A stretch of 64,000 nucleotides of DNA, taken from positions 692,001 through 756,000 of the forward strand of contig NW_026611617.1 of the NCBI RefSeq assembly GCF_028009165.1. The letters run 5' to 3'. Below are positions 1-64,000 of this stretch, one piece after another. Below the pieces are notes generated by a model. It had not been told where the DNA came from. It did not search any database and saw only the letters and a program-made list of their open reading frames with translations. Origin of the DNA: Akanthomyces muscarius. Taxonomy: Eukaryota; Ascomycota; Sordariomycetes; Hypocreales; Cordycipitaceae. The position numbers were made by a program, and so were the translations under genes. Positions within the stretch are counted from its first letter, which is position 1. Every line of letters starts with the position of its first letter.

Positions 1-74
1 CTTCTTTTACAGGTCCCCAGCTCTGGCTGCTTTCTTATACATGTTTGGCTCCTCTTCCAACATCTGAAAACAAC

Positions 75-171
75 GGCAAGATGGCCGAGCATGGTTCATG
101 GCGCTACGTTCAGGGCAATTACCTCATTCGTAGTGGAGCAATCCTCCTGGGTTCAAATCCCAGTCTTGTCA
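75..171 (+). tRNA. tRNA-Leu(CAG) with 13-nt intron
   Basis: A full cloverleaf can be folded by eye. The acceptor stem pairs GGCAAGA (75-81) with TCTTGTC (164-170), with one G-U pair, and A171 is the discriminator. The D stem is GCC/GGC, and the anticodon stem is CTACG (104-108) with CGTAG (129-133). A variable arm GGA/TCC and a T arm CTGGG-TTCAAAT-CCCAG complete it; the long variable arm marks a class II tRNA. The anticodon CAG is at 111-113, which decodes CUG as leucine. A 13-nt intron (115-127) sits one base 3' of the anticodon, the canonical position. Without it the tRNA is 84 nt. A run of five T at 180-184 can serve as the Pol III terminator. Confidence 0.93.
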
Positions 172-514
172 TCGTTATCTTTTTGTATCCGTTTCCTTTT
201 TTTGGTGTTGTCGTGGTTCAGAGCCCGCCCTCACCTTTTTGCCAGGTGGGGCACCAAACGGAATTGCCAGGGACTGACCGACGAACGAAGAGTGAAGAGT
301 TTTCATGATGCTTGTATGTATTGTTCGCTTTTGCAGCTGTTTGTATATGCCAATCTGTATCTATCTGGTAGAGTTTGTCCGAGACGCCAAAAAAAAAAAC
401 CAACATGACCTGTACGCCTGCCAACGACACGCATACGACGAAAGAAATCAAACACTCGACAAATATTCTGGGCTTCTGATCCCGCGGCTGGCTTCACTGT
501 AGCCCAATAGCACT
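172..514. other. Intergenic, tRNA to ATG17 3' end
   Basis: No gene seen. It contains a poly-A run at about 389-398 and presumably the 3' UTR of the minus-strand ATG17 gene. Confidence 0.6.
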
Positions 515-2024
515 TCAGCCGATGTTCTCTTCATCCGCTTGCCCGCCCGCATCAACACCTTCCACACGAGTGACTTGCCATCGCTGCGGCATGGCTTGCA
601 TGCCTGGCCACAGATCGGTCGGCAGGTATTCACCCACGTCTTGCCGAAATGCTTCTCGAGAGGCCCTATCGGCAGCTAGTAACTTATCCACAGTGTCTTG
701 AGCCGTGCGCCAGACGTTCTGCACACGGTCTTCAACAGCTCTCCGGCGCTCGACTTCCAACATCAGCGTGTTGTATGCACTCGCATATCCGTCGTAAAAG
801 CCCCTCATCTGCTTCATTTCTGCCAACCTATCGTATACAGTCTCCTTTTCCAGGTCCCACCGTGTCTTAAAGTCTTGTTCTGCGGCGAGGTAATCATGCA
901 GCCGGTCGCCGATGCTTCCAAGTATCGTAAAAGCATCAAGCATCGAGAGATATGACTTTTCAGCCTCGGCATTTCGCTGCTCCAAAATTTTGTAGTCCTG
1001 TTCCATGCTTGCGAGACGCTCTTGGATTTCTTGAACAACATCGCTGACCTCGCCTGCATCTTGCACCACAACACGAAGCATCTCTGCTCTGTCGCTGTCT
1101 GTGGTTGGCTCCATGTCGGAGGTATTGGATTCCTGCTCGGCAATGACGCCCGATATGGACACGCCGTCGCTGCCCTGGGCCTGATTCACCTCGGCAGCTC
1201 GACGGCGAGCTAGAGCTGCACCGCCTTCTGTTGTCCGAATTGCCGTGACGCACATGTCAAAGTGCGTTGTCAAGGACGTCAGAAGCTGCGCCATCACGGT
1301 CGAGTTCTCGACGAGACCCATCACAATGTCCATCGTCCATGCTTGTGCCGCCTGTTCCTCGTCGTCCGATTCTTGCGTTTGTGATTCGACGATAATCTTC
1401 TTGAGCTCGCGAATGTCGTTGTCGAAACGGAGGAGGTCGCCGTCGAAAGACTGCTGAATGCCCTGCAGGTCGTTAGCCAGGACCCAACCCCAAACTCGTC
1501 CTACACACCTGAAATTCTTCTATACTCTTCTTCATGGCGTCTCTCATACGGTTGACGCTCTCCTCGTCGACGAAATCTAATAGATTCTTTCGCTCCTCGT
1601 CTTTCGGGCGAAGGAAGCTGTTGACCTGCGTTGTCCGAAGAAATTCTATTGTTCGGCCAAGTTGTCCATCAACACCATCCATGTCCTTGACAAGACTTCG
1701 GAAATCTCTCTTGCCCCAGTCATATGTTGCTTGGAGGCTGCGACGCACCTTGACCAATATGGCAGCCTGGTCAAGAGTAGCTCCGCGCAGGAAGCCAGCC
1801 TGGGCGCTCAGCAGAGCAGCTTCCTCCTGCGCGTTTCTCGCCGACGTAGCTATCTCGTTTGCCCGTAGAACATGGTTCATCGATGACAGCGATCGCTTTG
1901 CCGCAAGCAAGTGAGTTACCAGCGTCTCGAGGGAGATGTTTGATGCTGTTCGTTCGTCCGATCGTTTGAGCGACCCGGCGGAGGAGCCAGGGCTGCGTCG
2001 GGTTGAGGCAGCCGGCGAAGCCAT
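515..2024 (-). CDS. ATG17: Autophagy-related protein 17 (Atg17)
   Basis: Two exons, complement(join(515..1462,1509..2024)), give 487 aa. The 46-nt intron has a GTGTGT donor, a GCTAAC branch site and a CTGCAG acceptor, and joins in phase 0. The N-terminus has the Atg17 signature: a short Ser/Pro-rich tail, then [18 protein letters not shown], then a long helical region with [19 protein letters not shown] and, after the intron, QQSFDGDLL and ELKKII. The C-terminus carries [10 protein letters not shown]. Length and nearly all-helical composition fit the family. Atg17 scaffolds the Atg1 kinase complex at the phagophore assembly site in bulk autophagy; that role comes from family knowledge. The first ATG of the conserved block, at 2024, was chosen as start. 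Confidence 0.93.
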
Positions 2025-2527
2025 GCTTGCGTGTACTAGAGTTGGATTACGGACTGGAAAATACGATGCGCAGCGCACAAGGCTACATGATAGCAGCGTC
2101 GTGAGTGCTGATGTTGGGAGGAGAAAGTATCAGGGTCGATAAGCCGCATGCAGCGCGATAAGGTTGGATTGTAGCGTCATCGCCAGGTACCTGCTGCTAG
2201 CGTGCGCCCGCTGCTAGCACGGGCGCTACCAAGATCGCCGTAATCGGCCGAGGTTCAACATGTATCAAACACCATCGACTGGAAATTCCAGGGAGCGATG
2301 GAAATATAAAATGATGGTGACTGAGTCAACGGGCGGCTGGCTGGGTGCGGCTCTTCTCCTCGGCGCCTTCCTGCTGGGAGTGTACGAGCGCCTCATCTTG
2401 CAGTGTACCCGTACGCGACGGCTTCGGATTCAGCCTTCAACATCTCTCAACAGTCCGCTTCCTCTTTATTTTTATTGCCTAATCGGCATACCATGATTTT
2501 CGCTTATTCAATATCCTATTACTTACC
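2025..2527. other. Divergent promoter, ATG17 / orphan gene
   Basis: A 503-bp spacer between two divergent starts. It holds a short near-direct repeat around CTGCTAGCGTGCGCC and CTGCTAGCACGGGCG (about 2191-2226). I see no convincing gene. Confidence 0.5.
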
Positions 2528-4174
2528 ATGGAAACCTCATCAAAGCGCGAAGAAATGCCGCACGTTGAGGCCGCCGATGGTTCAGCTGATATTCCAGGTT
2601 GCCCAGCTAATGCCGCAGACGACACACAGCCAGTTTGCAAACAGGCCCAAGACGAACCTCGAGTGGTTGTCGAATGTCAACCAGCAACAGAGGGTCCAAC
2701 CCCAGAGGAGCCGCCGACGCCGTCATACACCTTCGACCTACAGGCAGCATTGGCGGCGGCCAGGTCTCCTTCGCCCATTGTAGAGGAGGAGGAAGATTTA
2801 TACAGCGATGACCAAGCTAGCATCAAAGCCGCTCCAGAAAAGCCCCAAAAAACCCCCTCACCTGAGAGAATAGTCGCTCCAAGGCTTCGTCGATTGTTGC
2901 CCCCTCCGGAGCCGAGTTGGCGCAGAAGCGTCAGAGAAAGCCGCCGGAAATCCACAGGCGGAATGCGAGCAGAAATCTTTGTCGTAAAGGCTGACTAGGA
3001 TCAGTATATAGATATTTGGGACGAGCGGACCAGGTCCGGCAGTGGACATAGTCGGGGAGTTTCACTCGGCGATATCCCTATGGATTTTAACCGCCCTCAC
3101 CATCGGTATTTGGCCGGCATGCGTATCAACACTTTCGACTTTGATGACCAGCCACCCCCGAAAGGCACTGCTGGATCTTCAAAAGGGGACTCTGGGCCCG
3201 AGAGAGGCTATATCGGATCCCTAGGGTGCGCTAGAAGGTCTTTGAGCGACATCTCCGGAACGTGGTCAAGACCAGCTTCGCCAGCTCGCAGGTTCTCCTC
3301 GTGCGAGATTCCCGGAAGACGGCTAAGGACAGCGGGGCAATCTCACAGGTCCTCCGATAACAGAGGCTTGGGATATCCGCCGACGGTCGATTGGAAAACT
3401 GTCCTCGAAAAGGGGACTGCAGTGCGCGATGAAGACCCGCTGAGGGAGCTCCGTGGTAGTGCACCGCTTGAGAGAGTAAGCAACCAAGAACAATGGCTGG
3501 CCGCATTACCGGTGTTGACGGGAGAATAGCAACGCAGCAGGTCAGATTATCAACGCAAAGGACCAATTTCTATGGAAGAACGACGTAGCATCCTTCGTCA
3601 AGCAGCATCCGACAGCCGGCAAGCTATACAACGTCTATTTCGGACCAGCGGCGCAGATCCCGATCCCGTTCCGCCAGTGAGAAAAGGCACAGACGCCGAC
3701 GCAGCAGAGTACATGATCCACGGTCAAGAGGTATTGAACAAAATAAATCGGTTTGACCCTTTTCGCGAGCCCAGGATTCCTGAGCTGCGGGGACTGCGCC
3801 CAGCTGCAATGATATACAATGTCCAGGCCAGAGCGCGAGAAATTGAAAATGCCAAAAGAGCAAATGCACCGCCGCCTCCTGCAAAAAGCACCCCGAGATC
3901 TTTCTTTGACTCGCTTGTTGATTTAGCAAAGTCGATTCTTCACCGAAAGCCCGACGACAAAGGCGTATGGCTGTGCTCCCTCTGCACAATAGCCCTGGAC
4001 ACGCTGAATCCTCCTGAAGAAGACCGAGCGACCGTGGAAGGGATGCATCAAAGGCTGGGAATCTGGCCGCCATTCAAGCGAGTCAAAGGTGTTAACATGG
4101 CTATTCGAAAATGCGCGCGATGTCAGAACAGTCGTCATGCTACACTCTTTGCATATTTTGATTTCGAGGAGTAG
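2528..4174 (+). CDS. Orphan protein with C-terminal paired CxxC motifs
   Basis: One reading frame runs through the locus, interrupted only by TAG at 2996 and 3527. Both can be spliced out. The second intron is well supported: 3476-3529, GTAAGC donor, TTGAC branch, AATAG acceptor, 54 nt, phase 0. The first is less certain: 2930-3004, GTCAGA donor, GCTGAC branch, CAG acceptor, 75 nt, phase 0. The model join(2528..2929,3005..3475,3530..4174) gives 505 aa and starts in a good ACCATGG context. The first 300 residues are rich in Pro, Ser, Arg and acidic residues and look disordered. The C-terminus has C440-x2-C443 and C486-x2-C489, a probable zinc ribbon, with a WLCSLC...KCARCQ arrangement. I recognise no family; a nuclear or DNA/RNA-associated role is only a guess. 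Confidence 0.72.
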
Positions 4175-4320
4175 AACGAATGACACAGCACGGCGGAATA
4201 GGGTTCTACTGAGCCTGATGTATTAGCCGCAATTAAGCGATTTGATTTAGATAGCGAAATTATCAGTTTACTGCGTGGTGAGGTGTTGCTAGCAATTGTG
4301 ATTTAAATGGCGGAAACTAA

Positions 4321-5583
4321 TCAGTCCATTAAATGGCGAGGTGTTGCTTCGTCTTGCGAAAGTGGTGTCTCAGGGACCTCGGCATCTCTCAATCCAGCAT
4401 CAGCAGAAGCTGCCAAGCCCTGTCGTTTACGCTCCATACGACGTCTCCAAGGTCGATACACAAGGATCGAGCCCAATCCTACCACGACGAACACGCCGAC
4501 AATACTGCCACCGACAATGTCGAAATGGTCGCCTATAGCAGAGACGCCGTCCCAAAAGCTTCCCTCCGGCTCTGCAACATTTTGTACCAGTGACAGCACC
4601 TGAATAATGCCGATAAAAGCCGCGACAAAGACGGTGATGCCTGTGAGTACAATGGAGTAGTATAAAATGGCCACAACGTCTCGTGAGAATGCCTTGGACG
4701 AGTACAGGGCCATCATGAGCGCACCATCAGTAGTATCCAGCAGACACATGCCCGCTGCGGTATGGTCAGCAGTGTCATTTAATTTCAGAAATCGAGACTC
4801 ACATGTGAATAAAATGGGGAATATGAGAATTAGCCAGATACTGGTTCCTTGAACGGCCTGGATGCTGGCAATTCCGAGAATGGCAATCTCGGAGCTTGTG
4901 TCAAAGCCCAGGCCAAAGACGACGCCTAGCGGGTACATTTTCCACGGCCGATCGATGGCCTTGAACAGGAACCCCAGCACCTTTGCCATGAAGCCGCCGC
5001 CCTCGAGGTTGAACTGGCCGCTCGCCGTCGCCTCGGCGTCGTACTCGGTCACCATCCTCCCGTCGCCGCCATCCTCCTCGTCGCGGCGGCGCTCGGCCAG
5101 GACCTGCTGCAGGCGGCGGACGAGCTTGTACAGGACCCATCCGTTGCCGATGCACAGGATGATGAGGAACGCGGCGCTGACGGAGGTGCCGACAATGTTG
5201 CCGACGCGGGCGAAGCCGTCGAAGCGGTCGCGCAGCGCGCCGCTGGTGGCGGCGACGACGACGCAGGTGACGATGACAATGGTGCTGTGGCCGAGCGAGA
5301 AGAAGGTGCCGACGGTCGCGGGGCGCTGGCCCGAGGCGATGAGGCGCCGCGTCATTAGGTCAATGGCCGAGATGTGGTCGGCGTCGAGCGCGTGCCGCAG
5401 ACCGAGCGAGTAGGACAGCGCGGCGGGCGAGATGAGCTTGGGGTGGAAGTGCAGCACGACGGCGCAGGCGGCCCAGAAGAGGGCGTTGACGAGGACGAGG
5501 GAGGATATGGCGAGGATGCTGTTGTTGGGGACGCCGCGGAGGAACTTGGGCTTGCGAGGGAGCCGCATGTTTAACTTTGCCAT
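4321..5583 (-). CDS. NiCoT-family high-affinity nickel/cobalt transporter
   Basis: Complement(join(4321..4754,4803..5583)) encodes 404 aa. The 48-nt intron (GTGAGT donor, GCTGAC branch, CCGCAG acceptor) is a multiple of three; removing it restores the family motif ILFTSGMCLLDTTDG. The other NiCoT signatures are visible: RHALDADHI near residues 63-71 (the HX4DH metal-selectivity motif of TM2), LGHSTIV, and GLGFDTSSEI. About eight hydrophobic segments are present, with a charged acidic/Arg loop in the middle as in other members. It imports Ni2+ or Co2+ at the plasma membrane, for example for urease; the metal cannot be read from sequence. The first ATG in frame is at 5583. Confidence 0.93.
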   Translation of the reverse strand: MAKLNMRLPRKPKFLRGVPNNSILAISSLVLVNALFWAACAVVLHFHPKLISPAALSYSLGLRHALDADHISAIDLMTRRLIASGQRPATVGTFFSLGHSTIVIVTCVVVAATSGALRDRFDGFARVGNIVGTSVSAAFLIILCIGNGWVLYKLVRRLQQVLAERRRDEEDGGDGRMVTEYDAEATASGQFNLEGGGFMAKVLGFLFKAIDRPWKMYPLGVVFGLGFDTSSEIAILGIASIQAVQGTSIWLILIFPILFTCESRFLKLNDTADHTAAGMCLLDTTDGALMMALYSSKAFSRDVVAILYYSIVLTGITVFVAAFIGIIQVLSLVQNVAEPEGSFWDGVSAIGDHFDIVGGSIVGVFVVVGLGSILVYRPWRRRMERKRQGLAASADAGLRDAEVPETPLSQDEATPRHLMD

Positions 5584-5842
5584 CTTGGATGGGCGTCCGT
5601 CGTCTGCCGTCTGTCGCTGTCCTGTTGTGGCCACCGCTTGGAGACTTACACCGGGCAGGATGGAGCACGGACGGGGAATCTTTTATAGATTGCGGGTGTG
5701 AAATATGGGATTCGCAGAATAGCCGTCGGCCAATAGTCTCGCCCAAATTTATGATACGATAACGGCCCACGCCTAAATTTCACAATGGATATCGGGCATT
5801 GGGAGTTGAGGGGCAGCTGGGAATGGAGCTCCGGTTGCGGTG

Positions 5843-5986
5843 GCGCGGGGTCAGACTAGTTTAGCTTCTAGCGACCTTGACAAGGAACAAAAGTCAGTCA
5901 ATCCACTGAAACGGGTCGTGGTGGTGAGTCAATTTACCAGATCGTCGTTGGCCCTTGTACAACAGGCAAGCCAGAGGACCCCGCGC
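5843..5986. mobile_element. MITE-like element copy 1 (TIR GCGCGGGGTC)
   Basis: It begins with GCGCGGGGTC (5843-5852) and ends with the exact reverse complement GACCCCGCGC (5977-5986), 144 bp in all. Its last 56 bp (5931-5986) resemble the end of a second element at 10724-10877, including AATTTACC/TGGATCGTC and TTGGCCC/GGGCC. I see no obvious target-site duplication. A non-autonomous DNA transposon remnant fits best; a chance hairpin is less likely because of the second copy. Confidence 0.55.
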
Positions 5987-6040
5987 TTAAATGTTAGTAG
6001 CTCTATTTACTTGGACCCGTAATATAGTGTACGCAGCTTA

Positions 6041-6190
6041 TAAGACATTTTTTTTAATAAATACTTCTTTCGTTTTAAATTGATTCTTTGATATAACTAA
6101 TATTTTTTAATAAGTATTAAATATTGTAAAATTAAATCTTTTAAAAGTATTGTTTATATAGATTATGTTGCTTCGTATTTAATACTTGAC
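6041..6190. repeat. AT-rich island A
   Basis: A stretch of almost pure A/T with many TpA steps, sharply different from its roughly 50-55% GC neighbours. It looks like a repeat destroyed by RIP (repeat-induced C-to-T mutation). No coding content. Confidence 0.5.
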
Positions 6191-6301
6191 TTGTATCCCA
6201 ACTACTAACTATTCACCGTTAAACCCTCTGTACCTCTTACGATTTTGACTTTCTGCAGTTCAATGCTAGAATATATTGGTTGACATGTCAGAACCATGCT
6301 C

Positions 6302-8038
6302 TCAGAGGGACGAGGCCGCCCTCGAACGCCGCTCTACGCTCCCACCCAAGACAGAATGCTCCCGCTCCCGCTGCCCGCTAGACTGCAAGGTTGATAGCAA
6401 GTAGCTGTCTGGCTTCCCATGTAACTCTGACGGCCCAGGAAACGAAAAGCTCGACGCGATAGCGCCCCGCGTGCTTTGCTCCGCCAGCTTGACGGCGTTG
6501 TACGGCTTGGCTAGCAGGCCGATGTATGTCTCGGGGGAGAAGAGCATGCTTCGAGACTTGACGCAGTACCCGTTTATGATGACGTGACCCTGCATCTCAA
6601 TCTGTAAGTCCAGCTCCGCGATGGCGTGTATAAACTCGCCCGCCTCGCTCTCCGACTTGACCAGCTTATGGAGAATCGGCTTGTTCTCGCGGCTGATCTG
6701 GGCCACGATCCACATGGCGAGCACGCGGCCCGCGACGCCACATGTCAGCAGAATGGAGAGCACCATCAGCGCGATTGAGATGGACATGAGCGTGGCAGAC
6801 GCAAACAAGGCCGTGCCGAACGCAAAGACAGCCACGCTCGCGCCCTTGGACAGGACCTGGGCGACGGCGTGGACTCGTGATATGCCCTGGATCGAGATGA
6901 CCACGTAGAAGCACGTGCGGGAGTAGCCCGAGCCTCTGTCTGCCACCAGACGGATGCGCTGGTTTGTGTTTGGGCCCGCCTTGAGTGCCTCGAGCGCGTT
7001 GGCGTACCGGTTCTGGTTGGTGATTTTGCGCACCGTTTCGTCGAGCAGGATGCCGCCCGGCCGTCGCGACACGCGGATGGTCCAGCTTCGCGTGAATGGC
7101 GCGGCGACGAGATTGTCAAACACAGACACGGCCGACACAAGAAAGTACCAAAAGTACATCCAGCCCCAAGCCTAGCGAAACACAAGTTAGCCGCCATACT
7201 TGGCAACACAGGGCAGAGGGGAGGAGCGTACTCGACACCACCATGTGACAACGGCCCCCCTCTGTGCGTACCACATCGGGACGAGCAGGCACACCATGAG
7301 AGTGCATTGGAGCGCCATGGCGAGAAAGATGCCCAGCCGGATACCGCCTCCGCTGTCGTCATCGGCGCGCTGCTTGACCTGCTCGGCAAACTGAGCCGCG
7401 GGCGACTTTTCCTCCCGCTGCGCCTCTGCAAACCCTGGCGACGCTGCGTAGCCTGCCACCGAGCTGGCGGAAGAGGCAGGCAGGCGCCGTGTTGCGGTCA
7501 CGCCGGTGGTGGGCATGTAGCCGCCGTAGGAAAAGGGCTCCGACGGGTCGTACTCGCCGACATTGGACGGCGTGATGGACCCGCCGAGGCTGAGAAACAT
7601 GCTGAACAGCCCGGCGAGAGGCACCAGCTTGTACACGATCCACATCTCGCGGGTTGGCGCGCCGAGCAGGGCCCCGGCCGTGGGCAGGAGGCTCAGCGCG
7701 CCGGCCGCGCCGCTGTAGTCTGCGTTGCTGAGCTGGCCCACGAGCTCGAGCGCCGCCGTCAGGTTGGCCAGGCACTGGTACACCGAGTCGCCCCCCCGGA
7801 TCGTCATGCCGCGGTCGACCCAGTTGTGCAGGTCGAAGCTGCCGCCCTCCTGGTCGACGGATTCCGCCTGCTGCGGCGTCAGCGTCTGCACGGGCACAAA
7901 GGGCTTTGTGTTGGCGGCCAGCGCTCGCCGTGGCGCCATCCACGCGACCAGGGCAAGCGGCACATGGCGTACGACGTTGACGAAACACGCCGCCCGCTGG
8001 GCAGCGTCCTTGGCAATTCGGACATGGTACCTGTCCAT
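6302..8038 (-). CDS. Multi-pass membrane protein, unknown function
   Basis: Complement(join(6302..7171,7232..8038)) encodes 558 aa. The 60-nt intron has a GTACGC donor, GCTAAC branch and GCTAG acceptor, phase 0. Hydrophobic segments are visible near the N-terminus (VVRHVPLALVAWM), around LVPLAGLFSMFLSLGG, IFLAMALQCTLMVCLLVP, MYFWYFLVSAVSVFDN, VAVFAFGTALFASATLM and LMVLSILLTCGVAGRVLAM. The stretch between the second and third is Ser/Ala-rich and acidic, probably a loop. I cannot name a family. The first in-frame ATG is at 8038. Confidence 0.78.
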
Positions 8039-8673
8039 TGTATTTCCCAACGTTACCCGCTGTTCCCCGGGGGGCACTAAGGCAAGTTAGGGCGGTGCTA
8101 GCAGGGGGTAGTTTGTACGATCTGTGGAGTGGCACAGCGGATCGGACCGCTTTTTAACTTGGTCGTCAAACTAAGCGCTTGACTTTAATGTCGTGTAGAA
8201 AGAAAGTAAGACCATAAGTTACGCTGTTGCTGCTGTGCCGTGGATTTTACAATGCTGGCCACATGACCGGAGCTGAAATCCTCTTTTGGCCATGACATGC
8301 GCTCACCTGTCGCTGACAAATCCGAGCTGAAGCTGCACATGCATCACTGTCACATCTACCTGGCCAACCAAATCATCCCCCGCACCGAGGACGGGCGCCT
8401 AAGTCGCAGCCCCTGCGCATACGGCGCTGTATGTATTGAAAAGGGGTTTAAAAGTTTTCCATGTTTCCATCTCCTACCTACTCTGCACATGCTTGGTCCA
8501 GCCAGTCCTACTCTTCTTGGTCTACGTGGTATCGGCCGTACTTCCCTGAACCACAAGACGACACGGATACAACACCCATCTACCTCCCTAAATACCTGAC
8601 CAGCTGTAGCTTACGCAAAAATTTGGGTTGTTTTCGACCTTGCCACCCGTCACCCTACAACTGCAGCGACGTG
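8039..8673. other. Divergent promoter, membrane protein / desaturase-like gene
   Basis: A 635-bp spacer. The frame of the downstream gene stays open back to an ATG at 8461, but that stretch reads like 5' UTR, so the start was placed at 8674. Confidence 0.5.
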
Positions 8674-10193
8674 ATGCCTTCCATTGACACGATGGACGGT
8701 GTAGTATTTGCCCCGGACCTCACCAAGCCCGATGTTCTGGTCCTACGCAATCTTGCTGCCGACATTCGAGCTGCATCGACTGTAGGGCAAGTAAAAGGAC
8801 AACGCCATCAAAACGCCTGTCCGCCAGCAGGCAACGGCTCAGCGCAGGCGGCTACCGAAGAAGTGGCCTCGCAAGTCGGTATGACACCCCAAATCCAACC
8901 ATCCGTGCCCTTTCCTACATCTACTCTGCCATTTTATCATGACCAACACGGTATTGTACATTTAGGGTCCAGCGATGCGGAGACACTGGCTACGCTGAGC
9001 GCCATGAACGACCCAAAGGATGCTCTGTTTGAGCCAACCGTTCTCATTGGCACCGACATCAACGATATCCGGCTGCCTACTCTTCTCGACCGCTGGGTCT
9101 TGCGTCCCTATGTTCGCATGGCCCGGTCAGTGGCCCGCGTTGACACGGACGTAGTCATGGTAACGCATCTCTTGCTCTACTTTGCTACTTCCGTCCCGAG
9201 CGCCGCCCTGCTCTTCTGGCATTTCACCTGTGTCCACGGCGTCCTTCACTTCATCATGCAGGTCAGCTATGTGGGCACCTACACGCTCATGATGCATCAG
9301 CACATACACATGCGCGGCATTCTCCGGCGGCAGTTCTGGCTGTTCGACATGCTGTTTCCGTACATCACTGATCCGCTGATGGGCCATACCTGGAACTCGT
9401 ACTACTACCACCACGTGAAGCACCATCATGTGGAAGGCAATGGACCCCAAGATCTTTCTTCCACTGTCAGGTACCAGCGCGACAGCCTTCTACATTTTCT
9501 GCACTATACTGGGCGCTTTTTCTTCTTCATCTGGCTCGACTTGCCATTGTACTTCCTGCGCAAGGGAAGGCCGTATCTCGCTGGCAAGGTGGCGTTTTGG
9601 GAGATTGGATACTACGGGGTGCTGTACGCGCTATCTCGCTTCAACCATCGCGCCACGCTTGTTGTGTTCCTACTGCCTTTGCTGCTGCTCCGATCTGGTC
9701 TGATGCTAGGCAACTGGGGGCAACATGCCTTTGTCGACCATGATGAGCCAGACTCGGATTACCGCTCGAGTATTACATTAATTGATGTGCCTGTAAGTGG
9801 CCCCTCTCCTTGTGTGTGCGACACCAGGTCCATCCGGATTACGGCGGGAGTGCGTACGTTCTGTCTAACCGCACACTACAGAGCAACCGCTACTGCTTCA
9901 ACGACGGTTACCACACCTCGCATCATTTAAATCCGCTTCGGCATTGGCGCGAACATCCTGTGTCTTTTATTAAGGACAAGAACCTCTACGCAGCGCAGCA
10001 AGCCCTCGTGTTTCATAACATTGACTATCTTATGATCACTGTGCGGCTACTGATGAAGGATTACCACACACTTGCGAAATGTATGATTCCCATTGGAGAT
10101 CAGATCCACCTGACACTGGATGAACGAGTAGCCCTACTCAAAAAACATACAAGACAGTTTTCGGAAGAGGAGATTCGCAGAAAGTTTAAATGA
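8674..10193 (+). CDS. Fatty-acid-desaturase-family membrane enzyme
   Basis: Join(8674..9792,9882..10193) gives 476 aa. The 89-nt intron has a GTAAGT donor, CTAAC branch and CACTACAG acceptor. Three His clusters typical of membrane di-iron desaturases/hydroxylases are present: HQHIHMRG near residue 206, HHVKHHH near 246, and YHTSHH near 384, plus GQHAFVDHDEPD near 350. Hydrophobic segments surround them. The enzyme would use O2 and a di-iron centre to desaturate or hydroxylate a lipid-like substrate in the ER; the substrate is unknown. The first 110 residues are not conserved-looking. An alternative in-frame ATG at 8461 would add 71 residues. Confidence 0.85.
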
Positions 10194-10399
10194 CTCTGGA
10201 ATAGTACCAGGTAGATTTATTCAATACTGAGTTTCATAGAATTCATTTGACACTAAAAATCATACTACAATTAGATGTGTACTATGATGGTACATGTGCC
10301 ACCCGCCCGCCATAGATGGCAGCAGGCTTCGCAGCCAGCATAGCGCTGCATAGTTAGTGCGTACACAGCCTGCACACTATACACTAACATAACACCACC

Positions 10400-10710
10400 T
10401 TTATATCCACCATCTTAACTACTAATAGTATAAATCTCAAGCAAACCTTGTAATATTAGAAATCTTTGACTTTACTAGTATACTTATAAGAAGTCTTTTA
10501 TTTATATAATTAAGCTTTAGAAAGGCTTATTAGAAAAAAAGTAAAAGAATTTAAAAGAATTAGTATTTAATATCTAATTTATTCAATAACTTAAGTAAGA
10601 GATTTCTTCTAAAGAATACAACTTCATTAATTAGTGATAATAGTAATTATACTTGTCTAATATTTTTAGGACTATTACCGCTAAATGAGGATAATACCCT
10701 TTTACAAATC
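10400..10710. repeat. AT-rich island B, probably a RIP-degraded repeat
   Basis: About 300 bp of highly A/T sequence rich in TpA. It shares the string TTTAGAAAGGCTTATT (about 10511) with island D, which has TTTAGAAAGACTTATT near 31633. The single difference is a G-to-A transition, as RIP would leave. No ORF. Confidence 0.55.
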
Positions 10711-10723
10711 TCTAGTCATGGAA

Positions 10724-10877
10724 GCGCGGGGTCGTTACACCTACTGTAGCTTGACTTCGTTTGTGCCTATAGTTATATTCACAAGCAATCAAAGGATGAG
10801 CCATGCAAAACGGGCTCATTGAGCTAATTTACTGGATCGTCCTTGGGCCATGGATAGAAGGCCGGAAGGCCCCGCGC
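10724..10877. mobile_element. MITE-like element copy 2 (TIR GCGCGGGGTC)
   Basis: It starts with GCGCGGGGTC (10724-10733) and ends with GGCCCCGCGC (10868-10877), the reverse complement with one mismatch; 154 bp. Its 3' part (10826-10877) aligns by eye with 5931-5986 of copy 1. It abuts AT-rich island B. Confidence 0.55.
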
Positions 10878-11431
10878 CGTTCGGTGGTGGTGGCTCCATA
10901 CAGTGGTCCGGACTCTTGATAAGGGTTGCATTGCAGCGACGCCAGAGACAAACGCAAGCTTGTGAAGCGGAGATCAGATAGCTGGCTGGCGGGTGCTTAT
11001 CTTTAGCCGAGTTTAACAGTGTTTTGGGCGGCGGACGCCGACATTTGTTAGCTCCATTGAGGATCCAGCCTAGACGCTAGTTTGTGTTCAATATTGAATT
11101 TTTTTTCCTTCAAGTCATTGGCCATTGAAGCACTGGCCATGTTTGCGGCTCTCATTGTTGACCCATTCGCAGGAGAGCGATCGGCGTTGGCAAATGGTTT
11201 TATGTACCAGAAGGGCTATATTGAGAAAATACACTGGGGGAAATGCTTGGCAGCCGAGATAGGCATGATGATCCAGATAACAAAGACTGATAAGGATCGC
11301 ATCCTGACCGTCTTGCAATTCGCCGAAATGACAGCTCCGACCCGGCGCCCAAAGCTCGCCGACCGGCCGGCTCAGCCGCCGAACGGACACGGCCGCTAGC
11401 ATGGTGGCTTACTCGTGAATACATTCTGAAG

Positions 11432-11455
11432 TTTATTTTATTTTATTTTATTTTA
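11432..11455. repeat. TTTTA microsatellite
   Basis: About five tandem copies of the pentamer TTTTA. Confidence 0.85.
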
Positions 11456-11956
11456 CGAGGATTTAATTAAAGCCTGCTGAGACGTGGGAAATGAAGCTAC
11501 GCCCACGCGGACCAAGTGGTCGACAACATCCGCAATCCTACTAAATCCTACGAGGCTGGCTCATGCATCACTGTACCATGTGAGGCTCAAAGATTTCGCG
11601 ATGTAGTTTACAAGGCCAATGAAAAACACTGAATTTAGCCTCAATCCAAGAATTTGGGAATTTAGCTGAGGTATTAATGGCCTGCGGACCCACGGTCAAC
11701 GCGACACATGATCTGATCATCTCGATCCGCCCACGTCGTTGGCTACTAGTAACGAGGCTGCCAGGGGCATGTCCGCGTGACGGTTGCCCACGTGAGACTA
11801 GTTGCCAAATTGGGAGAACACTTGAATACGGAGATTGATCTGTCTTGTTGAATTCGAAAGAGATTGTGGCTATTAAACAGACGCAGTTGAACATAATTGG
11901 AAGATCATCAAAACACACCAAGCCTTCACTAATACGCTGTCACTTTTACGCCCAGA

Positions 11957-14269
11957 ATGACTGCTCTACCTCAGCCTCTTCTCCGCGTCCCAGCCAAGGA
12001 AAATCTCGTGTCTATTCAAAAAGGACTTATTGCTGGCAGAAAAGAGCTCATCGAGACCATCATGACCAGCGTGAGCCTCGAAGAAGCTACCTTTGACAAC
12101 GTATACGCGCCTGTGCTTAGATACGATGACAGCACACTCAATGACACAAATATGAACATGGCACTGAGATACGCCTCCACTGATGCCGATGTCCAGTCCG
12201 AGGCCGAGACGGGGGAGAAACTATGGTCAGATCATGGGACATGGGTGCAAGGACAGGAAAAGTTTATGCAGCTAACCATGGCAGCCGGCGAGCGAATGGA
12301 TGGCCTTGATCCTGAAAGTAGAAGACGCCTGGAAAAGAGGGTTCAGTATCTGAAGCGCCTAGGCCACGGAAGTCTGGACAAGGAGACTCGCAAAGCGTAC
12401 CTCGACACGCGCAAAGAGATCAACGACCTCTGCCAGGAAATTAACCGCAACATTCGCCTCTACGACGGTGGCAGCTTGCCTTTTACAGAAAAAGAGCTGG
12501 ATGGCCTGGAGCAGAGTGATGTGGAAAAATATGAGAAAGACGAATCCGGAAAGTGCTTAGTGCCATTGAACCGCGCAGAATTCACCAAAGTCATGGCGCA
12601 TGTTTCCAACTACAACACGAGAAAGACATTTCACGACGCATGGACTTCGCGGCTTCCAGAGAATGTGCCCCTCTTTCGCAAAGTCATTCTGCTACGCGAC
12701 GAGAATGCACGCAGAATTGGTTTTCGAGGCGATGCCGATCTGTGTCTCGCCGGCAGAATGGCCAAATCCACCGAGTGGGCGGAACAGCTCCTCGCTGACC
12801 TCGCAAGCCACCTCCGGGAGCCCGGCCGCGACTTGTTTCGCGAGCTCGAGACCATCAAGGCGCGTCTCACAGAAAAAGGCGACAAGTCTGTGGATGTCAA
12901 GGCCAATACCGCGGTTCTGCGCTGTGAAGTGGCATATCTGAAGGAAATCCAAGCCCGCGAGAACAAGGTCGACCACAAAGCCATTAGCGCCTATCTTCCC
13001 TACAAGGAGACGACCGCAGCGATACTGCGCAACGTGGCCAGATACCTGCAGCTGCGACTGGAGCCGATAGAAAAAAAAGATCTGGTGGGCTGTGTATGGT
13101 CGGATGATGTCGACGTTTGGGCTGTCTGGGATGAAGGCGAGGAAAACGGTCAGTTTGTGGGCTTCTTTTATGGCGATTTGCTGGACCGGCCCAACAAATA
13201 CAAGCACAATCAAACTGTCGAACTGCAGGCGGTAAGTCTATACACTGATGACTGAAATGAAGAAACCTGACTTGTTCATCAGAGCTTTTTGAAGGAAGAT
13301 GGGTCACGGCCATATCCAGCCGCGATTCTCATGTGCAGCTTCTCGCCCGACATTGTTGATGGTTGCCAAGTGCTGCCGCACTCCAACATCATCACAATGT
13401 ATCACGGCAAGTATCGCTTATCCTGGGAATTGAATAAACACTAACTTTGCCGCCGGGATATTAGAACTCGGACATGCGCTTCATGCTTTATTAGCCAGGA
13501 CCAAATGGGGCGACAGCCACGGCTACCGCGTATGTCTCGAATTTGGCGAAGCAATCGGCACATGCATGGAAAACTACGCATGGCTCGAAGACGAGCTGAA
13601 GGGAATCAGCTGCCACTACGCGTACACGGGCGACGCTTACATGCAGGCGTGGATGGAGCGCCATCCGGGCCAGGCCCTGCCGCCGCGCGAACTGCCGGCC
13701 AATTTGATCGGCGAGATGATCCGTCGTCGGCCGAAGCACAGGATCTCGTATTATCTCAAGCAAATGTCAGTCTACACCCCTCGTCTTTATTGGTGGTACT
13801 CTAACCATGGGGTGTGGCCAGCGCGGACGCGAGCTTCGACATGGCGGTGCACAACCCCAAGACGCATCAAGATCTGGAATCCCTCAATGAGACGACTCTG
13901 TTCCAGGACTTGGAGGCGCAGTCAACTTTTACACCCGCAGAGCGGTCGTCGTATCCGCAGGCGGCCTTTTCGCACCTCGTGTCGGGCTACAACTCTGGCT
14001 ACTACGCTTACGTCTGGTATGAATCTCCGAGCACTACAATTTCTCGCACTTGGCTAATTACTTTCTGCATCTCCAGCTCCAATGTCTTTGGCGAGGAAAT
14101 CTTTCAATCCAACTTTGCCGCGGACCCAACTAGTACCGCAGCATGGGACCGGTTCCGCCGACAGCTGCTCGGGTATGGCGGGAGCAGGGACCAGACGGAG
14201 GTGCTGGAGGAGTTTCTGGGACGGCCCCCCACGACGGCATCCTTGTTGAAGAGTCTTGAAATTAGCTGA
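11957..14269 (+). CDS. M3-family zinc oligopeptidase (thimet/saccharolysin-like)
   Basis: Five exons, join(11957..13231,13283..13406,13465..13765,13822..14016,14077..14269), give 695 aa, the usual M3 length. The zinc motif HELGH (466-470) follows ITMY, and E495 in FGEAIG is the likely third ligand, matching the M3 order. The N-terminal half is helical and hydrophilic, as in thimet oligopeptidases. There is no signal peptide, so a cytosolic role in trimming short peptides is likely. Intron 2 (13407-13464) begins GCAAGT and ends TTAG: a GC-AG intron placed between the first H and E of the zinc motif. Intron 4 creates a Cys (TG|C) in YAYVCSNVF, where many relatives carry Trp. Confidence 0.92.
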
Positions 14270-14346
14270 TAGGAGTCTGAAAGACAGAAAATGATAAGTA
14301 GACAAGGCGTATGAGCTAATTAAGAACTTGACGCTTTATTTGGACC

Positions 14347-14815
14347 TCATAACCTTCCGAGACAGACTTGCTCGTCTTCTGACGCCACCTCAAAATCAAA
14401 CCGCGTGACGTCCTCCTTGAACGGCCAGAGATACGTGCTTGTCACTCTGGATAAATTAGCAGTTGATTCCGTCGACATCGCTGCGGGAACAAGCGCTATG
14501 AGAGAACCCACCTGTGGTGCTCGCTGCTCGCTTGATACTCATCCAGCGCCGCCCGGTCTCTATGGTAGCTGACAAGGGCAAAGTGGTAGCCCTTGCTGCG
14601 CTCAATGGGATCCGTGACCGACGGCCCACCGACCACGAGTCGCTTGTTCAAGACGCATGGCAAGTCTCGCAGCTGCTTCAGTTCGCGAACGAAAGTTGCC
14701 TTGAGGTCGTCGGTGACCTCGGGTCGGAACTTGAACAGCACTGCCAGCCGATGATTAAAATACGTCTCTGCTGCAGGGTGGGTGCTGGACACTTACCAAT
14801 ATGTACAATCGTCAT
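14347..14815 (-). CDS. Stress-responsive A/B-barrel (DABB) domain protein
   Basis: Complement(join(14347..14446,14512..14740,14797..14815)) gives 115 aa. The first exon is only 19 nt and encodes MTIVHI. Joined by a 56-nt intron (GTAAGT donor, GGCAG acceptor) it yields MTIVHIVLFKFRPEVTDDLK, the classic start of a DABB protein. The second intron (65 nt, GTGGGT donor, CTAAT branch, ATCCAG acceptor) joins SEHHR to VTSTYLWPF. The family forms small dimeric alpha/beta barrels, and some members act in stress response or polyketide cyclisation. Here it stands alone, so its function is open. Confidence 0.88.
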
Positions 14816-15732
14816 GTTCGCAGAATGTGTTTCGAGTTTGGGTCAGATTTATTTGCATTTCGGCCTCGTCAATTTAATAGGGCAGAGGCTGCTCTCATCG
14901 GACTTGTCCCGTCGCCGTGGCTGGTCCGTGGCCGGTCGACGGGAAGCGTCCGGTGGCGCACAATCTGAGCCCACAGTGGCCTAGACTCTAGATCGTCCCC
15001 CACAGATAATTACGGATCTCGAACGGCAAAAGCCCACCGGCAATAGCAATCGCCCGTGGCCATGTGTGCTAATCATTGCCGAGGGGGAGCCCGTATTGAC
15101 TGACTGGCATGCTCCATGGCTATTGTACGGGTTTCCATTTGCCTGCACGAGCTGCCGAAATTAGGTACAAGAAACCCTGGAAAGCTGCGTGTGGGTGGTG
15201 GGTTTCCTCCAGCGGCTGATCTGAGATGACGGCTGAACCCATGTCCATCTGCGTGTCTGTCTCGGCTGTCTCGTATAAATTTTAATTTCACTGCTGGTAA
15301 CTAGCTAGCAGCGTGTAAAAAAGTACCTCGCGTGCTGAGTAGGAATGAATATTTCGCCTCAGAACTCACGGCTCTAGACTCGCAAAGAAGCTCCGCGGTA
15401 TTCAGCTATGCACGTCCTCGAACCTTGCATGCTGCAACGCTGTCCTTGGCACACGTGCCTATATGCATGCTGAGAGTCCATCGAACAGTAACTGCGCTTT
15501 TGCACCCTGGCTTGTTATCGGCACTGCAACAAGGAGACGACGCACTAGTACCAGACCGGGCAGATAACCCCCACCACACCATCGAGTCCCGTTGCCACCC
15601 ACCGGCCTTGATCGGCGGGGATTGTACTTTATCTGAGGGCTTGCCTGCTTTTGCGACTTTCTTCTCTCTTCCCAGATACTCCGAGGATATGGCTGTAGAC
15701 ATCGACCGGAGTCCGCAATCAACACCGCAACC
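14816..15732. other. Permease upstream region with GATA-type sites
   Basis: A 917-bp gap between divergent genes with no ORF I believe. It contains AGATAA at 15004-15009 and 15562-15567 and TTATCT (its reverse complement) at 15629-15634. These match the HGATAR site of AreA/Nit2 nitrogen regulators. Confidence 0.5.
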
Positions 15733-17516
15733 ATGGTCCGTATACCCGCGCGGTTCTCGCAGCTCGCTGGCAAACTGGCCGTCGATGGGGAACCCGGTGT
15801 GTCTGGGGTGCAACTCATGGTATGAGAAAATGACAGCAGATTCAATAAGCGCCATTGAACCTGCGATGGCCTCGACTCTTTTGCGCGCTCGCTAACGACG
15901 CTGTACTCGCCAGCTCGCCAGCTCGGACCTGCAGCCCGTCCCGAAGAGCCAGCGCCAGTGGACCAGCTGGAACTTTGTCGGCTTCTGGATCGCCGACGCC
16001 TTCAACATTGCCACCTGGATGATTGCCTCGTCCATGATTGTCGGCGGGCTGTCCTGGTGGCAGGCGTGGCTGGCCGTGTGGCTGGGCTATGGCCTGACGG
16101 CCGTCTTCATCGTCCTCACCGGTCGCATCGGTGCCGTGTATCACATTAGCTTCCCCGTCATGGGCCGCGCCTCGTTTGGCATCTGGGGAAGCTTGTGGCC
16201 TGTCTTTAATCGTGTCGTGATGGGTACGTAGCTCACAGGGCATCACCGATGCAATTGACTAATACGTATTCCTTCCAGCTTGCGTTTGGTATGGCATTAA
16301 TTGTTACATCGGCGGACATGCTGTCTATCTCATGATTCACGCTATATGGACGTCGTGGGACCGCGAAAAGATCCCGAATGCTCTTGGCAGCGGCACGACC
16401 ACTGCTGATTTCGCATCGTTTATAATATTCTGGCTCTGTTCCTTGCCAGCTCTCTGGTTTCCCGTCTACAAAATTCGCCATCTCTTCACCTTTAAAGCCT
16501 GGTTGGTCCCTCCGGCGGCCATTGCCTATCTGATCTGGGTTGCAGTGAAAGCTGGCGGGATGGGCCCCGTCGTGTCACGCCCGGGCAAGCTACAAGGCAG
16601 CGAGCTGGCTTGGGAGTTCATCAAGGGCCTCATGTCGTGCATTGCCAACTTTGCGACTGTTATTATAAACGACTCGGATTTTACCAGATTCTCCCGCAAG
16701 CCCAAAGACGCGCTGTGGTCGCAGCTTATTAGCCTACCGCTCGCATTTGCGTTTACGTCCCTGGTCGGCATCTTTGTGTCTTCTGCCTCTGCCGTCATCT
16801 ACGGCGAGCCCATTTGGGATCCCTTGCATTTACTTGAGAAGCTTTTCGAAGGCGCCAGCTCGGGTGAGCGCTTCGGCATCTTTGTCATTGCATTTGCATT
16901 TGCCTTGGCGCAGCTGGGCACAAATATCGCCGCCAACTCTGTGTCGGCGGGCACCGACATGACTGCACTAGTGCCACGTTATCTCAATATCCGGCGAGGT
17001 AGCTACATTTGCGCAGCTGTCGGCCTGGCCATTTGTCCTTGGGTTCTGCTTAAAGATTCCAACACTTTTTTGACATATTTATCCGCCTATGCCATTTTCC
17101 TCAGCGCCATGGCCGGCGTCATCACCACAGATTATTATCTTGTCCGCAGGGGCTATCTCAACGTTCCGGAGCTGTACTCTGCGCGCAAATCTGGGCCGTA
17201 CTACTACTCCTTTGGAGTCCACTGGCGCGCGTATGCAGCTTACATTGCGGGAATCCTCATCAATGTGGTTGGCTTTGCTGGAGAAGTTGGCGCTACGGTG
17301 CCCACCGGCGCCACCTATGTTTTCAACGTCAACTTTTTCGGCGGCTTCATTGTGTCTTCAGGTGTGTATTGGGCGCTGTGCAGGCTCTCTCCGATTCCGG
17401 AGACGAGGAAACAGTGGTCGGAGATGCTTGAGAGCGACGCTGAGAGCGATCTGCCGGTGGCACGTTCTAGCTCAGATGAGAAAGACGCAACCAGTGTTCG
17501 GTCAAAACATGCCTGA
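15733..17516 (+). CDS. NCS1-family permease (uracil/allantoin/nucleoside type)
   Basis: Join(15733..15819,15914..16223,16279..17516) gives 544 aa. Introns are 94 nt (GTATGA...CGCCAG) and 55 nt (GTACGT...TTCCAG). NCS1 hallmarks follow in order: DLQPVPKSQRQWTSWNF and FWIADAFNIATWMIASSMI (TM1), then GRASFGIWGSLWPVFNR, WYGINCYIGG, NDSDFTRFSRKPKDA, GTNIAANSVSAGTDM and GVITTDYYLVRRGYLNV. Twelve hydrophobic segments fit. The family imports uracil, allantoin, nucleosides, thiamine or vitamin B6 with protons; the substrate cannot be fixed here. GATA-type sites upstream point to nitrogen control. It is convergent with the Ldh2-type dehydrogenase, 69 bp away. The start has a CAACCATGG context. Confidence 0.92.
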
Positions 17517-17585
17517 GTACCTTGTCGTATTTAGCCGTGATGCTATTATTGCAATTATATACAGCAATGAATTTACAGAATCAAA

Positions 17586-18665
17586 TCAAGACATAGAAAC
17601 CATCGGTGACGCTGATACCTTTTCTGCCTCTGCATTCAAAGCATCAATCTCAGCCTGCACGAGCGGAATACCCGCCTCTTCACGCTCCTTCTGCGCCAGT
17701 TGCTCAAGCTCGCCAGGAAAGTAGATGCGTTCAACGCCGGCGGCCTTTTCCGCTCCCGTAATCCTGTCGTAAAGATACTGGATGCGACCGCGAAAGTCGT
17801 CCAGACTCATAAAGAGATCAGGCTTAATCGCGAGCAGAAAGTGGCCCACGTCGGCCGGCTTGGACGGGTCATACGGTCCCGTTACATGTCCCGCAAACGC
17901 CGAGCCGGACAAGACGCCCGAGAAGACGTCCATCATGACGGCCAGACCAGACCCTTTTGGACCACCCATCGGCAGCATGACTCCTCCGAGCGCGGCCTCG
18001 GGGTCATCCGTCGGCCGTCCTTCCGCGTCCAGCGCCCAGTCCATGGGAATCTTTTCGCCGCGTCGCTTGGCTTTGTAGATTTTGCCGCGTGCCGCGACGG
18101 ACGGCGCCATGTCTAAAATAAAATGCGACGATGCGTCTTTCCCGGGCGCACCGCAGGCTATGGGTGAGACACCAATCAGCTTGCTCTGGCCGCCCCAGGG
18201 CGCCAGCGCAGGGCTGGAGTTGGTAAACACCAGGCTCATCATGTCGGCATCCAGGGCTTGCTGCACGATCCACGCACTCATGCCGAAATGATTCGAGTGC
18301 TTGATGCTGGCCATGCCGATGCCGTACGTCTTGGCGGACTCGATGCACGCAGCCATACCCATGTGCGCCGCCAGGAAGCCAAATCCATCATGGCCATCTA
18401 CCTGGGCCACGACGGGCGTGACGTGCGTGAGGGCCGGACTCGCGGTGTGATCGAGGACACCCTGTCTGACGCGCTCCATGTAAGACGGGATACGGTTCAT
18501 GCCGTGCGTGTCGACGCCGCGAAGGTCAGCCGCAATGAGACCGTTGGCTACTATGGTGGCATTCTCTGCTGGGACGCCGTTGCCGGTGAGGATGTCCTTG
18601 ACTAGACGGCGGGCTTCGTTTGCAGCGACATGGCGGCGCTCCTGGCTCGGTTGTTCGGAAGCCAT
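17586..18665 (-). CDS. Ldh2/MDH2-family NAD(P)-dependent dehydrogenase
   Basis: A single exon of 359 aa. It has the malate/L-lactate dehydrogenase (Ldh2, YlbC/AllD/DlgD) family pattern: LIAADLRGVDTHGMNRIPSY near the N-terminus, HSNHFGMSAWIVQQA, NSSPALAPWGGQSKLIGVSP, a catalytic-loop region HFILDMAPSVAARGKI, and the glycine-rich PMGGPKGSGLAVMMDVFSG. Length is typical. Members reduce 2-keto acids or oxidise 2-hydroxy acids (malate, sulfolactate, ureidoglycolate, 2,3-diketogulonate). With an NCS1 permease and a Zn2Cys6 regulator beside it, ureidoglycolate dehydrogenase is tempting but not shown by the sequence. It is divergent from the regulator, with 288 bp between the starts. Confidence 0.9.
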   Translation of the reverse strand: MASEQPSQERRHVAANEARRLVKDILTGNGVPAENATIVANGLIAADLRGVDTHGMNRIPSYMERVRQGVLDHTASPALTHVTPVVAQVDGHDGFGFLAAHMGMAACIESAKTYGIGMASIKHSNHFGMSAWIVQQALDADMMSLVFTNSSPALAPWGGQSKLIGVSPIACGAPGKDASSHFILDMAPSVAARGKIYKAKRRGEKIPMDWALDAEGRPTDDPEAALGGVMLPMGGPKGSGLAVMMDVFSGVLSGSAFAGHVTGPYDPSKPADVGHFLLAIKPDLFMSLDDFRGRIQYLYDRITGAEKAAGVERIYFPGELEQLAQKEREEAGIPLVQAEIDALNAEAEKVSASPMVSMS

Positions 18666-18953
18666 TTATTCAAAAAAAGAAAAATATCAGAAAAAAGACG
18701 TCAACATATAGAAATGCCCTGGACCAAATCTTTCAATGATTAATCTGTCTGGCGGATGAGATGAGCGATTGTCTTTATAGCTTTGTAGGCGGCAAGTCTC
18801 CGCCAGGACGGTGGAGACGAGCGGACAAGTGCCAGAGATTTACCTCTGGCGGCGTTTCTCCGCCATCATCGGACGTGTTTCCCGTCGCAGAAAGTTCTCA
18901 CGGCTTCGGCCTCCATCATACATTGCTGTTGCTATCCTAATTAACCCTCCAAC
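18666..18953. promoter_or_regulatory. Shared divergent promoter with palindromic elements
   Basis: Between the dehydrogenase and the Zn2Cys6 regulator. It contains GTCTCCGCC (18796-18804) facing GGTGGAGAC (18810-18818), a second TCTCCGCC at 18857-18864, and the palindrome GCCAGAG-ATTTAC-CTCTGGC (18831-18850). CGG-containing palindromes are usual Zn2Cys6 targets, so autoregulation and control of the dehydrogenase by the neighbouring regulator is plausible. Confidence 0.45.
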
Positions 18954-21186
18954 ATGCCGGCGGAACACAGCGCATCTCGCAGGCGGGGCGATTCCGAGCG
19001 CCAGCAGACACGGGGTCGACTCGCTTGTTTGCGCTGCCAGCGGCGAAAGATCCGTGTAAGCACAGCCAAGGAACCCGAGATTAGCAGCTAACCCTTCACA
19101 GTGCGACGGCGACTTGCCGACCTGCAAAAACTGCCGAAATGCAGGCGTTGTTTGTGCCGATGGTCTTAGTGCGCGTCTTAAGCACCTACCACGGGCGTGA
19201 GTGAGAACCACCTCGACTTGTGCAGACACTAACCTCGTCAAGCGAGATTTCAAGCCTCAAATCGCGCATCGTGTGGCTAGAGTCGATTCTTCGACAGAGG
19301 TGTCCTGAGGTCGATTTGGAAAATGGACAGCCGCAGGACATTGACCCGGCCATGCTAGACATGTCGTTGGAGCCGGACACCAGCATCATTACAAGTGTTG
19401 ATGACACTGCACAAATTATTACAGAACCTGAAGATCCCCCCGAAACATCTAGGCCGGCATTGGAGCAAGTACTGGGCGGCAACAGCTCGTCTGCGCATGA
19501 GATCGGTATGCTGTCGCTTGGTGCCAGCCAAGACTCGAGATATATAGGCCCATCAAGCGGTTACTTTCTCGCCAGAGTCATGTTGAGCAAAAACTGCGAC
19601 TCAATCAGCGGCGACGAGGCACAAAAGAACAACGTCTATATTCCAGGAGAGCTCATCGAATCCTGCACCGGACCGCTTCCCCTACCGCCGAGGCCGTTGG
19701 CCCAGCGGATCTGCGACGCCTACTTTGAGTTTATCCATCCACAGTACCCCATACTGCATCACCAGACGACCTTGGATGCCGTGGACCACATGTATCAAAA
19801 CGATAACGTGACTCCTGTCATGTCATTTCAGGTTTTCATGGTCCTTGCCGTCGGCGCGACAGCATTGTCCATGCGCTCCAAGGCTCGCTTACCCAATGAT
19901 TCTTACTGTCTCGCGGCGTTGGAGGCTTTTGCGCAGATCAACATCGAAAACTCAATACAGGGCCTTCAATGCTTGTTACTGCTTCTTGTGTTTGCACTGC
20001 ATAGCCCGTCTACCAGATTCAATGCGTGGTATCTTAACTATCAGTGCTTGGCTGCCGTGTTGGACTTGGGCTTGCAAAGAAACATCACAGTCAAGTCTGG
20101 AATTTCGCTGCTCCAGCAGGAAATGAGAACCAGACTCTTTTGGGTGTGTATACTTCTGGACAGAACGATCTGCACAATAATGGGGCGACCGATTGGCCTT
20201 CGCGACGAAGCCTGTGAGCTACGAGTAAGTAGATGCAGTGCTGTGGAGGACTACGCTGACAGGGACAGTTGCCGCTAGAGATTGAAGACGCCATGTTAAA
20301 TGTCCCGCAGGATGGTTCACCGAGCGAAAGGCCTCTTGGGGTCTCATACTCGATCCATCTCTTTCGCGCCACAAAGATCAACTCGGAAATTAAATATGTC
20401 GCCAACAGTATTGTCCAAGAGGCCCCGAGGTACGCGTACCCACCACAGACGGATATACACGGCTGGCAAAAGAATGTGCTGCAGCAGCTCGACGAGTGGC
20501 AATCAAACATTCCTTTGGACAGCCAAAACCCGAATGAGTTTATGCAACTTGTGTGCCAACTCCGCTACCACGGGCTCTGCCTGCTTCTGCTTCGGCCAAG
20601 CCCAGCCATACCCAAGCCCACGGCCGACGCCCTAGTGCGATGCTACAAAAGCGCCACCGAGAGCATCCAGATACTGGAGCAAATGTATCGGAAAAACCTT
20701 CTTATCCATAATTGGGTCAGCCTGCATGGTTTAGTTCTCGCCGTTTTGACTCTCCTCTACAGTGTTAGGGCAGAGCCCGAGGTGGCGCGGGTGACACAGG
20801 CCGATGCCCTCATGGGGACGATAGTTTCTGCGCTGGGCATCCTGAGTGCGACTGGAGAGCACTGGGCGGCTGCGAAGAGGTGTCGCGATATTCTTGAGGA
20901 CGCGGCAAAGTCTACTGTTCAGTGGCTGCAGAGCCAGTCGGCGCCGCCAAGCCTACTGCAGCCAGCCCACGGCCGCTCGAGATCCAGTCGTGCCAATGTG
21001 CAGTCTACAAATGAGGAGGCCCAACGAATCAATGAAGACATGGGCATGCCATGCTTTGATCCCGTGGAGATGGAAAACATGTTTCCGTCCTTTGATGGCT
21101 TGTTTGGAGACGGCGAGGCTGTGAACATTGATGTTATGATGCAGAGTCTATTCCAAGACTTTATACCGACCACAGGGCCTGAATAG
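18954..21186 (+). CDS. Zn2Cys6 transcription factor with fungal-specific TF domain
   Basis: Join(18954..19055,19102..19196,19243..20224,20269..21186) gives 698 aa. The zinc cluster is C25-x2-C28-x6-C35-x6-C42-x2-C45-x6-C52, followed by RLKHLPRA. The first intron (46 nt) splits it just before C35. A coiled linker ISSLKSRIVWLES follows, then the fungal-specific transcription factor domain with AYFEFIHPQYPILH, SMRSKARLP and RTRLFWVCILLDRTICTIMGRP. Intron 2 (19197-19242) ends in AAG after a perfect CACTAAC branch; an alternative acceptor 16 bases downstream is out of frame. Intron 3 is 44 nt. It probably regulates the adjacent dehydrogenase and permease; this is inferred from position only. Confidence 0.9.
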
Positions 21187-21301
21187 CCAACTTCATTACA
21201 GAAAGCAAACTCATGAAGAAGACACTAACTGAATTGGAGAGCGGCGTCTCCAGGCTCCTTCAAGCTTCTTCGCGCTATAAGACACATAGTTGCCTTCCAA
21301 A

Positions 21302-21837
21302 CTACTCCAAGAAAGCCACGTGACATTTTGTTCCGATTTGCGGGTTTGTGATATTCTGGTAAGTTTGTGGCCTGTTTTTGAGGTAGCAATCCCCTGAAGC
21401 TGTGCCCTCCATCGCTGCCACCATGTCACTCCAGAGAGGGATATACGAAACCCCCACACAGGTACCCTTTGTCGAGTTGTAATAGTTCCACGACGCACAT
21501 GCCCACATGCAATTATTGAAGTCGGAGGCGAAGAGTGAAAAGAGCAGGCCTAAGCCGTCCTTGTTGCAGTACATGGTGAATGTTGGTTGGTTAAAGACTG
21601 CAGGGAAGGTTAGAGATTTCGCAAGACATAGAACGTGGCAATACAAGGCTTACAGGCGGTTTGTTCTGTCTTGCCGGTGGTCTTCTCATCTTTGTCGGAG
21701 CAGCCGTTGTCAAGGGAAGAAAAGGATTTTGAGTTTGTATCGCTGTGTTTACTAGCAATGACACCGGTACCAGCTGAGAGGCCGACGACTGCAGCGTACG
21801 AGGCAGCAATGACGATTGAGAGCAGGAAAACGAGCAT
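21302..21837 (-). CDS. Small secreted or membrane-anchored Cys-containing protein
   Basis: Complement(join(21302..21597,21654..21837)) gives 159 aa with a 56-nt intron (GTAAGC...CTGCAG). It begins with a hydrophobic segment MLVFLLSIVIAASYAAVV and then a Ser/Lys-rich stretch. The C-terminal domain has the spacing C-N-K-D...C-M-W-A-C-A-S-W-N...C-V-G-V-S-Y-I-P-L-W...C-Y-L-K...C-H, resembling PAN/apple-like extracellular domains of fungal type II membrane proteins. In the same frame upstream lies a 63-codon ORF (21850-22038, starting ATG) ending in KKRRIV, a typical cytoplasmic tail before a TM, cut off by TGA at 21847-21849. The original protein may have started at 22038. No function assigned. 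Confidence 0.65.
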
Positions 21838-22443
21838 CGTATATCCTCATACGATTCTTCTCTTTTTCGTCAAAGGTGTAGATGCTATAGGGACGGAATG
21901 GCCCTGGTAGTTGGGAGTTTGAGCATCATCGGAAGAAATCTCGTGCCTCAATAGTGGCTGGCCATGGGATGGTGAACCAATGCTGGAATGCTGAGTCGAC
22001 CAAGGCTCCTGGTAGTGGTGGATAAAATAATACTTCATAAAAAGTATTATATTAATTTTTGTTAAAAAAAATAGTGAGATACTTATATATAGCTTTTTCT
22101 TTACTATTAATCTTATATATATTTCTATACGCTATAAAGTGATTTTTTAGGTAGTGGATAAAGATACTTATTTTTATAGTGAGGTGACCGCTAAAATTAA
22201 GGACCCTGTGCGGATAGCAAAAAAGTGCTGCGCGGATAGCAATACTCGTAATTTAATACTAGAGATTAGTGTGAGATGTCGCCGGTTGGATTGGAACTCA
22301 TTCCTCACTAGCCCATCTCTCCATTTCTCTTTCATACATTCTGACGATTACTAGAATGAACAATAATTCCGTAGATGGCCGGCAGCCCTTTGGCCATGTA
22401 ACACTTGTTTGTCAAACCCCTTTTCAAAGGAGCGCTTAAGCAC
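21838..22443. other. Upstream ORF remnant and AT-rich island C
   Basis: 21850-22038 (minus) is an in-frame open stretch that may be the lost N-terminus of the preceding gene. About 22025-22270 is an AT-rich, TpA-rich island, probably RIP-affected. It includes a short repeated phrase GTGCGGATAGCAAAAAAGTG / GTGCTGCGCGGATAGCAATA. Confidence 0.5.
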
Positions 22444-23994
22444 TTATTCGCGAATGGCGTACGCAATTAAGCGACCCAGCCATCCGCGAACTCGCTTTGG
22501 ATTTTCTCGAATACAAGTCGACAAGACGGCTGCACTAAACGCAAAGGCAAGCCTCTCCCGCCACTCCTTTTCGACAGGGTATCGTCTGGCGATAAGTGTA
22601 CCCAGTGCCTTGGGGGCTACAAAAAGAGCCATGTCCTTGCGGCGGGCTTTTGTTTCGACGAAGATGCTCCAGCCGCAGAGGGCGCAAGCGGTTCCGACAC
22701 CGATACCCGAATCCAAGCGTCGGCATGCTGCGATATCCCGGCCAGCGATAAGAGGTCCGATGCGGCTGCGGGCGAGGCAGACGCCGTAGTAGCTTAGAGT
22801 AATGTAGGTGGCGAGGAAGGCTGAAGACCGAGATGCGGAGAAGAATGACCTAAGAATCGCTTTTTTTGAAGGGCGGCGGCGTAGACGAAAGACCAACGCT
22901 AGTGGCAAGTATGTAAACATGGCCGTCTGCCAGGATTTTATAAAACGCCTAATGGCTCGTTCCTCGCAGGTAGTTCCGTGGCCCGTATGGAACATGACGC
23001 ATGGGAAAGGCCATGTCTTAGTCGCGTCACCATACTCTTCTGGCAAGTTGTAGTCTCTGCATACAGAAGCCAGGGTGGCGTCACCATCGATAGGTTTTTC
23101 TCCATAGACGATAGAGCCGTCGTACAGTCGCCGTAGTGTATAGATGATTCGCTCGTCGCCCTGTGCGGCTGATGTGATCCATTTGTTATACCGCGAAGGC
23201 AGGCGCTCCGGGTGGAAGAACCAGGACCACATTATCAAGCTACAGGAGACGGCAAAGATTGTGGGGTCCGCCATGTAGGAGATGAGGGATTCAGCCTAGT
23301 GTTAGTGTTAGTTGATAATCTCTTGCCCAACACTCTTGCTGCGCTTGGTTGCAATGCATACTTTTGTCCAATTTCCGCGCGCCTTGCGGCTGGCTTGATG
23401 GCGAGTCCAAGCTTCGCCGACAATGACATCAACAGCTCGACTAACAGTCAAGAGAGTAATGTCAATTGTGTTACCAGCTAATCTGGTGACGTTGTTGCCT
23501 TCCACTGCCTCCGGCTGCTCCTCCCAGCAGGATGGGCACTGCGCAGTCTGCAACAGCCACAGACCGGCCCATGCAGATATAAACGCTGAGAGCCATCGTG
23601 ATAGCCTGAGTTTAGTGATGGTGGTAAGAGGAGTAATTGAAGAACTAAGTAGACTATAGACGGGTGCCTTTATAAAATTAGAAGCTGCATAGGCACATAG
23701 CATACAAAAACGTACCTGAAAGAAGGAGGGCCCTGCAGCCAGGACGGCACAAAATATAGGTAAGCGCTGGGGATAAAGGCCGGACATGAGGATCCGGACC
23801 AAACTTCGCAGAAAAGACTTCTTCTGATACTGGCGTTCATCGCAAGAGCCATCCCTGGCTCTTCCCAAAAGTTTAACGTGCTTCGAGACCAAGCTCAGTA
23901 TTTGTGGCACAACAGTAGCGCCGTAGCCCATAAGGTAGGATCGAACCACGGGCCGTAGCGAGGGTGGAATTGACTTGAAGGAGACGGCAGCCAT
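22444..23994 (-). CDS. TMEM135-like integral membrane protein
   Basis: Complement(join(22444..23295,23362..23667,23716..23994)) gives 478 aa. The second intron (66 nt, GTATGC donor, ACTAAC branch, ACTAG acceptor) is firm and creates ESLISYMADPTIFAVS followed by SLIMWSWFFHPERLP, the conserved core of fungal TMEM135/Tmp-type proteins. The first intron (48 nt, GTACGT donor, TCTAAT branch, AAAG acceptor) is less certain, since the frame is also open through it. The motif PCVMFHTGHGTTCEERAIRRF matches the conserved Cys/His region near the end of the TMEM135 N-terminal domain. Hydrophobic segments are spread along the length. Animal TMEM135 affects peroxisome and mitochondrial dynamics; the role here is unknown. 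Confidence 0.78.
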
Positions 23995-25780
23995 TATGTC
24001 GACTATTGGTGCCTTTCGTACAACAATCTGGACCAGTGGAAGAAGCGCAGCCAAACTGGAAAGTCACGGAGCTCGCCTTGCCGGTTTTTTTCTTCTTCGG
24101 GGTAACAGCCAAAGATGACTGTTATCAGGGGAAGCTGGGGGGGGATTGGGGGTGATCTAGTCTTCTCTTAACCCCGACTTGTTAGCGTTTGACATTGTGC
24201 GCTAACCGCCAAGGGATAAGGATCGTCGTATTGCTAGTCTGTAATTGGGACTGGCTATTTAAATTTCGTTTATTTATTTTTGCTTTATAGCTACTCCCGT
24301 TCCCGTTCCCTACATTTTCCTAGCGTAACCGAGGTGTGTAGAGTAGCATATGTGACTGGCCGATAGGGGCTGTTTCACCCATGTGTGCTTTGGCCGTCCA
24401 CTCTATTGTCTTTAAGGAAGCAAGCTTTATAAACACAAAACGCTCGATTTAGGAAAAGAAAAAAAATGACATCTAATCTCGGCGAAAATATGCCATGTTT
24501 ATTCGGCGGGTCTCGAACACGCAAGGAGGGCCGATAGGAGCGGCGATTCGGAACGCCATCACGACTTACATCCTACCTACGGTACGCTACGGCGCGGAGG
24601 CGTGCTACCAAGGCCTCAGCAGAGCGGAGACCTTGCCGTCCAAGCCGGACTTGTACATGATCTCGACACGTGTATTAATAAAGCGGCGATCTGAGTGGCA
24701 CTGCCGGCCTAGAAACGGACCTCTTCGGCTGCCCTAGACTGAGAGAGCGGGATTCCCCCAGCTAGCATTCTCCTTTAATAGATTCCGCCAAGAGCTGCGG
24801 CAGAATATGCAAGGCTGGACAACAATCTTCCTCTCGTATCCCGCCTATACCTAAGCGCCCTTCCCATCTGATTTATCGGCGCCAACAAAGAACACCCGCG
24901 CAGCACTGCAACACAGCAGACCACATCGAGAGAATGGAACTGCATAGCAGAAGGTGAGGCGGCTAATAACAGGCTCCCAACGCATAATCATCTACTTTGG
25001 CCAAGGCAGCCGTGGGGATGCGATTTTGCCGAACCAGACTAAATACTCGAATGCCATTACTCAGTTTGCTTCACTGCTCCCGCATTGTGACGGCACGGGA
25101 AGGCTGCGCTTGTGGCTTTTGCCGGGGAGACCTCCCACTTATCATTTACTAGCTGAGCGTTTCGAGCCAATAAGAAACGTCCTAGCTCCGCTCAGCTAAA
25201 ATTCATCGCCATGATCCATCTCCAAAAACATACATTATGCTTGATGTCGGGCCAGGCAGTGCATGAGACGGCCTTAGGCGAGTAGGACAAGTTTTTCAGG
25301 TCCTCCCCCGCGTTCTCGACACACTTGTCCTAAAGAGCCACGGCAGGTGAAACTGGTAGCATTCTCGAAAGAATATTCCGGTTGGCATATATCTTACGCT
25401 AATAGTCTTCTGCATTAACGACTTGCTCCGCTTCCGATACTCATGACCCTAACCCTAATTCTCGCCGACCGCCGCTCTGATCCGTTTCAGCAGAAACAAC
25501 CAAGACAAAATCTTCTCTCCTTGGCTGCACACTCGCCGGGCACAGTTTCGTCTCATCACAGCTCCTCCGTAGTTGCCATGGACTGGCTCGATCGACTTCG
25601 CGACTCGGCAGCACGATTCCCCTCACCTAGACCCGACGTGGCACCCTCAGGGAACGTAGCCAGGAAATCACATGCGGTTCCTGATTCAGATGGTAATTGA
25701 AGAGAAAGCTAAGAGGCAGACAAAGCTTAGTATGTGTATTCGTAAACTGAGGAAAGCGTATGCAGCTGTTTCTGCTTACT
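23995..25780. other. Gene-free stretch with retroelement relic
   Basis: It contains a LINE-like relic (about 24495-24720) and further degenerate sequence up to 25.7 kb with many stops in all frames. ACCCTAACCCTAAT at 25444-25457 resembles two telomere units but is too short to interpret. No intact gene. Confidence 0.6.
24495..24720 (+). mobile_element. Degenerate non-LTR retrotransposon (Tad-like) RT fragment
   Basis: The translation SNTQGGPIGAAIRNAI continuing TTYILPTVRYGAEACYQG matches the segment just after the reverse transcriptase palm in Tad/LINE ORF2 proteins (pattern NT-x-G-x-P...AIR-A...LP..-YGAE-x-W/C-x-G). The frame ends after about 75 codons, and neighbouring frames are full of stops. 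It is a decayed relic, not a functional element. Confidence 0.6.
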
Positions 25781-27773
25781 TTAGGCAGGACCAGCTGCTG
25801 TGAGAAAATCGAAATCTGCACCATGTTGCGCTTGGTTCACGGATCGAAGATAGAGGCCGCGGTAGCCTCGCGTCTCATGTCTCATGTGCCACGGGGTTGT
25901 CCCTTTTTCTTTTAGCATCTCGGTTCGTTCTTCAATTCTCCGCGATATCTCGTCCTTGGAGATTTCCACCTCGAGTAGTCGCCTCTCCACGTTGCATACG
26001 ACCCAGTCGCCTGTGCGGACGATCCCCAGCACAGACGATGGATTGGCCGCCTCGGGAGAAACATGCAGTGCAATGGTACCGCCCGCCGTACCGCTCATTC
26101 GGCCATCGGATACGCGCAGCATATCCGTCACACCCTGCTCTGCTAGCTTGCGCGGAATGGGAATCATGCCTGCTTCGGGCATGCCTGGGTTGCCGACAGG
26201 ACCGATGTTCTGGAGAACCAGCACGCTGTCCGCCGTGACATCGAGGTCATGGTCGTCCAAGCGTTGAGCGAGGTCGGCTGAGCCTGCAAAGACAACGGCT
26301 CTGCCACGATGGTTTAGCAGGTGTCTATACTTTGAGGCACTTGCCTTCATGACTGCGCCGCCGGGCGCCAGGTTTCCCTTGAGAACAACGAGCGAAGACG
26401 AGGGATAGAGTGGCTCCGCAAACAGCTGAATGCAGCTGAGACTCTGAGGGACAGAAAGGGGGGTAATTCTCGCTAGCTCTTCTCCCAGAGTATTTGCCGT
26501 GTAAGTTCTAGCCCCAAGATGGAGCAGCGGCTTGAGTTGATGAAGAAGAGCGAGCATGCCACCTGTGGTCATTAGCAGTCAATTGCTACTGAGAGTAGAG
26601 CCATCTTACCAGAATTGTGGAAATCAGTCATGTAGTTCTCACCACTTGGTTTTAAATCAACCAGCAGTGGTGTTTTGCGCCCAATCTCATCTACTGTATC
26701 TAGCGTGATTGTCCCAGCCACCAGCGGATGCCGCCCTACAATGGCCATGAGATGAACCACTGCATTTGTTGATCCACCGATCGCCTGCAATACTGTAATG
26801 GCATTAAGAAAAGATTCCCGCGACAGCAAGTCTTGCGGTTTTAGGCCGTTTTCTTTTTTGCATGCGGCTACAGCGTGTTTGCCCGTTTCTTCCGCGATGC
26901 GTAGTCGCGACGATGATACTGCTGGAGCGGATGCGCCAGCAAAGGGCATCAGACCCAGCGCTACCAAAATGCAGGCCATTGTACTCGCCGTACCCATAAC
27001 ACCGCATGTGCCAGCCTGTTCCTTCTTTAGTAAAAGTATACAGCTGAAAATAAGCAACTTACAGTAGGCGCAAGCTCGTCATTAATCGCGGAAATGTCTT
27101 CAATGTCAATCGCCCCGGCGCGAAACTTGGCCCAATTGTTTCGACAGTCTGTACACGCACCGATACGCACACCGCGATGACTACCCGGCATCATCGGCCC
27201 CGTGACTAGGTGCAGGATGGGCTTATTCGCAGAGATGCCGCCCATGAGCTGCGCGGGCGTCGTCTTGTCGCAGCCGCCAATCAGCACCACGGCGTCGCAC
27301 GGCTGCGCGCGTATCATCTCCTCCGTGTCCATGCTCATGAGGTTGCGCAGGTACATGCTCGTCGGGCTGGCAAACGACTCGTGCAGGCTGATGGTGGGAA
27401 AGTCAATGGCCAGGCCGCCAGCGAGCTGCACGCCGCGCTTGACGGCCTCGATGAGCTGCGGCACGTTGGCGTGGCACGGGTTGAAGCTGCTGTACGTGTT
27501 GACGATGCCGACGATGGGGCGGGACAGCGCATCTTCGCTGTAGCCGAGGGCCTTGATGAAGACTTTGCGGAGGAACAGCGAGAAGTGCGCGTCGCCGTAG
27601 GAGGTGAGGCCTTGTCGGAGGCCAGTGCCCTCCTGAATGGGCGCGCTCAAGTCATAGTCTGGATTGGAGCTCATCTTGGAAAGTTGATCTATCATATAAA
27701 TGACATCTTGGGGTTCAAAGGAGTCTTGGAAATATATGTCCTCTGATTGATGGATGCCGCCCGATGTCGTCAT
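25781..27773 (-). CDS. IlvD/Edd-family dehydratase (dihydroxy-acid or sugar-acid dehydratase)
   Basis: Complement(join(25781..26562,26610..27015,27063..27773)) gives 632 aa. Both introns are 47 nt (GTAAGT...AACAG and GTAAGA...CCACAG). IlvD/Edd landmarks: NTYSSFNPCHANVPQLIEAVKRGV, GGCDKTTPAQLMGG, the Fe-S cysteine region ACTDCRNNWAKF and AGTCGVMGTASTM, ALGLMPFAGASAP, GGSTNAVVHL, KGNLAPGGAVMK and SDGRMSGTAGGTIALHVSPEA. The three Cys (GGCDK, CTDC, GTCG) can bind the 2Fe-2S or 4Fe-4S cluster. GGCDKTTPA and the early SLFLRKVFIKALGY lean towards the sugar-acid branch (arabinonate dehydratase type) rather than valine biosynthesis. It is divergent from an SDR gene across 133 bp, suggesting a shared catabolic pathway. 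Confidence 0.92.
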
Positions 27774-27906
27774 GCCGGCCCCGGAGCCGATGCGGAGAAG
27801 CCCCGTCCGGTGCGGACATGAGCCGCTGCTCTTGGCTTATAAGATGCTGCTACTAATCTGAGTGGAAAATGCATGCGCTATCGATGTGGCAACTCTCAAC
27901 GCCAAA
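27774..27906. promoter_or_regulatory. Compact divergent promoter, dehydratase / SDR
   Basis: Only 133 bp separate the two starts. It holds repeated CGG triplets, including GATGCGGAGAAG and GGTGCGGACATG, possible Zn2Cys6 half-sites. Co-regulation of the two genes is likely. Confidence 0.45.
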
Positions 27907-28734
27907 ATGCTTAATCTCTCGGGGAAAATTGCAATCGTTATTGGTCTCGGCCAGACAGAGTCCGACTTAGACCCAGACTGCTGGGGCATTGGCGCTGCGT
28001 GCGCTGTGCAGCTTGCACGACAGGGCGCCATCATATTTGGCGGCAACCGAACAGTCACTTCCACATTGAAAACACAAAGAGCCATTAAAGATCTAGGCGG
28101 CCAATGCCATGTGCAGGAAACAGACGCCACCTCGTCCGAGTCGGTCAAGTCTCTTGTCGACGCCTGTCTCGCTCAGCATGGCCGCATCGACATTCTCATC
28201 GCCAATGTAGGCTACTCCCAGCCTGGCAACGCAGCAACAATATCCGAAGACGTGTGGGACGCGCAAATCAACATCAACCTCAAGACAGCCTACCTCGCAT
28301 GCCATCATATGCTCCCCGTCATGGAAGCGCAGTCCAGCGGGGGTGCCGTCGTCTGCGTCTCGAGTATTGCCGGTCTGCGCTACATTGGCAAGGACCAGAT
28401 TGCGTACAACACGGCCAAGGCAGGCCTATTGCAGTTTGTCAAGGCCTCGGCAGTCAGCTTTGCAAGGAAAAGCGTCCGCTTGAACGCGGTGGTCCCAGGA
28501 CTGGTTGAGACGCCGTACACGCGGACCATGGCGGAGCGCTATCCCCCGCCCGGCGGTGGTGGATATGAAGAGTTGCGGAAGCTTCGCGATGAGCAGGTGC
28601 CGACTGGTCGCATGGGCACTGCGTGGGATGTGGCCAATGCCACTGTATTTCTGGTGTCGGACGAAGCGAGATACATTACGGGACAGGAGTTGATTGTGGA
28701 TGGTGGTATAACAAGCTCAACAGGCAGAACTTAG
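27907..28734 (+). CDS. Short-chain dehydrogenase/reductase (SDR)
   Basis: A single exon of 275 aa. The Rossmann nucleotide motif is atypical: VIGLGQTESDLDP and then CWGIGAACAVQLA, an insert of about 10 residues inside TGxxxGxG, as in a subgroup of fungal SDRs. Catalytic residues are present: NVG after ILIA, S152/S153 in VSSIAG, Y167 and K171 (AYNTAKAG), and the cofactor-loop VVPGLVETPYT. The C-terminus ITGQELIVDGG is standard. It likely oxidises or reduces a sugar or sugar-acid intermediate together with the divergent dehydratase; the substrate is inferred. The start at 27907 is the first in-frame ATG with the conserved LSGKIAIV. Confidence 0.92.
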   Translation: MLNLSGKIAIVIGLGQTESDLDPDCWGIGAACAVQLARQGAIIFGGNRTVTSTLKTQRAIKDLGGQCHVQETDATSSESVKSLVDACLAQHGRIDILIANVGYSQPGNAATISEDVWDAQININLKTAYLACHHMLPVMEAQSSGGAVVCVSSIAGLRYIGKDQIAYNTAKAGLLQFVKASAVSFARKSVRLNAVVPGLVETPYTRTMAERYPPPGGGGYEELRKLRDEQVPTGRMGTAWDVANATVFLVSDEARYITGQELIVDGGITSSTGRT

Positions 28735-28868
28735 TTGAATGTGATGTGATCTTATCTTTCTATGGTTCGACCCTGTCTCCTCTAGTCTAGACACGAAGTC
28801 TATCTACATTGCCTTTTGACTCTAAAATGATTCTCATAATAAAATGCCCGCCCTTCTGTAATGCTCTA

Positions 28869-29402
28869 TTAAACGGGGGTGTTGACGCCAGTCGACGGAT
28901 TCTTGGCCGACGCCCGCACAAACTTGGTGTGCTGCGCCAGCGTCACCGGCGTCCGCGTCCCATCAAGCGCCAGCTTGTCGATGCGAATCGAGACAAATGC
29001 CAGGCTCCCGCCCACCTTTTCCGACGTCGCCACAATCTCCAGCTCGTCGCCGATGACCGCCGTGCCCAGGTAGCTGAGGTGCATGTCGGCGCTGGCGCCC
29101 GTCGTGTCGCGCAGGTCCCACGAGGCAATGGCCATGCCCGTCGTCATGTCGACAATGGTGGCGGACACGGCGCCGTGCAGCCCCCCGCGACTGTTGACAT
29201 GCATGGAGTCAAGCACCAGGCGGCAGACCACCCGGCCCTGTGACGCTGAGTGCAGTGTCAGCGTCGACAGGATGGTCCCGTAGATGGGGCTGCGCCGTTT
29301 GAGGGCGTCGAGGACGGCCTGGACGTGCTGCGTCCGGATGGCGTCCGAGATGACCGCGCCGGCCCCTGCCGGAGCGAGCGGCTGTATTTCTAAAGGGGCC
29401 AT
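28869..29402 (-). CDS. Hotdog-fold thioesterase (PaaI/4HBT type)
   Basis: A single exon of 177 aa, convergent with the SDR gene. It carries the hotdog core: GRVVCRLVLDSMHVNSRGGLHGAVSATIVDMTTGMA, where HGA and the following D belong to the usual active-site helix, then ADMHLSYLGTAVIGDELEIVA and a C-terminal strand. No clear targeting signal. It would hydrolyse an acyl-CoA. Whether it belongs with the dehydratase/SDR pair is unclear. The ATG at 29402 was chosen because upstream in-frame sequence is low-complexity. Confidence 0.87.
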   Translation of the reverse strand: MAPLEIQPLAPAGAGAVISDAIRTQHVQAVLDALKRRSPIYGTILSTLTLHSASQGRVVCRLVLDSMHVNSRGGLHGAVSATIVDMTTGMAIASWDLRDTTGASADMHLSYLGTAVIGDELEIVATSEKVGGSLAFVSIRIDKLALDGTRTPVTLAQHTKFVRASAKNPSTGVNTPV

Positions 29403-29753
29403 GGGCGGGATCTTGTCTGATGCCGGAGATGGCCTTTTTGTGTGTCTGTTTTGTGCTGTGGTGTGTGACGTGTAATGAAGGAATGGGATGCCAAGTCTAG
29501 GATTGGAAATTTTCGGCCTGCGCCCGTGGACTCGGAGTCGCACGGCCGGCGCAGTGGAGCCACGACAGCACTTACACGGGCGTAGCAATATATACAAGTA
29601 AACATTATAAATTAACGGCGCTCTCTATGGACGCTTGACAAGAATAGAATATTTTTCGAAGCGCATTGCAATCTTGAGTCGTCGCTCATGTCCATCACAT
29701 CAGCTAATCTGAGCCCCTGTATCGTACGCTGTCCATTTATGCTGGACGGTCGC
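29403..29753. other. Intergenic, thioesterase promoter and CFEM gene 3' end
   Basis: A 351-bp gap with no coding signal. Confidence 0.6.
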
Positions 29754-31270
29754 TTATAGAATCGCAGCGACGAGCCAACCGGCTCCAACAACACCGAGGA
29801 TGGAGCCAATCTCGAAGCGGGCGCCAGAAGCGTGGACAGAGCCAGCAGGCTTGACGGTCTGACCCGGAACGCTGGTCGAGTTGGTGCTGCTCGGCTTGGG
29901 CGAGTTGCGAAGGCTGCTAGCTGTCTGTGTCTTGCTGGTGCTGCTAGTGCTGCTGGTGTTGCCGGTATTGCTGCTATCGGACGGCTTTGAAGCAGCAAGC
30001 GGAGTCTGGACAGGTTCCGTTGCACCATTAGGGTTGTTGTTGTTGTTCTCGCCCTGGTACTTGGTGTTGGAGCTGGTGCTGGGCGCGGTGTTTGAAATCG
30101 AACCAGAACTAGAAGGAGGGCTGGTAGGAGCAGACGGCACTGGAGCTAAAGAGCTAACAGTAGTAGAGCTGCTCACAGTAAGGCTGCTGGGAGGAGGTGC
30201 CGGGTTGCTGCTCCGGCTAGGGGGCGGAGAGCTGCTGCTAGCCGAAGAGGGCATCGAGTTACTAGACTGGGACCTGGTACTGACTGGAGGTGTACTGGTG
30301 CTAACGAGCGGAGTAGACGTGCTGGAGCTCACCGAAGGGGGAGGCGACTCGGTGCTCCCAGGCGAGGGAGACTGGGTGCTGGCCTGAGGTGTGTCGGTGC
30401 TCACCGGGGGAGAAGGTGTGCTGATACTGACGGAAGGAGATGTGCTAGGACTAATGGATGGAGGCGTGCTAGGACTAACGGGAGGGGAAGGCGTGCTGTT
30501 GCTAACTGAAGGAGGCGTGTTGCTGCTCACGGGCGGAGGGCCGCCTCCACAGAAACCGGCAGGCTGAGCCGCGACGCAGGAGCAGAGAGAGCCCAAGCCG
30601 TTAATCACACCAAAGACATTGGCACCGCAGGTAGTATCTAAGCACTTAAAAGCGGCGGCCTTGACGTCGTCGAGCTTTGAGCACTGGCACTGGTAGTCCT
30701 CGGGACCGCAGCCGACAGTGGCCCCGGCGGAAACAGTGCAAGCCTTGTCACAGACCGGAATAGCGCCGGCCTTGGCCCTGCAGGAACAGCCACCCGTCAG
30801 GGAAGGAGAAGGGATGGCTGCGGGCGAGCTGGGGGTGACGTTCGGCGTGGATATCGGAGTGCCGGTTGGAGTGCCGGTTGGGCTGCCGGTCGGAGTGCTG
30901 GGGGTAGGGGTTGTCGAACCCGGCAGACCGCCGTGGTTGACGCAATCGCAGGTGGCGTTGAACTTGAGCATGAGATCAGGCACATGGGCTAGATCTGGAT
31001 TGCAGGTGTCGAGGACGCAGTTGGAGGCAAACACTTGAACATGCACCTTGTAGGCGGGCTCGCATTCGCAAGTCAAGTCGGAAGCATCTCTTCTTCAGTC
31101 GAATATGACAGCGGCTTTGTCAAAACATTGTTTCTGGTAGGCGTGTTAGCAAAGCATTCGTATACTTGCTGGCGAATTGGCATTTCGTCACTTACAGCAC
31201 AGGCAGGAACGACGACTGGTAGAAACGAAAGGCTGTATCAAAATGTCCGACTATCTTGATTGAAGCGCAT
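29754..31270 (-). CDS. Double-CFEM, Ser/Thr/Pro-rich GPI-type wall protein with in-frame TGA
   Basis: The long exon (29754-31133) encodes two CFEM domains, a Ser/Thr/Pro-rich repeat region of about 200 residues (repeats of the type SxSTPP), and a C-terminal hydrophobic tail SILGVVGAGWLVAAIL that fits a GPI signal. The second CFEM is intact (IPVCDKACTVSAG...CGPEDYQCQC...CLDTTC). In the first, an intron (31134-31195; GTAAGT donor, GCTAAC branch, TACCAG acceptor) joins VPACA to KQCFDKAAVIFD. The next codon, where the third CFEM cysteine belongs, is TGA (31095-31097); the frame then continues RRDASDLTCECEP. A second in-frame TGA (31238-31240) lies between the ATG at 31270 and the hydrophobic SLSFLPVVV. 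CFEM wall proteins serve in haem/iron capture or adhesion. This copy may be a pseudogene, or translation may begin downstream. Confidence 0.7.
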
Positions 31271-31449
31271 AAAAAGAAGAAAGGCAATCGGTGCCGAACG
31301 CTGGTCACGGCCATAGGTTATATCCCATCAGGCTGCTGGCCTGAGCTGTCCGCCCATGCAGATGGTCTCGGGTCGGAGCTGGACCCTGGTCCTTGGCATG
31401 CACGATATTCCACAAGCACTTCTCTCTGGTGGGCGATCTCTTCCGGCGG

Positions 31450-31800
31450 GTCTATATACTAGAATTTCTAATAATCTCTTATAGATTAGTTAGTATAAGA
31501 GCTACTACTTAAAGATAAGTAAATATATAAGTTTCTAATAGTTTATTTAAGTAAAAAACGTAAAAGTTACTATACTTATATAAGGGGCTGTATAAGTTCT
31601 AATTTTATTCAAAATTCTTCCTAATATAAGGTTTTAGAAAGACTTATTTAATCTAACTAATAATCTTATTATAAAGAGGAAGAATTAAAGAATTAAAAGA
31701 AGAGATCCCCTAGATCTCTCCTAAAATATTGTTAATGTATTAACTATAGTATAATCAAGTAGGTAACTATTAGATATAGGTATTATAACTATATAGTCGC
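31450..31800. repeat. AT-rich island D, probably RIP-degraded
   Basis: About 350 bp of A/T-dominated sequence sharing TTTAGAAAGACTTATT with island B. It runs directly into the 3' end of the broken reductase that follows. Confidence 0.55.
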
Positions 31801-32458
31801 GGTCTATCTTTTCTAGTGCAAGCTCAGCCACGGGTTTGATGACGCAGCCAGATACTCCGCTGGCGTTGTACATCTCTGAAAACCCCTTTGCCACCTCGGG
31901 AGCACTGTCGTCCAACTGTATCCCAACACCGAGGCGGTCCGTGTATGCCTGGTCCGCCAATGAGATCGGATCGCGTTCTGCATTCGGAGATGATACAAGA
32001 GCGTCAACCGCGGTTGGGTACGCGAGGATAGAGAATGCGCAGTTCGTCACCTGGTCCGCAAGCAGACCGAATCTCTTGAGGAACCAGGCAAGCGTGTCGG
32101 CAAAGATGCAGCCGAGTATGACCTTGGCATTTGCTGCGCGCACTGCATCTCCGATATTGTGCACCAGGATTTGGCCTGTCTCACTCCACAAAGCAGCAAG
32201 GTCTAGCGTGGACAAGATGTAGTCGTACTTGACCCGAGACATCAAGGCCGGGTCTGTTATGTACGAGAAGTTCGACAGCTTTTTTATTCCTTTGTCGTCG
32301 TGGCAATGAAGCAGCTATGGGCGCTGCAATTGCTCTGCTCGGTGCGGGCGAACCAGAAATGTGACGTCGGCGCCAGCAAGATTGAGACAATAGCCAAGGA
32401 CGAGGCCCATGGAGCCGGCACCAATGACCAAAACCTTGTGCTTCTGTTGCTCAGTCAT
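31721..32458 (-). pseudogene. Ketopantoate reductase (ApbA/PanE) pseudogene, truncated
   Basis: One frame from ATG 32458 to a stop at 31721 reads as the N-terminal NADP-binding domain of 2-dehydropantoate 2-reductase: [38 protein letters not shown], later YDYILSTLDL, and VILGCIFADTLAWFLKRFG. It is broken by TAG at 32315-32317 (codon 48, after QRP); CAG-to-TAG is the C-to-T change expected of RIP. After about codon 220 the sequence enters AT-rich island D and loses the C-terminal catalytic domain; the family is normally over 300 aa. An intact gene would have served pantothenate synthesis or a related keto-acid reduction. Confidence 0.85.
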
Positions 32459-33396
32459 AATTGTTCGGTGTAAACAGTTTCCTCATTTGAACTAGACTTG
32501 TAATTATAATGAGAATGTGGCATCGGCTTCTGGATGAGGCCTGGCTCAAGCGAACCCTTTATAGCTGCTACTTGCTGTGTTGATGGAAAGGGAGGCCATC
32601 AGTAGAGTTCGAATGCCAGACACACGTGCGAACTTTCTGATCTACGCCTTTTGAAGCTAAGCGTACTTAGGGTATTTACTTGGAAAAATGTAAGTATTTG
32701 AGTGCCTATCGCCTCATAAATGGTGGATCCATGTTGCCGAGCGGTTGTGGTGGTACCAAGTACCAAGCCTTACATATGGTACGGCAGAGAGGACGCTACA
32801 ACAGAATCTCAACCTTGATTTCTAAAGTAGTACAGCCGCAGATGACGTGTATGCTGATTCGGCGCCCCCGCAGGGTTCGGGACATGAGTTTCCCCAAGGC
32901 TAGGAATACTGGGTACTGGTGCGACGGAGTGGTCGGAACATGGCCCGCAGGGCTAGATCATCGCTTACAGGGGTCGGTCGCTATTTAAAGGCAGTGCCGA
33001 TCCTTGCAAGCAGTATTCCTTTTCCCGGAAGTACCGGTGGTAGATACAACGGTAAGGAAAATTAGAGTGCGCACTGAGGCGTGATTGCATAGGCCGCGGC
33101 GGAGCGGGTAATTCGCATTGATCAGCGTCTAGTACGCTCGGTTAGATGTTGTCCAGATTAGACTTTTGCCATACAGGCATCTGCATATTACCTGTTAGCC
33201 CCACGCCCGTCATTCGGGCGAGCTAGCCCTGCAGGCCGATGTGGCATGCCCATCTCTCGCTAAGGTTTTGGCTCGGCGGCGTTCAGCGGAGTCCAGCGGA
33301 GTTTACAAATCCAATCTCTTATATCTGGCTTCAAATAAATGACTGGCATTGTGACATCAAACTTGCATGGGTCGGCCTCTCTGATCGGCATCGAAC
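32459..33396. other. Intergenic upstream of Zn2Cys6 gene
   Basis: A 938-bp gap. Only short, unconvincing ORFs. A TATTTAAAG box is seen near 32981. Confidence 0.55.
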
Positions 33397-35018
33397 ATGC
33401 AGGCGCCACAGACCGATAGCGGACTCCCACAAACGTCAAAGCTGTCATGCTTCTCCTGCAGGAATCGAAAACAGAGGTGTGACAGGCACTTGCCCAGCTG
33501 TTCAAGGTGTAAGAGGTATGCATCTCGGGAACTTGTTTCAATGAGAAAGAACCGAGCTAAGACTTCGTATAGGCTGCTACTTGATTGCGTCTATCCTAGG
33601 CGCGACTCCCAGGGCTTGAACGCAGAGCCTGGAGCGGGAATCGTGCCGAGCCTCAGCAGAGTAAAACCCGAAATCAAGAGATTACGGGATGACCTTCTCT
33701 GTCTTACCACCCAATTATGCCAGCCTCACTCCCCTCAGTTTATTTCATGTCATAGACAACTCTTCACCAGCATGTTGGAGAGCCACTTTTCGACTACTCA
33801 TATGTGGCTACCTCTAGTGCAGAAGACGTCTGTCGCTGAAAGACTAGATGGCTCACAGACACACCAAAGCCCGGCTTTTCTTCCCATGCTTTTAGCAATT
33901 TGCCTTAATAGTAAGGAAGTCTGCGGCATGGGATCTTTGCAAAGTCTCGAAGAGGCCTTGTTTGCTGCTGCAAAGAGATATTACTGGGGATCACAGCCGA
34001 CATCCGCCCCAGCCATGGAGCTGATTGTGGCCGGAATACTTTTATCAACGTACGAGTACGGGCATGGCTTAGCGCAGGAAGCCTACATGACCATCTCGAC
34101 GTGCACCGCTATGATTCAAGTTTCGGGTCTTCTTTCATACCACAAGAATCGGGTAGATGCATCCTCTGTGGTAGTAGAGCAGTCGCGCGCCGTGTGGGCT
34201 GCAATCATGATAGAGCGGTAAGGGTGATTCATCCCTAATATGATACTATGAGCGCTAATTCTGTGCTATCTTTAGGTTGATTGCATTAAAGGCAAATCAA
34301 AGAATCTGTTCATCACCTTTGACCAAGCTTATCGAAGCAGGCGCAGTAGGTACAAGCCACATCCAAGTCATGCACAGCGACAGCAGCAATACGACGAATG
34401 GTCGCATTTTGGGCAATCGAATTCGAGCAGTCACTCTGCTTGACGAAGTCCTGCACCTTGTTGGAGATGGAGATGGAAGCCTGCCAGTGACCGGTACGGC
34501 TTTCAATGCACTAGACGGGCAATTGATAGCGTTCTTAATGTCTCTGCTGGAACAGGATGCTCACACACTAGGATCTTGCTGCGAAGCAATGACCATCACT
34601 ACTCTGTATGCTATGCATCGGTGAGGCCAAAGTGATTATACTAACAACGCACAGTGCAATCATTCGCCTACATACTTATCGATTGCAGTGGATGACACGC
34701 GATTCACTATCTGCCTCCGATCGATTCACATCGTCTGCAACTTTAGAAAAGGTGGTCTGTATTACTCTCGAAAATGTAGAGGAGCATATGAGTAATGGCG
34801 CAGCCACGCAGTTTACGCATCGTCATGGTGACCAAACCCCTTACGCAGTTGAGTTGGTTCGTCAAGCTCTACGTCTGTCACTTGTTATGGGATTTGAAAA
34901 GCAGGGCTGTTTACATGAACACTCGAAGGACTACTTGCGGCGTCAAACATCACGATGGCCAATTGCGGCGGGTACAAACGGCCCATTGTGGGTGAAGGTA
35001 GTAACGCATACCTCCTGA
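33397..35018 (+). CDS. Zn2Cys6 transcription factor
   Basis: Join(33397..33515,33573..34217,34276..34605,34655..35018) gives 485 aa. The zinc cluster C18-x2-C21-x6-C28-x6-C35-x2-C38-x6-C45 is completed only after removing the 57-nt first intron (GTATGC...TATAG), which joins CSRCKR to LLLDCVYP. The rest resembles the shorter fungal TF middle region (HFSTTHMWLPLVQKTSV, LLAICL, AYMTISTCTAMIQVSGL, AVWAAIMIERLIAL). Intron 3 was set at 34606-34654 (GTATGC donor, ACTAAC branch, 49 nt) rather than a 34-nt alternative starting at 34621. The C-terminal end is uncertain, and a further intron after 34998 is possible. The neighbouring GMC oxidoreductase, 0.8 kb downstream on the same strand, is a likely target. 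Confidence 0.82.
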
Positions 35019-35842
35019 ATGCCCTTCTGGGGAACCATTCGATGAGCTCCTTCGGCAGCACTATAGTCCTAATTAGGCCAATATGCAACCTACTAGAATT
35101 CTTGCCAGTAAATGGGAAGCCCGTCGATCAAAAGTCCGCCGCTTCCACTGCTCCACTTATCGACCCCTGTAGCACTTGACTTTTTTGTAACTTATGCAAA
35201 TGTTAGGATTCAAATAGGCGGAGTTCTAAGTTAGACCACATAACGAGCTTAGACGATTAGAGTTTATCGGAGTTGGGGTTTAGTTCCCACGGTTAGTGGC
35301 CGCTTATAAATCTTATTTTGTTGTAACCAGGTAGCACGATATGTCGCCGCTTACCCGTCGGTCAAGTTTGTATGTTGACGGTACCACTTATCAAATTCAG
35401 CTACCAACCTATCGAGCACGTCCCCATTAGCAATAGGTTCTATTCATCTGACGCTTCGCTGGAAAATAACGTCGTGTTTAGTGGGCACCGTCTCTGCGGA
35501 AGTCCTGGAACTGGACTTGGCGGAGCTCCAACCAAGCTTATCGGCGTTCTCCCGGCAGTTTCAAAAATGCAGCTTAACCGAGATTTGAAGAGTCCTTGTA
35601 GATCTCAATCCTTTCTATCAACACTGAAGCACTGAATTTGTAATCATATGTCATAGACTGCTACGTAGTGCTCATGATTGGCCCCAGCGACGTCGACGCG
35701 AAGTCGGCTATCAGCTTCTGATCAACCGAAATGTTGCCGCGGCAGCTACGAGAATAAATAAGGCTGACAAGGTCTGGCGGCTCAAAGATTCTCAATTCTC
35801 GAAAAGCATTCGATTTTATGCAGTTACCGTTACCTCGTAATT
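35019..35842. other. Intergenic, TF to GMC gene
   Basis: An 824-bp gap. Only short ORFs without domain features. Confidence 0.55.
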
Positions 35843-37837
35843 ATGTTCACACGACACAAGAACCCTATACACAACCCTTTGCGTTATGCCGCAGCAGAAC
35901 GGCATTCTGGTCCTCCTGTTACGGTGGCGGCGGCGAGACGAACTTTGCCAACTTATGATTACGGTATGAATCACAATATAACCTGAAGTGTATCTGTAAT
36001 AACTAATACTTCTTCTTCTTTGACTCGCATAGTCATCGTTGGCGCTGGTACAGCTGGATGTGTGCTCGCTAGCAAGCTGTCCGAAGATCCTAATATAACT
36101 GTGCTTCTCCTCGAGGCTGGCGGAGACAATAACAAAGTTTTGGAGACAAAAGTACCTCTCATGTTTGCGAAACTTTTCCACACTAGCCACGACTGGAACT
36201 ACTATACCGCGGAACAGCAGTCTATTGCCGGACGCCGATTGTATTGGCCGCGAGGTCGAATTCTCGGTGGTTCATCATCATTAAATGCCATGATGTACCA
36301 TCATGCCTCGGCTTCGGATTTCGAGGAGTGGGTCACTGTGCATGGTTGCGAGGGCTGGGGATACAGCGATCTTGTTCCACACTTCCGAGCGGTTGAAAGA
36401 TTTACACCAAACCCGGCTCGGCCGGAGATTAATACAGATCACCACGGAGATGCCGGTCAATGGCACGTTGGCTACTCTTGGCTGTCCCCGATCGTTGAGG
36501 ACGGATTTCTCCCGGCTTGTCATGATGCTGGCATCAGTCCAAATAGTGACTTCAACTCGTCTGGTGTCAGTCTTGGTGTTTCTCGATTCCAAACTTTTAT
36601 AGACACCAAAGGCCAACGATCCTCACTTGCCACTGCGTTCCTCGACCCCGAAGTTATGAAACGACCGAACTTATATGTGGGCTGTGGGGCTTATGTCACG
36701 AAAGTATTGTTTGATCGAATCAACAACGAGAAGCCTACCGCGATTGGTATTGAGTTCCAAACTAGCCGAGACAGCGTACGCTATCACGTACATGCCAAGC
36801 GAGAGGTGATTCTTTCGGGAGGATCCATCAATACTCCTCAGATTCTTACATTAAGTGGCATCGGATCGAGAGAGGAACTACGAAAGCATGCAATTGGTTT
36901 TGTGCTTGCAAACGACCACGTGGGTAAATGGTTGAAAGATCATCTTTGCAGCAGCCCTATACAGTGCAAAACAAGGGCAGGGTTCTCACTTGACTATCTT
37001 GCGAACGAAGTCAAGGCTATTCCAGCTTTGGTACGATGGCTGTTGTTTGGAACCGGACCTCTTACTAGCAATGTAGGGGAAGCTGCTGCATTTGTCAGGT
37101 CATTTGAACAAGGGAGTTCAGGCTCGACTGACCAACCTCCAAAAGATTACTCTTCAGGAAAGAATGCACCGGACTTGGAAATCATCGCAGCTCCATTCAG
37201 TTTCAGCCACCACGGGGAAGAGCGACCTGTAGACCAGGCGGGCGTCTTCAGTTTCGTCCCGATTTGCCTTCGGCCACAGAGCAAAGGCACCGTCAGCCTC
37301 AAGAGCACAGACATTTTTGACCACCGTAAGACATATCCCAAAGCATTTGTTCTATATCTGGCATATCACCTTCCTGAATGTTCGCTGAGCTTTTCAAATC
37401 TAGCAATTATTGACCCCGAGTACCTCACTGATGAGGAGGACAATGACAAACGTGTCTTGATAGCGGGCCTCCGTCTTTGTCTCAAGATCATGCGCAGCCC
37501 ATCATTCGAGCGCTATTTCGAGCCGGTCCCGACTGATGATGATACTTCTTCATATTGGTGGCCGTATTCTTGCAGCGACCCCAATAGTATCACTGATGAG
37601 CAACTTGGTCGTTTTTTGGTCGAGCGGGCCTTTACGCTTTATCACCCTGTCGGCTCAGCACGTATGGGCCGTTCACCGTCTGACAGCGTTGTTGACTTGC
37701 AGTGTCGCGTGCACGGCACAAACGGTCTGCGCATTGTCGATGCGAGCATATTCCCGGAACAAATAAGTGGCCATCCGACTGCACCAATTGCTGCCATTGC
37801 CCACAAAGTTAGTGAGATGATTGCAAAGGCTAGATAA
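35843..37837 (+). CDS. GMC-family FAD oxidoreductase
   Basis: Join(35843..35963,36033..37837) gives 641 aa. The 69-nt intron (GTATGA donor, ACTAAT branch, GCATAG acceptor) joins TYDY to VIVGAGTAGCVLASKL, restoring the FAD-binding GxGxxG motif. Further GMC features: VLLLEAGG, the signature PRGRILGGSSSLNAMMYHH, the second signature SGGSINTPQILTLSGIG, and the C-terminal HPVGSARMG, LRIVDASIFP and GHPTAPIAAIA. The His of YHPVG is the expected catalytic base. The first 39 residues carry no clear secretion signal. Members oxidise alcohols or sugars (choline, aryl alcohol, glucose types); the substrate is not determinable. Confidence 0.92.
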
Positions 37838-38115
37838 ATATCATTTAGAGTACTTAGTCCGAGAAGATACCACGCTGCCTGGTAGAAAGACGGGTTTTCA
37901 GGCAGAGGTCAATATTTTGTGCATACACTGCCGGAGACCATAAACTATAGAAGCAATTTAAAAGTTGCACTGGCTCGGGAACTTTGCCCAGGATCTCCAG
38001 TGACAAAGGCTACACTGCCTCTAGCTGATACCTGCGCGACGTTGAGTCAGGTTTTGAAAGCATATCTAGTAGCACAAAAGTCACCCTCCTGCCGATTTGT
38101 TCTATTCCCAATGCT

Positions 38116-38954
38116 CTATGGCCCGAAATCATCAGCCACCTGAGCTTGTCGCTGAGGTTTGCCACAGATCCCGCCAACGATCATCAGCAACACAGCGCAA
38201 AGCTCCACGCCATACACAAGAACAACTTTCGTTGCGAGACTCCCACCCATGGGATCGAGACTGTGTAGCCTAGAAAACGCAAATGTAACTTCGTGTGCGA
38301 TGCGTATGGCGTGGAATACAAACGCAACACCGGCAGCAAGAAGCATCACGTATGCGCCAAAGTATGTCTTCGTCGAGCGATATGACCAAATGTGGCGTGC
38401 GGTCCAGCCGAGCCAGCCACAAAGCACGACGAGAGCCGCGATGACAACGAGATAGCCAATCTTAGCGAGCATTGCATTCTTCACGCCACTTTCTGTAGAG
38501 TCATCGCGAGTGCCTCCATATGAAGCCACGCCGATGCCAGCAATGTTGATGAGATGACCGGTACCCAGAATGATGCGTTGTCCCAGCCATTGGGGCTTAC
38601 GTCGGGTGATGATATTCCTGTCAATAATGTTAGAAAAGACAGGTAGTTGTGGTATGCCACTTACACTTCATACGCCACTCCGATCAGCGCCAGTGTCAGG
38701 CAAGTCACCAGCCCAGCGTCGACTGTGGATGTGAAGCCGTTTCCCACCATCGGGTCATGGCGTCGCATTATAATGTACACGTCTCCTGCAATGCGAAGTC
38801 CAAGATAGCTGAGGAGAAGCGGCCAGCATAGAAGCCCTTTTTTGCCGTGTTTCCAGGTGATCCATGCCACGAGGGGTACAAGGACAGTGTGAACTGCGAC
38901 GCTTGCAATAGCAAGATTGATGCTGCTGGTGGGGTTCGGGATTGCCGACATCAT
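38116..38954 (-). CDS. Seven-TM integral membrane protein (DUF7702-like)
   Basis: Complement(join(38116..38617,38665..38954)) gives 263 aa. The 47-nt intron has a GTAAGT donor, TCTAAC branch and GACAG acceptor. About seven hydrophobic segments are visible, starting with LAIASVAVHTVLVPLVAWI and LLLSYLGLRIAGDVYII, and ending with VVLVYGVELCAVLLMIVGGI. The layout matches a family of fungal integral membrane proteins of about 260 aa of unknown function that often sit beside secondary-metabolism genes. It is divergent from the CmcJ-like oxygenase and shares a promoter containing two exact ATGCGAAACCGA motifs. Function unknown. Confidence 0.85.
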
Positions 38955-39387
38955 ATCGAAGAAAAGTCAAACAGGAGAATTACTTGGTGAGAATGATATG
39001 ATGATACTTGCGTGAACTGCTTCATTTATGAGCAAGCTTGTGATGGCATCTGGTGGTTCACGGTTGGACTCGTCTTGCTTATTTATGAAAGGCTCGTGTC
39101 TGGCTTTACTCTACCAGCCCACTACTTATCTCATTCAGCCCTGCCAAGGAGTCGTGGCTAATGCGAATCGGCAGTTGTGAGTAGAGCAGAAGCCAGTGGC
39201 ACAAGCCGGTCATCCCGGATGAAATTGATCGGGATAAGGAATGTATCCTGCGACTTGCCATGTCCCGATCGTTTCTTACTGGCGAAAAGGCCCCTGATCG
39301 GCGAAAAAGCCCCTGATGCGATTTACCAGCTTGTTGGGGTGTCTTGATTAGTGGCTGGGCTCAATTGGGAAGACCAATAGGGCGAGG

Positions 39388-39399
39388 ATGCGAAACCGA
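39388..39399 (+). promoter_or_regulatory. ATGCGAAACCGA motif, copy 1
   Basis: Exact 12-mer, left arm of the 13-bp inverted repeat, 304 bp upstream of the oxygenase start and 434 bp from the 7-TM start. Contains a CGG/CCG triplet as expected of a Zn2Cys6 target. Confidence 0.6.
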
Positions 39400-39446
39400 A
39401 GCGCTAACCCACGCGGAAGCCGCAGCAAAGACATCGCAAGTGCCAT

Positions 39447-39458
39447 TCGGTTTCGCAT
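39447..39458 (-). promoter_or_regulatory. ATGCGAAACCGA motif, copy 2
   Basis: Exact reverse complement (TCGGTTTCGCAT on +), right arm of the inverted repeat, 245 bp upstream of the oxygenase start. Confidence 0.6.
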
Positions 39459-39702
39459 GCGATAGCTATTGGCTCGTTGAGAATTCAATCCGCCGTCATA
39501 ATTTGCCGTATGCGACGTGCCTCCGTTGCACTTCCATAGCAACATGCAACTATATATAGACAAGCCTTACTGTTTGCATAATACCTAATCTACCATACTT
39601 TTACACTCGTCTGCAAATTCACATCTCATCTGTCTCATTCGAAAATCTATTTTCTCTGCTTCTACTCTACTCCAGATTGGTTCAACTACAATACACAGCA
39701 AA

Positions 39703-40770
39703 ATGACTGTCGCAGGCATGTCAACTGAGCGACGCCGTCGGGATGTGCACGCCACGATGCATTTTCTAGAGAGAGAATGCACTCCCGAGCAGCTCAATGC
39801 CAGCAGGAGCCTTGCGTGAGACATACATCAACGTTCATGACATGCGCTAATGGTCAAAGTACTCCCAACGGATATGGCGAGCTCGATGACGCCAAGAGAG
39901 TCGTGGTACACGACGTCACTGGCAATGAGGCTCACTTGACGCTGGACAATTCTGCCTTTTGTTACGTCAACCACGAAAGCGGCATAAACATGGAAATGAC
40001 AGATGAAGAAATTAAGCTCAAATACTATCCCGAGACGGCGGAAATGATACAGAAGATGTACAATATGCTTCCCGCTAGTTGTATCTCCAGCTAATCATCG
40101 ACAGCACGGGAGCGTCCCTCGTCCATGTTTTCAACCATCTTCGCCGTGTCAGTCATGGCGACAATCCACAAGCACTCGGTGGGAAGGATACGACACATCA
40201 TCAGGCGTATAAAGTGCACGTGGACCAGTCTTGGCAACAGGTAAAAGAACATGTCATGGCTGCATTTGGCGACGAGAGCATGATGAAGCAGCGCTTCCAA
40301 ATTATTAATGTATGTGCTGTCCGAATGTGTTGTCCATGGCAATACAACTCTCGAGTCGCATGCTGACGATTTGCTAGGTCTGGCGTCCGATGCGTCAGGT
40401 ATACAAGGATCCGCTCGCCGTCACGGATATTCGCACGCAGGAATCGAATGATCTGGTTCGCATTGATGTCACGCTCACGGACGGCGTCAAGACGTCTAAC
40501 CTGGCTGTGCGACACAACGACCGCCAAAAATGGTACTACAAGCATGCTCAGAAACCAGATGAGCCGCTCGTGTTCAAACAATTTGATAGCGCCGATCGCT
40601 CATGTCTTGGTCAAGTGCTCCACTCAGCATTCATCGACGAGGAGTACAACAATGGCGACCCTCGCTGGAGTATCGAGGCACGGGCGCTGGTATTCTACGA
40701 GGATCAGCAGGGTATCCAGCCAGAGGAGGTTTTTGATGATGGATACGGTGCGCAGGTAAGAGATGGTTAA
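39703..40770 (+). CDS. CmcJ/NvfI-like oxygenase (GA4-desaturase/asaB family)
   Basis: Join(39703..39815,39860..40057,40105..40309,40378..40770) gives 302 aa. Introns are 44, 47 and 68 nt; the first ends in AAAG. Family features in order: VVVHDVTGNEAHLTLDNSAF, a YYPE motif in KLKYYPETAEMI, ITGASLVHVFNH, YKVHVDQSW (HxD metal-binding pair), FQIINVWRPM, DPLAVTDIRT, KWYYKHAQKPDEPLVFKQFDS and a later LHSAF. This matches the fungal CmcJ/NvfI family (cephem methoxylase P8, GA4 desaturase, asaB), non-haem Fe(II)/2-oxoglutarate-type or related enzymes of secondary metabolism. The typical PHTAF reads LHSAF here, with the expected distal His retained. It is probably cytosolic. Confidence 0.9.
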
Positions 40771-41408
40771 TTGGACAGTCGTGCGTTGCGCTGTTGCACT
40801 GGAAGTTGTGGCTTGAAACAGGGTGCTGTAAATAGGTGCCCTAGCGCGTAGCAACGACTGATCGAGGGCGAGCCTCTACTAAATTGAGATTGTTCATCAG
40901 AATGACATGCGCAAGAGAGTCCGTCGTAACAAAGCAGGCACAAATGAAACTGTTACGCGTATACTGAGTAATGTGGCTGGCACTATCATCGTATGACGAT
41001 CAGGATAGACAACGCATTTGACACTAGCTGCTACTGTTGAGCCAAAAAGAAGACCCTTGACAGAGTTTGTACATCATCCCTTATCTACTTTAAAGCAGCC
41101 CGGGAAATAAGGTTGTGGCGCCAGCGTTGCCGAATCGAGCATAGTTGAGATCGCGGAGCAAAACTCTCGGTTTCGGTTCCTCCTGTGACTGGTGCAAGCG
41201 TTACGAGGCGCTGAGACAGGTCCACCAGCCAGCTCTGTCACAGACGCTCGAGACTCTACTCCGCCACCACCGACGCGACAGGGCAATGGCTAATGATGAG
41301 CATCGCTTCGGCATTTGACATGATGATGCCTCTTTATTATCTGCACATCACCTCGGTTTCGCATTCAATGCTATTTCCAACAATTGTCTTTCCTCAATGC
41401 CAGCGTAG
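40771..41408. promoter_or_regulatory. Upstream region of Zn2Cys6 gene with motif copy 3
   Basis: A 638-bp gap. The only notable element is the motif at 41353-41364, 45 bp before the regulator start. Confidence 0.5.
41353..41364 (-). promoter_or_regulatory. ATGCGAAACCGA motif, copy 3
   Basis: TCGGTTTCGCAT on the + strand, 44 bases ahead of the Zn2Cys6 start at 41409. A site this close could mediate autoregulation. Confidence 0.6.
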
Positions 41409-42626
41409 ATGAGTCGTTTAGGCTATCACAAATCTCGCAACGGCTGCGCAAGATGCAAGCAAAGACGCGTCAAGGTATGTGGGATGATGAGGCTGCCCCC
41501 TGCTTTCCTACGTAGCCGCTGACAGCTTTGCCAGTGTGACGAAGAGAAGCCATGCTCGGCATGTAGGCGGCATGGTATCCCGTGCACTCTCGGCGGCAGC
41601 AGCCCGTCGCAGGATCCGGCGGTCCCTCCCGTCCGTCGAGTAAGCAAGGCTCGGTCGGCGCGCCGTGCGAGAGATCGGGACTCTCCCACGGACAAATTCC
41701 CCTACCTGACTAGCTTCATCACGAAGCCGACGGAAGAAAGCACCCCGTCAGCCTGGCTAGCGGACCTGGAGCTGATGCACCATTTCACCGCCACCGCCTA
41801 CACTTACCTGCCGCGCGGCGCGGCTCGTCAAAATGTCTGGCAACTCGTGGTCCCTAGGCTAGCTCTGGAGCACAGCTACCTCATGCATCAGATCTTGGCC
41901 ATGTCGGCATTTCACATGGTGACGCTGCATCCGGATCGCCGGGGGTGCTACTCCGTCTCGGCGACAAACCATCAAGACGAGGCTATACGAGGTCTGCGTC
42001 AGGTGCTGACGACCGTCAATGACACAAACTGCCATGCTGTGTTTGCAACCTCGTCGCTTCTTTGCATTGGCGTATTTGCGAGCTCAGCCGCGAGCGTTAT
42101 GCAGAATGGTCTGCCTGGCATGGAAGATCTGCTTGAAGTATTTTCGATGCTACGCGGCATGCACAGCCTCCTACAAAAGCATGAGCACATAATAAAGGAT
42201 GGACCTCTGGGCCCGATCTTACGACTTGACCATCACCAATCCGAAACGGCCCTACTTTCGTCGATAGTGCGCCTTGCCAAAGATCTACGAATGCCCCGTG
42301 CCACTTTTCCGTCTACTGAGGCATCATGTCGCAACGCGGCGGAGGGTTTGGTAGAATGCATTGAACATGCCAATGCCAGCACAGATATCCCTGAACTGAG
42401 GGTGACAACGACGTGGCCGATTGGTCTTACTCGAGAGTATATCGATCTATTGCGCTTACATGACCCTGCAGCAAAGGTGGTTCTGTCATTGTATTGCCAA
42501 ATACTAGAGCATGTAGGCTCACGATATTGGTATCTTGAGGGATGGAGCCGGGGCGTCATGAGTGATGCAGGCTGGACTCAGCAGTTATCCATGCGTGAAC
42601 AGATACCCAGCCCCCGTATCTCGTAG
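41409..42626 (+). CDS. Zn2Cys6 transcription factor
   Basis: Join(41409..41474,41535..42626) gives 385 aa. The 60-nt intron (GTATGT donor, GCTGAC branch, TGCCAG acceptor) splits the zinc cluster right before the third Cys; the joined cluster is C13-x2-C16-x6-C23-x5-C29-x2-C32-x6-C39. The start MSRLGYHKSRNGCARCKQRRVKC is typical of the sterol-uptake/UPC2-like subgroup of fungal regulators. The region after residue 110 (LMHHFTATAYTYLPRG, HSYLMHQILAMSAFHMVTLHP) fits the fungal-specific TF domain of that subgroup. It lies inside the motif-linked gene set and is the obvious candidate regulator. Confidence 0.9.
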
Positions 42627-42842
42627 TCCAAATGTAGTGTCAGTGCTTGTCCTCGGCTGGTTACGGATCCGCGAATATTTCAGAGCTGAATGAGCATCTT
42701 TCTATGGTTTAAACTAATCATATCTCGTTATCGCACTCGGATGCGCCGTATACAAATTCGAAACGACGAATACATGGGCCTTGCAGTTGGCACTACCATG
42801 ATCTTGGCAATACTCGCAGCAGGGCTGCCCAATGGGCGTTGG

Positions 42843-42854
42843 ATGCGAAACCGA
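42843..42854 (+). promoter_or_regulatory. ATGCGAAACCGA motif, copy 4
   Basis: Exact 12-mer, 246 bp upstream of the 4-TM gene start, followed by GCGCT as at copy 1 (which has AGCGCT). Confidence 0.6.
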
Positions 42855-42948
42855 GCGCTGATTTTAGCGCTGATTTTTCTCTTGGTCCAGAATAGCCGTT
42901 GCAATAGCCTCTTTCGCATCTCATCATGGCGCAGCTGGCAGGGCCGCA

Positions 42949-42960
42949 AGGCGAAACCGA
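42949..42960 (+). promoter_or_regulatory. ATGCGAAACCGA-like motif, copy 5 (one mismatch)
   Basis: AGGCGAAACCGA, 11 of 12 matching, followed by ATGG. The extended GCGAAACCGAATGG is an exact match, inverted, to the sequence at copy 2 (39443-39456). Confidence 0.5.
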
Positions 42961-43099
42961 ATGGTCGCGTTCGACGAGCCAAACAAAGAGCCGCGATTCT
43001 AACACAAGAAAAATATAACATATATTGTTGATGAATCGCTTTACAATGCCTACAATGCAAATCTCCTAGATTCACTTCTTCTTTCGACCGTTCTCCAAC

Positions 43100-43684
43100 A
43101 TGCCTTACGCCTCGCAAATCACGCGCTTCATTTGGCCTCAGTACAAGCTGCACTTGCATGTGGTCCAGATCTTGTTGACCACTGTCATCATGATTTTAGC
43201 CATCATCAAGCTAGCAACGCTCACCCGGACCGCCCCAAGAACGAGGTCCAACACAATTGCCCTTGGCATGGTACGATAAATTCGCCAACCGTCATGAAGC
43301 CTTCGCACTAACACGCTACTAGGGCGCCAAGTCCCTCGTCATCATCTTGTACCAAGTATGCACCGAGCATGTGGCGCGCCTGCGAAAGTACCACAGCTAC
43401 AAGGCCAATCTTATACTTAATTCTTTGGAGATTGTTTTCTGGGCAGCCGTTGCTTTTTTGACCATGCAGGCGAATCTGAAATCCTGCTCTGGCATTGGCT
43501 GCGGAGTTGGCTGGGCTATTTTTGTGATGGCAATCTTCCAAAGGTGCGTCTAAACTGCAGTTTGTATACGACATCTGGCTGACTGACAAATACTAGCATG
43601 CTGGCTTCTTATGCCGCCATGATTTCATTTGTGGATTATCGACGGTTTCGCTATCAGCTCAAGGCATCCGATGTCTCGCCATGA
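43100..43684 (+). CDS. Small four-TM membrane protein (MARVEL-like layout)
   Basis: Join(43100..43270,43323..43543,43597..43684) gives 159 aa. Introns are 52 and 53 nt (GTACGA...TACTAG; GTGCGT...TACTAG). Four hydrophobic segments are visible: HLHVVQILLTTVIMILAIIKLA, SLVIILYQVCTEHV, LILNSLEIVFWAAVAFLTM and VGWAIFVMAIFQSMLASYAAMI. Size and topology are those of MARVEL-type fungal membrane proteins, but the identity is not firm. Upstream motif copies 4 and 5 tie it to the neighbouring regulator and oxygenase. Function unknown. Confidence 0.82.
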
Positions 43685-44846
43685 TTCCAGGCATCTGGAG
43701 TGCCTATCCGGCTCGATAGAAAGTTGATATTGGATATGGAAAAGATCGTAGACCTGTGCCTTTGTACACGCACGTGTCCACCTCATCGCAGCCTCTTACA
43801 CGGCTTTTACGTTTCTTTTTATTAATGTAATTCGTTATATAGCCAACCAAGCCTCATCTATCTTACCAGTCACTCTTTGCAACATTTGCAGTCCATTTGT
43901 CAGTGTGCGGCACATGTACAGGCTTTTTAAGCTGGCTGGTCTTATTCACCTTTTTGAGCATCGCCTTCACTTCGAGCCGGGTGACGACGACGACAATTAC
44001 TGGTCCTACTTCCCCTCGATTGATTGCATGAGGCGCTCGGTCATTTGCTTGGCCGTCGCCGAAGAAGATGCATGGTGGATCGACAAGACGCACGCTGCCG
44101 GTGTAAATTGACCAGTGCGATGACCTCTAGTAGTGCCGACCCGCTGGACGACTAGGTTGGGCCGGCATTTCTGATGTTGTTTTAATCCCTGGCTGGTTTC
44201 TTCTGTGGAGCTCTACTCCGCCGTAACTCCGCCCGCAGATTTACGAAGTAATGTCTATCCCCCAGAGCTTGCCATTTCCTAGTTTCCAGGTCCGCCAGCT
44301 TTTAAAAGTACAGCTACTGTCAGAGTATTCGCTCAACTGAGGTTTCTTCCACCGCTCCATCGCTGCTCGGTGCCAATTGTCGAGGTAGAGACAAATATAA
44401 ACGCGGCCCTTTGATTCAATGCAACAGCAACCATGATCAGATCGTGGCGGACAGAATGTCGACTGCGGCCTTGCTAGCTGACAATCTCGCCATGCCCGGG
44501 AGACTGCAGTACAAGAACTGCTCGGAGCACACTTCTGTGATCATGAAGCATATGGGGAAATGCATGCTGCTAACTTTAAGAAACCCGCGATTGGGAAACA
44601 ATGGGAGTGGAGGGTTGTCAAACGGCATAGCAAGCCAAGTCGTAGAGTATGACACGTCCTTTGTAATGGTCGTTTTGATAGACGCGCCCGATTTATAAGC
44701 TCCACCGCGGAGGACTAGTTCATCGGCCGAAAAGCTTATAGCTCTTCTATTAGGATAAAAAGCGAGATATTACCCTCCTGAGCGGAGTGTTTTTAGCCAG
44801 CCTATCTCCTTCCTACGCTGACTCGTCTGCATCACCATTTCCAGCC
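43685..44846. other. Intergenic, 4-TM gene to NmrA-like gene
   Basis: A 1.16-kb gap. Only short ORFs. A perfect CCGCGG-centred palindrome CTCCACCGCGGAGGA lies near 44700. No copy of the ATGCGAAACCGA motif was seen here. Confidence 0.55.
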
Positions 44847-45791
44847 ATGGCTCCTACCATCCTCATCGCCGGCGCTACTGGCAATACCGGACGAGGCGTC
44901 GTTGAAACCTTGTCGGATCTTCTGAGAACCAACATCACCCTTTCCGGCCACAGAATCCTTGCTCTTACACGTTCCTCTGGCGGGGCTATAGCTCAGAAGC
45001 TCGCGGCCTTGCCCAACGTCGAGATCGCAGAAAAGAACTGGGTCGATGTCACCGCGGACTGGCTGCGGCACAACAATGTCGTGAGAGCATTTATTGCTTC
45101 GCACAACAACCCCAATCAATTTGCTGAAGAATCGACATTCCACCTGGCCGCCCTCAAAGCGGGCGTCGAGTATGTCGTGCGAATCTCAACAACCGCCGCG
45201 AACGTGCGTCCGGATTGCCCTGCCTACTATCCGAGGACGCACTGGGCTATTGAAGCCATGCTGAGCTCGCCGGAGTTCGAGCATCTGCGATGGACTTCGT
45301 TACAGCCGAATGTCTTTTCGCAATTCTATCTTTCTCCTGCCGCCGAGCTGATCAAAAACTTCTGCAAGACCGGGAAGCAGGATACCCTGAGGCTGATGGC
45401 TTCAGAGGATGCGCCTGTAGGCATCATCGACTCGAATGACGTCGGAGTTTTCGCAGCACACCTCTTGACCGCGGATGATGTTGCCCCTCACAACAAGGCT
45501 AAATACGTATTAAACGGACCGGAGGATATCACCGGGCGCCAAATTGTTGCCCTGGTTGAGAAGCACATTGGCACCAAAGTTGAGGATGTTCGCTTCAAGG
45601 ACCTATCATTCGTCGACCACATGGCAGCCCAAGCTCAGGACTCCAAGAGTGTTGTTATGTCGATCAAGTTTGCCCTGGAAACAGCCTGGGAGGGAAAGTG
45701 CGGAGCTTCCACAATGAGCAAGAAGGTCATTCAGCTAGCTGCGCCGAAACGTATACCTACTGAAGTTTTCAAGACAATGCTGGAGGAGTAG
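44847..45791 (+). CDS. NmrA-like family NAD(P)-binding protein
   Basis: A single exon of 314 aa. It starts MAPTILIAGATGNTGRGVVETL with the GxxGxxG dinucleotide motif, followed by HRILALTRSSGG, PNVEIAEKNWVD, and RISTTAANVRPDCPAYYPRTHWAIEAML, where isoflavone-reductase/NmrA proteins keep their H-x3-E helix. VGIIDSNDVGVFAAHLLT and YVLNGPEDITGRQIVALVEK are typical of the C-terminal part. Members are either NAD(P)-sensing regulators or reductases such as isoflavone or festuclavine types. No substrate can be inferred. The start at 44847 lies in an AGCCATGG context. Confidence 0.9.
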   Translation: MAPTILIAGATGNTGRGVVETLSDLLRTNITLSGHRILALTRSSGGAIAQKLAALPNVEIAEKNWVDVTADWLRHNNVVRAFIASHNNPNQFAEESTFHLAALKAGVEYVVRISTTAANVRPDCPAYYPRTHWAIEAMLSSPEFEHLRWTSLQPNVFSQFYLSPAAELIKNFCKTGKQDTLRLMASEDAPVGIIDSNDVGVFAAHLLTADDVAPHNKAKYVLNGPEDITGRQIVALVEKHIGTKVEDVRFKDLSFVDHMAAQAQDSKSVVMSIKFALETAWEGKCGASTMSKKVIQLAAPKRIPTEVFKTMLEE

Positions 45792-46063
45792 GAAACCTTA
45801 ATAACCCCAATTTCTTTTCTATGTAGGGGTATTATAGGGATGAGAATATAGACATAAGTTTGCCTAAAAGCACAACCTTTGAATCGTTCAGCTAGATCTA
45901 GTTTATGCGCTGTCTATTCTTACTTTGATGAAGTCTGCCTTCATGTCTCTCTGCGGTTCTTCGTTAGCCGCTAGGCCACTTTTTGATGTGTAAACTTTAG
46001 CGTGTGACGAGCCGACCGGTGAGCGTTCATCATTCACTCAACTCCCTCTGCAAAACAAGTGAA

Positions 46064-47970
46064 ATGGCTCAGCCCCTGACAAAAACATGTCAGACTTGTT
46101 TTCGCGCAAAAATCAAATGCGCCAGCACGCAGCAATCGGGCAAATGCGACCGCTGCCTGCGGCTCGGCAGGGGTTGCGTCTTTCCCCCATCCCGCCGGAA
46201 GATCGGGTATGTGCCAGTCGTTGCAACGCAGGTTCAGCTTGAACTGACGAGGACTCAAAAAAGTGCGAGCAAGGCAGCCACATCTGCGGTGCCTTTGGGA
46301 CCAGAGGCGGAAATGACAAGTCGTCCATCTAGCCAGAGTCCGTTTGCGAGTGGCCTGCTGTCGGCAGAGGCAGGCCAGGCTCTGCTCCAAACGTACACTT
46401 TCAAAATGATGGCGCGGTTTCCATTCGTCGTGATATCTGAGCGCTCAGTGGACGAATTGCAGGTAAAACAGCCCGCCCTCTGTCTTGCTGTCATGACGAT
46501 CGCTGCGTTTGACAATGGTGCACTTAGACGGCGCCTCGGCCACATGTTCAGCGATCTCGTCGCAGAGCGCATCACCCGAGGCAAATTTGCTTCACTAGAT
46601 CTACTTCAAGCATTATTAGTGCAGCTCGCTTGGTATATGCTCACATTGTACTCCTGCATCGCAAAATGGCTAACGCAACGCGCAGGGCGCATTATCAGCC
46701 ACGCCCGTTGCGGCACACACAGTATCTGAATCTCGCAATCAGCATTGTGAGTGACTTGCGGTTAGATAGACCCAAAAACACGAGTCTGTGGATGGTCGAT
46801 CGGCCAGAGACCCAACGCGGCGAATGGAGTGCAGATGAGATTCGAGCACTAGCTGGAGCCTATTATCTAGCATCAAGGTGAGAGTTATGTCCGGCTTTTC
46901 TTGTAATACATTTTTGACCAGCTGCCTGCAGCTCTTCGGTGATGTTGCAGAAACTACGATGCTTCCCGTTTACCCCTTACATTTTGGAAGCCTCTCAAGC
47001 TCTCGCTCTACAGCGTCTTACGCCACACGACAAGTTCATACCAGTCATGATCACTATGCAACATTTGATTGAGAATGTGGATAGTTTGGCAGCCAGGCAC
47101 AGACACATGTCCTTGAACCAGTCCTTTTCGGCAAGAGTCGAAGCATTGCGCCAAGAACTGTCGTATCTGAAGGGCTCTGTGAACTTTCCCCTCATGGAAA
47201 ACAGTATGATGCGGCCAAAGTCTAATTGATTGCTTTTAGAACTAATATTTGCTGTCCGATTTCTAGAGATTTTACACTTGCAAGCCCATACAGCAGAGCT
47301 GCTGTTGAACCAGTGTGCCACGAGCGCTAGCATCTTTGGTTTAGAGCATCTCGGCGACGGGCAGTACAACCAAACTACCTCAGCAGCATTCTTGCCATGG
47401 CTATCAGAGAGCATACTGGCAACCAAGTCGATAATTGACATAAGCCAAGCCGTGATGCCCGAAGAGCAGCCTCTGGTTACCAACCTGGAGTGGATTGTTC
47501 TGTACTGCGGCTTGTCGCTGGGCACGCGGCTGGACATTGTCGCAGCGCAGCCGCAGATTCAGCATGCCACAAGACAGCTACGTCATCTTTCCGATATCAA
47601 GCACATCCTGAGACAAGTCATATTGCGCATGGAGCCCTCGTCCGCTGATGCGATCGATGAAAACGCTGATGAGCAGGTCATGCACGGACTTGCCAAGCGT
47701 GTAAAACTGCTCCAGACATGGCACCGAGACCGTCTTCCGCACGAATACAGAGAGTCAGAGACGGACTCTACCAGATATACCCCAAACAATTTGAGTAGTG
47801 GTGGGGATTGCGACGACTTTACAACCCCAGCACTTACAAGCTCCGTCGGCTTGACACCAGAGGACTTGGGCGTGACGGACCCGCTACTCATTTCGGAGCT
47901 GCTCGCTGGCTTGGGAGCAGATGCTAATTTTGGTGATTTCTCATTTACACTGCCCCAGGCATTTGGCTGA
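46064..47970 (+). CDS. Zn2Cys6 transcription factor
   Basis: Join(46064..46632,46686..46877,46932..47203,47267..47970) gives 578 aa. The zinc cluster C9-x2-C12-x6-C19-x8-C28-x2-C31-x6-C38 is at the very N-terminus. Middle features LLQALLVQLAW|AHYQPRP, YLNLAISIVSDLRLDRP and YYLAS|SSVMLQKLRCFPFTPYI match fungal regulators of the Leu3/War1-like kind. Introns are 53, 54 and 63 nt. For the last one a shorter 36-nt splice (acceptor at 47240) is also in frame and would add nine residues. It follows the NmrA-like gene by 272 bp on the same strand. Confidence 0.87.
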
Positions 47971-48236
47971 CGGACGGAGGACACGCGGCCGTGAGGCCCG
48001 TGGCGGCCGAAGACGGTGGGGCTCCGCTGCGGACACGGACAACAGGTACGGACTACGGACTTGATGATGCTGGATGTCTTCAGCGACGCAATCTGACTTG
48101 TAAACGAATGGGAATTGAGCTACGGTATACTTTTACTTCCAGTCAGATATAAATACCCATGGGTCGACTCAATTGTAACCAACTTGTACAAATCCCATTC
48201 ACTCATCGGTCAACTACACCAGCCATAAAGTACACG

Positions 48237-50008
48237 ATGAAGTCACTTATTGCGGCTTCGCTTTTTACCCTCGTCGCTACGGCGCAGGTATCATACTCTC
48301 CCTGTCCATTAATTGGCAATTACTTCCCAGCACCAAGCCGGTCTTCCATCATAGACGCCAAACTACCCGCCGCCTTTGGCACCGCATTCAGCGACCTCGT
48401 CCAGCACAGCGGCCACCCCGTCTATGGCCCCATCTCCGCCAACACCACGTCCTTTTCCGTCATTTACTTCTATGGCAACGCCGGCGACCAGAACAGTACT
48501 GATCCCTCCCCGGTACTTTTCGAGTACCACCACACGTCCGCCTACGACGCGGCGCACAATGTGTCGGCGATTACTGCAAACACCAAGCTTCCGCTGGCTG
48601 AGGTGACCATGGTCATGACCGTGTACACATGGCTGGCAACTATGGGCGATCGCTGGGATGAGCCCATCACAAAGTATTTACCGGAGCTCGGCGCGCGTCA
48701 GGAGGGTGATTTGGGCATACCATGGAGCGACGTTACAATTGGGAGTCTGGCCGGCCACATGTCTGGGCTGCCAAGATTGTGTAAGTGCGCTGCCACGCTC
48801 TCCACTGCCATACATGCTGATATGGTTGTAGCGAAAACATGTACTATCGGAGCACCCTGTGGTACAAAAGGTGAGTCGTATGTTTGAGCATCAACTATTG
48901 ACGCATTCTAATGAAATACAGAGCTGTTCGGGGGGTTGGCTGCACAAGGGCCGACTTTTCTACCAGACTCGTCACCAGTGGTGTCATACGCTGCATTCCA
49001 GGTTCTCGCCCTGGCCATAGAGCGCTCTAGCGAAACGCCCAACGATAGCTTTGCTAGTATCATGAGAGAACGAGTGCTTGCCCCTCTCTCCATGAGCAGC
49101 ACTGGTTTCCTGGGCGAGAACAGCTGCAGCATTCGCGGCTTAAACATGACGAAGCACGGCGAGCAGGCGTCAGCATATCCCACATCTGCCACAAATATAT
49201 CAAGCGCTAACACATGTCCAGAGCGCTATCCATGGTGTCTTCAACCCACGACCTAGCCTTGGCTGGACAAGCCATGCTCTCCGCCACGCTCGCCTCGCCC
49301 GCGGCCACACGCCGCTGGACGCATCGCAGCGCCGACACGTCGAATCTGCGCAACGGCGCGGGCTTGCCGTGGGAAGTGTACCGCGCCGGCCCCAAGCCCA
49401 TTTCGCCCATCATCGACGCGTTGACCAAGACGGGCGCCCTCGGTCCGTACGCAAGCTATTTCGGGCTGGTACCCGAGCTCAACGTGGGATTTGCGATTCT
49501 CGCACGCGACTTTTCGCTGCATGGCGAGGCGCCTGATCTTAATGCGTACGCAGACGTGGCGAGCGAAAGCATCTCGCTCCTGGTCAAGGTGGCGGCCAAA
49601 GAAACGGTCGCGCGCTATGCAGGTGCCTTTACGAGTCCGTCGGGGGGTTCGATTGTGTTTGGGCTGACGGATGGGAGCAGTCCTGGACTCGAGGTCAAAA
49701 CTTGGACGTCTGGGCAGGATGGCAGCAAGAATGTCAAGGAAGAGGTAGCTGATGCAGCTGGGATTGATGTGGGCAGCCTTGACTATCGATTGTATCCGAC
49801 GAATGTCCAGAACAGCACCCGACGTCAATTTGTGGCCGTTTTGCAGGATAAGAGTGCGCCGGTGGATGCGGGCACCCCAACATGCATCACCTGGCAGGAT
49901 ATCGGGGCACTCGAAGACGTGCCGTATCAATTTGTGTTTGAGATGGGCCACAACCGCACTGTGGTTTTGGTTACAGTGCAGAATAGCGAGACTTATGCTC
50001 GGTCTTGA
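48237..50008 (+). CDS. Secreted beta-lactamase/transpeptidase-fold protein, active site altered
   Basis: Join(48237..48780,48832..48870,48922..49168,49222..50008) gives 538 aa. Introns are 51, 51 and 53 nt; the second exon is only 39 nt. A signal peptide MKSLIAASLFTLVATAQ is clear. Fold markers: TVYTWLATMGDRWDEPITKYLPEL, SDVTIGSLAGHMSGLPR, FQVLALAIER, VLAPLSMSSTGF, SSTHDLALAGQAML and KTGALGPYASYFGLVPEL. Where class C beta-lactamase relatives have SxxK before TVYTWL, this protein has E122-V-T-M125; where YxN is expected, it has VSYAAFQ. The KTG box is kept. It may be a non-catalytic member, or this fungal branch may use other residues. Confidence 0.87.
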
Positions 50009-50562
50009 AACCGTCAGCACCTCGGCTGGCTGCAATCAATTTGGATATAACGTGTGCTTGAAAGCTTAGCTCTGCGCTTGTTCCAACGCAAAATATGACC
50101 ATTTTTATTATCCAGAAACTCAATATATTTTTTGCATTCTCCAATGCCCATAATTTGCAGTATAGCCCTTAAGTTGTTGGGAGAAAAGCCCAAGTATGTC
50201 TCCAGCATCTGTTGCTCATCTTGGCTTCCGCCAGGCTCGAGTATCCCCCGCCGTATCACGTGTATGCCATCATTGTAGACAACAATCTGTATTTTAGCTT
50301 GTGATATTCAGCCCTACTTCTAAATCCCCTCTAAATTATTTCATCGGCTTCTCTGTGCTCTTGCGGACCGAGATGGCGTGAGCACGTTGCAGGGCTCTTT
50401 GCTGTCACTAGATCACCGGTACCACTACTTTGGACATCACGTCAACGCGGGGTTCACTTGTGTTTGTAAGCCGTCTGTAAATTGAGCTTTCTCACTTCAC
50501 ATCATCAAACAACTTTCGACCATCATCTTGCGGAAACTCGAATTATCCCTGCAACACCCAAA
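50009..50562. other. Intergenic with possible minus-strand exon remnant
   Basis: On the minus strand about 50014-50303 is open and reads protein-like (IVVYNDGIHVIRRGILEPGG, then FSPNNLRAILQIMG), preceded by an acceptor-like ATACAG. No start or partner exon was found, so it is not called as a gene. Confidence 0.3.
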
Positions 50563-51396
50563 ATGTCCAATTTAGACGCTGCTGCCCCTAACCGCACCGC
50601 CCAGCCGCTTCTAGACCACATTGTCATATTAGTCAACCACCACACCCTCACCGGCATCGATGAGCAGCTCAAAGGCGTCTTCACAGTCGCACCGGGCGGC
50701 CACCACGCAGATGGCCTGACCTGGAATCGTCTTATCCTCTTCAAAGACGGCGTATACATTGAGCTCATCGCTTTTTTCGACACAATCGACACCGAGACCC
50801 GCAAGAAGCATCGTTGGGGCTCTCTGTCGGACGGCACCATCATCGACTGGGCATGCTCACTGCACGAAGAAAAGGACTTTGCGCTCATCCAAGAGCAGGT
50901 GTCGAGTGCTCAGACGGGGTACTTGTACAGCGACCCCGTGCCGGGAGGTCGGGAGAAGCCTGACGGGACCGTGCTGAAATGGGCGAATGGCTCCGCGACG
51001 AGTCCGGATGGGACGCCCATATTCCCAGGTACCCTCCCGTTCTGGTGCTTGGATAGGACGCCTCGCACGCTGCGTGTTCCGTATGAGAGCTCACCGGAGC
51101 TGACCAACCATCCGTCTGGGGCGAAGGGCGTCTCTCGCATCGTGATTGAGGCTCCAGCTGGTGACATTGCACATCTACGAGATGTCTACACAGCTATATA
51201 CGAGCCGAAATCTAGCAAAGCCGAAAACGATGTTTGGCCGTTCGATGTGCCGTCTGGGGGAAAACATGGCAAACAAACAACTTCACTGCTGGACGGCTCG
51301 GGAGGGCAGGTCATCAAACTTGCGTTGGCGGGAGGCACAAACAGTCCATCGTTTGTGGAACTACTCCCTGGTCTCATTGTGAAATTGGAGAGCTGA
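50563..51396 (+). CDS. Glyoxalase-like domain protein
   Basis: A single exon of 277 aa. It opens with LLDHIVILVNHHTLTGIDEQL, continues with FTVAPGGHHADGLTWNRLILFKDGVYIELIAFFD and later RVPYESSPELTNHPSGAKGVSRIVIEAP. This is the pattern of the fungal/bacterial glyoxalase-like family (PF13468 type), where the HIV and YIEL strands supply vicinal-oxygen-chelate metal ligands (H19 and E78 region). No targeting signal. The specific reaction is unknown. Confidence 0.88.
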   Translation: MSNLDAAAPNRTAQPLLDHIVILVNHHTLTGIDEQLKGVFTVAPGGHHADGLTWNRLILFKDGVYIELIAFFDTIDTETRKKHRWGSLSDGTIIDWACSLHEEKDFALIQEQVSSAQTGYLYSDPVPGGREKPDGTVLKWANGSATSPDGTPIFPGTLPFWCLDRTPRTLRVPYESSPELTNHPSGAKGVSRIVIEAPAGDIAHLRDVYTAIYEPKSSKAENDVWPFDVPSGGKHGKQTTSLLDGSGGQVIKLALAGGTNSPSFVELLPGLIVKLES

Positions 51397-51852
51397 AGCC
51401 TAGATGAATAGTCGCTCAAATACTTTCTCTATGCCCAAGGCCAGACATTGATCGTGTAACGACTCTTACGCGACGATAAAGGGTAGCGGCTGACGACGTG
51501 CACCGCCGTTCTCGAACTAACCACGATCATCTCTCTTCAAATTGGACGGAGATACTTGCACTCGTAGCCTGTAGACCTGATCATTAGGTCAAAATAATTC
51601 TTATCAACTTCTCTTTTTAGTCTTTTTACGATAATTATACCTGTCGGCGTTGCTACTCTCAAGGTTGTTGGCTGTGCTACACAGCAACGGCTCCACTCTA
51701 GCTGCTCGAGCTGTCGCAAACAGCCATGGTCAAACGACAGCCTCAACAAACAGGCCTGCCAACCACGGCGCTCAATCGCGGCCCGCCCACGGTCGCAACG
51801 CCCCTCTCCATCAGAAAACAGCTTTACACCGCTCGTTCCAGCTCCCGCCACC
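51397..51852. other. Intergenic / 5' leader of BTB gene
   Basis: A 456-bp gap with no separate gene seen. Confidence 0.55.
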
Positions 51853-52975
51853 ATGGCCGACAACGACACCGAGAGCATGAGCGCGCGCGACGACGCCTCG
51901 ACCGTCGAGATTGAGATTGGCACCACTGGCGCGGCCGGCGGCGACGTCGAGATGGAGGGCGCCGCCGCGGGCGACGAGACGCCGTACGAAAAGGGTCCCG
52001 TCGAGGACGCCGAGACGAGCGTCATCCAGGAGGACCCCGTGGCCGAGACGCGCCCGAGCTTCATCGAGTACCTGTCGAGCCCCGTCGTCACGCTGCTGGT
52101 CGGGCAGGACGCGCAGACGGTGCTGACGGCGCACCAGGCGCTGCTGTCCAAGAGCCCATACTTTGCGCAGGTGTGCCAGACCTTTATCGAAGACGGAAGC
52201 GTACGTATCATGTATTCTGAGCTGCGATTGAATTGAAAAGATGCACCCGAACTGCTGTCGCTGCATCCCGCGCTAACCTGATCGACAACGTGTAGGCGCG
52301 ATCCATTGAGCTCCCCGAGGAGGACTACAACGCCATGGGCAGCTTCCTCGAGTTCCTCTACACGGGCGAGTACTTCCCGCGCAAGGTGCCTGGGCAGCGC
52401 GTGCTCGAGCACGACCCCTCGGCGCCGGGCATCGACGACAGCGGCGACCACCTGCTGCGCCACGCGCGCATCTACACGCTCGCCGAGAAGTTTGGCATGG
52501 AGCTGCTCAAAAAGCTCGCCTCGTCCAAGATTCACTGCATCAACTCGACGGCCCGCGGCGAGCTTGCCTACGCCCGCTACGTCTACGCCAACACGGCCCC
52601 CGACGACGCCGCCATCCGCGCCCCCATCGCCAGCTTCTGGGCCGCCCGCTCGCACGCCCTCCGCGCCGAGGCCGAGGTCGAGTTCAAGAGCCTGTGCTTG
52701 GAGCACCCGCAGTTTGGTTACGACGTGCTGAGTAAGTTTTTCTTGTGCTTCTGGTGATGGCCGCGACGAGCTTCCTGGCTCGAAGGGAAGAGGCCGTGCC
52801 AGCACGTGGCAGAGATGCGCGCTCGGAACTGGGGTGAAAGATTCCATGCTAACGTCTGTGTTTCATAGCCCGTGTTTTGGATGATAAGCTCAAGAGGGAG
52901 CGAAACGAGAAGATGCACCCCGCCACATCCGGCAGCGGCCGCAAGCGCTCAAGACTCAGCCAAAGCTCTCATTAG
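51853..52975 (+). CDS. BTB/POZ-domain protein
   Basis: Join(51853..52200,52296..52731,52869..52975) gives 296 aa. Introns are 95 and 137 nt, both with GTACGT/GTAAGT donors and GCTAAC branch sites. After an acidic, low-complexity N-terminus of about 65 residues comes a BTB fold: VVTLLVGQDAQTVLTAHQALLSKSPYFAQVCQTF, then IELPEEDYNAMGSFLEFLYTGEYFP, then LLRHARIYTLAEKFGMELLKKLASSKI. The C-terminus ends in a basic GSGRKRSRLSQ, a possible nuclear signal. Fungal BTB proteins of this kind are candidate Cullin-3 adaptors or transcriptional cofactors. The region has high GC and strong third-position C bias. Confidence 0.9.
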
Positions 52976-55900
52976 AATGCCGAAAAGCAAGTTCGCATTG
53001 TGTAAACCGGAGCAATCTCTATTGTTGAGCTGGGGTTGCAGCGCACATGAATCTTGCGACACCGGAGGAGAAACCTTGTACAGTCACCATGTAGGGGACG
53101 GAGCCTGTTTTGGAATTACGAGTCGTGGGCCTGTATAATACGCCTGGGATCTGCGGAGTAGCCAGCTGGGTTGAATTTCATGTTCATGACCGAGCATTTT
53201 CATGCAGCCCCGTATGGAGCTGGTTCAAAGGCCATCCTCGACCAAGTCGAGACCTGCGCACTATGAACCAGTGAAGCTGCAACGGATACTCAAGCTTACA
53301 AACGAACAAGACCTACCAAGAGAGGCCTTCCTGTTGAATTTGGGGATTCCTACTTCCGGCCTACTAATTTCTCCATGTTTCAACAAACTCTGCTGCTGTT
53401 CTTCGGCTCCGAGCGGATGCACGGCAAAAAAGATACCGGTCGGCGTGCTTTGCCCCATCGCCGAAGCATGCATTTGGCATGTCGAAAGATCCAGAATAGG
53501 GCAACGTTCCCGACGGCTGTATTGCGGAGTCTGGGCGGTGCGGCGCAAAAGGGGCGCGTGCCAGCTGCGCGAAAGGGATCCGAGCGACAGGCCTTTATAA
53601 GGCACACCAAGCCGAGTTGATTTCGTCCATCTCGTCTCTTCGCCGCTGACACTGCCCTACGAGGTATCCGTGGCATCGTACAATATCGCCGATTATCGTT
53701 TGGATTGGCGCAAACTGCAGGTCACCATTACTGCCGTAGTTGTTTCCGGGTCGCAAGCTCCCGTCCGCTGTAGTCAGGAGAATGTAAAGCGTCTCTCACA
53801 GTACCCTCACAGAGACCCTGCGACTTGATGAAGGCTTTGTTGGTACACATCGGACCGCTGAAGAGGTCAAAGCAGGTAATATTACGAATATTGCAGGCCG
53901 CTTCTGCAAGTACCGTTACAGTGACCGGCCGTGCCACTGCGTGTGCACGTTGATGGTGGTGTGCGAAACGGGATGGTTGCAGGAAGCCCGCATATTTGGG
54001 CCGCGAGCTGAATTGAGACGACCATGATCAGCCTGTAGCGTGCCTCTTATCGGATGCGTCCAGTGGCCTTGCGCCCTACCAACGGCAGCGACTGGCCGAA
54101 CCTTGTCGCCGTGCACGTAATACCGCCGTCGCGGTATCGCAGGCAGGCTGCCCGCGGCCAGTCTCATATTGGTTGCAAGCCCTACGGACAGGTGTGCACG
54201 CCAGCCCACGGCTATCGGCACGAGCAACGTCATCGGCGCCCTCCATAATTTGCAGGTTCCGGGGTCGAGCAAATCTCCGGCGGTAAAACAGTTTCGCATT
54301 CCCTGCAAGGGAAACAGTCGCTGTAGGACACAGTGGAGGCGAGCCTTGCTGCCTGCCGAGGGGCAGCAAACCAAATGGCGGGCTGCAGGATCCTGCGCCA
54401 AAAGGGAAATAAATTTGCGGTAGCAATTGCAGCAGCTACGCGTAACAGACAATTCCTCGGAAAAGTCGGCTACACGGAAAGGAGGGGCGTTGACCGACTA
54501 ACGTTGGCACTCGGCCAAGCAGCGTACTCAGCGCTGTTGCGGTCGCGGCGCAGAGTAGGATTGGGCGCATTTTCTGGAGGCCGTCGTAGTAATATTCACA
54601 GCGGGCGCTACATCGAGATAAAACATCTGTCGGGTACGACAACCAGGAAACGGTGTGCGTCAGCCCAGTTAACCAGTGCCCCGCGATTTCAGATGCTGGT
54701 TAGCCAAACGTCAATCATCGTTGTCTGTATCGGTAGGGGGCTGCTGGCCATTGTCTCCGGCGGAGATAGAATGAGAATAAACGGTGGGCAAGCTAGTCGG
54801 CATTCGCAGGCTTACAGCCCCTGGGTTTCGTGACCAACAACGTCAAGGCTGTGGAGGAAAACGCATGCTCATGCCCTGCCGACTTTGCTCAATTATACTC
54901 TCCCCAACCAGAGGCTTCGCATGGGTCCGAGACTCGGTTGCCTTGCCTGGGCATCGGGACGTCTTTATCTGATCGCTTGGCATCGTCAGCAGGCAGGCGA
55001 CCCCTGGCCAGAGGCCGCTACTGGTAAAGCCAAGACTGGAGATGGGACTTGGTGGCCCTTGGGGCTGTCTGCCAAGCTGCGCGGTGGACGGAGTATCGGA
55101 CTGGGTGCATTTGCCCGGATCAGTGGATGCAGGAAGGGCAGGATGGTACGAGCTTGCGCCAGTGGATAGCCAGTGGGCCATGTGGTGGCTGTAGGGGAAC
55201 CAGGGCCCCTCGTCAGGGGATGGATCGTGGTGAGCAAATGCCGCCTGAATCGGGCTGGACGGCACGCATCGGTGGGCCTAGCTGTCAATTTGGTGATCCG
55301 GATGTTGCTGTGATGGATGTTGTCTGGAGACTGAATTTTTTGATTTATTTTAAGGTACAGATGATGGAAGAAGACGGCGATACGGGCGTTTGCATTATTG
55401 CGCTGTCGGCTTGTCTGCCGGCTGCCAGCTGCCAGCAGTTGTGACGGGCGCCGCAGCCACCAGCTGGCTAGTTGCAAACGCCGTGGCTTGATCTAGAACC
55501 AGATAGCTTATAGCCTCATTTCTCCTTCTTCTTAGACACGACGCTGCAATAAAACGTATGGCAGTACATCATCACAAAGGTGAAGAAGGCATCGATGATC
55601 TTGGCCGACACACCACATCGCTCCAGCGCGCCCGCACCGCTGTACCAATACCCCTGCCACCACCCTGATCCGAGTCTCGATGAAACCCCATCAGGCAAAG
55701 AGCGTAATCATGCCTCAAAGCCAAAACCGAAAACTCTCCAAGGGGCCCCGCTGGCGCTGCACCCAGGTAGCCGTGAACGGTCTAGAGTGGGAGGGTCACG
55801 TTGATAGCTTGCCCTCTGCCCTCTAGGGTTTCGGGTCGTTTCGCGTGACAAGTCCGAACGAAAGCCCGCCTTGTCAGCGTGAGGTGTGAATTACTGGTAC

Positions 55901-56619
55901 AGACGCAGCGGCGAAAGTGGGCCAACGACGAAGCACAGAATCACTCGGCTTCAAGCTTTTGCTTGGGTGCAAAGCAACCAGGCCATGGGCACTCTTTGCC
56001 AACACGGCCGGCCCGCCCGCGACGCACCAGCACCCACCACGCACGCCTCTGGCACACTCTGGCGCAGAACATCTCGGATAGTCGGCAGCGGACCCAATCG
56101 GCTCCTCCCGCCCACAAGACTCTGAACGGCATTCCACGGTACTCTCGTCTCGCGCCAGGTGCCGTTTATCCGTGCTAGGCCCTGCCTTGCACCACTCAGG
56201 CTCTGCACGCCGCCGGCGGCCCTGCGCCGCGCAACCTCGTCCTCGTCCCCTTGCTCTCTGTCTTGCGGGGTCTCGGAACGCATGGCATCTTTTTCTGAGC
56301 GGCCCTCTTCAAGGGCTACTTGACCTTTTCATTCTCGCGTTTGTCCTTTTCACGAGTCGTCTTCACTTTTACCGTCTTCATCTTCACATCTCGACTCCGC
56401 CAACCAATTCGAAATCGCTGCAAGCCATGGCCTTGGCTGCCTGACTACCGCCACCCTGACGGCACACGATTACAGGCCTCGCAACAGCGTCTCAGAATCC
56501 CGCCGCCGCCCCGAGTTCAAACATTCCACGTCGCCGTCTTTACGGCCAAAGAAGTAATTTATTTTTCTCCTCGAATTCATTCCGCCGCGCCCGATTGTTT
56601 CCTTTCGACTTTCACGACA
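52976..56619. other. 3.6-kb gene-poor region
   Basis: No ORF here has a convincing start, codon bias or domain. Possible but unsupported items: an ATG ORF at 53202-53600 (132 aa), and a minus-strand open stretch 55516-55698 ending SVVSKKKEK that reads like a last exon. The final 450 bp are CT-rich, consistent with a 5' leader for the downstream gene. TCTCCGGCGGAGA near 54756 is a short palindrome. Confidence 0.45.
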
Positions 56620-57706
56620 ATGAATAGTGGCATGGAGCACTTGTCCGTCACGACGGCTAGCATTGGCCTTTTGGCCGTTGGCGGCAAGATCCTCGACATG
56701 CTGCTAGAGTTGAACGCCGTGCTGGGACCAAGCACCACTCTCGTCAACGAAGCCATGTTGGAATCCAAGCAATGCCGGTCATCCGCACATATCTTGTACA
56801 AAACTCTTTGTCTGCTTGAATCCGCGCGCTTGCCTTTCCCCGAGCGCAGCACATGGATTCAAACAGATGACGTCGTCGTTACTATGGCGGACACTGTCTT
56901 GGCATTTTCGGAGCTGCAAGATCTGTGCTACGCCATCGACAATCTACTTTCGGCCTCAACCGCGCATGCCACCATTTGCGATAAATTCGAGCCCAAGCTT
57001 CGCAACCTGTGCGCGCGTATCCGTTGGCACCACCTTTCCATGACCCTGATGACAACAGTCCTGCAATGGTAAGTCCACATGTTGCTGCGCAAACAACATC
57101 AGTGAACGCAATTAGTGGCTAACTCTTTGTCCTTACTGCAGCCCTGGCCTGGTCGACGCCGAAAACAGTCGCGCGAGCTTGGAGAAGCGCATTACTCGCT
57201 TGCTTTCCTCCAACTCTGAACTCTCCAACCGCATGCGAACTTTGATCGATGTGTTTGCCAACATTCGCGGCCCTGCTGGCTCACTCGTCAATTATCGCCT
57301 GGCTGCCCAGCAGCCGGCTCTCGAAGAGGCAGCTGCACCATCCTCCAGTTCACAAAGTTCAGGCCGGCGGCGAGCCTGGTCGACGCTCTCTGGTTATACT
57401 CTGGCGGACATGCCCATAATGTCCGTCATACCCATTCCTGTTACTACTGGTGAGCTGCTTGACGGTGACAAATTCTACACCTTTGACTTTGCTCGCCGGG
57501 TAAGCCACGACTTGAGCGAGCTTATGAAAGCCGAAGCTGGCCAAGGAACTAGTCGTTCCCTGGGATTCATTCTAGGAAAGCCTGCCAACTTTGCACATTA
57601 CAATAATAACGACGGCAGCAGCAGGGCCGCCTCGGAGCCCATCATGCCGTCGACAAATCCGACCGTCGTTGTCCCTCAGCCGCGGAAGAAGAAGCGGTGG
57701 CGGTGA
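56620..57706 (+). CDS. Protein with fungal STAND N-terminal-type domain
   Basis: Join(56620..57068,57142..57706) gives 337 aa. The 73-nt intron has a GTAAGT donor, GCTAAC branch and CTGCAG acceptor. The start MNSGMEHLSVTTASIGLLAVGGKILDMLLEL matches the helical N-terminal domain found on fungal STAND/NLR-like proteins and related stand-alone proteins. Helical segments continue to about residue 215; the remainder is Ser/Ala-rich and ends in PQPRKKKRWR, a strong basic tail. No NACHT or NB-ARC domain follows, so the domain stands alone. A signalling or heterokaryon-incompatibility link is only family inference. Confidence 0.75.
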
Positions 57707-58671
57707 CTATTGCTGGGCAAGGGCGATGGCACGGAATCTTGCAAGTCGGCTTAAAACGAGTAAGAGCGATCGATGCAGCTTTTACACGACTGCAGAAAAC
57801 CGGCCCTGACCCCAGATGTCGGATGTGGTCGTTAACGGCCTTTGGCATTGTCTTCAGCACCCTGACGTACATCGCCCGACACACGAAATCTCGGAGTGCA
57901 GCACGGACGCCAGTGGATCATGGCTTATTATCATTCTACTGTTCAAAATTAGCGAGTTTACTTTGATGCGGTGCGATTCGGAAGTTTGTTTGAAGCCACG
58001 GATGTGGTGTGTTTTATATGGCATTTTCATCGCGCAGGATAGCTTTTGGAGTTTGTTATGCTGTACAGATTAGTTTCAGCGGAGTTAGTCGATGCTGGCA
58101 ATAGCCAAGCAGGGTTGAATGAATATCACCGGGGTGCTGGTCTTATTATCCAGGACCCGCGCAACAGTAGATTTGTGATGTCATTGTTGTACTTGTTCTA
58201 CCCGATTTCAGAGACATGTTGTGGTACCCAGCAAGCAGGGAGGAAAGACGTACGTCTGAGCCGTTGAAAACTACGACGCGACCAGGGTCGAACATTAGAA
58301 TGGATAAACGCCCAGCGAACACGCTTCTCACTTCATTGTCGAAGGGTCGCATGAGCGAGCTGAACTCTCTCCAATCAAGTGTCAAGTACGTGTCAACTGT
58401 CGCAGATCAGGAAGCCGAGCGCACATTCCAATTAGTTGCTAAGCGAGAGTCGCTGGTCACATCGATCATCACACACCAAGTCATGTTTGTCAAATGGATT
58501 ATATTGGTATTAAACCCTCGAGGCTTTCGTTTTGTGCCTCTCGCCCTATGGGCAGGTGGCCCCGAAGTTTAGAAGAAAAAAGTACACGTGTATCCATTAA
58601 AGTCTCATTTGGTATAGTCAACTCCTAGAATCACACTCCGTAAACACACTACCAGTCCCTTGATCTCGCAT
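57707..58671. other. Intergenic, convergent 3' ends
   Basis: A 965-bp gap between convergent genes. Short ORFs only; none supported. Confidence 0.55.
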
Positions 58672-59772
58672 TTACAGAGCATAGGCAGCGAGAGCGGCAG
58701 CGACGGCGGCGAGGCCGAAGCTGTTGACGTTGCCATCACCGCTCTTAGGGGGGTTGGTGGAGGTGGGGGTGGCAGTCGCGGAGCCGGAGCCGGTCATGGA
58801 GCCAGAGGTCATGGAGCCGCCGCCGTTCATGGAGCTGGTGCCGGTGGGCATCATGGAGCCGGACGAGGTCATGCTCATGGTGCAGTTGCCGGGGGCGACA
58901 GCCTCGGCGTAGGCGTCGCACTTGGCGTCCTTGGCCTCGTCGCAGCCGGACTTGATGCAGATGGCCTGGGGCTGGGCGCCCTTGCCCTTGATGACCTCGG
59001 CGGGGGCGCTGCAGCGCATGTTGAAGGTGTCGCCGAGAGCCTTGCCGACGGCGGTGATGTCGTCCTTGGCGACGCCGAACGAGGCGGCGGCCATGGCGAC
59101 CTGGGCGATGAAGTAGTCCATCTCGGGCTTACCCAGGTTCATGAACTTGTGGACCTTGTACATGGAGGGGTTGCCGTCGTAGGCATCGAAGCCAGACATG
59201 CCCTGCTTGGTGCAGCCGAGCAGGGTGCCGAAGAACTGGTACAGATGGGTGAGGAGGAAGCTGTGGGCAAGTTGTTAGCGTCATGAACGAGCTTTTGTTG
59301 CGTGCCGTAGCCGGGACGAAAACATACTACTGGTTGGACTTCTCGTCGTTGGCGGGCTTGTTGTTCATCAGGGGCTCGGCGGCACCGCCATCGAGGAAGT
59401 TGACGCAAGTGGCCTTATCGCCACGGTTGGTCGAGGCCAGCATGCCGTTGAAGTAAGGAGCCAGGTTGACCTTGGTGCCGTCCTGCTCACCCTCCTTGAG
59501 GATACCGGGGACCGAGACGCCGACATTGGGCATGGTGTCTGTTTTGCGCGTTAGTACAAATGAGCCCCAGTTGCTTCGAGTATCCTCGGAAGGGACGCAC
59601 AATTGCCAATGACGACGGTGTTGACGAGAAGAGTCAAGAGCGTGGCCTGGTTCTCGGCCGTGTTGTTCTTGAGGAGAGCAGTGGTGTAGTAGTCGCAGAT
59701 GGGCGTGTCCGAGGGGCGCTGGGCGTTGGCGACAGTGGCCGCGGCGGCGACGGCAATGGTAGAGAAACGCAT
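58672..59772 (-). CDS. Secreted GPI-type protein, unknown family
   Basis: Complement(join(58672..59260,59328..59538,59601..59772)) gives 323 aa. Introns are 62 and 67 nt (GTGCGT...AACAG; GTATGT...CACAG). It has a clear signal peptide MRFSTIAVAAAATVANAQ, a Cys-containing central domain (CDYYTTALLKNNT, CVNFLDGG, LLGCTKQGMSGFDAYDG, YKVHKFMNLGKPEMDYFIAQVAMAAASFGV), a Ser/Gly/Met/Thr-rich linker and a C-terminal hydrophobic tail FGLAAVAAALAAYAL, typical of GPI anchoring. Codon usage is strongly GC3-biased, which suggests high expression. The central domain recurs in hypothetical secreted fungal proteins, but I know no function. Confidence 0.88.
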
Positions 59773-62700
59773 CTTGATATTGAATTGATGGGATTTGGGA
59801 GTTTGAGGTGTTTGTTCAACGGCTTTTGGATCTTCACAATTTGTTTCTGCTTAGAGGAGAGAAAAGAGAGAAAGCGGAAAGAATGTGGGAGGACGGCCAG
59901 TGGCAAGCTCTTATAAAACTAGGGAGTGAACCTGATTCTTAGCTTTCGGGGTGTAAAGGATGGGCACACACCACCCCAATCTCTTCTGGATGTCCGGTCT
60001 CAATGGTTACATCTTAGTACGGGGTAACACACGCTCAGAAGTGTCAATGTGAGCCGGCATGTTCAGAGACCGCGATGAACTAGGCCGTTTCGTACTCGTG
60101 GTGATGGGAACTGTAGTGCACACGCCCCTCTCTCCGCAGCAGCTCGAGCTGTCTAAGACGCCCAAGCCCACTACTGTGCGCCGGGTGAGCGACAGCCCGT
60201 CCGACGATGTACGGGGCTAGCCTGTTGGGCGTCAGCGTCGTTGGATTGGCAGTCTGGACCTCGCTGCTGTGTGGAAGATTTCTTTTCACGATAGCCTCTA
60301 TATCCCACGTTTGAGAGCTCAAGTTCACCCTCTTCGCTCTGTTCTTGATCCCACTCTATTGTATCATGAACTACACACCGCGGCAAGACGGGGGGCTCGA
60401 TGACGGCGTTCTGGGAAAGGTGAGTGCCACAACAACACCAAGAGCAGTATGTTGGGATAATTGCACTTTGACCGGCCAATCAGGCACAACGTATTTCTTA
60501 TTACGGAGCCCTCCTTGCCTTGGCGCAACGCTAGCAAAGCAAAATGAACGCAAGCCCGCTTCTTTTTGCCTCTTGGCGGAATTGCGGGAGTGTTGCTGCC
60601 AAGAAAGGGCGTGTCCAAGGCCGGAGAGTCTGGTTCCCGATATGGCATGCATCGATGATCGCTGCTACCACGCCCCCGTCCTCAGCCCGGCAGCCTTGCT
60701 AGCCCACAGCACCCATGGCAAGCTCCAATGCAGGGGGACCGGCCTCTCATGGCGGGCTGATTATTTTGGAGGATGCTCTCGTTGGCTAGAAGGGCCAGAG
60801 AGGGGGCGTCTCGAGCTAACTTATGACGCTTGTCCCAGAGCTCACCTGGCAGTCTTGATGGTCTGTGGAAGAAGCTCTCCCTTGAGCTAATTTGGTGTAA
60901 TAAACCTCGCCCTTTTCTTCTAGACTAGTAATCTGGCTACTCTGTACATGCAAATTTGAATGCTGCAATTGTTTGCTCAGCCAAGCCGTGACGACCACAG
61001 AGAATGGACTCAATGAGACCGAGCTCCCCGGGCCATGCTCGCTGATTCTTCCTCTTCGTCCGGAGCAGGGATGGCAGAATGATTCCAAACTCAATGCCTG
61101 CTTGATTGGTGAGGCGTGCTGGCAGCGTGGAGCTCCCAGGGCCGGAACGCAAGCTATCCGGGGCGACGAGAGAGCTACTAGCTAGTTTGAGGCCACACAG
61201 GAGCAGGAATGAGACTAACGATGGTAGGTCGAGTTCTGGCTGCCTGGTGCCGTCCATCCAGCCATCCCAATGATTTCATTGACTCAGCCCCTGCCACATT
61301 TGGTATAATGCGGGTACTTTATCTTTTTTCCCCAGAGACAGGAGCATTTGGCATTGCGGTTGTCATGGGATTCTCTACAATCCAGAGCATCTGTTTGTAC
61401 AACGCTGTCTCTCCAACCTCCCACCCGTCACCAATTTAGACTCTCAAGTGTAATTTAATCCCGAGGCAGCGAAAAGGGATTTGCTTTTCTGTTTCTCGGC
61501 CAATGGGCGCGGCGCTGTAGAGATGATGTAACCAGGCTCACTTTCTACAGGGCTATCAGCACAACGCTGGGCCGATCTCCCGCGAAAGAGGGAACTGGGC
61601 GTTGCAGGCCTGAATAGGCCGGCCAGGGCCCATGTCCAGTCGAAAACGGAAAGTAAGACAGCCAATCTCTTCCCCAGACCGACCGCAGGCCAATGGGGGC
61701 TGTTGCGTTTCCAAGCCCGACCTCAAACCCAATTCCAAAAAGAAACGAAATTTGGGCCCGGCCGATCGCTCACCCGCCGCGCTGTCGCTGGCTGTCGGGC
61801 AGGGGCCTGTCAAACCGAAAACTGTTTGGTCAACTGTCCAGGGAGAAGAGCAGCTTGTTAGTTTTGGTAGTGGAGTCGCCGCCCAGCCTGGCTCTCTCGG
61901 AAGCACACCTCTCCGGACGGCTAACAACGCAGCCGGCCGCTGTTAGTTCCAATATATGCAGGCGGCGCTGAGCTCCATGGTAAGTTACTGGCACAATGAA
62001 TTTGATTATTTTGTGTTTTGTGCAGAGCAAAATGTGCTCTGTCCTGGCACCACCCACTCTTGTGCCGTAGCCCATCTTGTGCATGGCTTCGCGGCGCGGT
62101 AGATTCTGATGGCTGCCTGGGCTAGATTTACTTTCAGGCGGGCATCTGTACCTATTTGTATCAGGGCACGACGGCTGGTCAGCCTATCACGTATATGTGC
62201 ACGATGGTTGGACCGGCAGCTTCCGTCTTGATGGCCAACGCTGTGTGGTGCGACCCGTCGTACCAGTAAGTGGCGCTGACACCGGCTGTTTCAATTAAGG
62301 GGTGGTGCACACTCTCGCATCTGCCAAGTACTTGCTAGCAGCCTGAGTAACTCGGAAACTTCTGTCATGACGTATTGACACGATACCTTCCGTTTCGCAT
62401 TGTGTAGCTTACAGTCGCCTTCAATGCCGCGGCTGGGGTCGGCCACCATGACGCTGCAACAATCACCGTATTTGCACGGAGTAGTGACAAGATTACTGCT
62501 GTGTCTTTAGCCCCCTTTGTTGTTAGAGCTACTCCTAGCCGGTCGGGTAGCACTCGCTCGCGAGTTTTGCAGCGCTGCTGGAATAGTACCTGCCGGACTC
62601 GCATATGTACGTTCAGGGCAGATGACCGCAATATTGTCTTCAGAAGCGATGGTACGGCGATGGGCCTACTGATTGAGAATAATGCTGGCGCTTGAAAAAA

Positions 62701-63490
62701 ATGGTGTCGACTTCACGAACAAGAAATCGTAAATCAAATGCAACAAAGATGCGTTCTGCGCACCGCTAACAAACATCTGCTACGCTAGCAGCTGAGCTCG
62801 AAGACTAACTATGTCGAATGATGTCCTCGAAATCCATGAGCTGTCGATTTTTATCATGAGTGATGAATGAAAGCATTCATTGTTTGTCTTCGCTCAAACT
62901 TCAGTCTTCTTTCCAGGCTCTGTTTAATCTGATATAAGTGTCTACTCAAGTTTGATTTGCCACGCCTAACTAGTCGTCGTGGATGTGAGGACACCAGTGC
63001 ATCCAAAGTTAAGAAACATATCAAAGGGAGTTTTCTGAAACGACAGTGGCATTGACGTGGGACTTGCAGATGGCCTTTCGTAATATGCCCGACCATACGT
63101 CAAGCTGTTTGCTGATAAAACGACTTCCAAGACCGCCCAGGTCCTGGGGCGGCGCATGATGTAAACACAGGTGCGATATATCTTTCTTCGGATCAAAAGT
63201 CTGAGTTGCCAGAATCACACATACCTCTCGAGATCGGTGAGCAAGTATGGAACAGACTACGCTGAAATTGATGCCAGTCGAACGCCTCCCGTGCTGGCCG
63301 ACTCTATTTTATAAATATTCAGGCACCTGTTAGTCAGAGGAATAACTAGAGAGTGCAACTACTCTAAGAGTTATTGTCCAAGGCCCGCCGTAAACTGATC
63401 GCTGTTCTAATCCCAATGCTGTTTGGCGCCAGTATATTCTAATACTTCTTTGCATGGCACTTGCACCGTACTACAAGGTATTGTCTTCTG
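59773..63490. other. 3.7-kb gene-poor region
   Basis: I find no supportable gene. The longest ORF (about 60366-60890, plus) has unusual composition and no motif. Open stretches at about 62130-62260 and 62410-62695 (plus) could be exons of a small secreted protein, separated by a GTAAGT...GTGTAG interval, but no start or signal peptide could be found. Confidence 0.45.
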
Positions 63491-63721
63491 CTACCGTGGT
63501 CTACGCCTCAATATAATGCATTTCGGCCGCGAAAGAGTCAATTCGGTTTTTGAAAGCGGTAGAAACGCAACTACCATGAGTATTATCACTATAATGTAGG
63601 GTGCATTCACCATCGCTGTGCCGCCGCCACGATTGTTGGCCTGCGCGGTTACTACCGTCATAAATAGAAGCCCCAGAAGCGGTGCTATCGTCAGCGACAA
63701 TATAGCCATTTTTCCGTTCAT
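63491..63721 (-). CDS. Possible small two-TM protein
   Basis: A 76-aa ORF from ATG 63721 with two hydrophobic segments, MAILSLTIAPLLGLLFMTVV and APYIIVIILMVVAFLPL, separated by a short Gly/Asn linker (ANNRGGG), and a basic C-terminus ILRRRPR. No family recognised. It could be a chance ORF or a partial gene model; no intron signals were identified. Confidence 0.3.
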   Translation of the reverse strand: MNGKMAILSLTIAPLLGLLFMTVVTAQANNRGGGTAMVNAPYIIVIILMVVAFLPLSKTELTLSRPKCIILRRRPR

Positions 63722-64000
63722 ATCTTTACTTGCCGCGGTTTCCGCGCCTCCTGGGCTCACGATACCACGATTGCGAGACACACTTTGGTTGGCCAGGTCT
63801 TAGAAACAAACTTAGAAGTACGACATTAAAACAGTTGACGCGAATAGCAATTATTGGCGGCTCGAATTTGCGCACGAGGCGGGAGCAAATCGAAAAGCGA
63901 GCTTCAAAGCGGGTGCGGCGAGTGACTCACTCACATAAGCACTACTCTGAGCGCAGAGTATTAAATTCGGCGAAAGGAGCATCGTCAAGCACAATTTCCA
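63722..64000. other. Right window edge
   Basis: No feature seen in the last 279 bases. Confidence 0.5.

What the first reader, a model, noticed from the sequence alone, without database searches (positions are those of the whole stretch)
39388..42960. A 12-bp motif, ATGCGAAACCGA, links four neighbouring genes into a likely regulon
Four exact copies (39388-39399, 39447-39458, 41353-41364, 42843-42854) and one 11/12 copy (42949-42960) fall in the intergenic regions of a 7-TM protein, a CmcJ/NvfI-like oxygenase, a Zn2Cys6 regulator and a 4-TM protein. I saw none in the other intergenic regions. A random 12-mer is expected about 0.008 times in 64 kb (both strands), so the clustering is not chance. 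It includes a CGG triplet, as Zn2Cys6 targets do, and lies 44 bases before the regulator itself, suggesting an autoregulated pathway-specific switch.
Basis: partly seen in the sequence, partly recalled or inferred. Interest (0 to 1): 0.78.

Follow-up and report, generated by a model that had tools for sequence, protein, structure and literature searches.

The report
Paired promoter motif marks a mini-cluster
Four neighbouring genes of a fungus closely related to the insect-infecting Akanthomyces lecanii carry the same short DNA tag in their promoters, half of the time at a fixed distance from a CCAAT box, which looks like the landing site of the cluster's own switch protein beside a general helper complex: a neat, testable and basically ordinary kind of fungal gene control.

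Summary
Observation confirmed. Four exact copies and one 11/12 copy of ATGCGAAACCGA lie where stated. In the 36.19-Mb genome the exact 12-mer occurs 11 times, 4 of them here, and the core 328 times, so 0.03 would be expected in this stretch: no dispersed repeat. New: in three of six sites CCAAT stands exactly nine bases before the 12-mer, same orientation. CCAAT-N9-ATGCGAAACCGA occurs exactly three times in the genome, all here, with no one-mismatch copy; CCAAT is the only pentamer that three sites share at one offset. Most likely these are binding sites of the local Upc2-like Zn2Cys6 regulator (41409-42626), three of them composite with the CCAAT-binding complex, serving a DUF7702 protein, a CmcJ/NvfI oxygenase, a MARVEL-like protein and the regulator itself. 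Regulator and MARVEL-like homologues share a contig in five records. Binding, co-expression and motif conservation were not testable. A new member of a known kind (compare AmdR with AnCF; T. reesei cbh2).

The parts
38116..38951 (-). 7-TM protein, DUF7702 (262 aa; intron 38618-38664)
   Evidence: gene model; Pfam PF24800 E 8e-16
39374..39399 (+). composite element 1: CCAAT-N9-ATGCGAAACCGA, in the divergent promoter, pointing to the oxygenase (motif end at -304 from its ATG)
39447..39472 (-). composite element 2: CCAAT-N9-ATGCGAAACCGA, in the divergent promoter, pointing to the DUF7702 gene (motif end at -496 from its ATG)
   Evidence: inverted-repeat partner of element 1, 27-nt arms 78% complementary
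39703..40770 (+). CmcJ/NvfI family oxygenase (302 aa; introns 39816-39859, 40058-40104, 40310-40377)
   Evidence: gene model; NCBIfam NF041278 186 bits, cut-off 80; solved 2-OG dioxygenase 7eus E 1.6e-30, NvfI E about 1e-11; no Pfam match
41167..41192 (-). core site CGAAACCGA (41167-41175) in the regulator promoter, with CCAGT (one base off CCAAT) in the same 9-base register
41353..41364 (-). exact 12-mer in the regulator promoter, 44 bases between it and the ATG; no CCAAT at the fixed offset
41409..42626 (+). Zn2Cys6 regulator with Upc2-like C-terminal part (385 aa; intron 41475-41534)
   Evidence: gene model; Pfam Zn_clus and Fungal_trans_2; solved Upc2 chains E 1.3e-12
42829..42854 (+). composite element 3: CCAAT-N9-ATGCGAAACCGA, pointing to the MARVEL-like gene (motif end at -246 from its ATG)
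42949..42960 (+). 11/12 copy with intact core CGAAACCGA before the MARVEL-like gene; no CCAAT at the fixed offset
43100..43684 (+). 4-TM MARVEL-like protein (159 aa; introns 43271-43322, 43544-43596)
   Evidence: gene model; 97% to LEL_09060, named 'MARVEL-like domain' by UniRef, among 70 homologues; no Pfam or NCBIfam match of its own

Best explanation
The six CGAAACCGA copies are the binding sites of the Zn2Cys6 regulator encoded in the middle of the cluster (41409-42626). In three of them a CCAAT box exactly nine bases upstream of the 12-mer makes a composite element, on which the CCAAT-binding complex (HAP/NF-Y) and the regulator dock side by side. One composite faces each structural gene: oxygenase, DUF7702 gene and MARVEL-like gene. 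The two sites before the regulator lack a true CCAAT box and would give feedback on the regulator. Shown: the words, their clustering, location, exclusivity to this locus and the fixed CCAAT spacing. Inferred: who binds, that binding activates, and that an Upc2-like domain senses a lipid or related ligand.
For: Clustering: 6 of 6 core copies of the window in 3.57 kb, all intergenic; 328 in 36.19 Mb, 0.032 expected here; 4 of the 11 exact 12-mers of the genome. CCAAT-N9-12-mer: 3 of 3 exact genome matches are here, none with 1 mismatch, five with 2. CCAATN{0,30}CGAAACCGA has 16 genome matches; a gap of 12 is found only in the 3 here, the other 13 being scattered over ten other gaps. CCAAT is the only 5-mer shared by at least 3 of 6 sites at one offset: about 0.2% of 20000 random draws give any such 5-mer, none gives CCAAT. 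The regulator with an intact zinc cluster lies among its sites. Regulator and MARVEL-like homologues lie on contigs of equal length in 5 records (110 and 70 proteins compared), with consecutive locus tags in F. decemcellulare (FDECE_9838/9837) and A. lecanii RCEF 1005 (LEL_09061/09060). One NF-YA/Hap2-type match in the genome. Precedent: AmdR and AnCF at amdS (titles in the reference lists of PMC8939176 and PMC7078317; that AmdR is a zinc-cluster protein is recalled); HAP2/3/5 with XYR1/ACE2 at T. reesei cel6a/cbh2 (PMC3731814, passages).
Against: No binding, expression or mutation data. Only 3 of 6 sites have the CCAAT box; the regulator's own promoter has none (one CCAGT). The C-terminal part of the regulator resembles Upc2, whose yeast site is TCGTATA. 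The oxygenase list shares no contig length with the regulator or MARVEL-like lists (120 of 532 oxygenase hits were listed). No orthologous promoter could be read. Other zinc-cluster proteins nearby (33385-34221, and a Fungal_trans piece at 19205-20278) or elsewhere in the genome could be the binder. CCAAT within 30 bases of the core is also commoner than the reversed control outside this locus (13 against 4), so proximity alone is not special, only the repeated spacing.
Confidence: 0.62

Rival explanations
1. The motif is a cluster-specific binding site, but of another factor (a different Zn2Cys6 protein or other DNA-binding protein of the genome), and the local regulator is only one of its targets.
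For: 23 of the 25 genome stretches that match the regulator query lie outside this gene, several on the zinc cluster (52-54% at C4:3804290, C1:6420695, C6:3723392); other zinc-cluster-type genes lie in the window; the Upc2 site reported in yeast is TCGTATA.
Against: A factor serving many loci should leave further clustered or composite sites; none was seen. The sites surround this regulator gene and include its own promoter.
Confidence: 0.2
2. The CCAAT boxes are bound by the CCAAT-binding complex with a bZIP partner of HapX kind (iron control), and the 12-mer is part of that bipartite site.
For: HapX acts with CCAAT boxes at defined spacing (C(C/A)AATCA-N11-12-GAT; PMC4528345, passage); the core here begins 12 bases after CCAAT.
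Against: No match to that consensus or to CCAAT-N16-GATC in 38952-43100 on either strand; the conserved part is CGAAACCGA, not GAT; three of six sites have no CCAAT.
Confidence: 0.06
3. The copies are remnants of a small duplicated or mobile sequence and have no regulatory role.
For: 39367-39399 and 42822-42854 can be aligned over 33 nt at 76%; 39443-39456 and 42951-42964 share 14 bases.
Against: Similarity is carried by CCAAT and the 12-mer: outside them the 33-nt pair has 4 of 7 and 4 of 9 identical bases (my count). Copies lie on both strands and only in intergenic DNA (6 of 6; 0.0014 by uniform placement over 38116-43684). No further composite copies with 0 or 1 mismatch in the genome.
Confidence: 0.06
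4. Chance clustering picked out by eye.
For: The word was chosen after reading the sequence; at two mismatches the excess is not significant.
Against: It is the only 12-mer with at least 4 copies in 64 kb, 0 of 100 shuffles reach the one-mismatch count, and the CCAAT register is a further surprise found afterwards.
Confidence: 0.01

Closest known systems
AmdR/AnCF control of A. nidulans amdS (seen only as reference titles in PMC8939176 and PMC7078317)
   Same: A CCAAT-factor site adjacent to the site of a pathway-specific regulator; the complex is required for activation by that regulator, according to the titles.
   Different: Here the spacing is repeated exactly in three elements of one small cluster, and nothing is experimentally shown.
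T. reesei cbh2/cel6a promoter (HAP2/3/5 with XYR1 and ACE2; PMC3731814, passages)
   Same: Expression depends on a CCAAT box that lies in one binding area with zinc-cluster regulators.
   Different: Other recognition words (GGCTAA and the like), other genes.
TerR and the terrein cluster (TCGGHHWYHCGG; PMC12848540, passages)
   Same: Zn2Cys6 regulator inside its cluster, sites in the promoters of most needed genes, bidirectional promoters, site begins TCGG.
   Different: TCGG-N5-CGG against TCGG-TTT-CG(C/G); no TerR match in 38952-43100; no fixed CCAAT partner in the passages read.
Yeast Upc2/Ecm22 and A. fumigatus RttA (sterol uptake control proteins; PMC3334620 and PMC12505884, passages)
   Same: The regulator's C-terminal part matches solved Upc2 chains over residues 91-209.
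   Different: Upc2 binds TCGTATA; the only copy in 38952-43100 lies inside the regulator gene, not in a promoter. Sterol binding was not tested.

Membership tests
Self-regulated gene cluster with pathway-specific Zn2Cys6 regulator | Zn2Cys6 regulator encoded inside the cluster | tested here: met
   Zn_clus 37.6 bits, Fungal_trans_2 41.5 bits
Self-regulated gene cluster with pathway-specific Zn2Cys6 regulator | common site in the promoters of the cluster genes and the regulator, enriched over the genome | tested here: met
   6 core sites in 3 intergenic regions; 0.032 expected
Self-regulated gene cluster with pathway-specific Zn2Cys6 regulator | the regulator binds the site and the genes depend on it | not testable with these tools
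   needs a binding assay and a deletion strain
Self-regulated gene cluster with pathway-specific Zn2Cys6 regulator | site conserved in orthologous loci | not testable with these tools
   no relatives of this genome are held; only proteins of relatives were reached
CCAAT-binding-complex composite element | CCAAT box at fixed distance and orientation to a second site | tested here: met
   3 of 6 sites, 9 bases to the 12-mer
CCAAT-binding-complex composite element | complex present in the organism | tested here: met
   CBFB_NFYA, one match, E 6e-27; the other subunits were not searched
CCAAT-binding-complex composite element | occupancy by the complex | not testable with these tools
   needs ChIP or in vitro binding
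HapX/CBC bipartite site | C(C/A)AATCA-N11-12-GAT or CCAAT-N16-GATC | tested here: not met
   no match in 38952-43100, both strands
Upc2 / sterol uptake control family | zinc cluster plus Upc2-like C-terminal domain | tested here: met
   solved Upc2 chains 7vpr and 7vpu, E about 1e-12, mainly over residues 91-209; zinc cluster
Upc2 / sterol uptake control family | sterol regulatory element TCGTATA in target promoters | tested here: not met
   one copy in 38952-43100, inside the regulator gene
Upc2 / sterol uptake control family | ergosterol as ligand | not tested
   no structure was modelled
CmcJ/NvfI oxygenase family | match above the curated cut-off of NF041278, with the H-x-D and later H of the solved relative | tested here: met
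   186 bits, cut-off 80; HVD and HS aligned to 7eus; that these bind the metal is recalled
Secondary-metabolite gene cluster | backbone enzyme (PKS, NRPS, terpene cyclase) in the cluster | tested here: inconclusive
   none among 30 further window frames of 141-492 aa and 6 proteins; stop-to-stop pieces are not a full annotation

The most novel reading that the evidence does not exclude
A fixed two-part code (CCAAT, nine bases, ATGCGAAACCGA) recruits the general CCAAT-binding complex as obligate partner of a sensor-type (Upc2-like) zinc-cluster regulator, and controls an old regulator-MARVEL membrane module, joined in Akanthomyces by a CmcJ/NvfI oxygenase and a DUF7702 protein, that makes or handles a membrane-active small molecule outside the classical backbone-enzyme clusters.
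Probability: 0.22. Interest if true: 0.5.

Novelty: new member of a known kind. Interest (0 to 1): 0.3.

Why it matters
Small clusters without a backbone enzyme may escape cluster finders that rely on one. Here a promoter word confined to one locus suggests the borders (DUF7702 gene to MARVEL-like gene, leaving out the GMC oxidoreductase and NmrA-like neighbours) and names the likely switch. The repeated CCAAT spacing also gives a clean test of whether a zinc-cluster regulator needs the CCAAT-binding complex at a set distance.

Tried and rejected
Second regulon loci: of the 7 exact 12-mer copies outside the locus, 6 were read in 3-kb loci and the seventh in L058; all 7 lie inside some stop-to-stop frame of at least 80 codons. 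Nine 10-kb stretches around near-matches or pairs and beside the window were fetched (C2:2001417/2003789, C1:2436093/2439458, C10:758515, C2:2970916/2971722, C4:4768316/4768977, C11:220684, the 10 kb before the window, C5:2374905/2378159, C1:5337784/5337835). They hold 2, 1, 0, 1, 0, 1, 0, 2 and 2 exact cores in that order; in the last two, three of four cores sit in frames of 898 and 885 codons. The 10 kb on each side of the window hold no exact core, though the downstream one holds a two-mismatch composite at C10:758515. Core places elsewhere on C2-C11 were not all listed (one search shows the first 100 of 328), so a second cluster of cores is not formally excluded; the GCGAAACCGA list (74, all shown) has no other group of three within 4 kb.

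At three mismatches the composite has 74 genome matches against 48 for the reversed control: no sign of a wider regulon.

Paralogous cluster in the same genome: no other MARVEL-like match at E <= 0.01; oxygenase and DUF7702 paralogues lie elsewhere, scattered.

Literature: the core word is in 153 papers, of which I saw the listing of 20, none on fungal promoters by title. CCAAT with Zn2Cys6 and 'fixed spacing' found 0 papers. Searches gave precedents and background; in the listings and passages I saw, no element of this sequence. The F. graminearum cluster-motif paper (PMC4198257, passages) holds none of the words CGGTTT, AAACCG, CGAAA or CCAAT. All papers were seen as listings or as passages found by term (PMC4198257, PMC4528345, PMC12848540, PMC3731814, PMC6652802, PMC12505884, PMC3334620, PMC7078317, PMC8939176, PMC11354060), none whole.
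Full report
Source. The window is 64 kb of a 36.19-Mb, 12-contig genome (C10:692001-756000). The regulator is 98% identical (over 90% of its length) to LEL_09061 and the 4-TM protein 97% to LEL_09060 of Akanthomyces lecanii RCEF 1005, so the organism is an Akanthomyces or very near one; the name of the assembly is not given.

The word. ATGCGAAACCGA is present four times exactly and once with one change, at the coordinates of the finding. The invariant core is CGAAACCGA (reverse TCGGTTTCG): six copies in the window, all between 39391 and 42960, where shuffles give a mean of 0.48 in the whole window. No other 12-mer has four copies in the window. With two mismatches allowed the excess is no longer significant (10 against 5.87), so the signal lies in near-exact copies.

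Genome scale. The exact 12-mer occurs 11 times in the genome, four of them here; with one mismatch allowed there are 135 matches against 140 for the reversed pattern, so outside the locus it is background. The core occurs 328 times (168 + 160; reversed control 622); 0.032 would be expected in 3.57 kb, six are found. The seven exact 12-mers elsewhere all lie in some open frame of at least 80 codons.

A second element. Aligning the six sites shows CCAAT exactly nine bases before the 12-mer, in the same orientation, in the elements 39374-39399 (+), 39447-39472 (-) and 42829-42854 (+); the 41167 site has CCAGT in that place. The pattern CCAAT-N9-ATGCGAAACCGA has three exact matches in the genome, all here; none has one mismatch, five have two. 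Letting the gap vary from 0 to 30, CCAAT...CGAAACCGA has 16 matches in the genome against 4 for the reversed control; a gap of 12 is used only by the three here. The opposite orientation of the box has 8 matches against 4, no gap being used more than twice. Among pentamers within 60 bases of the core and outside the 12-mer, CCAAT is the only one that three of the six sites share at one offset; about 0.2% of 20000 random draws from the same intergenic DNA share any pentamer in this way and none shares CCAAT. The spacer letters differ, so this is not one copied block. Against it: three sites lack the box, among them both sites of the regulator promoter.

Layout. The two composites of the divergent promoter form a large inverted repeat (arms 39374-39400 and 39446-39472), one pointing to the oxygenase and one to the DUF7702 gene; the third points to the MARVEL-like gene. 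In the composites the order is thus CCAAT, then 12-mer, then gene, if each is assigned to the gene it points to. The two regulator-promoter sites point away from the regulator. For the neighbours outside (GMC oxidoreductase frame 35987-37837, NmrA-like protein 44847-45791) no core copy, even at one mismatch, was found in 34900-35990, 37835-38115 and 43685-44846.

Genes. DUF7702 7-TM protein, 38116-38951 minus (PF24800). Oxygenase, 39703-40770 plus: NCBIfam CmcJ/NvfI family, aligned to a solved 2-OG dioxygenase with the HVD and the later H kept. Regulator, 41409-42626 plus: Zn_clus and Fungal_trans_2, matching solved Upc2 chains mainly over residues 91-209. 4-TM protein, 43100-43684 plus, whose near-identical relative a source names MARVEL-like. 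No backbone enzyme of secondary metabolism was seen in the 36 frames or proteins scanned. Gene models are mine, without transcript data.

Conservation. Regulator and MARVEL-like homologues lie on contigs of equal length in 5 records (110 and 70 proteins compared): A. lecanii RCEF 1005, an unnamed contig of 18641 bases (source 'lgn'), Biscogniauxia marginata, Camillea tinctor and Fusarium decemcellulare, with consecutive locus tags in RCEF 1005 and F. decemcellulare. Equal length is taken as the same contig. That pair seems old (Hypocreales and Xylariales, by my own knowledge). The 120 listed oxygenase hits of 532 share no contig length with either list; the RCEF 1005 record, where oxygenase and regulator are annotated as one 652-aa protein, was above that search's length limit. 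The zinc cluster and the stretch before it (PRLGY-KSR-GC-RCKQRRVKCDE) are nearly unchanged in 8 of the 9 proteins aligned (the window's and 8 chosen of 110 homologues), the ninth (P0011) lacking it in its annotation, so relatives may bind a similar word. Their DNA could not be read here.

Mechanism. Best reading: the local regulator binds the core; the CCAAT-binding complex, whose NF-YA-like subunit is encoded in the genome, sits at a set distance on three sites and helps to open or hold the promoter, as described for HAP2/3/5 at T. reesei cel6a (PMC3731814, passages) and, by title, for AnCF with AmdR. The regulator's own two sites without CCAAT box would give feedback. In 38952-43100 there is no HapX or TerR consensus, and the single yeast-type Upc2 word lies inside the regulator gene. 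Binding and co-expression remain inferred.

Verdict. It is a good example of a known kind of control with one clean feature, the fixed CCAAT register, worth a bench test.

Noticed in passing
window 40755-41535: In A. lecanii RCEF 1005 the oxygenase and regulator are annotated as one 652-aa protein (P0001), which leaves out the first half of the zinc cluster and would make the regulator promoter with its two core sites an intron; P0002 (LLEC1_02116) keeps a separate start like my model. Probably an annotation error.
   Followed up: partly
window 42570-42626: The last residues of the regulator differ from both A. lecanii orthologues, as if read in another frame near the C-terminus; real difference or sequencing error not settled.
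   Followed up: no
window 33385-34221 and 19205-20278: Two further pieces of zinc-cluster-type regulators (Zn_clus; Fungal_trans) lie in the same window.
   Followed up: no
window 39281-39317: Two nearly identical 18-base units (GGCGAAAAGGCCCCTGAT, 94%) stand 19 bases apart, about 60 bases before the first composite element of the divergent promoter.
   Followed up: no
window 11432-11455 and 58794-58859: Besides the motif, the densest repeated 9-mers of the window are a TAAAA tandem run and four copies of GCTCCATGA within 57 bases.
   Followed up: no
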